DNA of 64,000 bases from Vicinamibacteria bacterium (GCA_023701125.1 JAMPXO010000007.1:1-64000), one strand, 5' to 3'. Counted from the stretch's first letter, positions 1-64,000 are shown. Numbers and translations: made by a program. Notes: a model not told the origin generated them from the letters alone.

Positions 1-33
1 CCGCGGACAGCGCGGCGCCGGGCCCCCAGACTC

Positions 34-1518
34 TTACAAAGCCTTGTCCCAGCGGTTGACGAACTCTTCGAGCACCTTGATCCGGGCCAGCTTCTTGTCG
101 ACGGCGGGGATCAGCGTCCACGGTGCGCGCGGCGTCGACGTGCGGGCGACCATCTCGTCGATGGCCTGCGCGTAGGCGTCCCAGCGCTTGCGGTTGCGCC
201 AGTCCTCGTCGGTGATCTTGTGCCGCTTGTACGCCGTCTTCTCGCGGTCCTTGAAGCGCCGCAGCTGTTCTTCCTGCGAGACGTGCAACCAGAACTTCAT
301 CACCACGGCGCCGTGGCGGGTGAGCTGGTCCTCGAACTCGTTGATCTCGAGGTAGGCGCGCCGCCACTCCTCCTCGCGGGCGAAGCCCTCGACCCGCTCC
401 ACCAGCACCCGGCCGTACCACGAGCGGTCGAAGATGGTCAGGTGGCCGTCGGCCGGCAGGTGGCGCCAGAAGCGCCACAGGTAGTGCTGGGCGCGCTCCT
501 CCTCGGTCGGCGCCGCGATCGGCACGACCCGGTACAGCCGGGCGTCGATCGAGCCCGTCACCCGCCGGATCGCGCCGCCCTTGCCCGCCGCATCCCAGCC
601 CTCGAACACGGCGACGGTCGGCAGCTTCTTGTCGAACGCGGCCCGCGACAGCCGCGCCGCCCGCGCCTGCAGCTTGGCCAGTCGCTTGTCGTAGTCCTTG
701 TCGCTGATCTTCTCCGCCAGGTCGACCTTGTCGAGCACCAGGACGCCCGCCGCCTTCTCCGCCGGCGGCTTGGTCGGCGCGGGCGACGGCTTCGAGCGCT
801 CGGGTGCGCCGACGGCCAGCCGGCGCTTGGCCGCCTCGACCAGCGTGCGCGCGACCATCACCTCGCGGTAGCGGTCGTCCGTCGCCTCGATCACGGTCCA
901 CGGCGACTGGCCGATGTCCGTGCGCCGCAGCCCCTGCTCGGAGACCTTGCGGAACTTGTCGTAGAGCGCGAAGTGCTTCCAGTCGACCGGCGTCACCCGC
1001 CAGCGCGTCTCCTTGTTCTTCTCCAGCCGCCGCAGCTTGCGGCGCTGCTCCTTCTTGGAGAGGTGGAGCCAGACCTTGACGATCAGCGCGCCGTCCTCGG
1101 CCAGCATCCGCTCGAAGAAGGCGATCCGCGCCAACTCCTCGTCGAACTCCGCGTTGGAGAACTTGCCGTAGACGCGCCGGATGACGGGCTCGGTGTACCA
1201 GGAACCGAAGAAGATGCCGACCCGGCCACGGCCCGGCAGCGTGCGCCAGAAGCGCCACCACGTCGGGTGCTCGCGTTCTTCCGACGACGGCAGGTCGAAG
1301 ACGTGGGTCTCCAGGCCGCGCGGGTCCAGCCACTCGTGCAGGCGGTTGACGGTTTCGCCCTTGCCGGCGCCGTCCACCCCGCCGACGATCAGGATCGTCG
1401 GCACCTTGGCCTCGCGCAGCGCGCGCTGGGTCTCGAGCAGGGTCTCTCGAAGCTTCGGCACTTCGCGACCATGCGCTTCCTTGGAGAGTTTGCGCCCGAC
1501 CTCGGCGGCTTCGAACAT
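34..1518 (-). CDS. pap: Polyphosphate:AMP phosphotransferase (double-domain PPK2)
   Basis: A 494-residue protein with two tandem PPK2 kinase domains, the length and layout of class II PPK2 (PAP). These enzymes phosphorylate AMP to ADP with polyphosphate. Domain 1 has a Walker A-like GGVDGAGKGE near residue 46; domain 2 has FEGWDAAGKGG near residue 300, each followed by the WRFWR stretch and a basic lid region. The linker between them (about residues 240-265) is rich in Pro, Lys and Ala. The ATG is preceded by GGGGAGGAC about 3 nt upstream. The gene is divergent from the nine-haem cytochrome gene; the shared 177-bp region holds one sigma-54-like motif facing each way. Family assignment is strong; the polyphosphate:AMP reaction is inferred from the fused architecture. 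Confidence 0.93.
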   Translation of the reverse strand: MFEAAEVGRKLSKEAHGREVPKLRETLLETQRALREAKVPTILIVGGVDGAGKGETVNRLHEWLDPRGLETHVFDLPSSEEREHPTWWRFWRTLPGRGRVGIFFGSWYTEPVIRRVYGKFSNAEFDEELARIAFFERMLAEDGALIVKVWLHLSKKEQRRKLRRLEKNKETRWRVTPVDWKHFALYDKFRKVSEQGLRRTDIGQSPWTVIEATDDRYREVMVARTLVEAAKRRLAVGAPERSKPSPAPTKPPAEKAAGVLVLDKVDLAEKISDKDYDKRLAKLQARAARLSRAAFDKKLPTVAVFEGWDAAGKGGAIRRVTGSIDARLYRVVPIAAPTEEERAQHYLWRFWRHLPADGHLTIFDRSWYGRVLVERVEGFAREEEWRRAYLEINEFEDQLTRHGAVVMKFWLHVSQEEQLRRFKDREKTAYKRHKITDEDWRNRKRWDAYAQAIDEMVARTSTPRAPWTLIPAVDKKLARIKVLEEFVNRWDKAL

Positions 1519-1586
1519 GGCGTCCTCCCCGCCCGGCGGAAAACCTGCGGGTCTGTCGGCGTCGCGGGCGGTTGCAGGGCGAGACT

Positions 1587-1602
1587 ATCAATCGCCGTGC
1601 CA
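1587..1602 (-). promoter_or_regulatory. Sigma-54-like promoter candidate before pap (non-canonical -12)
   Basis: Minus-strand TGGCACGGCGATTGAT has a perfect -24 box (TGGCACG), but its -12 box is TTGAT where the family requires GC (TTGCW). The GG-N10-GA spacing is right. It lies 71 nt from the pap ATG. The missing C makes it a weak candidate. Confidence 0.3.
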
Positions 1603-1649
1603 TTCCACACGGCCTCACCGCACCGCCCCCGCTCCGCGCAGGACCTGCG

Positions 1650-1665
1650 CGGCCCTGCTCTTGCA
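1650..1665 (+). promoter_or_regulatory. Sigma-54-like promoter candidate before nine-haem cytochrome
   Basis: CGGCCCTGCTCTTGCA keeps GG-N10-GC and a perfect TTGCA -12 box, with two mismatches in the -24 box (CGGCCC against TGGCAC). It lies 32 nt upstream of the ATG at 1696, with a GAGGG ribosome-binding site between. The distance matches the other candidates in this window. Confidence 0.4.
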
Positions 1666-1695
1666 AACGCGCACGTCGGACCTGAGGGACCACGA

Positions 1696-2772
1696 ATGAG
1701 CCCCCGCCGACATCGACTTGCCCTGGCCGCCACGCTGCTGACCGCAATGTTCGCGGCGACTTCTTACGGACTTCCCGAGCCGCCGAAGGAATCGCCATCC
1801 GAGGAGGCCGAGGGCTGCCTCGGCTGTCACGAAGATCCCTCGATCGAAGTTGCCTTTGCCGACGGCACGCGGCGCACCCTGCAGGTAGACCGCAACGCAT
1901 TCGCGCAATCCGTCCACTCCGGCAAGGTGGCGTGTAGCGAGTGCCACCCCGGCTTCCAGGAGGTCCCGCACCCCGAGCGGCGCTTCGCCAGCGAGGACGA
2001 GTTCCGCAACGGGATGCGGCAGGCCTGCCAGACCTGCCACTTCCAGAACTACTCGCGCTACATGGACGGCGTCCACCATCGCGTCGCCAAGGAGGGCGGG
2101 CCAGCGCCCTCGTGCGTGGACTGCCACGACGCGCACGCGGTGACGCCGCCCGGCAAGCCCCGCAGCCGCGTGTCGGACACCTGCTCCACCTGCCACTCGG
2201 ACGTCGCCGAGGCGTGGGCCAAGAGCGTCCACGGGCGGCTGGCGAGCGGGCCGAAGCCGGACGACGCACCGGTGTGCACCGACTGCCACCGCTCCCACGA
2301 CATCCAGGACCCGAAGACCCAGGCCTTCCTGCTCCGCACGCCGGAGACCTGCGCCAAGTGCCACGCCGACGCGGAGCGGATGAAGCCCTACGGGCTCTCC
2401 GCCAGCGTCGTGTCGACCTACCTGTCCGACTTCCACGGCATGACCGCGTCGCTCGAGGCGCCGCACGCGGAGGGCACCAACCGGGTCACGGCGGTGTGCA
2501 TCGACTGCCACGGCTTCCACGACATCACCAAGGTCGACGAGCCGGGCTCCAAGGTGATGAAGGAGAACCTGCTGAAGACCTGCCAGCAGTGCCACCCGGA
2601 CGCGGCGGGCGACTTCCCGTCGGCCTGGCTCTCCCACTTCGAGCCGTCGCTGACGCGAGCGCCGCTCGTGTACCTGACCAAGCAGTTCTACACGCTGCTG
2701 ATCCCCTTCATTATCGGTGGCCTGGTGCTGCAGATCCTGCTGCACTTCTGGCGCGTGGTGGTCAATCGATGA
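1696..2772 (+). CDS. Membrane-anchored nine-haem c-type cytochrome
   Basis: A 358-residue exported protein with nine CXXCH haem-binding motifs (CLGCH, CSECH, CQTCH, CVDCH, CSTCH, CTDCH, CAKCH, CIDCH, CQQCH). An N-terminal signal segment covers about residues 9-24, and a single C-terminal membrane helix near residues 335-352 should hold the haem domain on the periplasmic face. The ATG at 1696 has GAGGGACCACGA upstream and starts right at the signal peptide. The stop overlaps the next start (ATGA), so it is coupled to a b-type cytochrome. This pairing suggests a quinol-oxidising module passing electrons to periplasmic acceptors. It resembles multihaem cytochrome c3/NapC-like proteins loosely; the acceptor is unknown. 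Confidence 0.88.
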   Translation: MSPRRHRLALAATLLTAMFAATSYGLPEPPKESPSEEAEGCLGCHEDPSIEVAFADGTRRTLQVDRNAFAQSVHSGKVACSECHPGFQEVPHPERRFASEDEFRNGMRQACQTCHFQNYSRYMDGVHHRVAKEGGPAPSCVDCHDAHAVTPPGKPRSRVSDTCSTCHSDVAEAWAKSVHGRLASGPKPDDAPVCTDCHRSHDIQDPKTQAFLLRTPETCAKCHADAERMKPYGLSASVVSTYLSDFHGMTASLEAPHAEGTNRVTAVCIDCHGFHDITKVDEPGSKVMKENLLKTCQQCHPDAAGDFPSAWLSHFEPSLTRAPLVYLTKQFYTLLIPFIIGGLVLQILLHFWRVVVNR

Positions 2773-3509
2773 GCGCCCACGAGTACGTCGAACGCTTCTC
2801 CACCCGGCAGCGCATCGAGCACCTGTTCGTGATGTCGCTGTTCATCGTGCTGGCGTTGACCGGCTTCCCGCAGAAGTTCTACGACGCGGGCTGGGCCGCG
2901 GCCGTGGTCTCGCTGTTCGGCGGCGTGCCGCAGATGCGGGTGGTCCACCGCGCCGCGGGCTACGGCCTGCTGTTCGCCACGGTCTTCCACTTCTTCTTCG
3001 TGCTGCTCGAGGTCGTGGTGCGCAAGGCGCGGCTGTCGATGGTGCCCGAGCGCCAGGACTTCAAGGACGCCATCCACCAGTTGCGCTACTACCTGCGCCT
3101 GGAGAGCACGCCGGCCCGCTTCGACCGCTTCGACTACCGGGAGAAGTTCGAGTACTGGGGCCTGGTGTTCGGCAACTCGATCATGGTCGGCAGCGGGCTG
3201 GTGCTGCTGTACCCGATGCTCGTCGCCCGCTACCTGCCCGGCGAACTGATCCCCACTGCGAAGATCGCGCACAGCAACGAGGGCCTGATGGCGTTCCTGG
3301 TGGTGATCACCTGGCACGTCTACAACGCCCACTTCGCGCCGGACATCTTCCCGTTCAACAAGACGATCTTCACGGGCAAGATCAGCAAGCACCACCTGCA
3401 GAAGGAGCACCCGCGGGAGTTCGAGCGGCTGTTCCCGGAAGACGCCTCGACCGAGACCGCCGCCGCGCCGCCGACCGCGCCGCCGCCGGCCCCGGCCCGC
3501 GAGACGTAG
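2769..3509 (+). CDS. Cytochrome b561/FdnI-like di-haem membrane subunit
   Basis: A 246-residue integral membrane protein with about four hydrophobic helices (near residues 17-35, 58-83, 133-152 and 170-190). Candidate haem-b ligands are in helices: His19, His58 (VHRAAG), the FHFFF His and WHVYNAH. It resembles the gamma subunits of formate dehydrogenase and hydrogenase, which carry electrons between quinone and a periplasmic partner. It overlaps the nine-haem cytochrome gene by 4 nt, so the two probably form one complex. A second, similar pair lies at 28405-30476. The C-terminus is a Pro/Ala-rich tail. The direction of electron flow cannot be read from sequence. Confidence 0.85.
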
Positions 3510-3522
3510 CGGGGCCGCGGCG

Positions 3523-5250
3523 ATGACCGCGCCGCCGCTGCGCGACGCCTGGAGCCAGCACCGGCTCCCCCGGCGGCTCGCGTTGCTGGCGGGGCTGGCG
3601 GCCGCCATCCCGATCGCACTGAGCGCGGCGCTGCTGCTGCCCGCGCTCGCCGAGCTCGAACAGGCGGTGATCGAGGACCGCGAGGCGCTGGCCGAGAGCC
3701 TCGCCCAGCGCCTCGACGGAGCGATCGACGCCCGGCTGGCCGAGCTGGCGGGCATGGCCCAGGCCCCGGGCTTCGACCTCGCCGACGTGGAGGTCGAGCC
3801 GGAGCGCCACGCGGCCCACGTCGCCTGGCTCCACTCCCGCGATCTCGAGAGCGTCTCGCTGGTGGCGGCCGACGGCCAGCCGATCGCCCGCGAACCGGGT
3901 ACCGCCCCGCCGCCGCCCGCGATCGACCAGCTCGCGGCGACGTCCCGCCCCGCGATACTCGGGCCCGCCCGGGGGGCGCGCGGCTCGCGGCTGCTGCTGG
4001 TCGTGCCCCTGAACGACTGGCGAGGGCTGCCCGCGGCGTGGGCCGTGGCGGCCTTCGACCCGGCGGCGACCGCGTGGACCGAACGCCTGCGCCCGGTCCA
4101 CGCGCGGCCGGACCTCAGCGCGACGCTGCTCGCGCCCGACGGCAGCCTGATCGGCCGCCACGGCACCGCACTGCCCCGCCATGCCGACGTCGTGGCCGGC
4201 CGCGCAACGCTGCGCTCGGCCCCGGGCTTCGTGGTCGAGGTGCGACAGTTGCGCGAGGTGGCGGTCGGGCCCGCGACCCGCGCCCGGCGCTACCTGCTGA
4301 TCGCCATCCCGCTGCTGCTGGGCGGCGCGTTGCTGCACGCGTGGGGCACGGCGCGCTCGATCACGGAACCGCTGGCCCAGCTCGCGACCGCCGCCAACCA
4401 CATCGCCGCGGGCGAGATCGCGCGCCCGGTGCCCTACGTCGGCGCCGACGAGGTGGGCCGCCTCGGCCGCGCGCTGGAGAAGATGCGGGAGGCACTGCAC
4501 GCGGCCTTCGACGACGTGCACAGCGCCAATGCCTCGCTCGAGGCGCGGGTCGACGAGCGCACGGCCGAGATCCGCGACCTCTACGAGAAACTGCGCGAGC
4601 GCGACGAGTGGCGGCGGCGCATCCTGCAGCGGGTGATCGGGGCCCAGGAGGACGAGCGGCGACGGATCGCGCGCGAGCTGCACGACGACGCCACCCAGTC
4701 GCTGGTGGCGCTGGTGATGGCGCTCGACGCGGCCCCCGGCGGCGCGCCGAAAGAAGCGCGGCAACTGGCGTCCCACGCCCTCGACGGGCTGCGCGACGCG
4801 ATGTTCGACCTGCGGCCCGCAGCGCTCGACGACCTCGGCCTCTCGGCCGCCATCCGCGGCCACTCCCAGCGCTTCCTCGAGGCGCGCGGCGTGGCCGTGC
4901 GCTGCGAGATCGAGGAGCTGCCGGAGCGGCTGCCGCCGGAGACGGAGAGCGCGGTGTTCCGCATCGCCCAGGAGGCGATGGCCAACGTGCTGCGCCACTC
5001 CGGCGCCGACTCGGTGCTGATCCAGATGGGGCCGGAGAACGGCATGCTGCGGCTGGAGATCGAGGACGACGGCCAGGGCTTCGACCCGGCCTCGATCGAG
5101 AAGCCCGGGCCCGACGGGCGCGGCCTCGGGCTGCTCGGTCTGCACGAGCGGGCCGAACTGCTGGGCGGTCGTGCGACGATCCAGTCGAGCCCGGGCACCG
5201 GCACCCGGGTGCTGGTCGAGATCCCGCTGCCCGAGACCGCCACGCCATGA
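3523..5250 (+). CDS. NarX/UhpB-type sensor histidine kinase (HAMP, HisKA_3)
   Basis: A 575-residue membrane kinase. Helix 1 spans about residues 20-41 and helix 2 about 256-275, enclosing a periplasmic sensor region of some 210 residues with no recognised signature. HAMP follows (about 276-330), then a coiled coil, and a HisKA_3 dimerisation domain with the motif RELHDD (His387). The HATPase_c domain has a DDGQGF and GLGLLGL box. It starts 13 nt after the b-type cytochrome gene, so it is probably in the same operon. It overlaps its response regulator by 4 nt (ATGA). Membership in the NarX/LiaS class is clear; the signal is unknown, though a redox or respiratory cue would fit the operon. Confidence 0.92.
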
Positions 5251-5894
5251 TCCCCCGCATCCGCGTCGTGCTCGCCGACGACCACGCCATCCTGCGCGAC
5301 GGCGTGCGGGCGCTGCTCGCCGCGGCGGCGGACATCGAGGTCGTGGGCGAGGCCGCCGACGGCACCGAGGCGATCGCCCGCTGCCTGGCGCTGCGGCCCG
5401 ACGTCGCCCTGCTCGACGTCAACATGCCGGGTCTCGGCGGTCTGGAGGCGGCGCTGGTGCTGCGCCGCGACTGTCCCGACACGAAGGTGCTGATCCTGTC
5501 CCAGCACGAAGACCGCGAGTACGTGGCGCGTGCGCTGCAGGCCGGAGCCATGGGCTACGTACTGAAGAAGGCGGCAGGCGCGGAGCTGGTGTCGGCAATC
5601 CGCGCGGTCCACCGCGGCGGCCTGGTGCTGGACCCGGCGGTGGCGAAGGCAGCGATGGAGCCCGAGCGCCAGGAGGACGCGGGCGCCTCGGACTACGACC
5701 GGCTGACCGACCGCGAGAAGCAGGTGCTGCGGCTGGTGGCCGAGGGGCGCGCCAACAAGGAAGTCGCCGAGGAACTGGGCATCACGGTCAAGACCGCGAT
5801 GTCCCACCGCGAGCACCTGATGCAGAAGCTCGGCCTCCACTCCCGCACCGAGCTGGTCAAGTTCGCGCTCAAGGTCGGCGTCATCCAGCTCTGA
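5247..5894 (+). CDS. NarL/LuxR-family response regulator
   Basis: A 215-residue regulator with an N-terminal receiver (acidic pair ADD at about residues 10-12, phospho-acceptor Asp in LLDVNMP near residue 55, Lys in VLKKA) and a C-terminal LuxR helix-turn-helix ([20 protein letters not shown]). It is translationally coupled to the histidine kinase just upstream and is its probable partner. Together with the cytochrome pair this gives a four-gene operon that could adjust itself to redox conditions. Targets cannot be named from sequence. Confidence 0.95.
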
Positions 5895-5921
5895 CCGCCA
5901 CCCGTTAGAATCGGGCTCCCC

Positions 5922-6641
5922 ATGTGGATCTACCTGCTGGGCAGCGCGTTCACGCTCTGGATGGCGGTCGAGTGCGTGCGCCGCGGCGACACCGCGCGCT
6001 GGCTGTGGATCGTGCTGCTGTTCGGGCCGATCGGCTCCGGCGTGTACTTCTTCACCGAGGTGCTGCCCGCCCTGCGCATCACCTGGCGGCCCGGCCCGCG
6101 CCCGGCCACCGACCAGGAGGTGCGCGGCGCGGAGCTCGAGGCCGAGCGGCTCGACAAGCCCGAGCTGTGGGCCGAGCTGGCGGCGCTGCGGCGCAGCCGC
6201 GGCGAGTGGGCCTCCGCGAAGGCCGCGGCCCTGCGCGCCCTGGAGCGCGCGCCCGAGGACCTGCACGCGCGCCACGAGCTGGGCCTCGCGCTGTACGCGC
6301 AAGGCCAGCACGAGGCCGCGGCGGCGGCGCTCACGGGGCTGATCGCGGCCCAGCTCGACTTCGACCGCGGCGAGGCCGCGCTGGTGCTGGCCCGCTGCCG
6401 CCGCGCCACGGGCGACCTGGCGGGCGCGCGCGAGCTGATGGAGCGCCTGACCCGCCAGCGGCGGCGGCCCGAGCTGCTGTTCGAGCTGGCCAGCCTGCAG
6501 GCGCTGATGGCCGACCGCGAGGCGGCCCGCGGCACCCTGGAGCAGCTGCTCGCGGAGGCCTCGGCGGTGCCCGACTACCTGCGCCGCGAGGTCCGCCCCT
6601 GGGTCCGCAAGGCCAGCCAGGCCCTGGACCGCCTGAGCTGA
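5922..6641 (+). CDS. Membrane-anchored tetratricopeptide-like protein
   Basis: A 239-residue protein with an N-terminal membrane hairpin (about residues 2-48; two hydrophobic segments with GPIGSGVYFF between them). An Ala/Leu/Glu-rich region with TPR-like helical pairs follows from about residue 80 to the end (for example LHARHELGLALYAQGQHEAA). The opening resembles the short PLDc_N-type membrane module. A TAGAAT element 22 nt before the ATG could be a -10 box, so it may be transcribed on its own as well as from the upstream operon. Function unknown; a scaffolding role is the most that can be said. Confidence 0.75.
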   Translation: MWIYLLGSAFTLWMAVECVRRGDTARWLWIVLLFGPIGSGVYFFTEVLPALRITWRPGPRPATDQEVRGAELEAERLDKPELWAELAALRRSRGEWASAKAAALRALERAPEDLHARHELGLALYAQGQHEAAAAALTGLIAAQLDFDRGEAALVLARCRRATGDLAGARELMERLTRQRRRPELLFELASLQALMADREAARGTLEQLLAEASAVPDYLRREVRPWVRKASQALDRLS

Positions 6642-6642
6642 T

Positions 6643-8766
6643 CTACCGGCCGCCCTCCATGGCGAGGGCGTGGTGGAGGAAGGCCCACTCGTCGGCGACT
6701 TCTTCGATCGCCTTGGAGACCGGCTTGCCGGCGCCATGGCCCGCGCGGGTCTCGACCCGGATCAACACCGGGTTCGCGCATCCCTGAGCGTGCTGCAGTG
6801 CCGCCGCGTACTTGAACGAGTGGGCCGGGAACACCCGGTCGTCGTGGTCGGCGGTGGTGATCAGCGTCGGCGGGTAGCAGGTGCCCGGCTTCAGGTTGTG
6901 GTACGGCGAGTACGCCCGCAGGGTCTTGAACTCGTCCGCCTTGTCCGGCGAGCCGTAGTCGCCCACCCAGCCCCAGCCGACGGTGAACGTGTGGAAGCGC
7001 AACATGTCCATCACGCCGACCGCGGGCAGCGCCGCGCCCCACAGGTCAGGCCGCTGGTTGACGACGGCGCCGACCAGCAGTCCGCCGTTCGAGCCGCCCA
7101 TCGCGGCCAGCCCCTTCGGGCTCGTGTACTTGTTGGCGACCAGCCACTCCCCCGCCGCGATGAAATCGTCGAACACGTTCTGCTTCTTGTGCCGCATCCC
7201 GGCCTCGTGCCAGGCCTCGCCGTACTCGCTGCCGCCGCGCAGGTTGGCGCTCGCGTACACGCCGCCGCGCTCGAGCCAGGCGATCACCGAGACGCTGAAC
7301 GCCGGCGTCAGCGGCACGTTGAAGCCGCCGTAGCCGTAGAGGATCGCCGGGCTCTTGCCGTCGAGCACGAGCCCCTTCTTGTGGACCACGAACATCGGCA
7401 CCTTCGTGCCGTCCTTGCTCGCGTAGAAGACCTGCTTCGTCTCGTACGCGGCGGGATCGAAATCCACCTTCGGAGTGCGGAACACGTCGCTGCGGCCCGC
7501 CGCCGCGTCGTAGCGGTAGATCGTCGTGGGCGACGTGAAGCCGGTGAACGCGTAGAACGTCTCCGCGTCGCCGCGGCGGCCCCCGAAGCCGCCGACCGAG
7601 CCGAGCCCGGGCAGCGGCACGTCGCCCAGCGGCCGGCCCGCGAGGTCGAACGCGCGGATCACGCTCTTCGCGTCCTGCAGGTAGTGGGCAAAGAGGCGCT
7701 CGCCGACGATGCTCGCCTCCTGCAGCGCCTCCTTCGCCTCGGGAACGACCTCCTTCCACTCGTTCGGCCACGGGCGGGCGGCGTCGATCGCAATCAGCCG
7801 CCCGTTCGGCGCGCCCTTGTCGGTGCGGACCAGGAACACGGTGCCGTCGTTGTCGACCCAGTTGTAGCGGGCATCCATCGCGTCGGCCAGTGCGCGCACC
7901 GAGGCGCCCGGCGTGGCCAGGTCCTTGACGAACAACGCCTGCAGGTCGGTCGCGCCGTCGAAGGCCGTGATCACCAGCCAGCGGCCGTCGTCGGAGGTCT
8001 GGGCGTAGAGGTACCACTCGGGCTTGTCGGGCCTTTCGTAGACGAGCTTGTCCGCGGATTGCGGCGTGCCGATCGCATGGAACCAGACCGTCTGGTTCTT
8101 GTTGGCGCCCTTGAGGTCGTCGCCCTCCTTCGGGGCGGCGAAGCGCGAGTAGAAGAAGCCACGGCCGTCCTTCGTCCACGCGGCGTCAGAGAACTTGACC
8201 CAGGCCAATTCGTCGGCGAGGTCCTGGCCCGTGGCCACGTCGCGCACCTTCCACACGTTCCAGTCGGAGCCGCCTTCCGCCAGCGCGTAGGCCAGGAGCT
8301 TCGCGTCCGGGCTGGGCGAGTACGCCGCCAGCGCCACGGTGCCGTCCGCGCGCAGCGTGTTGGGGTCGAGCAGCACCCGCGGCTCCGCGGCCAGCGCGTC
8401 GGCCACCAGCAACACGGCCTGGTTCTGCAGGCCGTCGTTGCGCGTGTAGAAGTAACGCCCGCCCTCCTTCAGCGGCACGCCGAAGCGCTCGAAGTTCCAC
8501 AGCTTCGTCAGCCGCTCGCGCAGCGCAGCGCGGGCCGGGATCTTGCCGAGCAGGCCGAACGTGACTTTGTTCTGGGCCTCGACCCAGGTCGCGGTCTCTT
8601 TCGAGTCGATGTCCTCCAGCCAGCGGTAGGGGTCGGCGACCGCGACCCCGTGCAGCGTCTCGACCAGGTCCTGCCGCCGCGAGTCCGGGTACTCGGGTCG
8701 GGTTTGTGCCGTCACCGGCGGGCTCGCCAGGGCGAGGACGACGACCGCCGCGCTTCGCATCCGCAT
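6643..8766 (-). CDS. Secreted prolyl oligopeptidase (S9A)
   Basis: A 707-residue serine peptidase that cleaves after proline in short peptides. It has a signal peptide ending near ASPPVTA-Q, an N-terminal region with the family motif DPYRWLED, a beta-propeller in the middle and a C-terminal alpha/beta hydrolase domain. The catalytic Ser is in GGSNGG, Asp in ADHDDRV and His in AGHGAG. I place the start at ATG 8766 because GAGG lies 5 nt upstream; a GTG six bases earlier sits directly on that ribosome-binding site. It converges with the TPR gene. The family is certain; extracytoplasmic location is inferred from the signal sequence. Confidence 0.95.
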
Positions 8767-8922
8767 GGGCACCTCATCATGATTCAGACCGCATGCTCGG
8801 CACGAGCGACGCCGCCGTCAACTCGCCCCCGGCGTCCGATTGCGGGACGCGGCCGTGTCGCGCGCGAACGTCGCCGACCCGGCGAGACCTCGCAAGCTGT
8901 TGAGCCGTCGTTCCTTCACCGC

Positions 8923-8938
8923 TGGCACACGGATCGCT
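8923..8938 (+). promoter_or_regulatory. Sigma-54-like promoter candidate before ADOP permease
   Basis: TGGCACACGGATCGCT matches TGGCAC-N5-TTGCT with one mismatch (TCGCT) and has exact GG-N10-GC spacing. It lies 31 nt before the ATG at 8967, with CGGAGG between. Confidence 0.4.
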
Positions 8939-8966
8939 ATCGTGGTCCCACGGAGGCCAGTCACCG

Positions 8967-11462
8967 ATGGATGCCCTGAGACAGGACCTGAAGTTCGCGC
9001 TGCGCTCGCTCGCCAAGGCTCGCGGTTTCGCCGCGGTGGTCGTGCTGACGCTCGCGCTCGGCATCGGCGCCAACACCGCGATCTTCAACCTGCTGGACCA
9101 ACTGCTGCTGCGGCCGCTGCCCGTGCGCGCGCCCCACGAGCTGGTGCTGCTGCGCGACCCGGGTCCGTTCATGGGCCGCACGTTCGGCGACAACATGCTC
9201 CCCCATCCGCTGTATCGCGAGCTGCGCGAGAAGAACCCGGTCTTCTCCGGAATGCTGGCCCGCTACGCCACCACCGCCAGCGTCGGCTACCGCGATCAGA
9301 GCGAGATCGCGCGCGTCGAGCTGGTCTCCGGCAACTACTTCGAGGTGCTGGGCCTCGCCCCGGTGCTGGGCCAGTTGCTGAACCTCTCCGACGATGTGAC
9401 GCCCGGCGCCCACCCCGTCGTCGTGCTCGGCCACGGCTACTGGCAGCGCCGCTTCGGCTCGGACCCGGGCGTCGTCGGCTCCAAGGTGCTGGTCAACCGC
9501 CAGCCGATGACGGTGCGCGGCGTGGCGCCGGCAGGTTTCGGCGGGCTGGCGGTCGGCGCTGCCAGCGAGGTGTTCGTGCCGCTGGCGATGAAGGCGGCGC
9601 TGACTCCGACCTGGGACGGCCTCGACGACCGCCGCACCCGCTTCGTCAACGTCTTCGGCCGGCTCAAGCCGGGGATCACGCAGCAGCAGGCGCAGGCCGG
9701 CCTCGACGTGCTGTCGGCGGCGATCGTGAAAGAGGACATCAAGCTCTACCCCGACGCCCCCGAGCGCTTCCGCGAGCGCTTCCTCGCCAAGCGCACCCAG
9801 CTCCTGCCCGGCGCCCAGGGCCTGTCGGGCCTGCGCGACCAGTTCAGCACGCCGCTGCTGGTGCTGATGGGGATGGTGGCACTGGTGCTGGTGATCGCCT
9901 GCGCCAACGTCGCCAACCTGCTGCTGGCGCGGGCGGCGACCCGCCAGCGCGAGATCGCCATCCGGCTGGCGCTGGGCGCCGGCCGCCGCCAGCTCGCGCG
10001 CCAGTTGCTGGTCGAGAGCACGCTGCTGTCGGTCGCGGGTGGCGCGCTCGGCCTCGTGCTCGCGGTGTGGACGGGCGAGGCGCTGCTGGCCGCGCTGCCC
10101 GGCGAGCAGACGGCGCGCGCGCTGACCGCGGCCCCGGACGGGCGCGTGGTCGCCTTCGCGCTCGTGCTGTCCGTGGTCACGGGCCTGCTGTTCGGCCTGG
10201 TCCCGGCCTGGCAGGCGACCCGTCCCGACGTCGCCGGCACGCTCAAGCAGGAGACCGGCGCCGTCGTCGGCGGCGGCTCGGTGCGGCTGCGCAAGCTGCT
10301 GGTGGCCGCGCAGGTGGCGCTCTCGCTCACCCTCGTCGCCGGCGCCGCGCTGTTCGTGCGCAGCCTGACCAACGTGATCGCCCAGGACCCCGGCTATCGC
10401 ACCGAGGGCGTGATCGCGTTCAACGTCGACCCGACGCTGTCGGGCCACGACGGGGAGCGCGCGGTCCAGTTCTACGCGACGCTGCGCGACGCGTTGCTGG
10501 CCCAGCCCGGCGTCAGCGCGGCCTCCGCCTCCAGCTCCGGGCTGCTGACGGGCAGCGAGTGGCGGGTGACCGTCAGCGTCGACGGCTACCAGCCGAAGGA
10601 GGGCGAGGACATGAACCCTCACCTCGACGCGGTCGGGCCGGCGTTCTTCACGACCGTCGGCCAGCCGCTGCTCGCGGGCCGCGAGTTCGACACCCGCGAC
10701 GGCTGGAAGGCGCCGCGGGTGGCGATCGTCAACCAGACCTTCGCCCGCTACTTCTTCGGCCAGGACAACCCGATCGGCAAGCGGCTCGGCCTCGGCCGCG
10801 ACGACGCGACGTCGATCGAGATCGTCGGCCTGGTCAAGGACTCGCGCTCTGTCGACCTGCGCGGCGAGACGCCGCGCTTCCTCTACGTCCCCGACGGCCA
10901 GCTCGGCCGGGAGGCCCCGGAGCTCGGCGAGATGGTGGTGTACGTGCGCGCGGCCGACACGGCGCTGGCGGCGAGCCAGGCCCGCGAGGCGGTGCGGCGG
11001 CTCGACCCCAACCTGCCCGTCTACGAGATGAAGACGCTCGAGACCCAGCTCGGCGAGTCGGTGTTCACGGAGCGGATGGTGGCGGCGCTGGCCGCGGCGT
11101 TCGGCGCGCTGGCGACGCTGCTGGCCGGCCTCGGCCTGTACGGCGTGATGTCGTTCGTCGTCGCCCGCCGCACCCGCGAGATCGGCGTCCGTATCGCGGT
11201 CGGCGCCTCGGGCGGCCACGTCGCGACGCTGGTGCTGCGCGAGGTCGCGCTGCTCGCGGGCGTCGGCGTGGCGATCGGCCTGCCGGCCGTCGTCCTGCTC
11301 GGCCACTCGGTCCGCTCGCAGCTGTTCGGCCTCTCGCCGAACGACCCGGCGACGCTGGCCGCGGCATCGCTCGGCCTGTTCGCGATCAGCCTGCTGGCCG
11401 GCGCCATCCCGGCCCGCCGCGCCAGCACGGTCGACCCGATCCAGGCCCTGCGCAACGACTGA
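8967..11462 (+). CDS. ADOP-type duplicated orphan ABC permease (MacB/FtsX)
   Basis: An 831-residue permease with two MacB_PCD-FtsX halves. The N-terminus carries the typical ADOP opening (LKFALRSLAKARGF, then LTLALGIGANTAIF), then a periplasmic domain and three helices near residues 290-410, followed by a second half ending in the last three FtsX helices and RRASTVDPIQALRND. No ATPase gene is adjacent, which is the defining feature of this family, named from acidobacterial genomes. Substrate and energy source are unknown for the family. The ATG has CGGAGG 13 nt upstream. The DUF488 gene follows after 7 nt. Confidence 0.93.
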   Translation: MDALRQDLKFALRSLAKARGFAAVVVLTLALGIGANTAIFNLLDQLLLRPLPVRAPHELVLLRDPGPFMGRTFGDNMLPHPLYRELREKNPVFSGMLARYATTASVGYRDQSEIARVELVSGNYFEVLGLAPVLGQLLNLSDDVTPGAHPVVVLGHGYWQRRFGSDPGVVGSKVLVNRQPMTVRGVAPAGFGGLAVGAASEVFVPLAMKAALTPTWDGLDDRRTRFVNVFGRLKPGITQQQAQAGLDVLSAAIVKEDIKLYPDAPERFRERFLAKRTQLLPGAQGLSGLRDQFSTPLLVLMGMVALVLVIACANVANLLLARAATRQREIAIRLALGAGRRQLARQLLVESTLLSVAGGALGLVLAVWTGEALLAALPGEQTARALTAAPDGRVVAFALVLSVVTGLLFGLVPAWQATRPDVAGTLKQETGAVVGGGSVRLRKLLVAAQVALSLTLVAGAALFVRSLTNVIAQDPGYRTEGVIAFNVDPTLSGHDGERAVQFYATLRDALLAQPGVSAASASSSGLLTGSEWRVTVSVDGYQPKEGEDMNPHLDAVGPAFFTTVGQPLLAGREFDTRDGWKAPRVAIVNQTFARYFFGQDNPIGKRLGLGRDDATSIEIVGLVKDSRSVDLRGETPRFLYVPDGQLGREAPELGEMVVYVRAADTALAASQAREAVRRLDPNLPVYEMKTLETQLGESVFTERMVAALAAAFGALATLLAGLGLYGVMSFVVARRTREIGVRIAVGASGGHVATLVLREVALLAGVGVAIGLPAVVLLGHSVRSQLFGLSPNDPATLAAASLGLFAISLLAGAIPARRASTVDPIQALRND

Positions 11463-11469
11463 TCCCGGC

Positions 11470-11868
11470 ATGGCGATCCGCGTCGTCCGGCTCGGCAGCC
11501 CGCGCGCGAAGGGTGAAGGGCTGCGCCTGGGCACGGTGCGGCGCCCGCCGCGCGGGGTGCCGAAGAGCGAGTTCGCCGCCCGCGACTACTACGACGTCTG
11601 GCTGCCCGACCTCGCGCCCTCCGAAGCGCTCGTCAAGCTCGCGCTGCATGCCGAAGACGAAGGCGGCTGGCGGGCGTTCGTCAGGCGCTACCGCGCCGAG
11701 CTGAAGCGAGCCGAGGCCCAGCGCCTGCTGGCCTTGCTGGCCGCGCTCTCGCGAGACAGCGCGCTCGCCGTCGGCTGCTACTGCGCCGACGAGGCGCGCT
11801 GCCACCGCTCCGTGCTGCGCGAGGTCCTCGCGGAGCACGGAGCGGTGTTTGCGCTGACTACTGCTTGA
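11470..11868 (+). CDS. DUF488-family protein
   Basis: A 132-residue cytoplasmic protein with the DUF488 hallmarks: PPRGVPKSEFAARDYYDVWLP in the first half, and the cysteine-containing end GCYCADEARCHRSVL. The function of the family is not established. It follows the permease by 7 nt and probably shares its transcript, with no obvious functional link. Its last 11 bases overlap the end of the convergent secreted-protein gene. Confidence 0.85.
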   Translation: MAIRVVRLGSPRAKGEGLRLGTVRRPPRGVPKSEFAARDYYDVWLPDLAPSEALVKLALHAEDEGGWRAFVRRYRAELKRAEAQRLLALLAALSRDSALAVGCYCADEARCHRSVLREVLAEHGAVFALTTA

Positions 11869-13372
11869 CGACGAAGCTGCCGCCCCAGATCGCCTGGCCG
11901 TCCCACTGGGCGAACGCGCTCGCGAAGGTCTCCATGTCCTTCGCGCTGACCTGGCCGACGGGGGTCACGAAGTAGACGACCGTGACCCGGATCGGCTCCT
12001 CCGCGCGCGCGCCGCGGAACCCCGCGCCGGCGAAGTACGGCCCTTCACTCTCGCCGTGGCCGATCGCGACGCGGGCCAGGCCCGGCTCGCGGCGGCGCTC
12101 GGCCTCGCCCGCCATGTCCGCCATCGGCTGCTGCGACTTGGCCGTCGCCGCCGGCGCCGACTGCGCCACGACGCCGCCGGCCACGCCGCCCTCCATCGCC
12201 GGCGCGGCCGGGTAGCCGACCGGGCCCTCGTACGCGCGGCGGAACGGCGGCGTGCCCATGTTCGACGGCTGCAGCCCGGCCACGTCGCGGCGCAAGGGGA
12301 CCTGGATCAGGTAGTAGCGCTGGACGTCGACGTCCATGCCCTGCGCCTTCAGCTCGCGCTCCAGCTTCAGCAGGTCCTGGCGGTCCTCGGCGCGGCTGGC
12401 GGTGAACGGCGCGCGGGCGCCATCGACATTCGCGAACAGCAACTGGTGCTGCCCGGGCCCGACGATCGCCTCGTGGCTGCCCTCGATCACGTCGGTGATG
12501 ACCAGGTTGGTCGAGCCGTACGGGAAGATGCTGAACGTGAACGCCGCCCGCGGCGGCACGCCCTCGGGCCAGGCGCCGTGCATCGAGCGCGCGGGCACGG
12601 GCACGATCGCGAACTGGTTGGACACGATCACGTTGCGGTCGCGGGCCGCGGAGGCGATGCCCAGCTCGCGCAGCCGCTGCGGCAGCGTCTTCTCGATGGT
12701 GCGGTCGCCCACCCGCTGGTGGACCTTGATCCGCTCGGCCGGCACCATCAGCACCTTGTCGCGGAAGTTGGAGTCGCGGCGGACCGACAACGCGAGCCGC
12801 GCGGAGGCCGGGTCGGCTTCGTCGCGGCGGACCCAGATGCCGACATCCGAGATGCGGTCGCCCCACACGCTGCCCTCGTGGCGGCCGATGTCCTCCCAGC
12901 TGATCTTGACGGGATGAAAACCGCGGGCGGTGACCAGCCGCATGAAGTCGGGCTGGTGCCAGAGATTCACGGCGGAGTCGAAGTAGGCGCCCCAGGCGGG
13001 CGGCGGCACGGGCTCCGGCTGGCGGCCGCGCCCCCCGTCGCGCAGCAGGGCACCGAGTGCGGCCAGCACCTGGCGCTTGCTGGTCGCGGCGCCCGACAAC
13101 GGCAGGCCGAGGTCGGACGCGATCTGCACGGCGGCGAAGTCGACCTTGGAGTTGCCGATCCCGTGGGCCTGGGCCTCGCGCAGCGCGAGGTGGACATCCT
13201 TCAGGATGCCCTGGGCCTCGGCCGTGTTGAGGGCGATGCCCTCGGCCTGGAACGCGCGTGCAACCCGCGCAGCGTCGGGCAGCGTCGACTCGTGGGCCGC
13301 AACCGGGGCACGCCCCGGCGCCAACAGGGCGACGGCGAGGGCGATCAGGGCGACGCGGATCACTCGAGGCAT
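11858..13372 (-). CDS. Secreted protein of unknown function
   Basis: A 504-residue protein I do not recognise. It has a clear signal peptide (about residues 1-25, cleaved near PVAAHES). A helical N-terminal part of about 110 residues follows, then a mixed region with many charged and aromatic residues, including FHPVKISWEDIGRHEGSVWG. A low-complexity Gly/Ala/Met-rich stretch lies near residues 400-430, and the tail contains VTVVYFVTPVGQVSAKDME and FAQWDGQAIWGG. I use ATG 13372, which has GGTGG 5 nt upstream; a GTG 9 bases earlier lacks room for a ribosome-binding site. It is convergent with the DUF488 gene and divergent from the SRAP gene. Confidence 0.75.
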   Translation of the reverse strand: MPRVIRVALIALAVALLAPGRAPVAAHESTLPDAARVARAFQAEGIALNTAEAQGILKDVHLALREAQAHGIGNSKVDFAAVQIASDLGLPLSGAATSKRQVLAALGALLRDGGRGRQPEPVPPPAWGAYFDSAVNLWHQPDFMRLVTARGFHPVKISWEDIGRHEGSVWGDRISDVGIWVRRDEADPASARLALSVRRDSNFRDKVLMVPAERIKVHQRVGDRTIEKTLPQRLRELGIASAARDRNVIVSNQFAIVPVPARSMHGAWPEGVPPRAAFTFSIFPYGSTNLVITDVIEGSHEAIVGPGQHQLLFANVDGARAPFTASRAEDRQDLLKLERELKAQGMDVDVQRYYLIQVPLRRDVAGLQPSNMGTPPFRRAYEGPVGYPAAPAMEGGVAGGVVAQSAPAATAKSQQPMADMAGEAERRREPGLARVAIGHGESEGPYFAGAGFRGARAEEPIRVTVVYFVTPVGQVSAKDMETFASAFAQWDGQAIWGGSFVVKQ

Positions 13373-13455
13373 CGGAACCACCTTTCCCGAGCGGGGGGCC
13401 CGCTCGATCAGGACTACGGGCGAGACGGCCGGAGCATTCCGGTAGGCTTGAAGCC

Positions 13456-14091
13456 ATGTGCGGCCGCTACTCGATCACGACCCCGGGCGAGGTGCTGGCC
13501 GAGGCCTTCGGCCTCGACGAAGTGCCGCAGCTCGCACCGCGCCACAACGCAGCGCCGACCCAGGCCCTGCCCGTCGTCCGCGTCGAGGGCGGTCGCCGCC
13601 GGCTCGACCTGCTGCGCTTCGGGCTGGTCCACGGCGCCTCGCCGCTGCTGATCAACGCGCGCTCCGAGACCGCCGCGGAACTGCCGGCGTTCCGCGGCGC
13701 GTTCCGCCGGCGCCGCTGCCTCGTGCCCGCCGACGGCTTCTTCGAGTGGCGGGCGTTGCCGGGGATGAAGAAGCGTCAACCCTACTTCATCTGCGGCCGG
13801 CAGCCGGGGCCGCTGGCACTCGCGGGACTGTGGGAGGAGGCGACAGCCGGCCTGTCGTTCGTGATCCTGACCACCGCCCCCAACCCCACCGTCGCCCGCA
13901 TCCACGACCGCATGCCGGTGATCCTGCCGCCCGCGGCCCTGGCCGCGTGGCTGGACCCGGCCACGCCGGTCGATCACCTCGCGGCCCTGCTGCGGCCCGC
14001 TGCGGACGACGTGCTGACGTCCCACCCCGTCGCGCTGCTGGTCAACGACGTGCGCAACGACGGGCCTGAGGTCTGCCGCGCGCTGTTCTGA
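13456..14091 (+). CDS. SRAP/YedK (HMCES-like) abasic-site protein
   Basis: A 211-residue SRAP-domain protein. The family forms a covalent crosslink to abasic sites in single-stranded DNA through Cys2, shielding them from breakage. The expected residues are visible: MCGRY at the N-terminus (Cys2 catalytic), RHNAAPTQ (Asn), DGFFEW (Glu) and the late HDRMPVIL (His). Length is normal for bacterial YedK. Start fixed by the need for Cys at position 2. It appears to be a single-gene unit between a divergent secreted-protein gene and the FHA gene. Confidence 0.94.
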   Translation: MCGRYSITTPGEVLAEAFGLDEVPQLAPRHNAAPTQALPVVRVEGGRRRLDLLRFGLVHGASPLLINARSETAAELPAFRGAFRRRRCLVPADGFFEWRALPGMKKRQPYFICGRQPGPLALAGLWEEATAGLSFVILTTAPNPTVARIHDRMPVILPPAALAAWLDPATPVDHLAALLRPAADDVLTSHPVALLVNDVRNDGPEVCRALF

Positions 14092-14156
14092 CGCCCCGCG
14101 CCCGTACGTTGACGGCCACGCGACGCGGATCCACTATCGGCTGTGACGGAGGGAGC

Positions 14157-15371
14157 ATGATCGAAGAGCTGCGCCAGATCGACACCTCGACGGTCGAGGC
14201 GCTCCAGGCGCTGAAGCAGAACCGCACGCGGCTCGAGGACCTGGTCGCCAAGGCCGAGGAGCGCAAGACCGCCGTCTCGCCCGAGATCTACGCGCGCGTC
14301 ACCAGCGACTACGCGAAGCGGCTGGCGGACGTCGAGGCCGAGGCCAGGCCGTTGCGCGAGAAGGCGCGCGCCGAGCTGGCGCGGCTGATGACGCTGCACG
14401 CGAAGCTCGAGGCCGCGCTGGCCCAGGCCAGACTGGACCAGGAAGAGCTCGAGTTCCGCCACACCCTCGGCGAACTCGACGAGAAGCCGTACGGCGAGCG
14501 CCGCGAGGAGGTCGCACGCGCGGTCGAGCGCTGCACGGCGGACTTCCAGGACGCGGACCGGCTGAAGGGCCTGTTCGGCGAGGTACTGCCCGCGGCCGAG
14601 GAACCCGCCGCTCCGCTCTCGCCCGCACCGGTAGAGCCGGCGCCGGCTCCCGCTGCGGAGGTCACCGCTCCCGCGCCGCCGCCCCCGGCTCCGCCCCGGC
14701 CCGAGCCCGCACCGCCCAAGCCCGCACCGCGCCGCGGTGCCTCCGCGCCGCCGCCGCCGCCACCGATCAGCGAAGCCGCCGCCCCGGAGTCGATTCCCGA
14801 ACCCGACGAGTCCGAGGCGACGATCGCGGACATGCCGTCGCCGGTCGCGGACCTGCCATCGCCGCCGCCGCCGCCAGCGGCGCACAAGGCGGCCATCCCG
14901 CCGCCGCCGCCCGTCGCGGCCGCCTCGGCGGCGGCCCGCCGCTCGGTCCCGCTGCCGCCTCCGCCGCCCCCGCCGCCGTCGGCGAAACCCGCCAAGTCGC
15001 CCGCCACGGATGCGACCGTGGTGCTGTCGGCGCCGCCACCCCCGCCCGCGGCAGACCCCGGCGAGGGCACCCAGCTCGTGAGGTGGGCGCGGCTGGTGCT
15101 GATCCGCGCCGACGGCAGCGAACAGGTCTACGCCGTCGGCCCGACGGCCACCATCGGCCGCACCCGGCAGAACGACATCGTGGTCGAGGAGGCGGACGTC
15201 TCGCGCCAGCACGCGCGGGTCGTGCTGGAGAACGGCGCCTACGTGATCCGCGACCTCGGCTCCAACAACGGCACCTGGGTCAACGACGAGAAGGTCGAGG
15301 GCGCACGCACCCTCGTCCACGGCGACCGGGTCGCGATCGGCAACCAGAACTTCCGCTTCGAGCACCAGTAG
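14157..15371 (+). CDS. Coiled-coil protein with C-terminal FHA domain
   Basis: A 404-residue protein in three parts: a charged coiled-coil (about residues 1-145, with DEKPYGERREEV), a 150-residue linker of Pro/Ala runs (about 150-300), and a C-terminal FHA domain (about 310-400) with TIGRTRQNDIVV, SRQHARV and LGSNNGTWVN. FHA domains bind phosphothreonine, so it should be an adaptor downstream of a Ser/Thr kinase. No kinase gene is in the window. ATG 14157 is preceded by GGAGGGAGC. The SDH-type protease gene follows after 7 nt, suggesting a shared task. The Pro-rich linker gives unusually repetitive GC-only DNA (14590-15060). Confidence 0.9.
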   Translation: MIEELRQIDTSTVEALQALKQNRTRLEDLVAKAEERKTAVSPEIYARVTSDYAKRLADVEAEARPLREKARAELARLMTLHAKLEAALAQARLDQEELEFRHTLGELDEKPYGERREEVARAVERCTADFQDADRLKGLFGEVLPAAEEPAAPLSPAPVEPAPAPAAEVTAPAPPPPAPPRPEPAPPKPAPRRGASAPPPPPPISEAAAPESIPEPDESEATIADMPSPVADLPSPPPPPAAHKAAIPPPPPVAAASAAARRSVPLPPPPPPPPSAKPAKSPATDATVVLSAPPPPPAADPGEGTQLVRWARLVLIRADGSEQVYAVGPTATIGRTRQNDIVVEEADVSRQHARVVLENGAYVIRDLGSNNGTWVNDEKVEGARTLVHGDRVAIGNQNFRFEHQ

Positions 15372-15378
15372 GAGCCGC

Positions 15379-16401
15379 ATGGCCCGAGCCCGCCGCACCC
15401 GTCGCCCGCGCATCAAGACCCCGCCGCTGCTGTTCGAACGCACCCAGAAGGCGCTGGCCCGCGTCGCGGAGCGGGCCGAGGGTTGCGTGCTCACCTACTG
15501 GCAGTCGCCCTCGGGCTCGGTCTGCGACAACGACGTCAACGCCCTGCACGACGTGCTCTCGCACCTGGGCCCGCAGAAACACATCTCGCTACTCGTCAAG
15601 TCCGACGGCGGCAGCGGCATGGCCGCCTTGCGCCTGGTCCACCTGCTGCGCCGCTACACGAACCGGCTGACGGTGCTGGCGCCGCAGAACTGCGCCTCGG
15701 CCGCGACCATGCTGGCGCTCGGCGCCGACGTGATCCGGATGGGCCCGCTGTCGTACCTGACGGCGGTCGACACCTCGCTCGAGCACGACCTCTCGCCCGT
15801 CGACCACACCAACAACCTCGTGCCCGTGAGCAACGACGAGGTCGACCGCGTGATCCGGCTGTGGAAGGAGTCGGTCGGCAAGGACAAGGACGAGGTCAAC
15901 CCGTACCAGGAGCTCTACAAGTACCTGCACCCGCTCGTGGTCGGCGCCCTCGACCGCGCCAGCAGCCTGTCGCTGAAGCTGTGCCGCGAGATCCTCGCCT
16001 ACCACATGAAGGACGCGCGCAAGGCGGAGCGCATCGCCCGCGCGCTCAACTCCTCCTATCCCGCCCACCAGTACCCGATCACCAGCCGCGAGGCGAAGGC
16101 GCTCGGGCTGCGGGTCGAGGAGATCCCGCCCGCGGTCGACGAGGCGCTGTCCGAGCTGACCGGGCTCTACGCCGAGATGGGCCAGCGCGCGATCACGGAC
16201 TTCGACGAAGAGAACCACCACGACAACGAGATCACCAACATCGTCGAGGGGCCGGGGCTGCAGGTCCTCTTCCAGGTCGAGAAGGACTGGCACTACCGCA
16301 AGGAGGAGCGGCGCTGGGTCTCGATCAACGACGTCTCGTCCTGGTACCGCTGCGAGCGGCGCGGGCGGCGCGTCGTCAAGACGCGGCTGCACATCCGATG
16401 A
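15379..16401 (+). CDS. SDH-family Clp-fold serine proteinase
   Basis: A 340-residue cytoplasmic protein of the serine dehydrogenase proteinase family (ClpP/crotonase fold). Visible signatures are LTYWQSPSG near residue 38, the oxyanion region SDGGSGMAALRLVH, and the nucleophile segment NCASAATMLALGAD (Ser near 108). A second conserved block is GPLSYLTAVDTS. The C-terminal third (NHHDNEITNIVEGP onwards) is not recognised. It sits 7 nt after the FHA gene and overlaps the GH3 gene by 4 nt (ATGA). Unlike ClpP it is not known to need an AAA+ partner; its natural substrates are unknown. Confidence 0.85.
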   Translation: MARARRTRRPRIKTPPLLFERTQKALARVAERAEGCVLTYWQSPSGSVCDNDVNALHDVLSHLGPQKHISLLVKSDGGSGMAALRLVHLLRRYTNRLTVLAPQNCASAATMLALGADVIRMGPLSYLTAVDTSLEHDLSPVDHTNNLVPVSNDEVDRVIRLWKESVGKDKDEVNPYQELYKYLHPLVVGALDRASSLSLKLCREILAYHMKDARKAERIARALNSSYPAHQYPITSREAKALGLRVEEIPPAVDEALSELTGLYAEMGQRAITDFDEENHHDNEITNIVEGPGLQVLFQVEKDWHYRKEERRWVSINDVSSWYRCERRGRRVVKTRLHIR

Positions 16402-18167
16402 GAGCGCGGTATCGCGCGGCGGCGCTGTCGTGCGCTGCTCTCCTCCTCACGGCCTGCGCCGCCCGGTCGAACCCGGGCACCGGCACCGTTCCCGCGCCGG
16501 CGCCGAGCCCGGTCGCCGCCGTCGCGTCCCCGGCGACCGGCTGGGTGGAGCGCACGCTGGCGTCGCTCACGCTCGAGGAGAAGGCCGGCCAGGTGCTGAT
16601 GCCGGTGATCCGCGTCCACCACGCGAACCTGGCGAGCGCGGAGGCGCGGCGGCTGGAGGCGCTGGTGCGCGAGTTGGGCGCCGGCGGCTTCATCGTCTCC
16701 CGCGGCGACCCGGCGGAGACGGTCGAGACGCTGAACCGGCTGCAGCGCGCGGCCAGGGTGCCGCTGCTGGTCGCGGCCGACTTCGAGTGGGGCACGGGCG
16801 TCCACATCCTGCACGGCGGCACCTTCACGCCGTACGCGATGGCGATCGGCGCGACGGGCGACGAGCAACTGGCCCGCGCCCACGCCCGGATGACGGCGCG
16901 CGAGGCGAAGGCGCTCGGCATCCACATGGCGTTCGCGCCGGTGGCCGACGTCAACAACAACCCGGACAACCCGATCATCGCCCTGCGCTCGTTCGGCGAG
17001 GACCCGGCGGAGGTCTCGCGGCTGGCCGCGGCCTGGACCCGCGGCGCGCGCGAGGCCGGGCTGCTGACCACGGCCAAGCACTTCCCCGGCCACGGCGACA
17101 CGGGCCTCGACTCGCACCTGGTGCTGGCGACGATCAGCGCCGATCGCGCGCGGCTGGACGCCGTCGAGCTGCCGCCGTTCGTGGCCCAGGTGGCGGCCGG
17201 CGTCGAGGCGGTGATGATCGGCCACCTCGCGGTGCCCGCGCTCGACCCCTCGGGGCTGCCGGCGACGCTGTCGGCGCCGATCATGACCGGGCTGCTGCGC
17301 GAGCAGATGGGCTTCCGCGGCCTGATCGTCAGCGACGCGATGGACATGGGCGGCGTCACCGGCGGCTTCACGCCGGGCGAGGCCGCGGTGCGCTCGCTGA
17401 TCGCGGGCAACGACGTGGTGCTGATGAGCCCGGCGCCTGAGGAGGCGAAGGCGGCGATCGTCGCCGCCGTGCGCGAGGGCCGGTTGCCCTTGACACGGCT
17501 CGACGACGCCGTGCGCCGGCTGCTGGAGACGAAGGCTCTCGCCGGCCTCGACCGCAACCGCGAGACCGACCCGGCGCGGATCTGGACCGACGTCGCCCAC
17601 CCCGACGACCTGGCGCGGATGCAGGAACTGGCCGATCGCTCGCTGACGCTGGTGAAGAACGACGGTGGCGTGCTGCCGCTGTCGAACGAAGCGGGGATCC
17701 TCCACCTCACGCTGTCCGGCGATCCGCTCTACGAGCGGCTCGACGCCAGCTTCGAGGCGGAGGTCCGCCGTCGCGCACCCGGCACCGTGTCGCTGACCGT
17801 GGAGCCGCGCAGCGACTCGGAAGAGCGGGCGAAGGTCCTGGAAGCGGCGCGCCAGGCGCGGCTGCTCGTGGTCTCGGCCTTCGCGCGGGTGCGCAGCTCG
17901 AAGGGCACCGCGGCGCTGCCCGACGACCTGGCGGCATTCCTGCGCGAGGTGCTGGCGCTCGGCAAGCCGGCCGTGGTGATCAGCTACGGCAGCCCCTACC
18001 TGCTGCGGCAGGCACCGGAGGCACCGGCCTACGTGGCGGCGTACGGCCACTCCGGCTTCGCGATCCGGGCCGTGGGCAAGGCGCTGTTCGGCGAGATCCC
18101 GTTCGTCGGCCAGCTCCCGGTCACGCTTCCGGACCTGTACCCGCGCGGCCACGGCCTGCCCCGGTAG
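16398..18167 (+). CDS. GH3 beta-N-acetylhexosaminidase lipoprotein (NagZ-like)
   Basis: A 589-residue glycoside hydrolase family 3 enzyme. It begins with a lipoprotein signal (lipobox LLTAC, Cys near residue 20). The GH3 N-domain has the NagZ signature KHFPGHGDTGLDSH and the catalytic Asp in VSDAMDMGG. A second, GH3_C-like domain follows from about residue 380. NagZ enzymes remove GlcNAc from muropeptides. This one is longer than cytoplasmic E. coli NagZ (about 340) and resembles the two-domain lipoprotein type found in Gram-positives. ATG overlaps the upstream stop by 4 nt. Peptidoglycan recycling in the periplasm is the likely role. Confidence 0.9.
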   Translation: MRARYRAAALSCAALLLTACAARSNPGTGTVPAPAPSPVAAVASPATGWVERTLASLTLEEKAGQVLMPVIRVHHANLASAEARRLEALVRELGAGGFIVSRGDPAETVETLNRLQRAARVPLLVAADFEWGTGVHILHGGTFTPYAMAIGATGDEQLARAHARMTAREAKALGIHMAFAPVADVNNNPDNPIIALRSFGEDPAEVSRLAAAWTRGAREAGLLTTAKHFPGHGDTGLDSHLVLATISADRARLDAVELPPFVAQVAAGVEAVMIGHLAVPALDPSGLPATLSAPIMTGLLREQMGFRGLIVSDAMDMGGVTGGFTPGEAAVRSLIAGNDVVLMSPAPEEAKAAIVAAVREGRLPLTRLDDAVRRLLETKALAGLDRNRETDPARIWTDVAHPDDLARMQELADRSLTLVKNDGGVLPLSNEAGILHLTLSGDPLYERLDASFEAEVRRRAPGTVSLTVEPRSDSEERAKVLEAARQARLLVVSAFARVRSSKGTAALPDDLAAFLREVLALGKPAVVISYGSPYLLRQAPEAPAYVAAYGHSGFAIRAVGKALFGEIPFVGQLPVTLPDLYPRGHGLPR

Positions 18168-18176
18168 AGACAGAGA

Positions 18177-18233
18177 AGCCTGCGCGTGCCTCCCAGAGCG
18201 GCACGACGCAGGCTGAAACCCCGCAAGGCGGGG
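18177..18233. terminator. Two strong hairpins between converging GH3 and ferredoxin genes
   Basis: A 14-bp stem with one bulged A (AGCCTGCGCGTGCC at 18177-18190 against the complementary arm at 18200-18214) is followed by CCCCGC-AAG-GCGGGG (18219-18233). There is no T-tract on either strand. Convergent position makes a bidirectional transcript end likely. Confidence 0.6.
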
Positions 18234-18266
18234 CGACGAGGTGACGGATGAGGCCGTGAGGCCGGC

Positions 18267-18515
18267 TTACGCGTGCAGCGAGTGGTACTTCTGCTCGAGC
18301 ATCTCGCGGCTCTCGGCGAGCGCCGCGTCCACGACGATGCAACCCTCGATCGGGCAGACCTCGATGCACTTCGGGTTGTCGTGGGCGCCCACGCACTCGG
18401 TGCAGCGCGCCGCATCGATCAGGAAAAGGGGGTCGCCGGCGGAAATCGCCTGGTTCGGGCACTCCGACTCGCAAGCGGCGCAGGCGATACAACCGTCGAT
18501 GATCTGCATGGCCAT
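18267..18515 (-). CDS. YfhL-type 2[4Fe-4S] ferredoxin
   Basis: An 82-residue ferredoxin with two cluster motifs: CIACAACESECP (CX2CX2CX3CP) and CTECVGAHDNPKCIEVCP, in which the second site has the longer CX2CX8CX3CP spacing typical of the YfhL/Alvin group. It carries single electrons in the cytoplasm. The ATG has GGAGGAAG upstream. A partner is not evident from context, as it is flanked by tRNA-Leu and the GH3 gene. Radical SAM enzymes in this genome need such reductants, but no link is shown here. Confidence 0.93.
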   Translation of the reverse strand: MAMQIIDGCIACAACESECPNQAISAGDPLFLIDAARCTECVGAHDNPKCIEVCPIEGCIVVDAALAESREMLEQKYHSLHA

Positions 18516-18669
18516 GGGGGGCTTCCTCCGTTATCAGTAGCCACGGAACCCAATAGCAAGCCCCCTGCCAGCCCCGGGCGGCGCAGCCGGTGCGCTTCAC
18601 GCGCGCCTTGCGCGCAACTGGGGGTGCGGGGGCGGAGGAGCGTCCGTTCGCGACGTAGCCCCCGCGGGA

Positions 18670-18696
18670 CCGGCGACGGGCTCCGCCCGGCGCCGG
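18670..18696 (-). terminator. Hairpin just downstream of tRNA-Leu
   Basis: A 12-bp stem with one mismatch and a 3-nt loop (arms 18670-18681 and 18685-18696) starts 10 nt after the tRNA 3' end on the minus strand. No T-tract follows. A second GC-only stem (GCGGGGGC at 18626-18633 with GCCCCCGC at 18658-18665) lies beyond it. Likely the tRNA transcript end. Confidence 0.5.
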
Positions 18697-18706
18697 AACC
18701 CAATAA

Positions 18707-18787
18707 TGCGGGAGGGGGGACTCGAACCCCCACGCCTTGCGGCACGCGGTCCTAAGCCGCGCGCGTCTGCCGTTCCGCCACTCCCGC
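18707..18787 (-). tRNA. tRNA-Leu (anticodon UAG)
   Basis: The minus strand folds as a class II tRNA. It has a 7-bp acceptor stem GCGGGAG/CTCCCGC, discriminator A at 18707, and a T arm with GGTTCGAGTCC. The anticodon stem CGCGG/CCGCG closes the loop CTTAGGA, giving anticodon TAG (complement of 18752-18754). A long variable arm is present, as in Leu. Length is 81 nt without CCA; CCA is not encoded (TTATT follows). Confidence 0.95.
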
Positions 18788-18897
18788 ACCGAGCCCCCCG
18801 ACCGGACGAAACAGGGCGGCGTGGTATTCTCGCAAGTCCCGCTCGCGTTCGCGCGTACCCCCGGCGGAGCCCCGAAAAAGACAGACAGAGGAAGGCA

Positions 18898-20172
18898 TTG
18901 AAAGTCGACTACATCGAGGAAACCGCGATCCGCAAGGCGTTCGCCTTCGAGATCGACGCCGAGGCCGTCGAGAAGGAACTGGTCAGCCGCGCCCGCGACT
19001 ACGCGAAGAAGGTGAAGTTGCCCGGCTTCCGCGCGGGCAAGATCCCTCCCGACGTCGTGCGCAAGCGCTTCAAGGACGCCCTGCTCCAGGACGCGGCCGA
19101 GGCGATCGTCAACAAGCACGTGTTCGAGGCCATCGAGGGCCGCGGCCTGAAGCCGGTGGCAGCGCCCAAGGTCGTCGACCTCAAGATCGACGAACACCAG
19201 CCGATGACCTTCCGCGCCGTGTTCGAGGTCTTCCCGACGATCGAGGCGCCCGACCACCACGGGCTGCAGGTCAAGACGAAGAAGGCGGCGGTGGCCGAGG
19301 AGGCGATCGACGCCGAGATCGAGGGCCAGCGCGAGCGCCACGCCCGCTTCGAGGCGGTCGAGGGCCGCCCCGGGCGCCCCGGCGACCACGCGGTGGTGGA
19401 CGTGAGCTGGAAGCCGGCCGACGGCGGCAAGGGCGGCCGCGAAGAGAACGCGATGCTGGAGATCGGCGCTGCCGACAACCCGGCCGAGATGAACACGGCG
19501 CTCGACGGCGCGGCCGTCGGCGACACCCGCTCGCTGACCATCGCCTACCCCGCCGACCACGCCTCGGCCGCGATGGCCGGCAAGACCTTCGACTACACGC
19601 TGTCGCTGAAGGCGCTGCGGGTCAAGATCCTGCCGGACGTGGACGACGAGTTCGCCAAGGACCTCGGCGCCGACAGCCTGGCCGACCTGCGCGAGCAGGT
19701 GCGCAGCCGGCTGCTGGCGGGCGAGGAGCGCAAGGTCACCCGCGAGTTGAACGAGGCGCTGGTCAACGAGTACCTGAAGCGCGCCAGCTTCGACGTGCCG
19801 GAAGGCCTGATCGAGCGCCACATGGACGCCCGGGTCGAGGCCGCGGCCCGCAGCCTGTACCTGCAGGGCGTGGACCCGACCAAGATCGGCATGGACTGGA
19901 AGCGCTTCCGCGAGTCGCGCCGCGACGAGGCCGTCGAGGCCGCCCGCGCCGACCTGCTGCTCGACGCGCTGGCCCACGCGAAGGCGATCGAGGCGACCGA
20001 CGAGGAGGTCGACGCCGAGCTCGTCCGCCTGTCGGAGCGCACCCGCAAGTCGAAGGAAGCGCTGCGCGCCGAGATGGAGAAGGAAGGCGAGATCTCCGCG
20101 CTGCGCGCGCGGATCCGCGAGTCCAAGGTCCTTGACCTGCTCAAGGCCGATGCTAGACTGGATTTCGAATGA
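18898..20172 (+). CDS. tig: Trigger factor
   Basis: A 424-residue ribosome-associated chaperone and prolyl isomerase. The N-terminal ribosome-binding signature is seen as [18 protein letters not shown] (about residues 40-57). A PPIase domain (about 150-235) and a helical C-terminal arm follow. I place the start at TTG 18898 because AGAGGAAGG lies just upstream and the protein then begins MKVDYIEE, in register with other trigger factors; there is no in-frame ATG or GTG between it and the tRNA gene. It heads the tig-clpP-clpX-lon run and overlaps clpP by 4 nt. Confidence 0.95.
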
Positions 20173-20795
20173 GCCACGCCCCACTGCGTGAGGCCGCGAT
20201 GCTCGTGCCGATGGTCGTCGAGCAGACGGCCCGCGGCGAGCGCGCCTACGACATCTACTCCCGGCTGCTCAAGGACAACATCGTCTTCATCGGGACCGCG
20301 ATCGACGACAACGTCGCGAACCTGATCATCGCCCAGTTGCTGTTCCTGGAAGCCGAGGACCCGGAGAAGGACATCCACGTCTACATCAACTCGCCCGGCG
20401 GGTCGGTGACGGCGGGGCTGGCCATCTACGACACCATGCAGTTGATCCGGCCCGACGTGCAGACGATCTGCGTCGGCCAGGCCGCGTCGATGGGCGCGGT
20501 GCTGCTGGCCGCGGGCACCGACGGCAAGCGCTCCGCGCTGCCCAACTCGCGGATCATGATCCACCAGCCGTGGGGCGGTGCCCAGGGCCAGGCCTCTGAC
20601 ATCGCGATCCAGGCCAAGGAGATCCTGCGGCTGAAGGATCGCCTCAACGGCATCCTCGCCCACCACTGCAAGCAGCCGCTCGACAAGCTGGCGCACGACG
20701 CCGACCGCGACTTCATCATGGACGCGGAGGAGGCCAAGGCCTACGGCCTGGTCGACCAGGTGATCAGCCGCCGCGGCCGCGAGCGCCAGGCCTAG
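20169..20795 (+). CDS. clpP: ATP-dependent Clp protease proteolytic subunit
   Basis: A 208-residue ClpP with catalytic Ser in GQAASMGA, His in MIHQPWGG and Asp in [10 protein letters not shown]. It forms the proteolytic chamber for ClpX. The first ATG (20169) overlaps the trigger-factor stop (ATGA) but has no clear ribosome-binding site. The ATG at 20199 has GTGAGG 5 nt upstream and gives [10 protein letters not shown], matching the mature N-terminus of other ClpPs. The first ten residues may therefore be a short propeptide or not translated. Operon with clpX (10 nt on). Confidence 0.97.
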
Positions 20796-20805
20796 AAGAG
20801 CAGGA

Positions 20806-22068
20806 ATGAAGAAGAACGGCGGCGACGGCGAGATCCTGCGTTGCAGCTTCTGCAACAAGGACCAGAACGACGTCCGCAAGCTGATCGCCGGGCCCACCGT
20901 CTTCATCTGCGACGAGTGCGTCGACGTCTGCAACGACATCATCGCGGACGACCGCAAGGTCGAGCCGCGCGGGCCGAAGTCGACGCTGCCCGTGCCGCAG
21001 GAGATCAAGAAGTTCCTGGACGAGTACGTGATCGGCCAGGACCTGGCCAAGAAGAAGCTGGCGGTCGCGGTCTACAACCACTACAAGCGGATCGAGATCG
21101 CCAAGCAGCGCGGCAAGAACGAGGTCGAGCTCACCAAGTCGAACATCCTGCTGGTCGGCCCGACCGGGACCGGCAAGACGCTGCTGGCGCAGACGCTGGC
21201 ACGGCTGCTGTCGGTGCCGTTCACGATCGTCGACGCGACGACGCTGACCGAGGCCGGGTACGTCGGCGAGGACGTCGAGAACATCATCCTCAAGCTGCTC
21301 CAGGCCGCCGGCGGCGACATCGAGAAGTGCCAGGAAGGCATCATCTACATCGACGAGATCGACAAGATCTCGCGCAAGGACGAGAACCCCTCGATCACCC
21401 GCGACGTCTCGGGCGAGGGCGTCCAGCAGGCGCTGCTGAAGATCCTGGAAGGCACGGTCGCCAACGTGCCCCCGCAGGGTGGCCGCAAGCACCCGCACCA
21501 GGAGTTCTACCAGATCGACACCACGAACATCCTGTTCATCTGCGGCGGCGCCTTCGTCGGCCTCGACAAGGTGATCGAGCGGCGGATGGGCAAGAAGACG
21601 CTCGGCTTCCTGACCGAGGCCAAGGAAGCGAAGGACCAGGCCAGTGGCGTGCTGGACAAGGGCGCCGCGGCGCTGCAGCACGTGCAGCCCTCCGACCTGA
21701 TCCGCTTCGGGCTGATCCCGGAGTTCGTGGGCCGGCTGCCCGTGGTGGCCACCCTGCACGACCTCGACCGCGCCGCGCTGGTCGACATCCTGACCCAGCC
21801 CAAGAACGCGCTGTCCCGCCAGTACCAGCGCATGTTCGAGTACGAGGGCGTCAAGCTGCGCTTCGCGGACGACGCGCTGTCGGCGATCGCGGACCTGGCG
21901 ATCCAGCGCAAGATCGGCGCCCGCGGCTTGCGCATGATCCTCGAGGACCTGATGCTGGACCTGATGTACGACCTGCCTTCGATGAAGAAGATCAAGGAGT
22001 GCGTGGTCACCCGCGAGACGGTCCTGAACCGCGAGAAGCCGATCACCCTGATCGAAAAGGCCGGCTGA
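20806..22068 (+). CDS. clpX: ATP-dependent Clp protease ATPase subunit
   Basis: A 420-residue AAA+ unfoldase that feeds substrates to ClpP. The N-terminal zinc-binding domain has CSFC and CDEC, 18 residues apart. Walker A is GPTGTGKT, Walker [10 protein letters not shown]. The ClpP-docking loop appears as KKTLGF, where many ClpX have IGF. Length is normal. It lies directly after clpP, the standard arrangement, and before lon (31 nt). Confidence 0.98.
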
Positions 22069-22099
22069 CGCCGGCCAGGCCCGACGCCGGAACCCAGTG

Positions 22100-24505
<2,406 letters not shown>

Positions 24506-24590
24506 CGCGCCGCCCGGGGCGCGCTCACCGCCGCCTTTCAGGAAACAACCCGACCTTGTCCAGCCCCGTCCCGACTGCGAGCCTGCGCCC

Positions 24591-25184
24591 GTGAAACGAG
24601 TGCTCGAGGTCCGCTTCGTCAAGAGCGCCACGGCCGTCGCCCAACTGCCGAAGGACGGCCGTCCCGAGATCGCGTTCCTGGGCCGCTCGAACGTGGGCAA
24701 GAGCTCGCTGCTCAACGCGCTGTGCGGGGCTCGCGGCCTGGCCCGGGTGTCCTCGACCCCGGGCCGCACCCAGTTGCTGAACCTGTTCGAGGTGGGCCAC
24801 GAGATGTACCTCGTCGACCTGCCGGGCTACGGCTACGCCAAGGCGCCGCGCGAGGTGCGCGCGACGTTCGAGGGCCTGGCCGTCTCCTACCTGCAGGACC
24901 GTGCGCCGCTGGCGCTGGCGCTGGTGCTGGTCGACTGCCGGCTGCCGCCGCAGGCCGCCGACGAGACGCTCGCGCGCTGGCTGGACCACAACGACGTGCC
25001 GTGGGCGATCGCCGCCACCAAGGCGGACAAGCTCTCCCGGGCCCAGGGCCAGCGCGCCCGAACTGACCTGGCCGCCCACTTCGGACGCGACGTCACGCTC
25101 ACCAGTGCCGAGACCCGGCTGGGCCTCGACGACCTGTGGGCCCGCATCCGGACCGCGATCGAAGCCCGCGCCGCCGCCGACTAG
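24591..25184 (+). CDS. engB: YihA/EngB-type ribosome biogenesis GTPase
   Basis: A 197-residue TRAFAC GTPase needed for 50S ribosome assembly. G1 is [10 protein letters not shown]3 [10 protein letters not shown]4 TKADK. Length matches YihA/YsxC, which often follows lon, as here. The start is GTG 24591, placed at the family N-terminus (RFVKSATA); no good Shine-Dalgarno is seen. Rho follows after 29 nt. Confidence 0.95.
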
Positions 25185-25213
25185 CAGAACAAGGACGAAC
25201 GGACACGACTGCC

Positions 25214-26767
25214 ATGGCCAGCGATCAGGAACCCGAAAACCCACCCGCCGCCCCACCCGCCGCGCCGCCGGCTCCGACGGAGTCGAACGCGGCGCCCGCG
25301 GCCGGCCCCGGACCGGCCGAGGGCAGCGCCGACGCCGCAGCTCCCGGCGAGGGACGCGGCGGCCCGAACCGACCGCGTCGTGGTCCGCGCCGCGGTCGCG
25401 GTCGCGGCCGCGGCCCGCGTGGACCGGAGCGGCCGTCGGGCCTGCCGGCGGACGAGGACCCCGAGGCGGTGCTGGCCGCCTTGCCGGCAGGTGCCGACCC
25501 GACAGCGCCCCAGGTCACGCTGCGCAGCCTGAAGGAGATGAACATCCTCGCCCTCGGCCAGTTCGGCCAGGAGCTCGGCATCCCCGACGCCCAGGGCCTC
25601 AAGAAACACGACCTGATCTTCAAGATCCTGCAGCGCCAGACCGAGCGCAGCGGCCTGCTGTTCGCGGAGGGCGTGCTGGAGGCGATGCCCGAGGGCTACG
25701 GCTTCCTGCGCGCGCCGGAGTCCAACTACCAGCCGGGCCCGGACGACATCTACGTCTCGCCGTCCCAGATCCGCCGCTTCCTGCTGCGCACCGGCGACAC
25801 GGTCAGCGGCCAGGTGCGGCCGCCGCGCGAGGGCGAGCGCTACTTCGCGCTGATCAAGGTCGAGGCGATCAACTTCGAGCCGCCCGAGGGCGCGCGCGAC
25901 AAGGTCCTGTTCGACAACCTGACGCCGCTGTACCCCAACCGCCGGCTCAAGCTCGAGGTCGAGCAGGACAACCTCACCTCGCGCGTGCTCGACATGATGA
26001 CGCCGCTGGGCATGGGCCAGCGGGCGCTGATCGTCGCCGCGCCGCGCACGGGCAAGACGCTGATCCTGCAGAACATCGCCAACTCGATCGCGGCCAACCA
26101 CCCGGAGGTCCACCTGATCGTGCTGCTGATCGACGAGCGGCCCGAGGAGGTGACCGACATGCAGCGCACCGTGCGCGGCGAGGTGGTCAGCTCGACCTTC
26201 GACGAGCCGGCGACCCGCCACGTGGCGGTCGCCGACATGGTGATCGAGAAGGCCAAGCGGCTCGTCGAGCACGGTCGCGACGTGGTGATCCTGCTCGACT
26301 CGATCACCCGCCTCGCCCGCGCCCACAACGCGGTGGTGCCGGCGTCGGGCAAGGTGCTCTCGGGCGGCGTCGACGCCTCGGCGCTGCAACGGCCCAAGCG
26401 CTTCTTCGGCGCGGCTCGCAACATCGAGCACGGCGGCTCGCTGACCATCATCGCCACCGCGCTGGTCGAAACCGGCTCGCGGATGGACGACGTGATCTTC
26501 GAGGAGTTCAAGGGCACCGGCAACGCCGAGATCGTGCTCGACCGCAAGATGTCCGACCGCCGGATCTACCCCGCGATCGACATCAACAAGAGCGGCACCC
26601 GCAAGGAAGAACTGCTGCTCGCCCGCGAGGAGCTGAACCGGGTCTGGGTGCTGCGCAAGGTGCTCAACTCGCTGTCCGCGATCGAAGCCATGGAGCTGAT
26701 GCTGGAGCGCCTGGCCAAGACCAAGTCCAACAAGGACTTCCTCGACGGCATGTCCGGGATTTCGTAG
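25214..26767 (+). CDS. rho: Transcription termination factor Rho
   Basis: A 517-residue Rho. The core (from about residue 110) has the RNA-binding domain ([28 protein letters not shown]), the ATPase with APRTGKT and [12 protein letters not shown], and the R-loop/Q-loop region. It is longer than E. coli Rho (419) because of a roughly 95-residue N-terminal insertion, first Ala/Pro-rich and then Arg/Gly-rich (about residues 45-75). Such basic inserts occur in Rho of high-GC lineages and are known in some to modify RNA binding. ATG 25214; no strong Shine-Dalgarno. Confidence 0.97.
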
Positions 26768-26771
26768 GGTT

Positions 26772-26797
26772 CTGGTTCCGGGCAAGCCCGGTACCAG
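26772..26797. terminator. Hairpin between converging rho and NapC-like genes
   Basis: CTGGTTCCGGGC (26772-26783), a 2-nt AA spacer and GCCCGGTACCAG (26786-26797) form a 12-bp stem with one mismatch. There is no T-tract. It lies 5 nt after the rho stop and 26 nt after the stop of the opposing gene. Confidence 0.6.
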
Positions 26798-26822
26798 TCC
26801 CGCTGGGGGTTCTGGTCGTCCC

Positions 26823-28247
26823 CTACTTCAGGCCCAGGTCAGCGAGGATCTTGGGGTCGTTTTCTTCCATCGCCAGCACGCCGTGGCAGGCGTTGCAGTC
26901 CTGGGTGATGGTGCGCCCGTCCTTGGCCTTGTGCTCCTCGTCGTGGCAGCGGAAGCAGCCCGGGAAGTCCTCGTGGCCGATGTTGTTCGGGTGCGAGCCC
27001 CAGACCAGCTTCATGTCCGGGAACACGTTGCGCATCCACACGTCGCGCACGCCCTCCGCGGCCTTCTGGACGTCGGCCGCGCGGGCCCTGGCAATCTCCG
27101 GGTAGTTCTTCTCGTAGAAGCCCGTGATGCGGCCGACGATCTCGCGGGCGGCCGTGTCGCGGTCCATGTACTCGGCCTTGATCGCCGCCGACGCCTCACG
27201 CTTGAGGAACGGCAGGTCCGTGGGGATGCGGCCCGCCTGCAGCGCCCGGTTGAGAGCGCTCTCGGGCATGTCGAAGGCGTGGGTCGGCCGGTTGTGGCAG
27301 TCGATGCAGTCCATCTCCCGCCACTCGCCCGCCGTCGCCGGCGGCGCGCCGTCGACGGCGTACTCGACCTCCTTGCCGTCGTCGCCCACGTAGATCACTC
27401 GCGGGATCACCTGGCGGCGGTCGTCGGTCGTCTGGTAGCGGACCCGCGACAGGGCGTCGAAGTGGCGGCCGTGGATGCCGACGCGGCCGCCGCCCTGGCT
27501 GCCGCCGATCCGCATCAGCAGCACGCTGCTGGTCGCGGTGTTGGCCTCGTCCTCGCCGTACTTGGAGCGCACGACCAGGCGGTCGCCGTGGAACTTCTGC
27601 GGCCAGTGGCAGGCCTCGCAGGTCTCGCGCGCCGGGCGCAGGTGGTGGACCGGCGAGGGGATCGGCCGCGAGTACGTGCCCAGAGTGACCGCCACGACCT
27701 GCCGCGCGCCGGATAGCTTCGACTTCACGAACCACCCCGCGCCCGGTCCGATGTGGCACTGGGTGCAGGCGACCCGCGAGTGCGGCGAGTTGACGTAGGC
27801 CGTGTACTCGGGACTCATCACCTGGTGGCAGGCGAGGCCGCAGAACGTCGTCGAGTCCATGTACTCGACGCCCTTGTAGGTGGCCACGGCCATCATCGCC
27901 ACGTTGACCACGGTCAGCCCCGCGATCAGCACCGCCGCGTTCTTCAGCAGCTCCTTGTCGACCGGCAGCGGCGCTACCGGCACGCCGCGGCGCGCTCGCC
28001 AGCGGCGCAGCAGCAGCCCCGCGGGGATCAGCAGCAGGCCGGCGACGAACACCCCGGGCAGGATCATGAAGATCACGATCCCCACGTAGGGATGGGCCGG
28101 GTGGCCAGACGTCATCTCCAGTATCCAGAAGCCGATCAGGGTGAGCGCCGAACTCGTCGTCAGCACCACGCCTGCCAGCACGACCTTGTCGCGCACGGCC
28201 AGAGCCATCGGCGAGAGCAGACGGGTGAGCCGTTCCTGGAGATTCAC
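26823..28247 (-). CDS. NapC/NirT-like multihaem cytochrome c with extra membrane domain
   Basis: A 474-residue membrane cytochrome. Two hydrophobic segments (about residues 20-43 and 53-80) precede a third (about 103-122), which anchors the haem domain as in NapC/NrfH quinol dehydrogenases. Haem motifs are CGLACH (CX3CH, unusual), CTQCH, CEACH, CIDCH, CFRCH and CNACH: five canonical and one CX3CH. The Met in CHQVM resembles the NrfH-type axial position. The start is GTG 28247, six bases after GGAGGAAGGA. It is divergent from the eleven-haem cytochrome gene. It probably passes electrons from quinol to periplasmic acceptors; the reductase is not known. Confidence 0.85.
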   Translation of the reverse strand: MNLQERLTRLLSPMALAVRDKVVLAGVVLTTSSALTLIGFWILEMTSGHPAHPYVGIVIFMILPGVFVAGLLLIPAGLLLRRWRARRGVPVAPLPVDKELLKNAAVLIAGLTVVNVAMMAVATYKGVEYMDSTTFCGLACHQVMSPEYTAYVNSPHSRVACTQCHIGPGAGWFVKSKLSGARQVVAVTLGTYSRPIPSPVHHLRPARETCEACHWPQKFHGDRLVVRSKYGEDEANTATSSVLLMRIGGSQGGGRVGIHGRHFDALSRVRYQTTDDRRQVIPRVIYVGDDGKEVEYAVDGAPPATAGEWREMDCIDCHNRPTHAFDMPESALNRALQAGRIPTDLPFLKREASAAIKAEYMDRDTAAREIVGRITGFYEKNYPEIARARAADVQKAAEGVRDVWMRNVFPDMKLVWGSHPNNIGHEDFPGCFRCHDEEHKAKDGRTITQDCNACHGVLAMEENDPKILADLGLK

Positions 28248-28304
28248 TGGCGTTCCTTCCTCCTGCACCGCGACCCCGCGACAAAGGGGCCCGCCGCGCA
28301 TTGT

Positions 28305-28320
28305 TGCAGGGTTCGTGCCC
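28305..28320 (-). promoter_or_regulatory. Sigma-54-like promoter candidate before NapC-like gene
   Basis: Minus-strand GGGCACGAACCCTGCA keeps GG-N10-GC, the full GGCACG -24 core and CTGCA at -12 (two mismatches overall). It lies 59 nt from the GTG start, a longer leader than the others. Confidence 0.35.
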
Positions 28321-28361
28321 GCAATCACTGCGCGAAAGCGACGAAAACGGTCGGGAATACC

Positions 28362-28377
28362 TGGACCGGATCTTGTA
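28362..28377 (+). promoter_or_regulatory. Weak sigma-54-like motif before eleven-haem cytochrome
   Basis: TGGACCGGATCTTGTA has GG-N10-GT rather than GC, with TGGACC at -24. It is 29 nt from the ATG at 28405, the same distance as the better sites. It is weak by itself. Confidence 0.2.
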
Positions 28378-28404
28378 ACCTCCGCGCAACGGAGGCGCCT
28401 GCCC

Positions 28405-29634
28405 ATGTCGCTTGTTCCGCGCATCATCGCGGTTGCCGTACTGTTCCTGATCTGCACTCCTTCGCTGGACGCGAAACCGGCCAAGGCCAAGGCCCTGCCC
28501 GCGCCGACCACCGACGACTGCCTCGCCTGTCACTCCGATCCGGAAGCGACGCGCGGCGATGGCAAGCCGCTGGGCCGCGACCTCGGCAAGTTCGCGGCCT
28601 CGATCCACGGCCAGGGCGGGCTCGCCTGCACGGACTGCCACGCCGACCTGGCGACGGCCGAGCTACCCCACGGCGAGAAGCTCGCCAGGGTCGATTGCGC
28701 CACTTGTCACTCGGACACGGCCGAAAAGCACGCGGGCTCGGTCCACAAGGCCCAGTCCTGCACCGGCTGCCACGGGGTCCACGACATCCTGCCGGCCAGC
28801 GACCCGGCCTCGCGCACGGCCCACGCCAACGTGCCCGCGACCTGCGAGAGCTGCCACAAGCAGCCGCCGGGGCCAGCCGGCCGCGGCAAGAGCATCAAGG
28901 ACGGCTTCCACGTCGGCAAGGTGCTGGCCGAGTACGGCGAGTCGGCGCCGGTGTGCAGCACCTGCCACGGCGCCCACGACATCCTGCCGCCGAAGGACAA
29001 GCGCAGCCCGATGCACCACGACCAGGTCGCGGCGACCTGCGGCACCTGCCACTCGGACGTGCAGGAGACGTGGGACAAGAGCATCCACGCCCAGATGATC
29101 GCCTCCGGCCGCAACGCGGCGACCTGCTCCGACTGCCACGCCGTGCACGGCATCCTCGGCACCGAGGAGATGCCGCGCTGGCGGGTGGCCGCCACCCAGG
29201 AGTGCAGCACCTGCCACGCCAGCAAGGCCAACACCTACCGCGACACCTTCCACGGCAAGGCCTCGAGCCTGGGCTACGAGCGGGTGGCCACCTGCTCCGA
29301 CTGCCACGGCAACCACGCGATCCGGCCGAAGGCGGACCCGGCCTCGATGGTCAGTGCGCAGAACCGGGTCGCCACCTGCCAGAAGTGCCATCCCGGCACG
29401 GGCGAGAACTTCGCCGCCTACGACCCGCACGCGGACCCGCACGACCGCGAGCGCAACCCGGTCCTCTTCTACGCGACGATGTTCATGAAGGCGCTGCTCG
29501 GCGGCACCTTCGCGTTCTTCGGACTGCACACCGCGTTGTGGGCCCCACGATCGCTGAAGGACCGCCGTGCGCGCCGCGCCGCGCACGCCCCGAAGCAGCC
29601 CACCTCGGGCGACGACGAAGGAGGACGGGCGTGA
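28405..29634 (+). CDS. Membrane-anchored eleven-haem c-type cytochrome
   Basis: A 409-residue exported protein with a signal peptide (about residues 1-23) and eleven CXXCH motifs, from CLACH near residue 40 to CQKCH near 330. The repeated spacing of GVHDILP, GAHDILP and AVHGILG blocks after haems suggests internal duplication. A C-terminal helix (about 358-375) should anchor it to the inner membrane, with a basic cytoplasmic tail. The ATG has GGAGG 9 nt upstream. It overlaps the following b-type cytochrome gene (GTGA), repeating the arrangement at 1696-3509. Likely a quinol:periplasm electron-transfer module; the terminal acceptor is unknown. Confidence 0.88.
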   Translation: MSLVPRIIAVAVLFLICTPSLDAKPAKAKALPAPTTDDCLACHSDPEATRGDGKPLGRDLGKFAASIHGQGGLACTDCHADLATAELPHGEKLARVDCATCHSDTAEKHAGSVHKAQSCTGCHGVHDILPASDPASRTAHANVPATCESCHKQPPGPAGRGKSIKDGFHVGKVLAEYGESAPVCSTCHGAHDILPPKDKRSPMHHDQVAATCGTCHSDVQETWDKSIHAQMIASGRNAATCSDCHAVHGILGTEEMPRWRVAATQECSTCHASKANTYRDTFHGKASSLGYERVATCSDCHGNHAIRPKADPASMVSAQNRVATCQKCHPGTGENFAAYDPHADPHDRERNPVLFYATMFMKALLGGTFAFFGLHTALWAPRSLKDRRARRAAHAPKQPTSGDDEGGRA

Positions 29635-30476
29635 AGGCGGAGACGATGGCCGTGGCCAACCACGACGAGGTCTGGGTCGAGCGCTTCGCGGCGATCGACC
29701 GCATCACCCACGCCACGCTGTTCACGACCTTTCTCGGGCTGTCGCTGACCGGGCTGCCGCTGCTGTTCTCCGACGCGGCCTGGGCCCACACGATGGCCAA
29801 CTTGCTGGGCGGCTACGGCGTGACCGGCACGCTGCACCGCCTGTTCGGCTTCGCGATGTTGTTCTGCTTCGCGTTCCACGTCGGCCGCATCGTGTTCCGG
29901 CTGTACCGCAAGCGCGGGCCGACGATGCTGTGGGGCCCGGACTCGCTGGTGCCGCAGCCACGCGACCTGTTCCAGATGTACGACCACTTCATGTACTTCC
30001 TGGGCCGCGGGCCGCGGCCGAACTTCGACCGCTACACCTACTGGGAGAAGTTCGACTACTGGGCCGTGTTCTGGGGCATGGGCATCATCGGCACCTCGGG
30101 CCTGATGCTGGCCTTCCCGGTGTTCTTCTCCCGCTTCCTGCCCGGCGACGTGTTCACCCTCGCCCTGCTGGTGCACGGCGAAGAGGCGCTGCTGGCGATG
30201 GTGTTCATCTTCACGATCCACTTCTTCAACGGCAACCTGCGGCCCGAGAAGTTCCCGATGGACACCGTGATGTTCACGGGCCGCATCCCGCTCCACGAGT
30301 TGCAGGACGAGCGGCCGGCCGAGTACGAACGACTGGTCCGCGAGGGCCGGCTCGAGCACGCCTTCGTGCCGCCGCCCCTGAAGCGGCTCGACCTGGTCGG
30401 CCGCTTCGTGGGCACGATCGCGATCTCGCTCGGCCTGGTGATGGTCGCCCTGACCCTGGTCGCACTCCTGTCGTAG
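29631..30476 (+). CDS. Cytochrome b561/FdnI-like di-haem membrane subunit (second copy)
   Basis: A 281-residue membrane protein paralogous to the one at 2769-3509. About five hydrophobic helices are visible, with candidate haem-b His in THATLFTTF, LHRLFGF, FHVGRI, VHGEEALL and IHFFNGN. Both paralogues share the block following helix 2 (an R-x-DRxxYxEKF-x-YW pattern) and a late FTGxI segment. The GTG start at 29631 overlaps the cytochrome stop and has GGAGG 6 nt upstream; ATG 29646 is an alternative. An extra C-terminal helix is present compared with the first copy. Partner of the eleven-haem cytochrome. Confidence 0.85.
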   Translation: MKAETMAVANHDEVWVERFAAIDRITHATLFTTFLGLSLTGLPLLFSDAAWAHTMANLLGGYGVTGTLHRLFGFAMLFCFAFHVGRIVFRLYRKRGPTMLWGPDSLVPQPRDLFQMYDHFMYFLGRGPRPNFDRYTYWEKFDYWAVFWGMGIIGTSGLMLAFPVFFSRFLPGDVFTLALLVHGEEALLAMVFIFTIHFFNGNLRPEKFPMDTVMFTGRIPLHELQDERPAEYERLVREGRLEHAFVPPPLKRLDLVGRFVGTIAISLGLVMVALTLVALLS

Positions 30477-30498
30477 CGGCAACTCCTGCCGCATCCCC

Positions 30499-30531
30499 GT
30501 GCCCGTGACGCAACTTTTGCGTCACGGGCAC
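30499..30531. repeat. Perfect 15-bp inverted repeat between cytochrome b and NtrB-like kinase
   Basis: GTGCCCGTGACGCAA (30499-30513), a CTT spacer and TTGCGTCACGGGCAC (30517-30531) are perfectly complementary. It lies 22 nt after the cytochrome b stop and 44 nt before the kinase ATG, just upstream of a sigma-54-like motif. It could be a terminator (no T-tract follows) or a dimer-binding operator or enhancer site. Confidence 0.85.
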
Positions 30532-30541
30532 CCGCGCAATC

Positions 30542-30557
30542 GGGCGCAGACCTTGCA
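30542..30557 (+). promoter_or_regulatory. Sigma-54-like promoter candidate before NtrB-like kinase
   Basis: GGGCGCAGACCTTGCA keeps GG-N10-GC and a perfect TTGCA -12 box, with two mismatches at -24. The expected transcript start (about 30568) leaves only a short leader before ATG 30576 or 30582, which counts against it. Confidence 0.3.
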
Positions 30558-30575
30558 GGACTTCCGGCTACGATC

Positions 30576-32396
30576 ATGGGCATGACCTCGATCCGCCCGG
30601 AAACCGAGACGCTGGAGGGACTGCGCGAGGCACTCGCCAAGCGCAGCCGCGAGCTCGACGTGCTGGCCGAGGTGGCCTCCCGGGTTCACGGACGCGAAGA
30701 CGTCCACCAGATCCTGGAGATCGCGCTCGACGAGATCCTCGCCCGCTTCGACCTGACCTCGGCCTGGATCTTCCTCGGCGACGACCGCGAGAAGCGGCTG
30801 CGGCTGGCCGCCCAGCGCGGCTGCTCGCGGGAGTGGCTCGACGAGGTGCGCGACCACGGCCTCCAGGAGTGCCTGTGCCCCGAGGTGTTCTGGACCGGGC
30901 ACCGCATGCAGGCGCGCAACACGCTGCAGTGCCCACGCATGCCCACGATCGTCGACGGGCTGCGCGAGCCCGTGGCCCACGCCTGCATCCCGCTCCGCTT
31001 CGAAGGCCCGACCCGCGGCGTGCTCAACGTCGCGGCGCGGCCGGGCCAGGTCTTCTCCGACGACGAGTTGCGCTTCCTGGAGACGCTCGGCCACCAGGTC
31101 TGCCTGGCGATCGAGCGCGCCGACCACCTGGCGGCGGAGCGCCGGCGTAACCAGGAAGCCCGCGCGATGGCCGCGATCAGCAAGGCGATCGGCGGCTCGC
31201 TCGATGCCAAGGACGTGCTGGCCGCAGTCGGCCGCACGGCCCGCGAGGTACTGCAGGCCGACCGCGTCCACGTCCTGCTCGGGGCCGGCGCCGAGCGGAT
31301 GACGGTCGCCTACGTCTCCGACCCGACCCTGCCCGGGCTGCGCGTCGGCGACAACCTCGACCTCTGCGCGCTGGAGGCCGCCCTGCACGTCAGCGTGCTG
31401 GAGAGCGGCGAACCGGCGGTGGTGGAGGACTGGTCGGCCGACGCTCGGGTCAATCCGAACCTGATGGAGACCTGGGCGGCCCGCTCCGGCATCCTGGTGC
31501 CGCTCTCCTCGCGCCGCGGCCTGCAGGGCGTGCTGGCGGTGACCTGCGAGACCCCGCGCCGGTTCGGCGAGGAGGAGGTCGAGTTGATCGAGGCGCTCGG
31601 CGCCCAGGCCTCGATCGCGCTGGAGAACGCCCGCCTGTTCGAGGAGACGCGGCGCGCGCTCGACGACCTGAAGAGCGCCCAGAACCGCATCATCCAGAAC
31701 GAGAAGATGGCGGTGCTCGGCACCTTCGCCTCGGGCCTCGCCCACGAGGTCCGCAACCCGCTCAACTCGATCGCGCTGCAGCTCTCGATCCTGGAGCGGC
31801 GCACGGCCCGACTCGAGGAGCCGCTGTCGAGCCAGGTCCGCGACCTGGTCGGCATCATCCGCGAGGAAATCCGCCGCCTCGACGGCCTGGTCGGCGACTT
31901 CCTGCTGCTGTCGCGCGCGAACCGCGTCCAGTACCGGCCGACGGAGATGGAGCCGCTGCTCGACGAGGTCGTGCGGCTGCTGCGCCCCGAGGCCCGCGAG
32001 GCGGGCATCACGATCCGCCGCCAGCGCATCGGCGAGCGACTCGGCAGCCTGGTCGTCGATGCCGAGAAGATCAAGCAGGTGGTGATCAACCTCGTGCGCA
32101 ACGCGCTCGAGGCGATCACCGAGTCGGGCATCGTGACCGTGGAGGACGGGCTGCTCGACGGCCGCGCCACGATCGTCGTCCGCGACACCGGGCCGGGACT
32201 GCCGGACGGCGTCGACATCTTCCAGTTGTTCGTGACGACCAAGGCCAAGGGCACGGGGCTCGGGCTGTCGATCGCCGAGCAGATCGTCACCGAGCACGGC
32301 GGCGAACTGCGCGCGGAGAACGACCCGGCGGGCGGTGCCCGCTTCACGATCAGCTTGCCCGCAGGCGCACCGCCTGTCGCGTCAGGGAGGCCCTGA
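30576..32396 (+). CDS. Double-GAF sensor histidine kinase (NtrB-like)
   Basis: A 606-residue soluble kinase with GAF1 (about residues 30-185), GAF2 (about 205-355), a short coiled coil, HisKA with GLAHEVRNPLNS (His390) and HATPase_c (NLVRNALEA, GTGLGLS). No membrane helix, so it senses a cytoplasmic signal. GAF1 has a cysteine cluster: Cys83, ECLC (Cys99, Cys101) and Cys119, which could bind metal, haem or an Fe-S centre or act as a redox switch; this is inference. The NtrC-like regulator follows after 3 nt, and multihaem cytochromes precede it. ATG 30582 is an alternative start. Likely controls sigma-54 transcription through that regulator. Confidence 0.92.
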   Translation: MGMTSIRPETETLEGLREALAKRSRELDVLAEVASRVHGREDVHQILEIALDEILARFDLTSAWIFLGDDREKRLRLAAQRGCSREWLDEVRDHGLQECLCPEVFWTGHRMQARNTLQCPRMPTIVDGLREPVAHACIPLRFEGPTRGVLNVAARPGQVFSDDELRFLETLGHQVCLAIERADHLAAERRRNQEARAMAAISKAIGGSLDAKDVLAAVGRTAREVLQADRVHVLLGAGAERMTVAYVSDPTLPGLRVGDNLDLCALEAALHVSVLESGEPAVVEDWSADARVNPNLMETWAARSGILVPLSSRRGLQGVLAVTCETPRRFGEEEVELIEALGAQASIALENARLFEETRRALDDLKSAQNRIIQNEKMAVLGTFASGLAHEVRNPLNSIALQLSILERRTARLEEPLSSQVRDLVGIIREEIRRLDGLVGDFLLLSRANRVQYRPTEMEPLLDEVVRLLRPEAREAGITIRRQRIGERLGSLVVDAEKIKQVVINLVRNALEAITESGIVTVEDGLLDGRATIVVRDTGPGLPDGVDIFQLFVTTKAKGTGLGLSIAEQIVTEHGGELRAENDPAGGARFTISLPAGAPPVASGRP

Positions 32397-32399
32397 GAC

Positions 32400-33944
<1,545 letters not shown>

Positions 33945-33980
33945 GTCGCGCTGCGTGGCCTCCGGGGCCCACAGACACGA

Positions 33981-34006
33981 AGGGCCGGGGTGGACGCCCC
34001 GGCCCT
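33981..34006. terminator. Hairpin between converging NtrC and cytochrome c genes
   Basis: AGGGCCGGGG (33981-33990), loop TGGACG, CCCCGGCCCT (33997-34006): a perfect 10-bp GC-rich stem midway between the two stops. It is followed by a TCGTCG-rich run rather than a T-tract. Bidirectional terminator likely. Confidence 0.6.
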
Positions 34007-34033
34007 CGTCGTCTCGTCGTCTCGGCGCGCGGA

Positions 34034-34312
34034 CTACTTGGCCGGCTTGTAGTCCTTCAGCCAGGTCACGTCGATCTTGTCGGCCTTCTTGGCGGCCTTC
34101 TGGTCGACGAGCCACTTGCCGGTCTCGTTGAGGTCCGGCGTGCCCTTCTTCGGCATCGCCGCGTTGTGGCAGTGCTTGCAGTTGGCGACCGCGAGGCCCG
34201 CGGCCTTGGCGGCCTTCTGGAACTCCATCGTGGCCTGCGCCGGCTCGGGGCCAGCCAGCACGAACGCCAACGCCGCCACCGCGATCCCCGTCCCCACCAG
34301 CGTCTTCTTCAT
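34034..34312 (-). CDS. Small monohaem cytochrome c (tandem copy 2)
   Basis: A 92-residue exported protein: signal peptide (about residues 1-27, ending near PAQA), then one CKHCH haem motif near residue 45 and the tail TWLKDYKPAK. It is closely similar to the gene directly upstream (34425-34703), so the pair is a tandem duplication. ATG 34312 is preceded by GGGGGAGAACC. The mature chain is only about 65 residues, so it is probably a soluble periplasmic electron carrier. It lies downstream of hemA1 and ccsBA on the same strand. Confidence 0.88.
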   Translation of the reverse strand: MKKTLVGTGIAVAALAFVLAGPEPAQATMEFQKAAKAAGLAVANCKHCHNAAMPKKGTPDLNETGKWLVDQKAAKKADKIDVTWLKDYKPAK

Positions 34313-34424
34313 CGTGGTTCTCCCCCCCCGGGGCCTATGCAAGAAGCGGGGCCGGCCCTGAGGCCGCACCCCGCTCGAGGGTTCGAGACGCCCCGGGGGC
34401 GCCCCGAACTCGTTGGAATGAGTG

Positions 34425-34703
34425 CTACTTCGCCGGCTTGTAATCCTTCAGCCAGGCCATGTCCATCTTGTCGGCCTTCTTGGCGGCCTTCTGGTCGACG
34501 AGCCACTGACCGACCTCGTTGAGGGCCGGAGTGCCCTTCTTCGGCATCGCCACGGAGTGGCAGTGCTTGCAATTCTTCACGTCGATGCCCGCGGCCTTGG
34601 CTTCCTTCTGCATCTCCATGGTCGCCTGCGCCGGCTCGGGCCCGGCGAGCACGAGGGTCATGGCCAGCGCCGCGATCCCCGCACCCAGCAGCGTCTTCTT
34701 CAT
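34425..34703 (-). CDS. Small monohaem cytochrome c (tandem copy 1)
   Basis: A 92-residue protein of the same design as the next gene downstream: signal peptide ending near PAQA, haem motif CKHCH, conserved AMPKKGTP and the C-terminal LKDYKPAK. The two copies differ mainly in the signal peptide and the helix before the haem. ATG 34703 has GGAGGATCAGC upstream. No close match to a named small cytochrome family is evident to me. Candidate shuttle between the membrane multihaem cytochromes and an acceptor. Confidence 0.88.
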   Translation of the reverse strand: MKKTLLGAGIAALAMTLVLAGPEPAQATMEMQKEAKAAGIDVKNCKHCHSVAMPKKGTPALNEVGQWLVDQKAAKKADKMDMAWLKDYKPAK

Positions 34704-34817
34704 GCTGATCCTCCGTCTGTTCGACAGTCTACGAAAAACCCGGAGCGGACGTCCCGGGTACGAACGCCAGAAGCTTCCTGCGCATCGGATCTGCATCTTC
34801 GATGCCCGGCTATCTCG

Positions 34818-36143
34818 TCAGCGCGCTGTGGCGGGCACCGCCGCCACCGCCGCCGTCGTCGCGCTGGCGCTCGGAGCAGACCCGGCCGCGGGGTCGACGC
34901 CGAGCAGTCGCGCGGCCAGCAGGGCCTCGTCGGCGGCCCCGCCGCGGGCCGCGGCCTCGCGCAGGAAGGCCGTCGGCGGGTGCAGCAGCTTGTTGACGAT
35001 CGCCGCGGCCACGGCCTCGACAGCAGCCTCCTGTTCGGCCGTGAGGCCGGCGAGCCGGCGCCGCGCCTTGTGCAACTCGGACTGCTTGACCTCCTCCGCG
35101 CGGCGGCGGAGGGCCACCAGCACGGGCTGCACCTGCAGCGTGCGCTCCCAGGCGACGAAGGCCGCCACGGCCTCCTCGACCAGGGCGAACGCCTTCTGCG
35201 CCTCGCGCTCGCGCTCGCGCCGGTTGGCCGCCGCCACGGCCTGCAGGCCGTCGATGTCGTAGAGGAAGGTGCCGGGCAGCTTCGCGACATCGGCGTCGAT
35301 GTCGCGGGGAACGGCGATGTCGATCAGGAACAGCGGGCGGCCGCAACGCGCGGAGAGCGCCGCCTCGACGTCCTGGCGGCGCAGCACCACGCCCGGGGCA
35401 CCGGTGCCGCTGACCACGACGTCGGCCGTGCGCAGCAGCGACGGCAACGACTCGAGGGGAGCCGCCTCGGCGCCCAGTTCGGTCGCCAGTTCTTCGGCGC
35501 GCGCCAGAGTCCGGCCGCCGACCACGGTCGCGCGCGCCCCCGCCTGGACCAGGCGTTGCCCGGCCAGGGCGCACATCTTGCCGGCCCCGACGAGCACCAC
35601 CGAGCGCCCCGACAGGTCGCCGAAGATCTTCTTCGCGAGTTCGACCGCGACGTGCGAGACCGAGACGGCATGCTCGCCGATACCCGCTTCGCTGCGGGCC
35701 CGACGTGCAGCCTGGATGGCGCGATCGCGCAGGCCGCGCAGGGCCGGCCCGAGGGAACCCGCATCCTCGGCCAGCCGGAAGGCGTCCTTGAACTGGCCGA
35801 GGATCTGGGCCTCGCCCAGCACCATCGACTCGAGGCTGGCAGCGACGAGGAAGGCGTGGCGGACGGCGGCCTCGCCAGAGTGGCTGAACAGGTGGGCCTG
35901 CAGCGCGGCGGGCGTCTGCCCCATGCGCTCGGCCAGCAGCCGGCAGGCGGCGTCCAGGGCCCACGGGTCGCCCTCGCCGTAGATCTCGACCCGGTTGCAG
36001 GTGGAGAGCACCGCCGCCTCGCGCAGCCCACACTCGGCGCGCAGCCGGGCCAGCGCTGCGGGCAGCGACTCGGCGGTGAACGCCGCCGCCTCGCGCAGTG
36101 CCACGGGAGCCGTCTTGTAGCTGATTCCCACGACCAGGATCAC
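34818..36143 (-). CDS. hemA: Glutamyl-tRNA reductase, copy 1
   Basis: A 441-residue GluTR, which reduces Glu-tRNA to glutamate-1-semialdehyde, the first step of the C5 route to haem. Catalytic Cys49 is in STCNRVE; the NADPH domain has GAGKM; SGTGAPG and the dimerisation domain follow. The last 35 residues are an Ala/Ser-rich extension absent from copy 2. Start GTG 36143 has GGGAGGATTC upstream. It is on the strand of ccsBA (114 nt upstream) but has its own perfect sigma-54-like promoter. A second hemA lies at 48930-50174 in a conventional hemACD operon; this copy may be the conditional one. Confidence 0.96.
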   Translation of the reverse strand: MILVVGISYKTAPVALREAAAFTAESLPAALARLRAECGLREAAVLSTCNRVEIYGEGDPWALDAACRLLAERMGQTPAALQAHLFSHSGEAAVRHAFLVAASLESMVLGEAQILGQFKDAFRLAEDAGSLGPALRGLRDRAIQAARRARSEAGIGEHAVSVSHVAVELAKKIFGDLSGRSVVLVGAGKMCALAGQRLVQAGARATVVGGRTLARAEELATELGAEAAPLESLPSLLRTADVVVSGTGAPGVVLRRQDVEAALSARCGRPLFLIDIAVPRDIDADVAKLPGTFLYDIDGLQAVAAANRREREREAQKAFALVEEAVAAFVAWERTLQVQPVLVALRRRAEEVKQSELHKARRRLAGLTAEQEAAVEAVAAAIVNKLLHPPTAFLREAAARGGAADEALLAARLLGVDPAAGSAPSASATTAAVAAVPATAR

Positions 36144-36181
36144 GGCTGAATCCTCCCGGGAGTACGCCCACCGCCGTGAAT

Positions 36182-36197
36182 TGCAACGCCGGTGCCA
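36182..36197 (-). promoter_or_regulatory. Perfect sigma-54 promoter consensus before hemA copy 1
   Basis: Minus-strand TGGCACCGGCGTTGCA matches TGGCAC-N5-TTGCA without a mismatch, with exact GG-N10-GC spacing. It lies 40 nt upstream of the GTG start, in the 114-bp gap after ccsBA. The expected transcript start (about 36171) leaves room for the GGAGG ribosome-binding site. Confidence 0.7.
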
Positions 36198-36257
36198 GCC
36201 TGCTCCCCGGGGCGGCGCGAAAAGGATTCGCCTCGGGGATTTGCGAGTTGGAGTTCG

Positions 36258-39200
36258 TCAGGCGCGAGTCGGAGCCGGGACCGCCTCGACCGCGGCCTGG
36301 GCGTGGTGGGAGCGCCAGCGGACGAGGGCCCCGACGATCACCGCCACCTCGAAGCCCACGAAGGCGACGATCCAGGTGTAGCCACCGGAGCCGAAGCCGT
36401 AGGAGTGCAGGCCGGTGCCGAGGATGTAGTTCACGCCGTACCACGCCATCAGCACCAGCAGGAAGCCGAGGATCGAGCCGACCGCCAGGCCGAAGTCCTT
36501 CAGCCAGCCGAGCAGCCGGCCGTGGAGGATCGCGAGATAGCCGAGGCAGGCGATCAGCGACCAGGTCTCCTTCGGGTCCCAGCCCCAGAAGCGGCCCCAC
36601 GAGTACGAGGCCCACACGCCGCCCAGCAGCGTTCCCGCGGCCAGGAACAGCGTCCCGACCTGCATCGCGCGCAGCAGGAACTTGGACAGCGTCTTGAGCG
36701 TCGCGACCCGACCGGGCGCGAAGAAGACGAGCCCCAGCGCGAGGTGGCCCAGCCCCATCGCGAGGAACAGCGAGGCGTAGCCCAGCATGATCGTGAGCAC
36801 GTGGGTGGTCAGCCAGAAGTTGTCGCGCAGCACGGGCACCAGCGGGTGGATCGCGCCGTCGAGGATCGGCGCCGTGTCGGCGAGGATCAGCGCCAGCACG
36901 CCGAGCCCCGAGGCCACGGTCGAGCTGACCCGCGAGCGCTGCAGCAGGTCGAAGACGAGAGCCAGCGCCACGGCGCCCCAGGCCACGAACACCACCGTCT
37001 CGTACATGTTGGTGAGCGGGGTCCGGCCCGAGATCACCGTGCGCAGCCACAGGCCCCAGCTCAGCGAGATCAGTCCCAGCACCAGCGCGCCCATGCCGAC
37101 CCGGCTCAGCGTCGGCGACGCCAGCGGGAAGCTCGACAGCAGCAGCAGGAAGCCGACGAGGTACAGCATCCAGGCGCTGCGGAACGGCTTGGCCCGGTTG
37201 TAGGTCAGCTCGCGCTCGATCGTCAGCGCCGTCGGGTAGGCGTTGGGGGCGCGGGCGGTCAGCAGCCGCGCGAGCTCGGCCGCGCGGGCGTCCGCCGCCG
37301 CCAGGTCACCGCTGCGGGCCGCCGCCTGGAGCGCCGCCACCACCGGCCGCAGGTCGCCGCCGGCGGCCGTGTCCAGGGCCATCACGTCGGCCACGCTCAG
37401 CCACTCGGCCTGCGGGTCGTTGCCGGGCGGCACGATCGTCAACGCTCGGCCGTCCATGATGGCCTGCAGCGTCGACAGCGTGCCCTCGAGGTCGAACACC
37501 TCCTGCTCCACCGGGTCGGGCCGCGAGCCCGGCTCGGCCTGCAGCCGCTCCTGGATGCGCTGGACCGCGGCGGCGAAAGGCGCATGGGCCGCGAGTTCGT
37601 CGAAGCTGAAACGGTCGCGGCCGGCGGGCAGCGCGATCGCCTCGCGCAGGCCCACGTGGGTGACGCGGATGATCGGCTTGGCGCGCCACTGCTCGGGCTG
37701 GCCGTGGAGCGAGAGCACCCACGCGGCCGGCTGCAGGCCCTCGAGGCTCTCGCCGCCGCCGAAGGGCTTGGCGCCGATCACCCGCCGTGCCGTCTCGCGG
37801 GCGAAGGTGTCGAGCGGCTTCAGCCGGCCGGCGTCCTGGATGGCCAGCGAGGCCAGCCCGTCGCCGGGCTCGGCGGCGAGCATCGGCAGCGACGCCAGGC
37901 ACGACGCCGCGGCCAGCAGCACGACGGGCAGCGAGGGGCGCAGATCGCTGCGGCCGATGGCGCGAGCCGGACGGGCGGTCGCCAGCTTGTGGGCGGCCAG
38001 GGCCTGGGCCGCGGTCCGCCGCACGAGCCACGGCTTGATCAGGTACATGAACACGATGCCGAGGGTCATGAAGACGGTGCCCGCGTAGACGAGCGGCAGG
38101 CCCGGGGCGCGGGCGACCGACAGGATCGAGGTCATCGGCTGGCCCTCGATGAACGAGGACTGGAAGAACGTGTAGCCGCGGTAGTGCAGCGGGCGGTTCA
38201 TCGACACGAGGTGCTCGGAGCTGCCGAGCTCGGGGTCGTCGATGCGAACCCGGCTCTCGTAGGTGGCCGCCATCCGCGAGCCCGGGTACTTCTCCGACTT
38301 GAAGTCGAGCAGCGTGACCTGGAACGGCAGCGAAAGCTGCGGGGCCGCGAAGGCCATCTGCGCCTCACCGTTCTCCAGCGAGAAGGCCTGCGGCTCGCCC
38401 CACACCAGCCAGAACGACGGCGAACGCCCCGTGGGACCCTCAAGATGGGCCTTCAGCGCGGGCGTGCGGTCCTCGATCTTGACGGGCGGCTTCGCCTCCG
38501 CCACGTCGCGGCGCTGCTGCGCCTTTTCGAGCGCACGCAGGACCGTGAACTTCAGGCCCATCCACGGGGTCGCGACCTCGGTCCCCGGCTCCAGCACCGC
38601 GACCTTGCCGTCGGCGCCCGCGCCCGACAGGGCGTACATCAAGCGCCCACCGGGCAGCATGGCGAAACCAATCCGGCTCTGCGAGGCGTCGCCGCGCAGG
38701 ACCTCGCGCGCCGCCTTCTCGTCGGCCGCCGCGACCAGCTCGAGCGAGAGCGGTCCGATCGAGGCCTGGGCGTGGCCGTGCCCGTCGTCCATCAGCCACT
38801 CTTCCATGTGACCGAACGAGCCGTGGAGGGCCAGCCGCAGCGCCGGACCGCCCTGCCCCTCGGCCACGCCCTCGACGATCTCGACGTGCTTCGCGAGGCT
38901 CTCCACGACCACGGCGACGTCGGTGCCCGCGGTGGTGAAGCGGGCGGTGCCGTCGGCAATGGCGGCCTCGTCGATCTCGCCGGTCAGCGCGACAGGACCG
39001 TTGGCTCCCGGCAGCAGCGCATGCAGCCCGCGGCCCACGGAGGTGACGCGGTTGGAGCTCGTCCCCTCCTCGAGCTGGAGCGAGGCGTCGAGGCCGAGGC
39101 GCAGCGACACCAGCGACCCGACCAGCAGCAGCACGATGCCGATGTGGGCAGCGACGAAGCCGCCGTGGAAGCGGTTCCAGGGGTACTTGGCCATCATCGC

Positions 39201-39413
39201 GAGGAAGACGTTGACGCCCAGCACCGCCATCAATCCCGCGAACCAGGGCGTCGCGTAGATGGCCTCCTGGACGGCCGCTGTGCCGCGCTTCATCTCGTAG
39301 AAGGTGCCGACGCTGCAGATCACGGCCAGCAGCACCATCAGGGCCACGCCCAGCCGCGTGGACGCCAGGCCCTCGGTCAGCCGCTTCAGGATCGCGCCCG
39401 GTTTCGTCGTCAT
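36258..39413 (-). CDS. ccsBA: CcsBA (ResB-CcsA fusion) cytochrome c synthase
   Basis: A 1,051-residue fused System II cytochrome c synthase, which exports haem and attaches it to CXXCH proteins. The ResB/CcsB part (about residues 1-480) has helices near 17-35, 55-75, 85-105 and 455-475 around a large periplasmic domain. The CcsA part has multiple helices, the WWD haem-handling motif as WGRFWGWDPKETWS near residue 940, and flanking His in LTTHVLTIMLGY and GLHSYGFG. Fusions of this kind are known from epsilonproteobacteria and Bacteroidetes. ATG 39413 has GAGGAGGAAAG upstream. The neighbouring hemA1 and cytochromes fit a haem-loading role. Confidence 0.94.
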   Translation of the reverse strand: MTTKPGAILKRLTEGLASTRLGVALMVLLAVICSVGTFYEMKRGTAAVQEAIYATPWFAGLMAVLGVNVFLAMMAKYPWNRFHGGFVAAHIGIVLLLVGSLVSLRLGLDASLQLEEGTSSNRVTSVGRGLHALLPGANGPVALTGEIDEAAIADGTARFTTAGTDVAVVVESLAKHVEIVEGVAEGQGGPALRLALHGSFGHMEEWLMDDGHGHAQASIGPLSLELVAAADEKAAREVLRGDASQSRIGFAMLPGGRLMYALSGAGADGKVAVLEPGTEVATPWMGLKFTVLRALEKAQQRRDVAEAKPPVKIEDRTPALKAHLEGPTGRSPSFWLVWGEPQAFSLENGEAQMAFAAPQLSLPFQVTLLDFKSEKYPGSRMAATYESRVRIDDPELGSSEHLVSMNRPLHYRGYTFFQSSFIEGQPMTSILSVARAPGLPLVYAGTVFMTLGIVFMYLIKPWLVRRTAAQALAAHKLATARPARAIGRSDLRPSLPVVLLAAASCLASLPMLAAEPGDGLASLAIQDAGRLKPLDTFARETARRVIGAKPFGGGESLEGLQPAAWVLSLHGQPEQWRAKPIIRVTHVGLREAIALPAGRDRFSFDELAAHAPFAAAVQRIQERLQAEPGSRPDPVEQEVFDLEGTLSTLQAIMDGRALTIVPPGNDPQAEWLSVADVMALDTAAGGDLRPVVAALQAAARSGDLAAADARAAELARLLTARAPNAYPTALTIERELTYNRAKPFRSAWMLYLVGFLLLLSSFPLASPTLSRVGMGALVLGLISLSWGLWLRTVISGRTPLTNMYETVVFVAWGAVALALVFDLLQRSRVSSTVASGLGVLALILADTAPILDGAIHPLVPVLRDNFWLTTHVLTIMLGYASLFLAMGLGHLALGLVFFAPGRVATLKTLSKFLLRAMQVGTLFLAAGTLLGGVWASYSWGRFWGWDPKETWSLIACLGYLAILHGRLLGWLKDFGLAVGSILGFLLVLMAWYGVNYILGTGLHSYGFGSGGYTWIVAFVGFEVAVIVGALVRWRSHHAQAAVEAVPAPTRA

Positions 39414-39440
39414 CTTTCCTCCTCGACTGCGCCGGCTTAC

Positions 39441-39456
39441 TTCAAGCCCCGTGCCT
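39441..39456 (-). promoter_or_regulatory. Sigma-54-like motif before ccsBA (non-canonical -12)
   Basis: Minus-strand AGGCACGGGGCTTGAA has the GGCACG -24 core but GA instead of GC at -12. It is 29 nt from the ccsBA ATG. It fits the pattern but lacks the key -12 C. Confidence 0.25.
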
Positions 39457-39533
39457 GCGGGGATCGATCCGGTATTTCCCGAATTGCGCAAGATTGGCGT
39501 CGCGACGGGCCAGCCGGAAGGCAATCCCTGCGC

Positions 39534-40010
39534 CTACTCGCGCTCGAGGCGAGCCACGAGCGCTGCCCGTTCGTTGGGCAGCAACTGGCGATCGAGCATC
39601 GGGAACAGCACGCGCTCCTCGCGCACGCAGTGCTCGCCGACCATGCGGCCGAGCCCGGTGAGCGCCTCGGCGAACGCGGGCATCGAGGCGGCCGCCTCGC
39701 GTGCCTCGGCCAACACCCGCCGCAGCTCTTCGTGCTCCTCTCGCAGCACGCTGGTCGGCCCACCGGAGATGCCGGTCCGCACCGCGAAAAGCGGGAACAA
39801 CAGCTCTTCTTCGAGCCGGACGTGGCGCTTGAGGCGCTCCTCGTAGGCCGCGAACTTGACCTCGGCATCGGCCCGGTCCCCCGCGCTGGCCGCACGCGCG
39901 GCGGCGGCGAGCAGGCGATCGATGGCCTGATGGTCCTCGCTCATGTACTCGGTCACGGTGACCGGATTGAGCGGGCAGCTGCCGAGATCCATGCGAAATT
40001 CGCTCTGCAT
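39534..40010 (-). CDS. Hemerythrin/HHE-domain protein
   Basis: A protein of up to 158 residues with the hemerythrin-like four-helix pattern: EDHQAIDRLL (His), RHVRLEEELLFPLF (His, Glu), REEHEELRR (His) and EHCVREERVLFPML (His, Glu). Such proteins bind O2, NO or iron at a di-iron centre. Start uncertain: ATG 40010, 39992 and 39944 are all in frame, and none has a good Shine-Dalgarno. It is flanked by ccsBA and, divergently, ybaK. An O2- or NO-related role would suit a respiratory cluster. Confidence 0.88.
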   Translation of the reverse strand: MQSEFRMDLGSCPLNPVTVTEYMSEDHQAIDRLLAAAARAASAGDRADAEVKFAAYEERLKRHVRLEEELLFPLFAVRTGISGGPTSVLREEHEELRRVLAEAREAAASMPAFAEALTGLGRMVGEHCVREERVLFPMLDRQLLPNERAALVARLERE

Positions 40011-40091
40011 GTCGCGTGCCGACCCCGTCGTGCCACGCCCGGGACCCGAACCGCGCAGGCCGCGCGCACCGCGCGCGTAAGATGCGGCGGC

Positions 40092-40568
40092 GTGAAGACC
40101 AACGCCGCCCGCGCGCTCGACCGTCTCGGCGTCGCCTATGAGTGGCTCGAGTACCCGGCCGACGCGGCCCACGAGGCGGCCCCGGCGGTGGCGGCCAAGC
40201 TCGGGCTGGCCCCCTCTCAGGTGTTCAAGACCCTGGTCGTGCGCGGGGACCGCAACGGCGTCGTCTTCGCGGTGCTGCCCGGCGATCGCCAGCTCGACCT
40301 CCGGGCGCTCGCCCGCGTGCGGGGCGACCGCAGTGCTTCCACCGTGGCGCTGGCGGAGGTCCAGCCCTTGACCGGCTACGTCCGGGGCGGGGTCACGGCA
40401 CTGGCCGCGCGCCGCGCCTGGCCCGTCGTGCTCGACGCCTCGGCGCTCGACCTCCAGAGGATCTCGGTGTCGGCCGGCCAGCGCGGCGCCCAGTTGCTGC
40501 TCGCGCCCGCCGACTTCGTGCGGGCGACGGGCGCCGTGACGGCCCCGATCGCCGAAGGCCCGCGTTGA
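40092..40568 (+). CDS. YbaK/EbsC-type aminoacyl-tRNA deacylase
   Basis: A 158-residue protein of the YbaK/ProX editing family, which hydrolyses mischarged Cys-tRNA(Pro). Visible features are FKTLVVRG with the conserved Lys, VLPGDRQLDLR, and GYVRGGVTALA near residue 100. Start GTG 40092 (MKTNAARALD). It overlaps the next gene by 4 nt (TTGA). Assigned by family; the exact substrate is not shown by sequence. Confidence 0.9.
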   Translation: MKTNAARALDRLGVAYEWLEYPADAAHEAAPAVAAKLGLAPSQVFKTLVVRGDRNGVVFAVLPGDRQLDLRALARVRGDRSASTVALAEVQPLTGYVRGGVTALAARRAWPVVLDASALDLQRISVSAGQRGAQLLLAPADFVRATGAVTAPIAEGPR

Positions 40569-41815
40569 CTGCGCCCGACCACGACCTGCTGGTGGTGGGG
40601 GCCGGGGCGGCCGGCCTGTTCGCGGCCATCGCGGCGGCCCGCGAGGTGCCGGGCCTGCGCGTGGCCGCCGTGGACGGAGCCCGCACGCTGGGCGCCAAGA
40701 TCCTCGTCAGCGGCGGCGGCCGCTGCAACGTGACCAATGCCCGGGTCACGCCGGCCGACTTCTGGCGCCCGGCCTCCGGGCACCTGCGCCACGCGCTGGC
40801 GGCGTTCGGGGTCGACGCCACCCGCGCGTACTTCGCGGAGCGCGGCGTGGCGCTGCACGAAGAAGAAGAGGGCAAGCTGTTCCCCGACTCCAACCGCGCC
40901 CGCAGCGTGCTCGACGCGCTGCTGGCCGAAGCCCGCGAGCGCGGCATCGCGCTGCTGACCGGGCACCGGGTGACGGGGCTCGCGCGCGCCGCCGAGGGCT
41001 TCGTGCTGACGACCTCCGGGGCCGAGTTGCGGGCGCGGGTGGTGCTGCTCGCCACGGGCGGGCGTTCGCTCCCGAAGAGCGGCAGCGACGGCGGCGGCTA
41101 CGCCCTGGCCCGCGGTCTGGGGCACACGCTGATCGAACCGGTGCCCGCGCTCGAGCCGCTGCTGCTCGAGGGCGGGCTCCATGCCGCCCTGTCGGGCATC
41201 GCGCTGCCGGTCGAACTGAACATCCGACCGCGGGGCGCCAGCGCCGTCCGGGTGCGACGGTCGTTGCTGTTCACCCATTTCGGCATCAGCGGACCCGCCG
41301 CCCTCGACGTGTCACGCTTCTGGCGCCGAGCCCGGGCCGAGGGGAGCGACGCTCCGCTGACGCTGTCCGTGCTGCCGGGCGCCGCCTTCGCCGACGTGGA
41401 GGCCTGGCTGCTGGAGCAGGGCCGGCGGCGCCCGCACACGCTGCCCGCGCACGTGCTCGCGTCGCGCGTGCCCGAGCGACTGGCCACGGCCCTCGCCGAG
41501 CGTTCCGGGGCGACCTTGCCCATCGGCAAGCTGGCGCGGGAGAGCCGCCGGGCGCTCGTCCACGCGCTGCTCGAGACCCCGCTGTCGGTCGCCGGCGGGC
41601 GCGGCTGGAATCACGCCGAGGTGACGTCGGGCGGCGTGCCCCTCGCCGAGGTGGAGGCGTCGACGCTGCGCTCGCGGACCTGCCCGGACCTGTACCTCGC
41701 CGGCGAGATCCTCGACGTCGACGGTCGCCTCGGCGGCTTCAACTTCCAGTGGGCGTGGAGCAGCGCGTTCCTGGCGGGCCGGGCCGCCGCCCGCGCCGCT
41801 CGCGACCGCGGCTAG
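40565..41815 (+). CDS. BaiN/HI0933-family NAD(P)/FAD-dependent oxidoreductase
   Basis: A 416-residue flavoprotein with the N-terminal FAD-binding VVGAGAAGLFAA, the family-specific KILVSGGGRCNVTN (about residue 40), LFPDSNRA, LATGGRSLPKSGSDG and the C-terminal GGFNFQWAWSSAFLAG. The family (YhiN, BaiN) is widespread and mostly uncharacterised. Start TTG 40565 overlaps the ybaK stop; the reading begins directly before the FAD fold, so no earlier start is needed. It ends at a hairpin shared with the converging small gene. Confidence 0.92.
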   Translation: MTAPDHDLLVVGAGAAGLFAAIAAAREVPGLRVAAVDGARTLGAKILVSGGGRCNVTNARVTPADFWRPASGHLRHALAAFGVDATRAYFAERGVALHEEEEGKLFPDSNRARSVLDALLAEARERGIALLTGHRVTGLARAAEGFVLTTSGAELRARVVLLATGGRSLPKSGSDGGGYALARGLGHTLIEPVPALEPLLLEGGLHAALSGIALPVELNIRPRGASAVRVRRSLLFTHFGISGPAALDVSRFWRRARAEGSDAPLTLSVLPGAAFADVEAWLLEQGRRRPHTLPAHVLASRVPERLATALAERSGATLPIGKLARESRRALVHALLETPLSVAGGRGWNHAEVTSGGVPLAEVEASTLRSRTCPDLYLAGEILDVDGRLGGFNFQWAWSSAFLAGRAAARAARDRG

Positions 41816-41824
41816 AGCGGTCGC
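41802..41824. terminator. Hairpin at convergent gene ends
   Basis: GCGACCGC (41802-41809), loop GGCTAGA and GCGGTCGC (41817-41824) form a perfect 8-bp stem that includes the stop codon of the flavoprotein gene and ends 10 nt from the end of the opposing gene. Confidence 0.5.
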
Positions 41825-41833
41825 CCCGCGACG

Positions 41834-42157
41834 TCAGCCGCGGCGCTCGATAGGCTGGATCAGCGCGCGGCGCCCGAGCAGGTCCTGCAACGCGTCGAAG
41901 CGCATCAGCGGATCGCGGATCGCGGCCACCCGGAAGCGGAGCGGGCGCGAGCGGAGCAGCCACTCGAGCTGGGGTAGCGCAGCCTGGGTGCGCCGCAGCA
42001 TGTCGAGCAGCCGGTTGCGGACGTTGTCGGACGCCTCCGCCCACACGTCGACGGCCACACCTTCGTGGTCATCGAGCAACACGATCAGCCCGGGTCCATC
42101 GAACGCGACCGCCGCGACGGCCTCGTCCAGCACCTGATCGGCGCCCCACTCGATCAT
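41834..42157 (-). CDS. Small hypothetical protein beside radical SAM gene
   Basis: A 107-residue cytoplasmic protein I do not recognise. It has an N-terminal alpha/beta stretch (VAFDGPGLIVLLDDHEGVAVDVW) and a basic, Leu/Arg-rich second half with no cysteines. ATG 42157 has GAGGGGGGACC directly upstream, a good start. It is divergent from the CX10CX2C radical SAM gene, 158 bp away, and may be its partner or unrelated. Confidence 0.65.
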   Translation of the reverse strand: MIEWGADQVLDEAVAAVAFDGPGLIVLLDDHEGVAVDVWAEASDNVRNRLLDMLRRTQAALPQLEWLLRSRPLRFRVAAIRDPLMRFDALQDLLGRRALIQPIERRG

Positions 42158-42276
42158 GGTCCCCCCTCGATCCGACAAGCCCACGGCCGCCCGGACGCAC
42201 GTCGTGCGCCGCCTGGGGCGAATGCGACGCCGCCTTCTTCAAGCTTCCAATCGACATGCCACGTCTGGACGCTGGT

Positions 42277-42292
42277 CGGCACGCTCCTTGCT
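42277..42292 (+). promoter_or_regulatory. Sigma-54-like promoter candidate before radical SAM gene
   Basis: CGGCACGCTCCTTGCT matches TGGCACG-N4-TTGCT with a single mismatch (first base) and GG-N10-GC spacing. It lies 25 nt before the ATG at 42316, with GTGGAG between. Confidence 0.6.
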
Positions 42293-42315
42293 GGTCCGGG
42301 GGCGTGGAGATTCCC

Positions 42316-43572
42316 ATGTTCGACTGGACCAACCCGGCGTTACTCAAGCTCGACCTCTTCTGCAAGGGGCTGCGGGTCGACGACTCGTGCCTCGTGGAAG
42401 AGGACGGCGGCCGCAAGATCCTGCGCACCCGGGCGGGGCTCGGCTCCGGCCTGGAGCTGGTGCTGCCGGGCGGGCTCTGGACGAACGCCCCTGTAGCCGA
42501 GCGTTTCGCCGCCAACTCCCCGTGGCTGATCCGCCGCAGCGAGAAGCGCTACTGGCTCGAGCGCGACGGCGTCGCCCCGATCGAGGTCCAGCTCTCGCCG
42601 CGGCCGGCCTGGTACGACCGCAAGACGACCAGCGGCAAGGTGATGACGCGGGTCGGCACGCTGCAGGGCACGTACCTCGGCGTCTACCCCGCCAAGGTGT
42701 GCGAGTACTGGCTCGAAGACGAGAAGAGCAACTGCAAGTTCTGTTCGGTCGGCCTCAACCTCGGCCTCGACGACGACGTCGAGAAGTCGGTCGAAGAGGT
42801 GATGGAGGTGGCGCGGGCGGCCCGTCGCGAGTCCGGCATCACCTACGTCGACTTCAACACCGGCCACTACGAGGGCGAGACCTACCTCGACATCCTGGAG
42901 CCCTACATCCGCCGCATCAAGGACGAGCTGGGACTGCTGGTCGGCGTGCAGACCCCGCCCCACTCCGACCTGCGCCGCTACGACCGGTTGCGGAAGATGG
43001 GCGTCAACCGCGTCTCGTTCTGCTTCGAGATCTTCGACCCGGTCCGCTTCCGGGAGGTGTGCCCGGGCAAGCACCGCGCGTACGGCCTCGAGCGCTACCT
43101 CGACGCGGTGAAGTACTGCGCCTCGCTCGGCAAGCAGGGCCCGGCCCACGAGCCGTGGGTGACCAACGGCGAGATCATCGCGGGCCTGGAATCGCCGGAG
43201 TCGTCGATCAAGGCGATCGACTGGATCACCTCGGTGGGCGCGATCCCGACGGTGTGCGTGTTCCGGCCGCTGTCGGGCACCGACTACTCGAACGTCGAGC
43301 CGCCGAAGACCGAGGACATGGTGCCGGTCTTCAAGCGCCTCTACGAGGCCTGCATGGAGCGCGGGCTGCCGATCGGCTGCGCGCCCAACGTCCACGTCAG
43401 CCTGGTGCTGCTGCCCGAGGAGGGCCGCTACCTGTCGGACCGCAGCTTCCCGTGGACGACGGTCAAGAACAAGGTGCTGGCGACGGGCCTGAAGATGAGC
43501 CTCAACCGCAAGTGGAAGAAGCTCGAGGCCCGCGCGCCGCAGGCTGCTGCGCAGCCGGTGGCCGCGCAGTAG
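42316..43572 (+). CDS. Radical SAM protein with CX10CX2C cluster motif
   Basis: A 418-residue radical SAM-type protein. An N-terminal domain of about 110 residues, not recognised, precedes the barrel. The cluster-binding cysteines appear to be Cys129, Cys140 and Cys143 (VCEYWLEDEKSNCKFCSVG), a CX10CX2C spacing instead of the usual CX3CX2C. Barrel strands follow: YVDFNTGHYEGETYL, GLLVGVQTPPHSD and VNRVSFCFEIFDP. The last 60 residues end in an Ala/Gln-rich tail. Its start is ATG 42316. It converges with a ferritin-like and SPASM radical SAM pair. Substrate unknown. Confidence 0.8.
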   Translation: MFDWTNPALLKLDLFCKGLRVDDSCLVEEDGGRKILRTRAGLGSGLELVLPGGLWTNAPVAERFAANSPWLIRRSEKRYWLERDGVAPIEVQLSPRPAWYDRKTTSGKVMTRVGTLQGTYLGVYPAKVCEYWLEDEKSNCKFCSVGLNLGLDDDVEKSVEEVMEVARAARRESGITYVDFNTGHYEGETYLDILEPYIRRIKDELGLLVGVQTPPHSDLRRYDRLRKMGVNRVSFCFEIFDPVRFREVCPGKHRAYGLERYLDAVKYCASLGKQGPAHEPWVTNGEIIAGLESPESSIKAIDWITSVGAIPTVCVFRPLSGTDYSNVEPPKTEDMVPVFKRLYEACMERGLPIGCAPNVHVSLVLLPEEGRYLSDRSFPWTTVKNKVLATGLKMSLNRKWKKLEARAPQAAAQPVAAQ

Positions 43573-43582
43573 CGCTTCGTCG

Positions 43583-44254
43583 TCAGCAGCCGGGGACCGT
43601 CTCCACCAGCATCCGGCCCGCCGCGAGCGACCGGAGTTCGTCCGCCAGTGACAGTGTTGTCAGGATCGCCTGGCGGGCGATCGCCTGGGCGTGGGGCTCC
43701 TGCGCCAGCTCGGCGAGCAGGTTCTGGCCCCACTCGTGGTGGCGCTTCTCGTCGGGCTGGATCTCCTCGCGATAGAGCCGCGCCGTGGCGCGATCGCCGG
43801 CCTCCTCGCAGAAGGCGATGAACAGCTCGTTGGCCTTGTAGCCCACCGCCTCGCGGGTGAACTGCGCCGCCGCCACCCGCTCGACCGTCGTGCCCAGCCC
43901 CGACAGGTAGCGGAACAGCTTCGACGGCGCCTCGCGCACGCCGGCGATGCCGCCCAGCTCGTGCAGACGGCGCTCGATCAGCGTGTAGTGGCGGGCCTCG
44001 TCACCGCACTGGCGGGCGAAGGCGATCCGCGCTTCCAGCTCGGGCGTCACCGGCACCCACAGCGCGGCGATCTCGGACGCCTCCAGCTCCGCCCGCAGCG
44101 CGCCGCGCAGCAACTGCTTCATGTCGGCGCGCTGGACTGCCTCCTTGAGATGGGCCATCGCCGCGTCGCGCACGTCGAGCAGTTGCCACACGGTGGCCGT
44201 CATCTCGGCGACGAACTCGGTCCCCGAGCAGGTCCGGGGCACGCCGCGGCTCAC
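43583..44254 (-). CDS. Ferritin-like di-iron protein next to radical SAM genes
   Basis: A 223-residue, mostly helical protein with ferritin-like metal ligands: ELEASEIAALW (Glu), DEARHYTLIE (ExxH), FCEEAGDRAT (Glu) and PDEKRHHEWG (ExxH). This suggests a di-iron four-helix bundle of the rubrerythrin/oxidase type. GTG 44254 overlaps the stop of the upstream SPASM gene (GTGA) and has GGAG 8 nt before it; ATG 44203 would give 206 residues. Tight coupling suggests the two act in one pathway. Function unknown. Confidence 0.75.
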   Translation of the reverse strand: MSRGVPRTCSGTEFVAEMTATVWQLLDVRDAAMAHLKEAVQRADMKQLLRGALRAELEASEIAALWVPVTPELEARIAFARQCGDEARHYTLIERRLHELGGIAGVREAPSKLFRYLSGLGTTVERVAAAQFTREAVGYKANELFIAFCEEAGDRATARLYREEIQPDEKRHHEWGQNLLAELAQEPHAQAIARQAILTTLSLADELRSLAAGRMLVETVPGC

Positions 44255-45396
44255 GCGGTCATCTCCGCGACGGCCGGCCGCGCCCCGACCTGCGGCTCGT
44301 AGGAGCACCACGGGTCGGTCTCGAACGGGTCGCCCGTCAGCCCGTAGGCACGCGAGCGGGAGCCGCCGCAGATGCGGGCGAACTCGCACCGGCCGCAGCG
44401 GCCGCGCAGGGCGGACGGGTCGCGCAGGGCCTTGAACAGCGCGCTGTTGCGGTAGGCGTCGGCGATGCCGCGGGTGCGCAGGTTGCCGGCCGTGAGCGGC
44501 AGGAAGCCGCTCGGGTAGATGTCGCCCGTGTGCGAGACGAACAGGAAGCCGTTGCCGGAGTTGACGCCGCGCGGGGCGAGGCCGACGGTGTGGCCGGGGC
44601 CCTCGGAGGTCGTCAACATGCCGGGCATCGCCACCTCGCCGTGGGGCCGGCCGCCACGGTGGCCGCCCTCCACCATCTCGCGCTGCGCGACGTGGCGGCG
44701 GTAGTGCGGGGCCTCGGTCACCTTGACGATGAAGTTGCTCTTCTTCTGCACTTTGTAGATCACGTCGAACAGCCGCTCGCACTGCGAGGCCGACAGGCCC
44801 GCCATCATGCTGCCGCGGCCGGTCGGCACCAGGAAGAAGACCTCCCAGAACACGATGCCGAGGGTCTCGACGAAGGCCGCCATCTCCTCGAAGTAGGGCG
44901 CGGTCTCGCCGCACACCGTGGTGTTGATCTGCAGCGGCAGGCCGATCTCGCGCGCCCACGAGGCGCCCTCGAGGGTGCGCTCGAACGAGCCGGGCACGCC
45001 GCGGAAGCCGTCGTGCAGCTCCGCCCGCGGGAAGTCGAGCGAAAGCGCCATCTGGTCGAGGCCCGCGTCCTTCAGCTGCCGCACGAGCGCGGGGCTCAGC
45101 CACTCGGTGGCGGCGGGGATCGTCGCGGTCCGCAGGTTGCGCTGCTTGCCGTGCTGGATCAGGTCGAGCAGGTCGGGCCGGTTGACGGGGTCGCCGCCGG
45201 TGAAGATCAGCAGCGGCGTGCCCATGTCGGCGACCTGGTCGATCAGGCTGAAGCCCTCGGCGGTGGTCAGTTCGCCGGGGTCGCGCCACGGGCGCGCCGA
45301 AGCACGGCAGTGACGGCAGGCCAGGCCGCACGCCTGGGTGGTCTCCCAGATCACGAGGAAGGGGGACTGGTCGAAATCCACGACGGGCATCGGCAT
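44251..45396 (-). CDS. Radical SAM/SPASM protein (AhbD/NirJ-like group)
   Basis: A 381-residue protein with a canonical radical SAM motif CGLACRHC (CX3CX2C) near residue 24, FTGGDPVNRPDL, and a C-terminal SPASM-like region with cysteines in CGRCEFARICGG and a last Cys in DPWC for auxiliary clusters. It resembles the haem-modifying and peptide-modifying SPASM enzymes (AhbD, NirJ, TIGR04053-like). I cannot choose between these from sequence. ATG 45396 has AAGGAGG 8 nt upstream. It is coupled to a ferritin-like gene. Haem synthesis genes lie 2 kb away, making a tetrapyrrole substrate one possibility. Confidence 0.85.
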   Translation of the reverse strand: MPMPVVDFDQSPFLVIWETTQACGLACRHCRASARPWRDPGELTTAEGFSLIDQVADMGTPLLIFTGGDPVNRPDLLDLIQHGKQRNLRTATIPAATEWLSPALVRQLKDAGLDQMALSLDFPRAELHDGFRGVPGSFERTLEGASWAREIGLPLQINTTVCGETAPYFEEMAAFVETLGIVFWEVFFLVPTGRGSMMAGLSASQCERLFDVIYKVQKKSNFIVKVTEAPHYRRHVAQREMVEGGHRGGRPHGEVAMPGMLTTSEGPGHTVGLAPRGVNSGNGFLFVSHTGDIYPSGFLPLTAGNLRTRGIADAYRNSALFKALRDPSALRGRCGRCEFARICGGSRSRAYGLTGDPFETDPWCSYEPQVGARPAVAEMTA

Positions 45397-45425
45397 CGGT
45401 GCGGCCTCCTTGCCCCTTGGCGGAC

Positions 45426-45441
45426 TGCAAGCCCGGTGCCC
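45426..45441 (-). promoter_or_regulatory. Sigma-54-like promoter candidate before SPASM radical SAM gene
   Basis: Minus-strand GGGCACCGGGCTTGCA matches TGGCAC-N5-TTGCA with one mismatch (first base) and exact GG-N10-GC. It is 31 nt from the ATG at 45396. Confidence 0.6.
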
Positions 45442-45566
45442 GATCGTGCCACCGCAGCACCGGCGCCCACTTGCGAGGCACGGCGCGCGATCGACGCAAG
45501 TTTCACGCAGCGACGCAACCGGTGCTGCGCGGTGCCGCCGAAAACCGCTCCCATGGGGTCGCTGGC

Positions 45567-45582
45567 TGGCACGGCGCTTGTG
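45567..45582 (+). promoter_or_regulatory. Sigma-54-like promoter candidate before tonB-like gene
   Basis: TGGCACGGCGCTTGTG has a perfect -24 box (TGGCACG) but GT in place of GC at -12. It is 28 nt from the ATG at 45609, with a GGGAGGG ribosome-binding site between. Confidence 0.4.
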
Positions 45583-45608
45583 TACAAGAGTCTCCAGGGA
45601 GGGCTGCA

Positions 45609-46430
45609 ATGGGACACCCCGCAAAGCCTCCGACCAACCCCGAGTGGGTGCTGCGCCCCACTCCGCCGGCCCAGAGCCGGCTCTTCGACGACGCCCTGAT
45701 CACTTCCCGCTCGCTGCACGGCCGCCGCAGTGCCACGGGCACCGCCTCGCTCGTGCTCCATGCCGTGCTGGCGGTGCTGGTCGTGCTGGTGCCGCTGCTG
45801 GCCGACAATTCGATGCCCGAGGTCACGGGCTCCGTCCGGGCCTTCTTCGTCAGCCCGCCCGAGGCGCCGCCGCCGCCGCCGCCGCCGCCCGCGGCGCCCG
45901 CCCGTGCGGTCGCGAGCCGGCCCCGGACCCAGGCGACGCCGCCACCTTCGACTGCGTTCACCGCGCCGATCGAGGTCCCCACCGAGATCTCGCCCGAGGC
46001 GGGGCTCGACCTCGGCATCGAGGGCGGTGTCGAAGGCGGTGTGGAGGGCGGCGTGCCCGGAGGCGTGGCGGGCGGCATCGTCGGCGGCCTGCCGGCGCAA
46101 CTCGAAACGCCGCCACCGGCCCGCGTCGTGCGCGTCGGCGGCTCGATCGTCGCGCCGAAGATGGTGAAGCGGGTCGAACCGGAGTACCCGCCGCTCGCGA
46201 TCCAGGCCCGACTCTCGGCGTTGATCATCCTCGAGGCCCACGTCGACACCCGCGGCCAGGTCCGCGAGGTCAAGGTGCTGCGCGGCGCGCCGCTGTTCGA
46301 CGAGGCGGCGCTGGCGGCCGTGCGGCTGTGGCGCTACCAGCCACTGCTGCTCAACGGCACGCCGACCGACTTCATCCTGACCGTCACCGTCAACTTCAAT
46401 CTGTCCACGCAGCCGCAGTCGCAAGACTGA
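45609..46430 (+). CDS. TonB-family energy transducer with Gly-rich repeats
   Basis: A 273-residue protein with an N-terminal membrane helix (about residues 51-68), a Pro-rich periplasmic stretch, and a Gly-rich run of GGVx-type units near residues 140-160 (EGGVEGGVEGGVPGGVAGG). The C-terminal TonB domain (about 185-270) has KRVEPEYPPLAIQAR and LRGAPLFDEAALAAVRLW. TonB proteins carry energy from the inner membrane to outer-membrane transporters. No exbB/exbD gene is in this window. The Usp gene follows after 25 nt. Confidence 0.85.
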   Translation: MGHPAKPPTNPEWVLRPTPPAQSRLFDDALITSRSLHGRRSATGTASLVLHAVLAVLVVLVPLLADNSMPEVTGSVRAFFVSPPEAPPPPPPPPAAPARAVASRPRTQATPPPSTAFTAPIEVPTEISPEAGLDLGIEGGVEGGVEGGVPGGVAGGIVGGLPAQLETPPPARVVRVGGSIVAPKMVKRVEPEYPPLAIQARLSALIILEAHVDTRGQVREVKVLRGAPLFDEAALAAVRLWRYQPLLLNGTPTDFILTVTVNFNLSTQPQSQD

Positions 46431-46455
46431 CGACATTCGAGAACGGGGGGAGCCC

Positions 46456-47277
46456 ATGATGAGCGTCCGCGAGATCTTCTTCCCCACCGACCTGACCGCC
46501 GAGTCGGACCAGGCGCTCGATCACGTCCGGCTGCTGGCCGAGCGCTTCAAGGCCAACGTCACCCTCTATCACGCGGTGGAGATGCCCGACCCGCGTTACG
46601 CGCACTGGGCCTTTGCCCACGGCGCGGAGGTCTGGGCGCGGGCCGAAGAGGTCGCCCGCGACATGCTCCAGCGCCAGGCCGACACCCTCGCGGGCGCGCA
46701 CAAGGTGGTGGTGGAGCGCCAGCCGTCGGCGTCGCGCGCGATCATCTCGCGCGTCCACGAGGACCAGCCGGACCTGACCGTGATGGCCACCCACGCCCGC
46801 GAGGGCCTGACCCGGCTGCTGCTCGGGAGCGTGGCCGCGGCCGTGATCTCGCACTCGTTCCGGCCCGTGCTGTGCGTGCGCGAGCCCGACCACGGCACGC
46901 CGCTGCCCTACAAGCGGGTGCTGGTGCCCACCGACCTTTCGCTGGCCTCGCGGCTCGCCTTCCCGCTGGCCGCGCTGTTCGCGCGCACGTTCGGGGCCGA
47001 GGTGATCGGCCTCCACGTGCGGCGGCCGTACTCCGGCTTCGAGGTCACCGAGGGCGCCGTGTGGTCGTTCCTGCAGCAGGACTTCGCCGGGCTGCCCGTC
47101 ACCGCCCAGGTCCACACCGGAACGGTCTGGGACCGGATCGTGGAGACGGCCCGCGTCGAACGCACGGACGTGATCATCATGGCGACCCGCGGCCACGACA
47201 CGGTCGGCGACCGCGTGCTCGGCAGCAACACGGACCGCGTCACCCGCCACGCCCCGTGTCCGGTGGTCGTGGCCTGA
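46456..47277 (+). CDS. Tandem universal stress protein (UspA)
   Basis: A 273-residue protein with two Usp domains. The first opens VREIFFPTDLTAESDQAL, the second KRVLVPTDLSLASRLAF (near residue 153). Both have an ATP-binding-type glycine motif: LLLGSVAAAV in the first and RVLGSNTDRVTRHAPCPVVV in the second. Double-domain Usp proteins are stress-associated. ATG 46456 follows GGGGGGAGCCC. It is in the TonB transcript, downstream of a sigma-54-like site. Confidence 0.9.
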   Translation: MMSVREIFFPTDLTAESDQALDHVRLLAERFKANVTLYHAVEMPDPRYAHWAFAHGAEVWARAEEVARDMLQRQADTLAGAHKVVVERQPSASRAIISRVHEDQPDLTVMATHAREGLTRLLLGSVAAAVISHSFRPVLCVREPDHGTPLPYKRVLVPTDLSLASRLAFPLAALFARTFGAEVIGLHVRRPYSGFEVTEGAVWSFLQQDFAGLPVTAQVHTGTVWDRIVETARVERTDVIIMATRGHDTVGDRVLGSNTDRVTRHAPCPVVVA

Positions 47278-47281
47278 ACGA

Positions 47282-48034
47282 CTAGCTCCTACTTGCCCAG
47301 GCGGTGATCGCCGCCAGCAGGCCTTCGTTGGTCGAGGGCTGCGCCACCGCGACGACGGACAGGCTCGCCGCTCGCGCGGCGGATGCCGTGACCGGGCCAA
47401 TCACCGCCACGGGCACGATCTGCGCCGCGACGCCGGCGACCTCGATCCACGCCTGCACCGCCGAGGGTGAAGCGAGCACGACCAGGTCCGCGCTCGCGCC
47501 GGCCCCGGCGCCCGGCGCCGTCACGGTGCGATAGGCGACGACGGCCGTGACCTCGGCGCCGGCCACGCGCAGGCCGGCTGCCAGCACCGGCCGGGCGCGG
47601 TCCGACAGCGGCAAAAAGAAGCGCCGGCCCGCCACGCCGGTGGCGACCAGCTCGGCGAGCAGGCCCTCGGCGTGGAACGCGTCGGCGGGCGGCTGCACGA
47701 GCGGCACGCCCGGGAACGTGGACCGGGCCGCGGCCGCCGTGGCACTGCCGACCGCGGCCAGCGCCCGGGGCGCTGCTGCCAGCCGAAGGGCGGCGCAGCG
47801 GTCCGCGACGGCGGCCACCGCGTTGGCACTGCCGAACACCACGCTGTCGAACGTCGCCAGCGCCCGCAGCGCCAGGTCGAGCGGCGCGATGTCCGCCGGC
47901 GGGGCGATCTCGATCAGCGCGCCCGCTTCCACGCGCGCGCCGAGGGCCTCGAGGGCCGCCACCAGCGGCGCCGCCTGCGCCGCTGGCCGCGTGACGCGGA
48001 CGCGCAGCCCGCTCAGCGGCCCCGCCCCGGTCAC
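47282..48034 (-). CDS. hemD: Uroporphyrinogen-III synthase
   Basis: A 250-residue HemD, which cyclises hydroxymethylbilane to uroporphyrinogen III. It is poorly conserved as usual, with VRVTRPAAQAAPLVAALEALGA at the start, VVFGSANAVAA, and the late VLASPSAVQAWIEV and IGPVTASAARAA. GTG 48034 overlaps the hemC stop (GTGA). Fourth and last gene of the hemX/ccsA-hemA-hemC-hemD operon. Confidence 0.9.
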   Translation of the reverse strand: MTGAGPLSGLRVRVTRPAAQAAPLVAALEALGARVEAGALIEIAPPADIAPLDLALRALATFDSVVFGSANAVAAVADRCAALRLAAAPRALAAVGSATAAAARSTFPGVPLVQPPADAFHAEGLLAELVATGVAGRRFFLPLSDRARPVLAAGLRVAGAEVTAVVAYRTVTAPGAGAGASADLVVLASPSAVQAWIEVAGVAAQIVPVAVIGPVTASAARAASLSVVAVAQPSTNEGLLAAITAWASRS

Positions 48035-48933
48035 CGCCCCAGCAGCTCCGAGGCGCCCTGCGCCAGCAGCTCCTCGGCCAGGCCGCGGCCGAGCGCGGCG
48101 GCGTCCTCACCCCTGCGCTCGCCGCGCAGGAAGCGGGAACCGTCCTCGCGGGCCACGAACGCGCGCAACCACAGCTCGCCCTGGCCTTGTGCGAACGCAC
48201 CGAGCGGCACGTTGCAGCCGCCGCCGAGCGCGGAGAGGAACTCCCGCTCCGCCGTGATGGCAGCGTGGGTGGCCGGGTGGTGCAGGACGGCGACCGCGGC
48301 CGCCGTCTCGGGATCGTCCTGGCGGCACTCGATCGTGATCGCGCCCTGACCCGGCGCGGGCAGCAACAACTCCGCCGCGAGCGGTTCGGTGACCTCGGCC
48401 AGCAGGCCGAGCCGGGTCAGCCCCGCCATCGCCAGCAGGATCGCGTCGTACTCGCCCTCGCGCAGCTTGCGGATGCGGGTGTCGACGTTGCCGCGCAGGT
48501 CGGAGATCGCCAGGTCGGTCCGCAGCGCCCGAAGCTGGGCCTGTCGCCGCAGGCTGGTGGTGCCCACCTTCGCGCCGTGCGGCAGGTCGGCGAACGCGAC
48601 CCGGTCGCGGGAGAGGAACGCGTCGCGCGGGTCAGCGCGCTCGAGCGTCGCCACCAGGTGCAGGCCCGCGGGCAGCTCGGTCGGCACGTCCTTCAGCGAG
48701 TGGACCGCGAGGTCGACCTCGCGCGCCAGCAGCGCCTCCTCGATCTCCTTCAGGAACGCGCCCTTGCCGCCCACGGCCTGAAGCCGGCGGTCGAGCACGC
48801 GGTCGCCGGTGGTGGTGATGACCTGGATGCGCGTCTCGTGCCCGGCGGCCGCCAGCCGCGCCTTGACGTGCTCCGCCTGCCACAACGCGAGGGCGCTGCC
48901 CCGCGAACCGATCACCAGCGGGCGCGCGCTCAC
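48031..48933 (-). CDS. hemC: Porphobilinogen deaminase
   Basis: A 300-residue HemC that assembles four porphobilinogens into hydroxymethylbilane. Features are IGSRGSALALWQAE, AVHSLKDVPTELPAGL, GTTSLRRQAQL, and the cofactor-binding Cys in GGGCNVPLGAF. The start is GTG 48933, overlapping the hemA stop (GTGA). Confidence 0.97.
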   Translation of the reverse strand: MSARPLVIGSRGSALALWQAEHVKARLAAAGHETRIQVITTTGDRVLDRRLQAVGGKGAFLKEIEEALLAREVDLAVHSLKDVPTELPAGLHLVATLERADPRDAFLSRDRVAFADLPHGAKVGTTSLRRQAQLRALRTDLAISDLRGNVDTRIRKLREGEYDAILLAMAGLTRLGLLAEVTEPLAAELLLPAPGQGAITIECRQDDPETAAAVAVLHHPATHAAITAEREFLSALGGGCNVPLGAFAQGQGELWLRAFVAREDGSRFLRGERRGEDAAALGRGLAEELLAQGASELLGR

Positions 48934-50174
48934 AGGCCCAGCATCCGGCGGATCAAACTCATCACGTCCCCCCGGCCGTCGCGTGCGGCCTCCTTGAGCT
49001 GCACGGTCGGCGTGTGCAGCAGCTTGTTGACGATCGCCGCCGTGGCGGCCTCCAGCGCCTGTTCCTGCTCCGCGGTCAGCGTGCCCAGTCGCCGCCGCGC
49101 CTTCTCGATCTCGCCGCGGCGGATCTCCTCGCCGCGGCGCCGCAGCTCGGCGAGCAGCGGCGCCACCTCGCGCGAGCGCAGCCAGTCGAGGTACTCGCGC
49201 ACCTCGTGCTCGACGACCTGCTCCGCCTGCACGGCCTCCTTGCGCCGCTCGCGCAGGTTGGCCTCGGACACGGCCTTGATGTCGTCGAGATCGTAGAGGA
49301 AAACGCCGGGCACCTCGCGCACGTCGGCGTCGACATCACGGGGCACGGCGATGTCGACCAGGAACAGCGGGCGCCCGCCGCGGGCCTGGCGCGCCACGGC
49401 GACGTCCGCGCGCGAGATCACGGTGCCCGGAGCGCCGGTGCCGCTGATCACGATGTCGGCTCGCGACAGCTCGTCGCGCAGGTGCTCGAACGGCGCGGCG
49501 CGGCCGCCCAGCGCGCGCGCGAGCTGCTCGGCCTTCTCGAAGGTGCGGCCGCCCAGCACGGTGGCCGTGGCGCCCGCGGCGACCAGTTGGCGCGCCGCCA
49601 GCGCGCTCATCTTGCCGGCGCCGACCAGCAGCACGGCGCGGCCCTCGAGGTCGCGGAAGATCTTCAGCGCCAGCTCGACGGCCACGGACGACACCGACAC
49701 CGCGTTGCGGCCGATGCCGGTCTCGCTGCGCGCGCGCTTGGCGGCGGCGAACGTGCGGTGGCGCAGCGTGGCCAAGGCAGAGCCCAGCGTGCCGGCCGAC
49801 TCGGCCAGCTCGTAGGCCTCTTTCACCTGGCCCAGGATCTGGGCCTCGCCCACGACCATCGAGTCGAGGCTGGCCGCGACCCGGAAGGCGTGACGCACGG
49901 CGTCCTCGCCGGCCAGGCGATAGGCGTGCGGCTCGAGTTCCCCGGGCGCACGGCCGTGGTGGGCGGCGAGGAACGCGGCGATCGGCGCGGGGTCGGCGAG
50001 GCCGCCCGCGTAGACCTCCACCCGGTTGCAGGTGGAGAGGATCATCGCCTCTTCGGCGCCGGCCTCCTCGCGCACGCGGGCGAGCGCCTGCGGCAGCGTC
50101 TCGCGCGGGAACGCGAGGGCTTCCCGCAACGCGAGAGTGGACGTCCTGTGGCTGACCCCGACGACGACGATCAT
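48930..50174 (-). CDS. hemA: Glutamyl-tRNA reductase, copy 2 (operon copy)
   Basis: A 414-residue GluTR with catalytic Cys49 in STCNRVE, GEAQILGQVKEAYE, GAGKM and SGTGAPG. It lies in the classic order hemX/ccsA-hemA-hemC-hemD with 4-nt overlaps on both sides, so it is probably the housekeeping copy. It is clearly homologous to copy 1 at 34818-36143 along the whole length but lacks that protein's C-terminal extension. Confidence 0.97.
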   Translation of the reverse strand: MIVVVGVSHRTSTLALREALAFPRETLPQALARVREEAGAEEAMILSTCNRVEVYAGGLADPAPIAAFLAAHHGRAPGELEPHAYRLAGEDAVRHAFRVAASLDSMVVGEAQILGQVKEAYELAESAGTLGSALATLRHRTFAAAKRARSETGIGRNAVSVSSVAVELALKIFRDLEGRAVLLVGAGKMSALAARQLVAAGATATVLGGRTFEKAEQLARALGGRAAPFEHLRDELSRADIVISGTGAPGTVISRADVAVARQARGGRPLFLVDIAVPRDVDADVREVPGVFLYDLDDIKAVSEANLRERRKEAVQAEQVVEHEVREYLDWLRSREVAPLLAELRRRGEEIRRGEIEKARRRLGTLTAEQEQALEAATAAIVNKLLHTPTVQLKEAARDGRGDVMSLIRRMLGL

Positions 50175-50992
50175 CGGGCGGCGGCGGCTCCGACGGGGCT
50201 GGCGAGGACGGTCACCCAGAGGAAGGTGAGGGCCACGGCAGCGAAGCCGGCGATGCCGAGCCACGCCCCGCGCCGCCCGCCCCAGCCGCTGCGATGGCGC
50301 GCCACGAGCATCGCCAGGTAGATCAGCCAGGCCACCACCGCGGTCCACTCCTTCGCGTCCCCCGTCCAGTAGTGGCCACGGGCGGCGGCACTCCAGAACA
50401 TCCCGGTCACGATCGCGAGCGTCAGCAGCGGGAAGCCGACCGCGGCGGCGCGCCCGCCCGTGCGATCGCAGCCCTCGAGGCTGGGGATCAGGTAGTAGAA
50501 CGTGTGCGGGCTGCGCGAGCGGAGCTCGCGCTCCTGGATCAGGTACAGCACGCCCATCGCGAAGGCGACGAACAGCGCGGAGTAGCCGAGGAAGGCCAGC
50601 GTCGCGTGAACCGGCAGGAACAGCGACTGCAGGTACGGGTCCGCCTTGTCCTCGGGCCGCGAGAGGTTGGCGACCACCAGCAGCAGGAACGCCGTGGGGT
50701 GGACGGCGAGGCCGAGCACGTCCTCCCGCGAACGCATCCACATCACGAGGAACACGAGCACGAGCGTCCAGGCCAGGAAGGAGGAGATGTCGCGCAGGCC
50801 GACGGCCGGGAAGCGGCCAGCCTCGTTCCAGCGCAGCGCCAGCGCCGCGGTGTGGGTGGCGAAGCCCAGCAGCATGGCCGTGGTGGTGGTCAGCGACAGC
50901 AGCTTGCGCCGCGTCGCCGCGTGCAACAGCACGTGGACGGCGCCGCCCGTGTAGAAGAGCAGGGTGAGGAGGAGGTAGACGCGCGAGCCCAC
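50171..50992 (-). CDS. HemX/CcsA-like cytochrome c assembly membrane protein
   Basis: A 273-residue membrane protein with about eight helices and the CcsA/HemX signature: GHYWTGDAKEWTAVVAW (a Trp-rich loop), THTAAL and LPVHATLAFLGY (His). It is first in the haem operon, as HemX often is. HemX proteins are thought to regulate HemA amount, while CcsA handles haem. Which applies here cannot be told from sequence, and the genome has a separate fused CcsBA. The start is GTG 50992, without a clear ribosome-binding site. Stop overlaps the hemA ATG. Confidence 0.88.
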   Translation of the reverse strand: MGSRVYLLLTLLFYTGGAVHVLLHAATRRKLLSLTTTTAMLLGFATHTAALALRWNEAGRFPAVGLRDISSFLAWTLVLVFLVMWMRSREDVLGLAVHPTAFLLLVVANLSRPEDKADPYLQSLFLPVHATLAFLGYSALFVAFAMGVLYLIQERELRSRSPHTFYYLIPSLEGCDRTGGRAAAVGFPLLTLAIVTGMFWSAAARGHYWTGDAKEWTAVVAWLIYLAMLVARHRSGWGGRRGAWLGIAGFAAVALTFLWVTVLASPVGAAAAR

Positions 50993-51062
50993 GGCGGTTC
51001 GTTAAGGTAGCACGCGGGAGCCCTCCGCGCGGGGCGCCTCGTCCTTGTGCACGGCGAGGCAG

Positions 51063-51080
51063 CGTCCCCCTTCGGGGACG
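51063..51080. terminator. Small hairpin after the pilin-like operon
   Basis: CGTCCCC, loop CTTC, GGGGACG: a 7-bp stem with a stable tetraloop, 86 nt past the stop of the preceding minus-strand gene. No T-tract. Confidence 0.35.
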
Positions 51081-51165
51081 GGCGGGGGTGGGGGCGGGCG
51101 GTTCGGGCGGGAACGACGTTCAGGTGGGCGGCGTCCCGCGCGGACGGCTCCGGCGTACCCGGGCA

Positions 51166-51822
51166 TCAGCGCACGAGGTCCTCGCGGCCCAGCGTGCAGG
51201 GCAGGAAGCGGCTGAGGTGGGGCGCGAAGGGACGACCCTCGCGATCGACGAGGCCGCGGGTGGCGACGAAGTGGACGGCCTCCGGCTTCAGGCCCCGGAG
51301 CCCGCGCCACACGAGCACGAGGCCATCGGGGCTGACGAACGTCGCCCCGGGCACGGCGCCCTGGTCGTCCAGCACCTCGACCGGATCGAGGCCGGGCTCG
51401 ACCTGCGCCGGGTGCGAGAGGCGCAGCACCACCGGGGCGTCGCGGAACACGCCGGTGGCGCCGTCGTGCGGGTCCACGCGGAGCACGATGCGCGGGCCCT
51501 CGTCGCCGGGCCCGGGGCCGCCGAATCCGAGGGCGTTGGAGCGCAGCCCGTGGCGCGACACCGTCAGCGGTCCGGCCCCGGCCCCGGTCGGCACGATCGC
51601 CACCGCCTCGGTGTCCGAGAGCGCCACCACGCCGGCCGCCGGGCGGCCGTCGAAGTGGGCGACCAGGCCGGCCCCGTGGAAGCCCTCGCCCACCAGCACG
51701 ACCGGATCGCCTTCACGGCCGTGGGTCGGCAGCAGGCGATGCAAGCGCGGCGCGCGACCGACGGCGAACACGTGGATCGCGGCCAGCCAGCGGATGTCGG
51801 CGCGGGCGGTCGCGGCTTTCAC
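51166..51822 (-). CDS. IPT/Ig-like-domain protein in a pilin operon
   Basis: A 218-residue protein, mainly beta-rich. About residues 25-100 resemble an IPT/TIG fold (PTHGREGDPVVLVGEGFHG), and about 115-200 an SbsA/Big_5-like Ig domain (FRDAPVVLRLSHPAQVEPG, VDREGRPF). GTG 51822 overlaps the stop of the pilin-like gene and has GGAGG upstream. It has no clear signal peptide, though such domains are usually extracytoplasmic; a weakly hydrophobic start (WLAAIHVFAVG) is present. Role unknown; possibly attached to the pilus. Confidence 0.7.
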   Translation of the reverse strand: MKAATARADIRWLAAIHVFAVGRAPRLHRLLPTHGREGDPVVLVGEGFHGAGLVAHFDGRPAAGVVALSDTEAVAIVPTGAGAGPLTVSRHGLRSNALGFGGPGPGDEGPRIVLRVDPHDGATGVFRDAPVVLRLSHPAQVEPGLDPVEVLDDQGAVPGATFVSPDGLVLVWRGLRGLKPEAVHFVATRGLVDREGRPFAPHLSRFLPCTLGREDLVR

Positions 51823-52400
51823 CGCTGCCTCCACTCGCCGCCGCTCCACAGCATCACCCGCACGCGGGCCGTGTTGCCGTTGACGCGGACCGCAGCCTGG
51901 CCGCCGGTGCTGCCGGCCAGGTAGAAGGTGCCGGGCGTCGCGGTGCCGAGCGGGCTGAACGAGATCATCTGCGAGCGGCCGAAGCGGATCGGCTGGCGCG
52001 GATCGAGGCGGCCGGAGTCGGGTGGCACCGCGGGCACTCCCGGCCGCACGGCGATCCGCACGTAGACGCTGCCGGAGTCGAGCCGCCACGGCCCGCCGAT
52101 CCGGCGGTCGACGCCGCGGCGGATGTCCGCGGCCAGCACGCCGTTGTGGTTGCCGTCCGAGTACATCGAGTAGTGGGGCGCGCCTTCGATCGTCTCGAAG
52201 CGCAGCGCCGTGTAGCGGCCCGTGGTGATCGCCCGGGTCCAGGCCTCGCGGAAACGCTGCTGGAACACGAGCGCCGCGGCGACCAGCGCGGACTCCTCGG
52301 AGTGGGCGCGCAGGCGCGGCAGGCCGACCGCGAGCATCACGATCACGATGGCGAGCACGGCGGCGAGTTCGACGAGGGTGTGACCCTTCTCGCGGCGCAT
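51819..52400 (-). CDS. FimT/GspH-type pseudopilin
   Basis: A 193-residue protein with a type IV prepilin leader: MRREKG-HTLVELAAVLAI, cleavage after Gly6, Glu at +5, then a hydrophobic N-terminal helix. The C-terminal beta domain resembles minor pilins FimT/GspH. ATG 52400 has GAGGAG upstream. No secretion ATPase or platform gene is in the window, so it must rely on a system elsewhere in the genome. Confidence 0.85.
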   Translation of the reverse strand: MRREKGHTLVELAAVLAIVIVMLAVGLPRLRAHSEESALVAAALVFQQRFREAWTRAITTGRYTALRFETIEGAPHYSMYSDGNHNGVLAADIRRGVDRRIGGPWRLDSGSVYVRIAVRPGVPAVPPDSGRLDPRQPIRFGRSQMISFSPLGTATPGTFYLAGSTGGQAAVRVNGNTARVRVMLWSGGEWRQR

Positions 52401-52435
52401 GGGGCTCTCCTCAATGGGCAGTCAGGAGGAAGGGG

Positions 52436-52465
52436 GCGTGCGGGAGCGGCGCGGCTCCCGCACGC
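52436..52465. terminator. Strong hairpin between comEA-like and pilin genes
   Basis: GCGTGCGGGAGC, loop GGCGCG, GCTCCCGCACGC: a perfect 12-bp stem. On the minus strand it begins 15 nt after the comEA-like stop and ends 36 nt before the pilin start, so it probably limits read-through between them. Confidence 0.65.
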
Positions 52466-52479
52466 CGTGGGGGGTTGCG

Positions 52480-52800
52480 CTAGCGCGAGCCGCCGGCGCG
52501 GGCGGCGGGGTCGCCGACGGTGACGAAGGGCTCGAGGCGCTCGAAGTTCTTGTCACCGATGCCCTTGACGTTGAGCAGTTCCTGCACGGTCTTGAAGCTG
52601 CCCTGCTTCGTGCGCTGCTCGAGAATGCGGCCCGCCAGCTTCTCGCCGACGCCCGGCAGCGTCGCGAGCTGCTGGACGGTGGCCTGGTTGATGTTGACCT
52701 TGGCGGCGGGGGCGGGCTTGGCGTCGGCCAGCGCGGGGGCGGCCAGGCCGAGGGCGAAGACGAACGCGAGGGCGGCGGCGGCGATGCGGCGGAGCTTCAT
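52480..52800 (-). CDS. ComEA-like helix-hairpin-helix DNA-binding protein
   Basis: A 106-residue exported protein: signal peptide (about 1-25, ALA-DA), then a ComEA-type double HhH (INQATVQQLATLPGVGEKLA and LLNVKGIGDKNFERLEPF). ComEA proteins bind incoming DNA in natural competence. Start ATG 52800 with AAGGAGACAG upstream. With the neighbouring pilin-like gene this hints at DNA uptake, but no other com gene is here. Confidence 0.9.
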   Translation of the reverse strand: MKLRRIAAAALAFVFALGLAAPALADAKPAPAAKVNINQATVQQLATLPGVGEKLAGRILEQRTKQGSFKTVQELLNVKGIGDKNFERLEPFVTVGDPAARAGGSR

Positions 52801-53184
52801 GGTCTGTCTCCTTGTCAGGTGCGACGGTGGCGGAGGGGCCCTGTTCGGTCGTTGGCCTCGCGAAGCGGCCCGCTCCTCGGGTCTTTGTCATTCGGGCCGC
52901 GCCGTGGCCGCTGCTTCGAAGGACCGTCTCTCCCCCGGTCCTTTCCGGCAGCGACTCCGGCGCGACCCGTCGACCCTTCTGGCAAGCCCGTCGCCAGCCA
53001 CACGACGACCTACAAGGGCCTTGTCTTCAGCGAGTTGGGTGGATCGCCCGGGATTGGAGCGGAAGCCGGACGGCGCGCAAGCGTCAACCGCGCGGATCGG
53101 CGGTGGCGGTCGCCGCACGGAGGACCGCCAGGGCTGCGGCATTCAGGGCGTCAACGGGAGTTGACGCCGTGGCAACGAAGCGGG
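52801..53184. other. 384-bp region with no recognised gene
   Basis: I see no coding region with credible start and codon pattern. It holds the comEA-like upstream region, a short imperfect inverted repeat near 52919-52943, and a weak minus-strand sigma-54-like motif (TGGCGACGGGCTTGCC, 52981-52996) 182 nt from the comEA-like start, probably chance. Confidence 0.5.
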
Positions 53185-53670
53185 CTAGTCCTCGCCGGGC
53201 TCGCGGCGCTCGAAGCGCTCGAGCCAGCCGGCCACGTCCGCTTCGCGCTCGGGCTTCTCCCCGCGGGCGACCGCACGGCCGCGGGCGGGGGCGGCCGCGG
53301 GGCGGCGCTCCAGGCGGTTCCACTCGTGCGCGCGCAGCACGCCCGCGCCGCGGGTGCGGCAGTACGAGTACAACGCCTTGTCGGAGGTGACGACCGTGAT
53401 CTCCGCCGGGCGAGCCGCCGCGTCGACCAGGGCGCGGATCACGGTGTCGGCGTCTTCGCCCTTCTTGGGAAAGCGCAGGCGCAAGCCGCCCAGTTCCTGC
53501 TCGGGGAAGTCCGCGCGCAACGGGGCGCCGTCGAACACCAGCACCACCCGCGCCCCGCGCGCCCGGCACACGGCCGCCACGCGCCGCACGACTTCTTCAC
53601 GCGCGTCACCGCGACCGCGCGGACCGCCCCACGAGCCGAGCAGGTTGTTGCCGTCGACGACGTAGGGCAC
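53185..53670 (-). CDS. NYN-domain (YacP-like) ribonuclease
   Basis: A 161-residue protein with a PIN-like NYN fold: VVDGNNLLGSWGG with the first acidic residue, VLVFDGAPLRADFPEQ, KGEDADTVIRALVD and VVTSDKALYSYCR. These supply the clustered acidic residues of the nuclease site. The Lys/Arg-rich last 40 residues are a family-variable tail. Start GTG 53670, no good ribosome-binding site. Preceded 18 nt upstream by the stop of the zinc-ribbon gene. Probable RNA-processing endonuclease. Confidence 0.85.
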   Translation of the reverse strand: MPYVVDGNNLLGSWGGPRGRGDAREEVVRRVAAVCRARGARVVLVFDGAPLRADFPEQELGGLRLRFPKKGEDADTVIRALVDAAARPAEITVVTSDKALYSYCRTRGAGVLRAHEWNRLERRPAAAPARGRAVARGEKPEREADVAGWLERFERREPGED

Positions 53671-53688
53671 GGTCGCCCGGAGCGGGCT

Positions 53689-54018
53689 CTAGAGCCGCAG
53701 GAGCTTGCGGAACAGGCCCCGGCGCTCTTCCTCCCGCTTCAGGAACAGCTCCTCGAGTTCGCCCGCGTCGACGAACACGCCCTCGCAATAGGAGCAGACG
53801 TCGATGTCGACGCCCGAGAAGTCGGTCTCCTTCAGGTCGTGCCCGCACTTCGGGCACTTCATGAAGTGCGCGGCCTTGAGCTTCGCCCGGGCCTCGACGG
53901 CCTCGTGTTCGGCGCGCTCGCGCTCGCGGGCTTCACGCGCCTTGCGCGCGGCCTCGATCAGTTCTTTCTCGTTCTGCCGGAACCACTCGTCCTCGCGGCG
54001 ACTGTCCTGTTCGACCAA
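53689..54018 (-). CDS. Zinc-ribbon (zf-TFIIB-type) protein with coiled coil
   Basis: A 109-residue protein: a charged Ala/Arg/Glu-rich coiled coil (about residues 1-52), then a zinc ribbon CPKCGHDLKE and CSYCEGVFVDAGELEELF. Function of this widespread family is unknown. The start is TTG 54018, chosen because AGGAGG lies 9 nt upstream and no in-frame ATG or GTG precedes the conserved part. An ATG 5 nt upstream is out of frame. Confidence 0.85.
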   Translation of the reverse strand: MVEQDSRREDEWFRQNEKELIEAARKAREARERERAEHEAVEARAKLKAAHFMKCPKCGHDLKETDFSGVDIDVCSYCEGVFVDAGELEELFLKREEERRGLFRKLLRL

Positions 54019-54150
54019 GGCGGCATTCCTCCTGCTGCGTGAGTCCCCAGTGTAACAAAGCGCTCCGGGCCTCGTGCCAAGCCCGGGGCCCGGTGATAAA
54101 CTCTTGCAGCCGAGTGCGTTGCGGAGGTATCCGCACGCGGCAGGAGGGGT

Positions 54151-56154
54151 ATGAGCGACGAGGCGGCTCCGATCAGCGGCAGCATCGATCCACGGACATT
54201 CCCGCTCGTCTTGATGAGCCTCCATCGCAACGGCGTGACGGGCTCGCTGAAGGTGGACGGGCCGACCTACCAGAAGGCGCTCTACTTCCGCTCCGGTCGC
54301 ATCCTGTTCGGTTCCTCGAACGATCCCCGCGACGAATTGGGCTCGATCCTGATCGTCGCGGGCAAGCTGACGGCCGAGCAGCTCGCCGACGTCAAGGCGC
54401 GAGTGGGGCCGGGCAACCCGCTGGCCAAGGCATTGCAGGACAGCGGCTTCGTCAGCCAGCGCGAGATCGGCGAGGCCGCCCGCGGCAAGGTCGAGCAGAT
54501 CCTGGCGGACGTGCTGGGCTACGACGTCGGCAGCTTCGAGTTCGAGGACGGCGTGCTGCCCAAGGGCGCGATCGACCTCAAGCTCTCGACGCCCAAGCTG
54601 GTGCTGGCGGCGGCGCGGCGAGCGACGGACCGGGCGTTCGTGCTGCGCCACCTCGACTCGCTCGATGCCGTCCTCGCGCCGGGCGCAGCCGACGCGGGCG
54701 AGGTGCGGGCCGACGCCGGTGCCCTGCTCGGCCTGCTCGACGGCACGCGTTCGCTGAAGGACGCGGCGGCGGCGGCCTCGCTCGACGAGTTCGAGGCGGC
54801 CAAGATCGCCTGCGGCCTGCTCTTCCTGGGTGTCCTCGAGAACCGCGGCGCGACGCCCGGCCTCGGCGCCACGGACGCGGCGCTCGACCTGAACCTGAGC
54901 ACCGACGAGACCCCGCTCTTCGCGGCTCCCGAGCCGCAACGCGACACCACCTCGCAGACGATGATGCTGCCCAGCCCGTTCGCCAGCGTGCGTCCGGCGG
55001 AGCTCGGCGAAGAGACGGCGGAGCCGTCACTCGAAGCCACCCTCGACGAGACCTTCTCGCGCCTCAACTCGGCGGACGTCGAGAAGTCCTTCGCGGCGAT
55101 GCGCGAGGCCGAAGCGGCAGCGGCGATGGAGGAACCCGAGTCCGCCCCGGAGGTCGACGCCGCGCTCGACATCGCTCCCGCACCGGAGCCCGAGCCGCCG
55201 CCGCCTGCAGCGCCGCGTGCGAGCAAGGCGGAGTTGGCCGCGATCGACGGCCTGCTCAAGGACAAGCCGGCGACCGAGGGGCCGCTGACACCTTTCGAGC
55301 GGCGGTCGTGGGAGCCGGAGTTCCCAAGCAAGCCGACGTCCGGGCAACCCCGCAGGCCCCAGGCCGGCCGGCGCTCCCGCTCGTCGCCGGCGCTCGCCCT
55401 GGGCCTGGGCGGCGTCGCCCTGATCGCCGCGGGGGCCGTCTGGTACTTCTTCGCGGGACCCGGCTCGGCCCCGCCGCCGGCGCCCGCACCGCCGACCACG
55501 GTGGCCGCCGCGCGACCGAGCCCGACGCCCGCCGAGCCGGCCGTCAGCCCCGCCGACGCGACCGGTGACGTGGCCGCGCCCCCGGCTGTCGCGGCCGCTT
55601 CGGGGCCGTCGCCCGCTTCCGCCAAGGCCCCGGCAGCGGCCACGCCCGCCTCGGCCCCGCCGACCACGATCGCCGCGAAGCCCACCGCGACGCCTGCGCG
55701 CCCCGGGACCCCGCCGACGACGCCGGCGCCAGCAGCCCCGGCGCCGGCTGCGGCCAAGGCCGCGCCGCCAGCTGCCCAGAAGCCCGCGCCGGCTACGGCC
55801 AAGCCGGCCCCCGGCGGTCGCCCGGGCTGGCCGGAGGCCACCGCCGCCATGCGGCGCGGCGACGTCGACGCCGCCGCGAAGGCTTACGCCCAGGCCGCGC
55901 GTGCGAGCGGCAAGACGTGGACGACCCAGGTGCTGGTCGCGTGCTCGAAGGAGACCGTGACCAAGGCCGCGGCGGCGATTTCGTCCGACGACCTGTTCGT
56001 GGTCCCGGTGCGGTACCAGAAGAAGGACTGCTATCGCGTGCTGTGGGGCCTCGCCGACTCGGAAGCCCAGGCCGCGGCCACCGAGATCCCCGGCTACTTC
56101 AAGGCCGGCGGCGCTGCTCCCAAGGCCGTCACGCTGCGGAGCGCCCTGCCCTGA
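54151..56154 (+). CDS. DUF4388 (PATAN) protein with membrane helix and SPOR-like end
   Basis: A 667-residue protein in parts: a DUF4388/PATAN-type domain (about residues 8-110; ALYFRSGRILFGSSN), a second such region to about 230, an acidic low-complexity stretch, a single membrane helix near residues 413-432, a 130-residue Pro/Ala/Thr-rich linker, and a C-terminal SPOR-like domain (FVVPVRYQKKDCYRVLWG). The layout suggests cytoplasmic sensing coupled to a periplasmic peptidoglycan contact. ATG 54151 has CAGGAGGGG upstream. The metallopeptidase gene follows and overlaps it. Function unknown. Confidence 0.85.
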   Translation: MSDEAAPISGSIDPRTFPLVLMSLHRNGVTGSLKVDGPTYQKALYFRSGRILFGSSNDPRDELGSILIVAGKLTAEQLADVKARVGPGNPLAKALQDSGFVSQREIGEAARGKVEQILADVLGYDVGSFEFEDGVLPKGAIDLKLSTPKLVLAAARRATDRAFVLRHLDSLDAVLAPGAADAGEVRADAGALLGLLDGTRSLKDAAAAASLDEFEAAKIACGLLFLGVLENRGATPGLGATDAALDLNLSTDETPLFAAPEPQRDTTSQTMMLPSPFASVRPAELGEETAEPSLEATLDETFSRLNSADVEKSFAAMREAEAAAAMEEPESAPEVDAALDIAPAPEPEPPPPAAPRASKAELAAIDGLLKDKPATEGPLTPFERRSWEPEFPSKPTSGQPRRPQAGRRSRSSPALALGLGGVALIAAGAVWYFFAGPGSAPPPAPAPPTTVAAARPSPTPAEPAVSPADATGDVAAPPAVAAASGPSPASAKAPAAATPASAPPTTIAAKPTATPARPGTPPTTPAPAAPAPAAAKAAPPAAQKPAPATAKPAPGGRPGWPEATAAMRRGDVDAAAKAYAQAARASGKTWTTQVLVACSKETVTKAAAAISSDDLFVVPVRYQKKDCYRVLWGLADSEAQAAATEIPGYFKAGGAAPKAVTLRSALP

Positions 56155-57422
56155 GCCGGCGCGCTGCCGCGCGCGCCACTGCACTCGCCGCGCTGGTCGC
56201 CCTGGCGCCCGGGGCGGCGGCGGACGTCGTCGAACTGCACAACGGTCGCAGCTTCGTCGCCGACCGCACGTGGGAGCAGGGCGCCCAACTCTTCTACGAG
56301 CGCAACGGCGGCGTGTTCGCGATCCCGCGCGAGCTGGTGCGGCGCGTGGTGCGCGAGGCTGCGCCGGTGCCCGTCTCCGCTCCGGACGTGGAGCAGGCCC
56401 GGGCCCGGCTGGAGGCCGGCGCCCCGCTCGAGGCCGTCAACCTCGCCCGCCGCGCCCTGCAGCGCGACCCACGTTCGCTGGCGGCGCTGCACGTGCTGGC
56501 GGCGGCCTCGCTGGCCGTCGGCGATCCCCGCAGCGCCGCCGAGGCGGCCTCGAAGGCGCTGGGGCTGGAGCCGGGCGACGCCCGAGCTCACGCCCTGCTG
56601 GGCGATGCCCGAGCCGCGCAGGGCGACCGGGCCGGCGCGGAGCTGTCCTACCGCCGGGCGCTCGAGCTGCGGCCGGACCCCGAGCTGGAGCGCAAGCTCG
56701 GAGACGTGGCGCCGGCGCCGGCGCGGGCCCGCGGCGCCCAGCTCCGGCTGCGCTACGACGGTGGCGTCAACGAGCCGCTCGGCAACGAGGTGCAGCGGAT
56801 CCTGGGCGATGCCTGGGCCGAGTTCAGCCAGCGGCTCGCGGTCGAACCCACGGAGCCGGTCACGGTCGTGCTCGAGGCGGAAGAAGCGTGGGCCGACGAG
56901 CGGGTGCCGGAGTGGGCCGCCGCGGTCAACGAGTCGGACGCGATCCGGGTGCCCACCCGCGGCGTGTCGCGGCCGTCGCCCGCCATGGCGCGGCTGCTGC
57001 GGCACGAGCTCGGGCACTCGTTCGTCACCGCCCGCACCGGCGGCAACTGCCCCTCCTGGCTGCAGGAAGGGGTGTCACAGTGGCTCGAGGGCGGCGACCC
57101 CGGGCGCGAGGACGTGCGGCTCGCGCGACTGCTGCGCGGCGGCAAGCTGGGTGCGATCCTGCGGCTCGAGGGCCCGTTCCGCGCGCTCGACGAGAGCGAA
57201 GCCCAGGTGGCCTACGCCCAGAGCCTGTCGGCCGTCGCCCACGTGCTGCGCCTGGTCGGCGAGGAGGGCCTGGTCCGCCTGCTCGCCACGCTCGGCGATC
57301 AGGTCCCCGCGGAGGAGGCGCTGCCCGGCGTGCTGCGGCTCTCCTACGCGGAGTTCCAGCGCAGCTGGGAAGCCCACCTGCGCTCGCTGGGCACCCCTTC
57401 CGCGGCCCCTCGCGGGCGCTGA
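56151..57422 (+). CDS. Secreted TPR and HExxH metallopeptidase (probable CTG start)
   Basis: A protein of 423 residues if it starts at CTG 56151. That codon overlaps the upstream stop (CTGA), has GGAG 9 nt before it, and the reading begins with a clean signal peptide (LSRRAAARATALAALVALAPGAAA cut near residue 24 at most). No ATG, GTG or TTG lies in frame near it. The N-terminal part resembles an SLA1-homology-like stretch (VVELHNGRSF), TPR-like repeats cover about 90-190, and a peptidase domain has HELGHSF and ...WLQEG (gluzincin ligands). The substrate is unknown. Confidence 0.75.
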   Translation: MSRRAAARATALAALVALAPGAAADVVELHNGRSFVADRTWEQGAQLFYERNGGVFAIPRELVRRVVREAAPVPVSAPDVEQARARLEAGAPLEAVNLARRALQRDPRSLAALHVLAAASLAVGDPRSAAEAASKALGLEPGDARAHALLGDARAAQGDRAGAELSYRRALELRPDPELERKLGDVAPAPARARGAQLRLRYDGGVNEPLGNEVQRILGDAWAEFSQRLAVEPTEPVTVVLEAEEAWADERVPEWAAAVNESDAIRVPTRGVSRPSPAMARLLRHELGHSFVTARTGGNCPSWLQEGVSQWLEGGDPGREDVRLARLLRGGKLGAILRLEGPFRALDESEAQVAYAQSLSAVAHVLRLVGEEGLVRLLATLGDQVPAEEALPGVLRLSYAEFQRSWEAHLRSLGTPSAAPRGR

Positions 57423-57432
57423 GGTCGCGGCT

Positions 57433-58365
57433 TCAGGCCTGGCTGCGGTACCACTCCACGGTGCGCCGCAGGCCGGTCTCGAAGTCGATCGTCGGCTTGT
57501 AGCCCAGCAGCCGCCGGGCCGCGCCGATGTGGGCCAGGCTGTGGCGGATGTCGCCCCTGCGCACCGGCCGCTTCTCGGCCTTGACCTTGACCCCGATCAG
57601 CTTCGACAACTCGGCGAGCAATTGCAGCAGCGTGATCTGGCGCTGGGTGGCGACGTTCACGGCCTGGCCCTCGGCCCGGGGCGCCCGCAGTGCGAGCAGG
57701 TTGGCGCGGACCACGTTCTCGACGAAGGTGAAGTCGCGGCTCTGTCGGCCGTCGCCGTAGATCACTGGCGTGCGGCCGTTCAGCAGCGCGGTCGTGAACA
57801 GGCTGATCACGCCCGAGTACGGCGAGCCCGGGTCCTGACGCGGGCCGAACACGTTGAAGTAGCGCAGGGTCAGCGTCTCCAGCCCGTAGAGCCGGTGGAA
57901 CACGCGCAGGTACTGCTCGCCCGTCAGCTTGCCGATCGCGTACGGCGACAACGGCCGGGTGGGCATGTCCTCGCGCTTGGGCAGGGTCGGGGTGTCACCG
58001 TACACCGACGACGAGCCGGCATAGATCAGCCGGCGCACGCCTGCGTCGCGGGCCGCGGTCAGCATCGTGATCGTGGCGGTCGAGTTGGCGCGATGCGAAA
58101 GCAGCGGGTCGTCGACCGAGCGGGCCACGCTGGGCACGGCCGCCTCGTGGTACACGACCTCGACCCCCGCAACGGCACGGGCGGCCGCCCGCGGGTCGGC
58201 GCAGTCGCCCTTGAGGATCTCGACGTCCCGCGCCACGGTGCGCAGGTTGCTGCGCTTGCCCGAGAAGAAGTTGTCGAGGACCCGGACCTGGTGGCCCTCG
58301 CGCACGAGAGCCTCGGTCAGATGGCTGCCGATGAACCCGCAACCGCCCGTCACCAGTACGCGCAT
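57433..58365 (-). CDS. NAD-dependent nucleotide-sugar epimerase/dehydratase
   Basis: A 310-residue SDR-family sugar-nucleotide enzyme, probably UDP-glucose 4-epimerase-like. NAD-binding GGCGFIGSH at residues 7-15, catalytic YAIGK with Ser in GSSSVYG, and the substrate loop NVFGPRQDP are present. Probably makes a precursor for surface polysaccharide. ATG 58365 has AAGGAG 4 nt upstream. It lies just downstream of rnpB and near an O-antigen-ligase-like gene. Confidence 0.93.
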   Translation of the reverse strand: MRVLVTGGCGFIGSHLTEALVREGHQVRVLDNFFSGKRSNLRTVARDVEILKGDCADPRAAARAVAGVEVVYHEAAVPSVARSVDDPLLSHRANSTATITMLTAARDAGVRRLIYAGSSSVYGDTPTLPKREDMPTRPLSPYAIGKLTGEQYLRVFHRLYGLETLTLRYFNVFGPRQDPGSPYSGVISLFTTALLNGRTPVIYGDGRQSRDFTFVENVVRANLLALRAPRAEGQAVNVATQRQITLLQLLAELSKLIGVKVKAEKRPVRRGDIRHSLAHIGAARRLLGYKPTIDFETGLRRTVEWYRSQA

Positions 58366-58407
58366 TCCGCTCCTTCTCGTTCCTGTGCTCGTCCGCCGTT
58401 CAATCGC

Positions 58408-58413
58408 AAAAAA
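58408..58413 (-). terminator. T-tract after rnpB
   Basis: Six consecutive T on the minus strand come 2 nt after the 3' strand of the rnpB P1 helix, an intrinsic-terminator-like end. Confidence 0.55.
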
Positions 58414-58415
58414 GT

Positions 58416-58816
58416 CCGGAGAGAGAGGCTGTAAGCCGGATTCTGTACCGCTTCCGCCCGCCTTGCGGCGAGCGGCGGCGGTGGCGGTCATTCCTCTAGG
58501 CGCGCGGTTACCCGGGCGCTCCAGCGGTCTACCCGGGGGCTTCGGCCGGGCCAGCCTCGAACGCCCCCCTATTCGACCTTGCTCCGCGTGGGGTTTACCG
58601 TGCCCGGGAGTGTCACCACCCCGGCGGTGCGCTCTTACCGCACCTTTTCACCCTTGCCACCCGCGAGAGTCGCCCCCCGCGAGTTCGGCGGTTTGTTTTC
58701 TGTGGCACTTTCCCTGAGGTCGCCCTCGCTGGCCATTAACCAGCACGCTGCCCATGGAGTCCGGACTTTCCTCCCCGGCCGTGCGGGCCGCGGCGATCGC
58801 CCGCCTCTCTCCCCGG
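58416..58816 (-). ncRNA. rnpB: RNase P RNA (bacterial class A)
   Basis: The minus strand has the universal core GAGGAAAGTCCGGACTCC (P4 region, within about 58760-58790) and the 3' core ACAGAATCCGGCTTACAG. The two ends pair as P1: CCGGGGAGAGAGG (58804-58816) with CCTCTCTCTCCGG (58416-58428), 13 bp with one G-U. Total about 401 nt, normal for class A. It is the catalytic RNA that trims tRNA 5' ends. A T-tract follows. Confidence 0.96.
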
Positions 58817-58827
58817 ACGGGTCGAGC

Positions 58828-60030
58828 CTAACACGGCTCCCCGTAACGGGCCGCCGCGAGGCCGAGGCCGATCAAGGCCCACACGCTGCGCAGCGACTGG
58901 AAGTCCATGTGCAGGCCGGCCACGGCCAGCCCGACGACGGCGAAGCCCAGCGCGTGCGCGGGGCTGCCGGCAGGAGCGCTGAACAGGCGCCGCAGCACCA
59001 CGGCCCCCAGCCCCAGCCAGGCGCCGAAGCCGAGCAGGCCGGTCTCGGCCAGCGCGCCCAGCAGCAGCGAGTGCGGCTCCATGATCCCGGGCAGCACCGG
59101 CGGCCAAGCGGCGGCACGTTCGTGCTCCGTCGTCACCCGGCCGTAGAGCGCGGTGAAGCGACCGGGGCCGTGCCCCGTCAACGGCCGCTCCGCCCACAGC
59201 CGGAGAGACGCCTTGTGCAGCACCAGGTAGGCGTTGTCGCGGACGACCAGCCCGGCGAAGAGCGGCTGCAGACGGGCCGCTTTCGACGGCGGGGCCAGCG
59301 CCCACCAGGTGACCGGCCCCAGCGCCAGCAACCCGGCGACGGCCAGCATCCGGAAAGCGCGCGGCAGGGCGCTCCAGTTCGACTCGGCGACCCGCAGCGG
59401 CGCGGCCAGCGCCACGAAGACGCTGACCAGGCCGCGCGACAGCGTTCCGCAGGCGGCCACGAGCACGACGGCCAGCGCCGCCACCCGTCCCCGCGGGCGC
59501 TGCTCCGCCCAGCGCCCGTGCACGATCCAGGGCAGGGCGAGGCCCAGGTAGAGGACCAGCGAGTTGCTCGACATCACGCCGGCGACGCGGGCGAAGCCCG
59601 GCAGGTTGTTCGAGTTCGGCCGTGCGAGATCGCTGGCGCCGAGCCAGTCGAGGTGGAATGCCGCCCACGACGCGAGCCCGACGAGCGACCAGGTCCAGGC
59701 GCTCGCGGCAATCGCCGGTCCCACCGCGGGCCCCACTCGCAGGTGGGCGCAGCAGGCCAGCACCAGCATCGGGGCGGCGATCCGCGGCACCGCGAGTCGT
59801 CCCTCCGCCACGAAGGCCGCGAGCGCGTGGGCCGCCCCCACCGCGGCCGCGGCGCCCAGCAGGGCGCCGTCCCAGCGCCGCCAGCCGAAGCAGGCCAGCT
59901 GCCAGGCGACGGCAGCCGCGACCAGCAGGAACGCGGCGTCGGTGCGGACGAGCGTGACCGGCGCGGCCCACGCGACCACCACGGCCGCGAGCGTCCCGAA
60001 GCGGACGCTGGCCGCGGACGCCTCAGCCAT
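58828..60030 (-). CDS. O-antigen ligase-like membrane protein
   Basis: A 400-residue membrane protein with about ten hydrophobic helices and the Wzy_C region: FARVAGVMSSNSLVLYLGL, RPLTGHGPGRFTALYGR and MEPHSLLLGALAETGLLGF. These proteins polymerise or attach surface polysaccharide. Start ATG 60030, GAGGAG upstream; it overlaps the NtrX-like gene end by 8 nt. Its end is 12 nt from rnpB. Exact reaction unknown. Confidence 0.85.
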   Translation of the reverse strand: MAEASAASVRFGTLAAVVVAWAAPVTLVRTDAAFLLVAAAVAWQLACFGWRRWDGALLGAAAAVGAAHALAAFVAEGRLAVPRIAAPMLVLACCAHLRVGPAVGPAIAASAWTWSLVGLASWAAFHLDWLGASDLARPNSNNLPGFARVAGVMSSNSLVLYLGLALPWIVHGRWAEQRPRGRVAALAVVLVAACGTLSRGLVSVFVALAAPLRVAESNWSALPRAFRMLAVAGLLALGPVTWWALAPPSKAARLQPLFAGLVVRDNAYLVLHKASLRLWAERPLTGHGPGRFTALYGRVTTEHERAAAWPPVLPGIMEPHSLLLGALAETGLLGFGAWLGLGAVVLRRLFSAPAGSPAHALGFAVVGLAVAGLHMDFQSLRSVWALIGLGLAAARYGEPC

Positions 60031-61389
60031 CGCGCTCCTCGGAGATGCCGTACTGCTCGAGCTTCTTGTAGAGGTTCGAGCGCGGCGTGCCGATGGCCTG
60101 GGCCGTGGCCGAGATGTTCCAGCGGTTCTCGCGCAACTTGCCGACCAGGAACGAGCGCTCCGCGCTCTCCTTGAAGTCCTTGAGCGTGCCCGGCTGCTCC
60201 CCGCCGCGGGCGGCCGCCACGGGCTCGGCGCCGCGGCGCAGCACGTCGGCGAGCGCCGGCGCGTCGATCGGGTCCTGCTCCTCCATGATGATCAGCCGCT
60301 CGACCGCGTTCTTCAGCTCGCGCACGTTGCCGCGCCACGGGTGGCGACGCAGCGCCTGCATCGCGTCGGGCGTGAACGAGCGGCGGCGCAGGTTGTTCTC
60401 CTCGCAGAAGAGCTGGGCGAAGTGCCCCACCAGCGGCTCGACGTCCTCGCTGCGCTCGCGCAGCGGCGGCACCCGCACCGGCACCACCGACAGCCGGTAG
60501 AACAGGTCCTCGCGGAAGTCGCCCGCGCCGATCGCGACCTCCAGGTCCTTGTTGGTGGCCGCGATCACCCGCACGTCGACGTTGATCGTGCGCTGCGAGC
60601 CGATCCGCTCGACCTCGCCCTCCTGCAGCACGCGCAGCACCTTGGCCTGGGTCTTCAGGCTCATGTCGCCGACCTCGTCGAGGAAGATGGTGCCCTCGTG
60701 GGCCAGCTCGAACTTGCCGATCTGCTTCTCGGTGGCACCGGTGAACGAGCCCTTCTCGTGGCCGAACAACTCGCTCTCGATCAGGTCCTCCGGGATCGCC
60801 GCGCAGTTGACCTGCACGAACGGCTTCGCGCGGCGGTTGGAGTTGCGGTGGATCGCGCGCGCGACCAGCTCCTTGCCGACCCCGCTCTCGCCCGTGATCA
60901 GCACCGTCGCGCTGGTCGGCGCGGCGCGGCGGATCGACTCCGCGACCTTCTCCAGCGCCCGCGACCCGCCGACCATCCGGTAGCGCTCGTCGAAGCTGAG
61001 CTTCAGCGCCCGGTTCTCGTCCTGCAGCCGCTTCTGGCTGACCGCGTTGCGGGCCAGCAGCAGGATGCGCTCGCTCTCCGGCGGCTTCTCCACGAAGTCG
61101 AACGCACCCAGCTTGGTCGCCTCGACCGCGGTCTGGATGTTGCCGTGGCCCGAGAGCATCACGACCAGCGGCGAGTCCTCCGCCGCCTTCATCGCCTTCA
61201 GCACCTCGAGCCCGTCCATCTGCGGCATCTTGACGTCGAGGAAGACGATGTCCGGCCGCTCCTTCTCGGCGAGTCGCAGCCCCAGCGGCCCGTTGGCCGC
61301 CAGCAGCACCTCGTAGCCCTCGTACTCGAGGATCATCTTCAGCGTCGAGCGGATCGCGTCCTCGTCGTCCACGATCAGGATCTTCGGCT

Positions 61390-61393
<4 letters not shown>
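60023..61393 (-). CDS. NtrX-like sigma-54-dependent response regulator
   Basis: A 456-residue activator: receiver with DDED, phospho-Asp in FLDVKMPQMDG, AAA+ with GESGVGKE and GSFTGA sigma-54 loop, and a C-terminal Fis-type helix-turn-helix (WNISATAQAIGTPRSNLYKKL). No kinase is adjacent. ATG overlaps the htrA stop (ATGA). It shares a transcript with ligA and htrA upstream and the ligase-like gene downstream, suggesting envelope or surface control. It resembles NtrX in order and length. Confidence 0.94.

Positions 61394-64000
<2,607 letters not shown>

What the first reader, a model, noticed from the sequence alone, without database searches (positions are those of the whole stretch)
41834..45441. 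Unexplained radical SAM / ferritin-like / SPASM locus
A CX10CX2C radical SAM gene faces a tightly overlapping SPASM radical SAM and ferritin-like pair; both transcription units have single-mismatch sigma-54-like promoters. A small unknown gene is divergent. SPASM enzymes modify peptides or tetrapyrroles, ferritin-like di-iron proteins can be oxidases or oxygenases, and haem genes lie 2 kb away. The combination suggests a biosynthetic or modifying pathway used under the same conditions as the cytochromes. I do not know a described system with this set.
Basis: partly seen in the sequence, partly recalled or inferred. Interest (0 to 1): 0.7.

Follow-up and report, generated by a model that had tools for sequence, protein, structure and literature searches.

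The report
Oxygen-independent haem-making enzyme locus
The locus of this acidobacterium most likely carries an oxygen-independent last enzyme of haem synthesis (an AhbD-type radical SAM protein) used for nitrogen-oxide respiration, next to a second, uncharacterised radical SAM enzyme that keeps turning up beside haem genes; it matters because the oxygen-free version of this step has been reported as unknown in bacteria that use the coproporphyrin route.

Summary
The genes are real and conserved in sister genomes (Acidobacteriota, Vicinamibacteria). The SPASM protein is not an unexplained peptide modifier. It belongs to TIGR04053 (448 bits, cut-off 395) and has the cysteine/Glu/Ser pattern of non-methanogen AhbD haem synthases. 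Its haloarchaeal relative sits in the same place as H. volcanii ahbD (HVO_2144), which is needed only for anaerobic growth and rescued by haem. In 193 genomes of the class TIGR04053 goes with ChdC (35 of 40) and NO reductase (19 of 32), and never with HemN (0 of 30). It lies in gene strings with hemA, with ResB/CcsA plus CgoX, and with Crp/Fnr, NnrS and RIC. I read it as the O2-independent coproheme decarboxylase of a coproporphyrin-dependent pathway (not biochemically shown). The CX10CX2C radical SAM protein is a separate, widespread family (NF045502), next to TIGR04053 in four arrangements and next to CtaB or CgoX in others; its substrate is unknown. The ferritin-like protein has a complete di-iron site but accompanies the others only in this genus. 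Sigma-54-like sites: one mismatch (rSAM1), two (SPASM); both conserved; hemA and a ferredoxin-like gene nearby have one-mismatch sites.

The parts
44251..45396 (-). TIGR04053-type (AhbD-like) radical SAM/SPASM protein, 381 aa
   Evidence: TIGR04053 448 bits vs cut-off 395, next best AhbD TIGR04545 315 bits; 97% identical in sister genomes; dN/dS 0.07
45307..45330 (-). radical SAM cluster motif CX3CX2C (CGLACRHC)
   Evidence: invariant in alignment A5
44305..44397 (-). C-terminal auxiliary cluster motif CX2CX5CX20C; elsewhere in the protein the other (AuxI) cluster sites are Glu/Ser (E228, S296, S346)
   Evidence: invariant in A5; same pattern as non-methanogen AhbD in PMC10452713
43583..44254 (-). 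ferritin-like di-iron protein, 223 aa, start codon overlaps the stop of the SPASM gene by 4 bp
   Evidence: ligands E56, E86, H89, E135, E169, H172 invariant in A2; weak DUF455; AF2 helix bundle, pLDDT 86
42304..43572 (+). variant radical SAM protein (NF045502 family), start 42304 GTG or 42316 ATG
   Evidence: NF045502 201 bits vs cut-off 125; 202 relatives in genome contigs
42700..42744 (+). CX10CX2C cluster motif (CEYWLEDEKSNCKFC)
   Evidence: three cysteines invariant in A1
41834..42154 (-). small protein of unknown family, found only in this genus, no cysteine
   Evidence: no Pfam/NCBIfam match; dN/dS 0.15
42277..42292 (+). sigma-54-like site, one mismatch, upstream of the variant radical SAM gene
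45426..45441 (-). sigma-54-like site, two mismatches, upstream of the SPASM gene
36182..36197 (-). sigma-54-like site, one mismatch, upstream of the first hemA; a matching site is present in both sister genomes
34818..36143 (-). hemA (glutamyl-tRNA reductase), first of two copies in the window
   Evidence: GlutR domains
36258..39524 (-). ResB/CcsA cytochrome c maturation fusion protein (true start inside this frame)
   Evidence: Pfam; homologue in a gene string with TIGR04053 and CgoX in L039
47282..48034 (-). hemD-like gene (uroporphyrinogen III synthase; assigned by reading and position)
   Evidence: reading of the translation and synteny
48031..48933 (-). hemC-like gene (assigned by reading and position)
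   Evidence: reading of the translation and synteny
48930..50741 (-). frame holding the second hemA (C-terminal part of the frame)
   Evidence: GlutR domains
30576..33944 (+). GAF histidine kinase and NtrC-type sigma-54 activator, candidate regulators
   Evidence: Pfam

Best explanation
The locus serves oxygen-independent haem supply in a bacterium that makes haem by the coproporphyrin-dependent (CPD) route. The SPASM protein is an AhbD-type haem synthase: with a low-potential electron donor it cleaves SAM, abstracts hydrogen from two propionates of coproheme and decarboxylates them to vinyl groups, giving haem b without O2 or H2O2, in place of ChdC when the cell respires nitrogen oxides. The CX10CX2C protein is a second radical SAM enzyme used in the same anaerobic haem/cytochrome programme; its reaction is not known. 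The ferritin-like protein is a di-iron helper added in this genus (perhaps removing O2 or peroxide, or handling iron). Shown: families, motifs, conservation, genomic associations. Inferred: substrate, electron source, regulation, role of the other two proteins.
For: TIGR04053 membership and the invariant non-methanogen-AhbD Cys/Glu/Ser pattern (PMC10452713). The H. larsenii TIGR04053 gene (501 bits) lies beside halocyanin, norB-type and DUF2249 genes, the place of HVO_2144 ahbD, whose deletion impairs only anaerobic growth and is rescued by haem (PMC5746218). H. volcanii rings in the family control at E<=1e-90. Own genome has ChdC, CpfC and CgoX but no HemN, HemF or AhbC hit: a CPD genome. In 193 genomes TIGR04053 vs ChdC 35 of 40 (P 1e-5), vs HemN 0 (6.2 expected, P 9e-4), vs NorB 19 (6.6 expected, P 1e-7; by genus P 0.001). 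G006 and G008 have TIGR04053, CpfC and CgoX but no ChdC, HemN or HemF hit. Gene strings: TIGR04053-ResB/CcsA-CgoX (L039); hemA-TIGR04053 (L254); NnrS-like-TIGR04053-Crp/Fnr-RIC (L246, L248, L251); beside a nitrite reductase gene in Thermus. For the second enzyme: near TIGR04053 in the window, L033/L034, L126 and L224, next to haem O synthase in L104/L106, in a gene string with CgoX in L128.
Against: No biochemistry for any bacterial TIGR04053 protein was found. The window protein is below the NCBI AhbD cut-off (315 vs 500 bits), as is the H. larsenii one (343). Statistics are not corrected for phylogeny; by genus the HemN avoidance is P 0.09. More than half of the ChdC hits are short, weak matches. 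Some genomes carry two TIGR04053 copies (G001, G002, G004), so paralogues may differ in function. The second enzyme also occurs in genomes where neither ChdC nor HemN was found and beside PQQ-type dehydrogenases or prenyltransferases.
Confidence: 0.68

Rival explanations
1. The SPASM protein makes or trims a different tetrapyrrole needed for nitrogen-oxide respiration (haem d1-like or otherwise modified), in the manner of NirJ, not haem b.
For: NirJ-type families score next after AhbD; Thermus carries the gene beside a nitrite reductase gene.
Against: AhbD scores far above all NirJ families; a haloarchaeal copy sits beside copper NirK, which needs no haem d1; found with ChdC-type and never HemN-type genomes; linked to hemA and CgoX.
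Confidence: 0.15
2. The three proteins form one modification pathway for a peptide or small molecule (RiPP-like or cofactor).
For: SPASM domain; 4-bp overlap of SPASM and ferritin-like genes kept in the sister genomes.
Against: No precursor gene seen; the SPASM protein belongs to the haem-synthase branch, not to maturase families; the ferritin-like gene is not beside TIGR04053 outside the genus and stands alone in G007 and G012.
Confidence: 0.07
3. The CX10CX2C enzyme has nothing to do with haem: it acts in isoprenoid, quinone or another anaerobic metabolism and is near haem genes only through a shared regulon. (This rival concerns that gene alone and is compatible with the best explanation of the SPASM gene.)
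For: UbiA-type prenyltransferase and polyprenyl synthase neighbours in Omnitrophota, Planctomycetota and others; PQQ-type dehydrogenase neighbours; present in genomes without ChdC or HemN hits.
Against: Repeated adjacency to TIGR04053, CtaB, CgoX, GluTR-dimer-like proteins and multihaem cytochromes.
Confidence: 0.45

Closest known systems
AhbD haem synthase, non-methanogen archaeal type (HVO_2144 of Haloferax volcanii)
   Same: radical SAM CX3CX2C, C-terminal CX2CX5CX20C with Glu/Ser in place of AuxI cysteines, relatives placed among denitrification genes
   Different: here in a bacterium with CPD-route genes (ChdC, CgoX, CpfC) and without AhbC; below the NCBI AhbD cut-off; activity untested
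NCBIfam TIGR04053
   Same: full-length match above cut-off
   Different: the family name carries no function; no paper in the held library names it
ChdC (HemQ) coproheme decarboxylase
   Same: proposed same reaction, coproheme to haem b
   Different: unrelated protein, needs H2O2 (PMC10965808); the genome has both
NF045502 variant_rSAM and MSMEG_0568 family
   Same: the CX10CX2C protein matches NF045502 above cut-off
   Different: MSMEG_0568 match far below its cut-off (95 vs 304 bits), about 27% identity to such proteins on plasmids
DUF455 and phenol-hydroxylase-like ferritin-like proteins
   Same: E, EXXH, E, EXXH di-iron site, helix bundle
   Different: only a weak DUF455 match; Foldseek finds no PDB match below E 1e-3

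Membership tests
TIGR04053 | NCBI curated score cut-off 395 bits over the full length | tested here: met
   448 bits, profile 1-366
AhbD haem b synthase (TIGR04545) | NCBI curated score cut-off 500 bits | tested here: not met
   315 bits; the H. larsenii protein at the place of H. volcanii AhbD also fails it (343)
AhbD haem b synthase (TIGR04545) | CX3CX2C plus CX2CX5CX20-38C, Glu/Ser at AuxI sites in non-methanogens (PMC10452713) | tested here: met
AhbD haem b synthase (TIGR04545) | decarboxylates coproheme to haem b with SAM | not testable with these tools
   needs purified enzyme; indirect support from PMC5746218 for the haloarchaeal counterpart
Siroheme-dependent (Ahb) haem route | AhbC in the genome | tested here: not met
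   no match at 1e-60 in the own genome
Coproporphyrin-dependent haem route | ChdC, CpfC and CgoX present, HemN and HemF absent | tested here: met
   genome 95% complete
NF045502 variant radical SAM | NCBI cut-off 125 bits | tested here: met
   201 bits
MSMEG_0568 family | NCBI cut-off 303.7 bits | tested here: not met
   95.5 bits
SPASM peptide (RiPP) maturases | adjacent precursor peptide gene | tested here: inconclusive
   no convincing candidate among ORFs of 50 aa or more; shorter ones were not listed
Iron-storage ferritin | Pfam Ferritin score over cut-off | tested here: not met
   17.9 vs 24.5 bits; best PDB sequence match bacterioferritin at E 0.003
Di-iron ferritin-like superfamily | four carboxylates and two histidines as E, EXXH, E, EXXH | tested here: met
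   A2 invariant columns
Sigma-54 promoters | GG at -24 and GC at -12, conserved among relatives, at a transcription start | tested here: inconclusive
   conserved upstream of both genes and of hemA; transcription start not mapped

The most novel reading that the evidence does not exclude
The CX10CX2C proteins are a new family of haem-biosynthetic or haem-modifying radical SAM enzymes that, with an AhbD-type decarboxylase, give coproporphyrin-route bacteria an oxygen-independent way to haem (for example the anaerobic oxidation of coproporphyrinogen III, or a side-chain change of haem).
Probability: 0.25. Interest if true: 0.8.

Novelty: new variant of a known kind. Interest (0 to 1): 0.55.

Why it matters
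[quoted passage not shown] a 2025 review (PMC12670364) names AhbD as the anaerobic enzyme for that step. TIGR04053 in ChdC-type bacterial genomes, tied to denitrification genes and in gene strings with CgoX and hemA, is a concrete, testable candidate, and cultivable organisms that carry it (Thermus thermophilus strains, haloarchaea) are at hand. The variant radical SAM family beside it is a widespread family without known function, now with a haem lead.

Tried and rejected
Peptide-modification reading: dropped (family, no precursor seen). Three-gene system: dropped, the ferritin-like gene is not linked outside the genus. Haem d1 reading: kept only as a rival. Siroheme (Ahb) route in this genome: rejected, no AhbC. 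Fold searches gave nothing specific: the ferritin-like model resembles bacterioferritin, TenA, UndA and phenol hydroxylase, none below E 1e-3; the variant radical SAM model resembles PylB, PFL-AE, MqnE, BioB and others. A plasmid search with the ferritin-like protein found only two distant DUF455-type proteins. A literature search for TIGR04053 found nothing. Two family scans failed first for a wrong frame. Sigma-54-like sites outside the genus: TIGR04053 upstream regions mostly lack them, some variant radical SAM ones have them; background is 7% at two mismatches or fewer, so they were not used as evidence beyond the genus.

Full report
What is there. The window belongs to an Acidobacteriota genome of the class Vicinamibacteria group: its closest relatives are the MAGs ACD1 and ACD2, 90-91% identical over the CX10CX2C protein. 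Four genes lie in 41834-45396: a small divergent gene, a variant radical SAM gene, and a convergent pair in which the ferritin-like start overlaps the SPASM stop by 4 bp. The block and its neighbours (HI0933-like flavoprotein, TonB-like, Usp, hemDC) are collinear in the sisters. The SPASM (97% identity) and ferritin-like (94%) proteins are conserved better than their neighbours; dN/dS is 0.07 and 0.09, 0.18 for the variant radical SAM gene and 0.15 for the small gene.

SPASM protein. It scores 448 bits to TIGR04053 (cut-off 395); the next family is AhbD haem b synthase (315), then NirJ families and AhbC; peptide maturases are far behind. Alignment with haloarchaeal, Thermus, Deinococcus and acidobacterial members shows invariant CX3CX2C, CX2CX5CX20C, and Glu228, Ser296, Ser346. 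A 2023 study of AhbD (PMC10452713) describes this pattern for AhbD of non-methanogenic archaea: four C-terminal cysteines, with Glu and Ser at three of the four sites of the other cluster. The matching of those sites to E228, S296 and S346 is mine, by motif position. The H. larsenii member (501 bits) is flanked by DUF2249, halocyanin and NorB-type genes; in H. volcanii ahbD is HVO_2144, near nirK HVO_2141, a blue copper protein HVO_2145 and norB HVO_2147, and its deletion impairs growth by denitrification or DMSO respiration but not aerobic growth, with rescue by protohaem (PMC5746218). H. volcanii also rings in the TIGR04053 control search. That HVO_2144 is the TIGR04053 member is my inference from synteny and this control.

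Genomic association. Across 193 genomes of the class: TIGR04053 in 40 (E<=1e-90, 30 over the cut-off), ChdC in 111, HemN in 30, NO reductase in 32. Overlaps: with ChdC 35 (23 expected, P 1e-5), with HemN 0 (6.2 expected, P 9e-4), with NorB 19 (6.6 expected, P 1e-7). By genus: HemN 2 against 5.1 expected (P 0.09), NorB 13 against 6.5 (P 0.001). The two shared genera (g54, g100) split: one genome has HemN, another has TIGR04053. More than half of the ChdC hits are short, weak matches, so the ChdC number is softer than it looks. The own genome has a full-length ChdC, CpfC/HemH and CgoX/HemY, and no HemN, HemF or AhbC hit. G006 and G008 have TIGR04053, CpfC and CgoX but no ChdC, HemN or HemF hit; both are draft genomes.

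Gene strings. L039 (G004): TIGR04053, ResB/CcsA fusion, CgoX with touching or overlapping ends. L254 (G172): hemA followed by TIGR04053 after a few bases. L246, L248, L251: NnrS-like, TIGR04053, Crp/Fnr, RIC; L035: TIGR04053, Crp/Fnr, qNor, RIC; L047: TIGR04053 with a PFOR-like gene, a possible source of low-potential electrons. Of 33 loci examined, 17 have such nitrogen-oxide markers within four ORFs; no background rate was measured. In Thermus the gene lies between a nitrite reductase gene and a cytochrome c gene, with an oxidase-type (NorB-like) subunit gene nearby; in Halobellus it lies near nirK.

Variant radical SAM protein. NF045502 (201 bits, cut-off 125). Thirty-nine of 193 class genomes have it, in two clades of about 70% and 46% identity to the window, and there are 202 places in genome contigs in many phyla. 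Its three cysteines, an RTRAGLGSGLE stretch and LQGTYL are invariant. Neighbours: TIGR04053 directly adjacent and co-oriented with a Crp/Fnr gene (L033, L034), divergent (L126), downstream (L224), convergent with one gene between (window); haem O synthase TIGR01473 in L104/L106; a string of Rrf2 gene, small proteins, GluTR-dimer-like protein and CgoX in L128; multihaem cytochromes and PFOR in the distant clade; RIC, NnrS-like, nitrate reductase and NarK genes in others. Presence together with TIGR04053 is above chance by genome (18 vs 8.1, P 8e-5) but weak by genus (P 0.06). Elsewhere it sits beside UbiA-type prenyltransferases or PQQ-type dehydrogenases. A haem role is the best lead, not a demonstration.

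Ferritin-like protein. Six ligand residues of an E, EXXH, E, EXXH site are invariant down to distant relatives; the AF2 model is a helix bundle (pLDDT 86) with no clear PDB match. Its nearest relatives outside the genus (62% and 45%) stand alone, one of them (G007) in a HemN genome without TIGR04053. The overlap with the SPASM gene suggests coupled translation, in this genus only.

Regulation. One-mismatch sigma-54-like sites also lie about 40 bp upstream of the first hemA (matching sites in both sisters) and of a ferredoxin-like gene (18267-18515; assigned by reading, no Pfam match); a GAF histidine kinase and NtrC-type activator lie at 30576-33944. There are four sites with at most one mismatch in the window against 0.5 expected. 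This fits, but does not prove, a sigma-54 regulon for anaerobic haem supply.

Verdict. The SPASM gene is a bacterial AhbD-type haem synthase candidate in a coproporphyrin-route genome, for a step whose oxygen-independent enzyme was called unknown in 2024 (PMC10965808) and for which AhbD is named as the anaerobic option in a 2025 review (PMC12670364).

Noticed in passing
34818-36143 and 48930-50741 (-): Two hemA genes in one window, the first with a one-mismatch sigma-54-like site upstream that has a match in both sister genomes.
   Followed up: partly
18267-18515 (-), site 18555-18570 (-): Small ferredoxin-like gene (by reading) with a one-mismatch sigma-54-like site about 40 bp upstream; a possible electron donor for the radical SAM enzymes.
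   Followed up: no
L120:5877-6143, L251:3617-3958, L128:5254-5685: Small stand-alone proteins resembling the dimerisation domain of glutamyl-tRNA reductase, repeatedly near the variant radical SAM or TIGR04053 genes.
   Followed up: partly
L117:8525-8773, L035:9224-9493: A conserved 80-90 aa protein without Pfam match directly after the variant radical SAM gene in the distant clade, and a relative of it near TIGR04053.
   Followed up: no
L033, L034, L044, L049: Some genomes carry a second TIGR04053 copy, or a more AhbD-like one (L049: 457 bits to TIGR04545, 359 to TIGR04053).
   Followed up: partly
L230, L226, L236: Variant radical SAM gene near UbiA-type prenyltransferases (L230: nearest models chlorophyll synthase and other prenyltransferases, all below cut-off).
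   Followed up: no
NZ_CP029056.1 (plasmids collection, hit H30): A 2.9 kb Campylobacter jejuni record carries a TIGR04053 gene; possibly a contaminant or misassembly.
   Followed up: no
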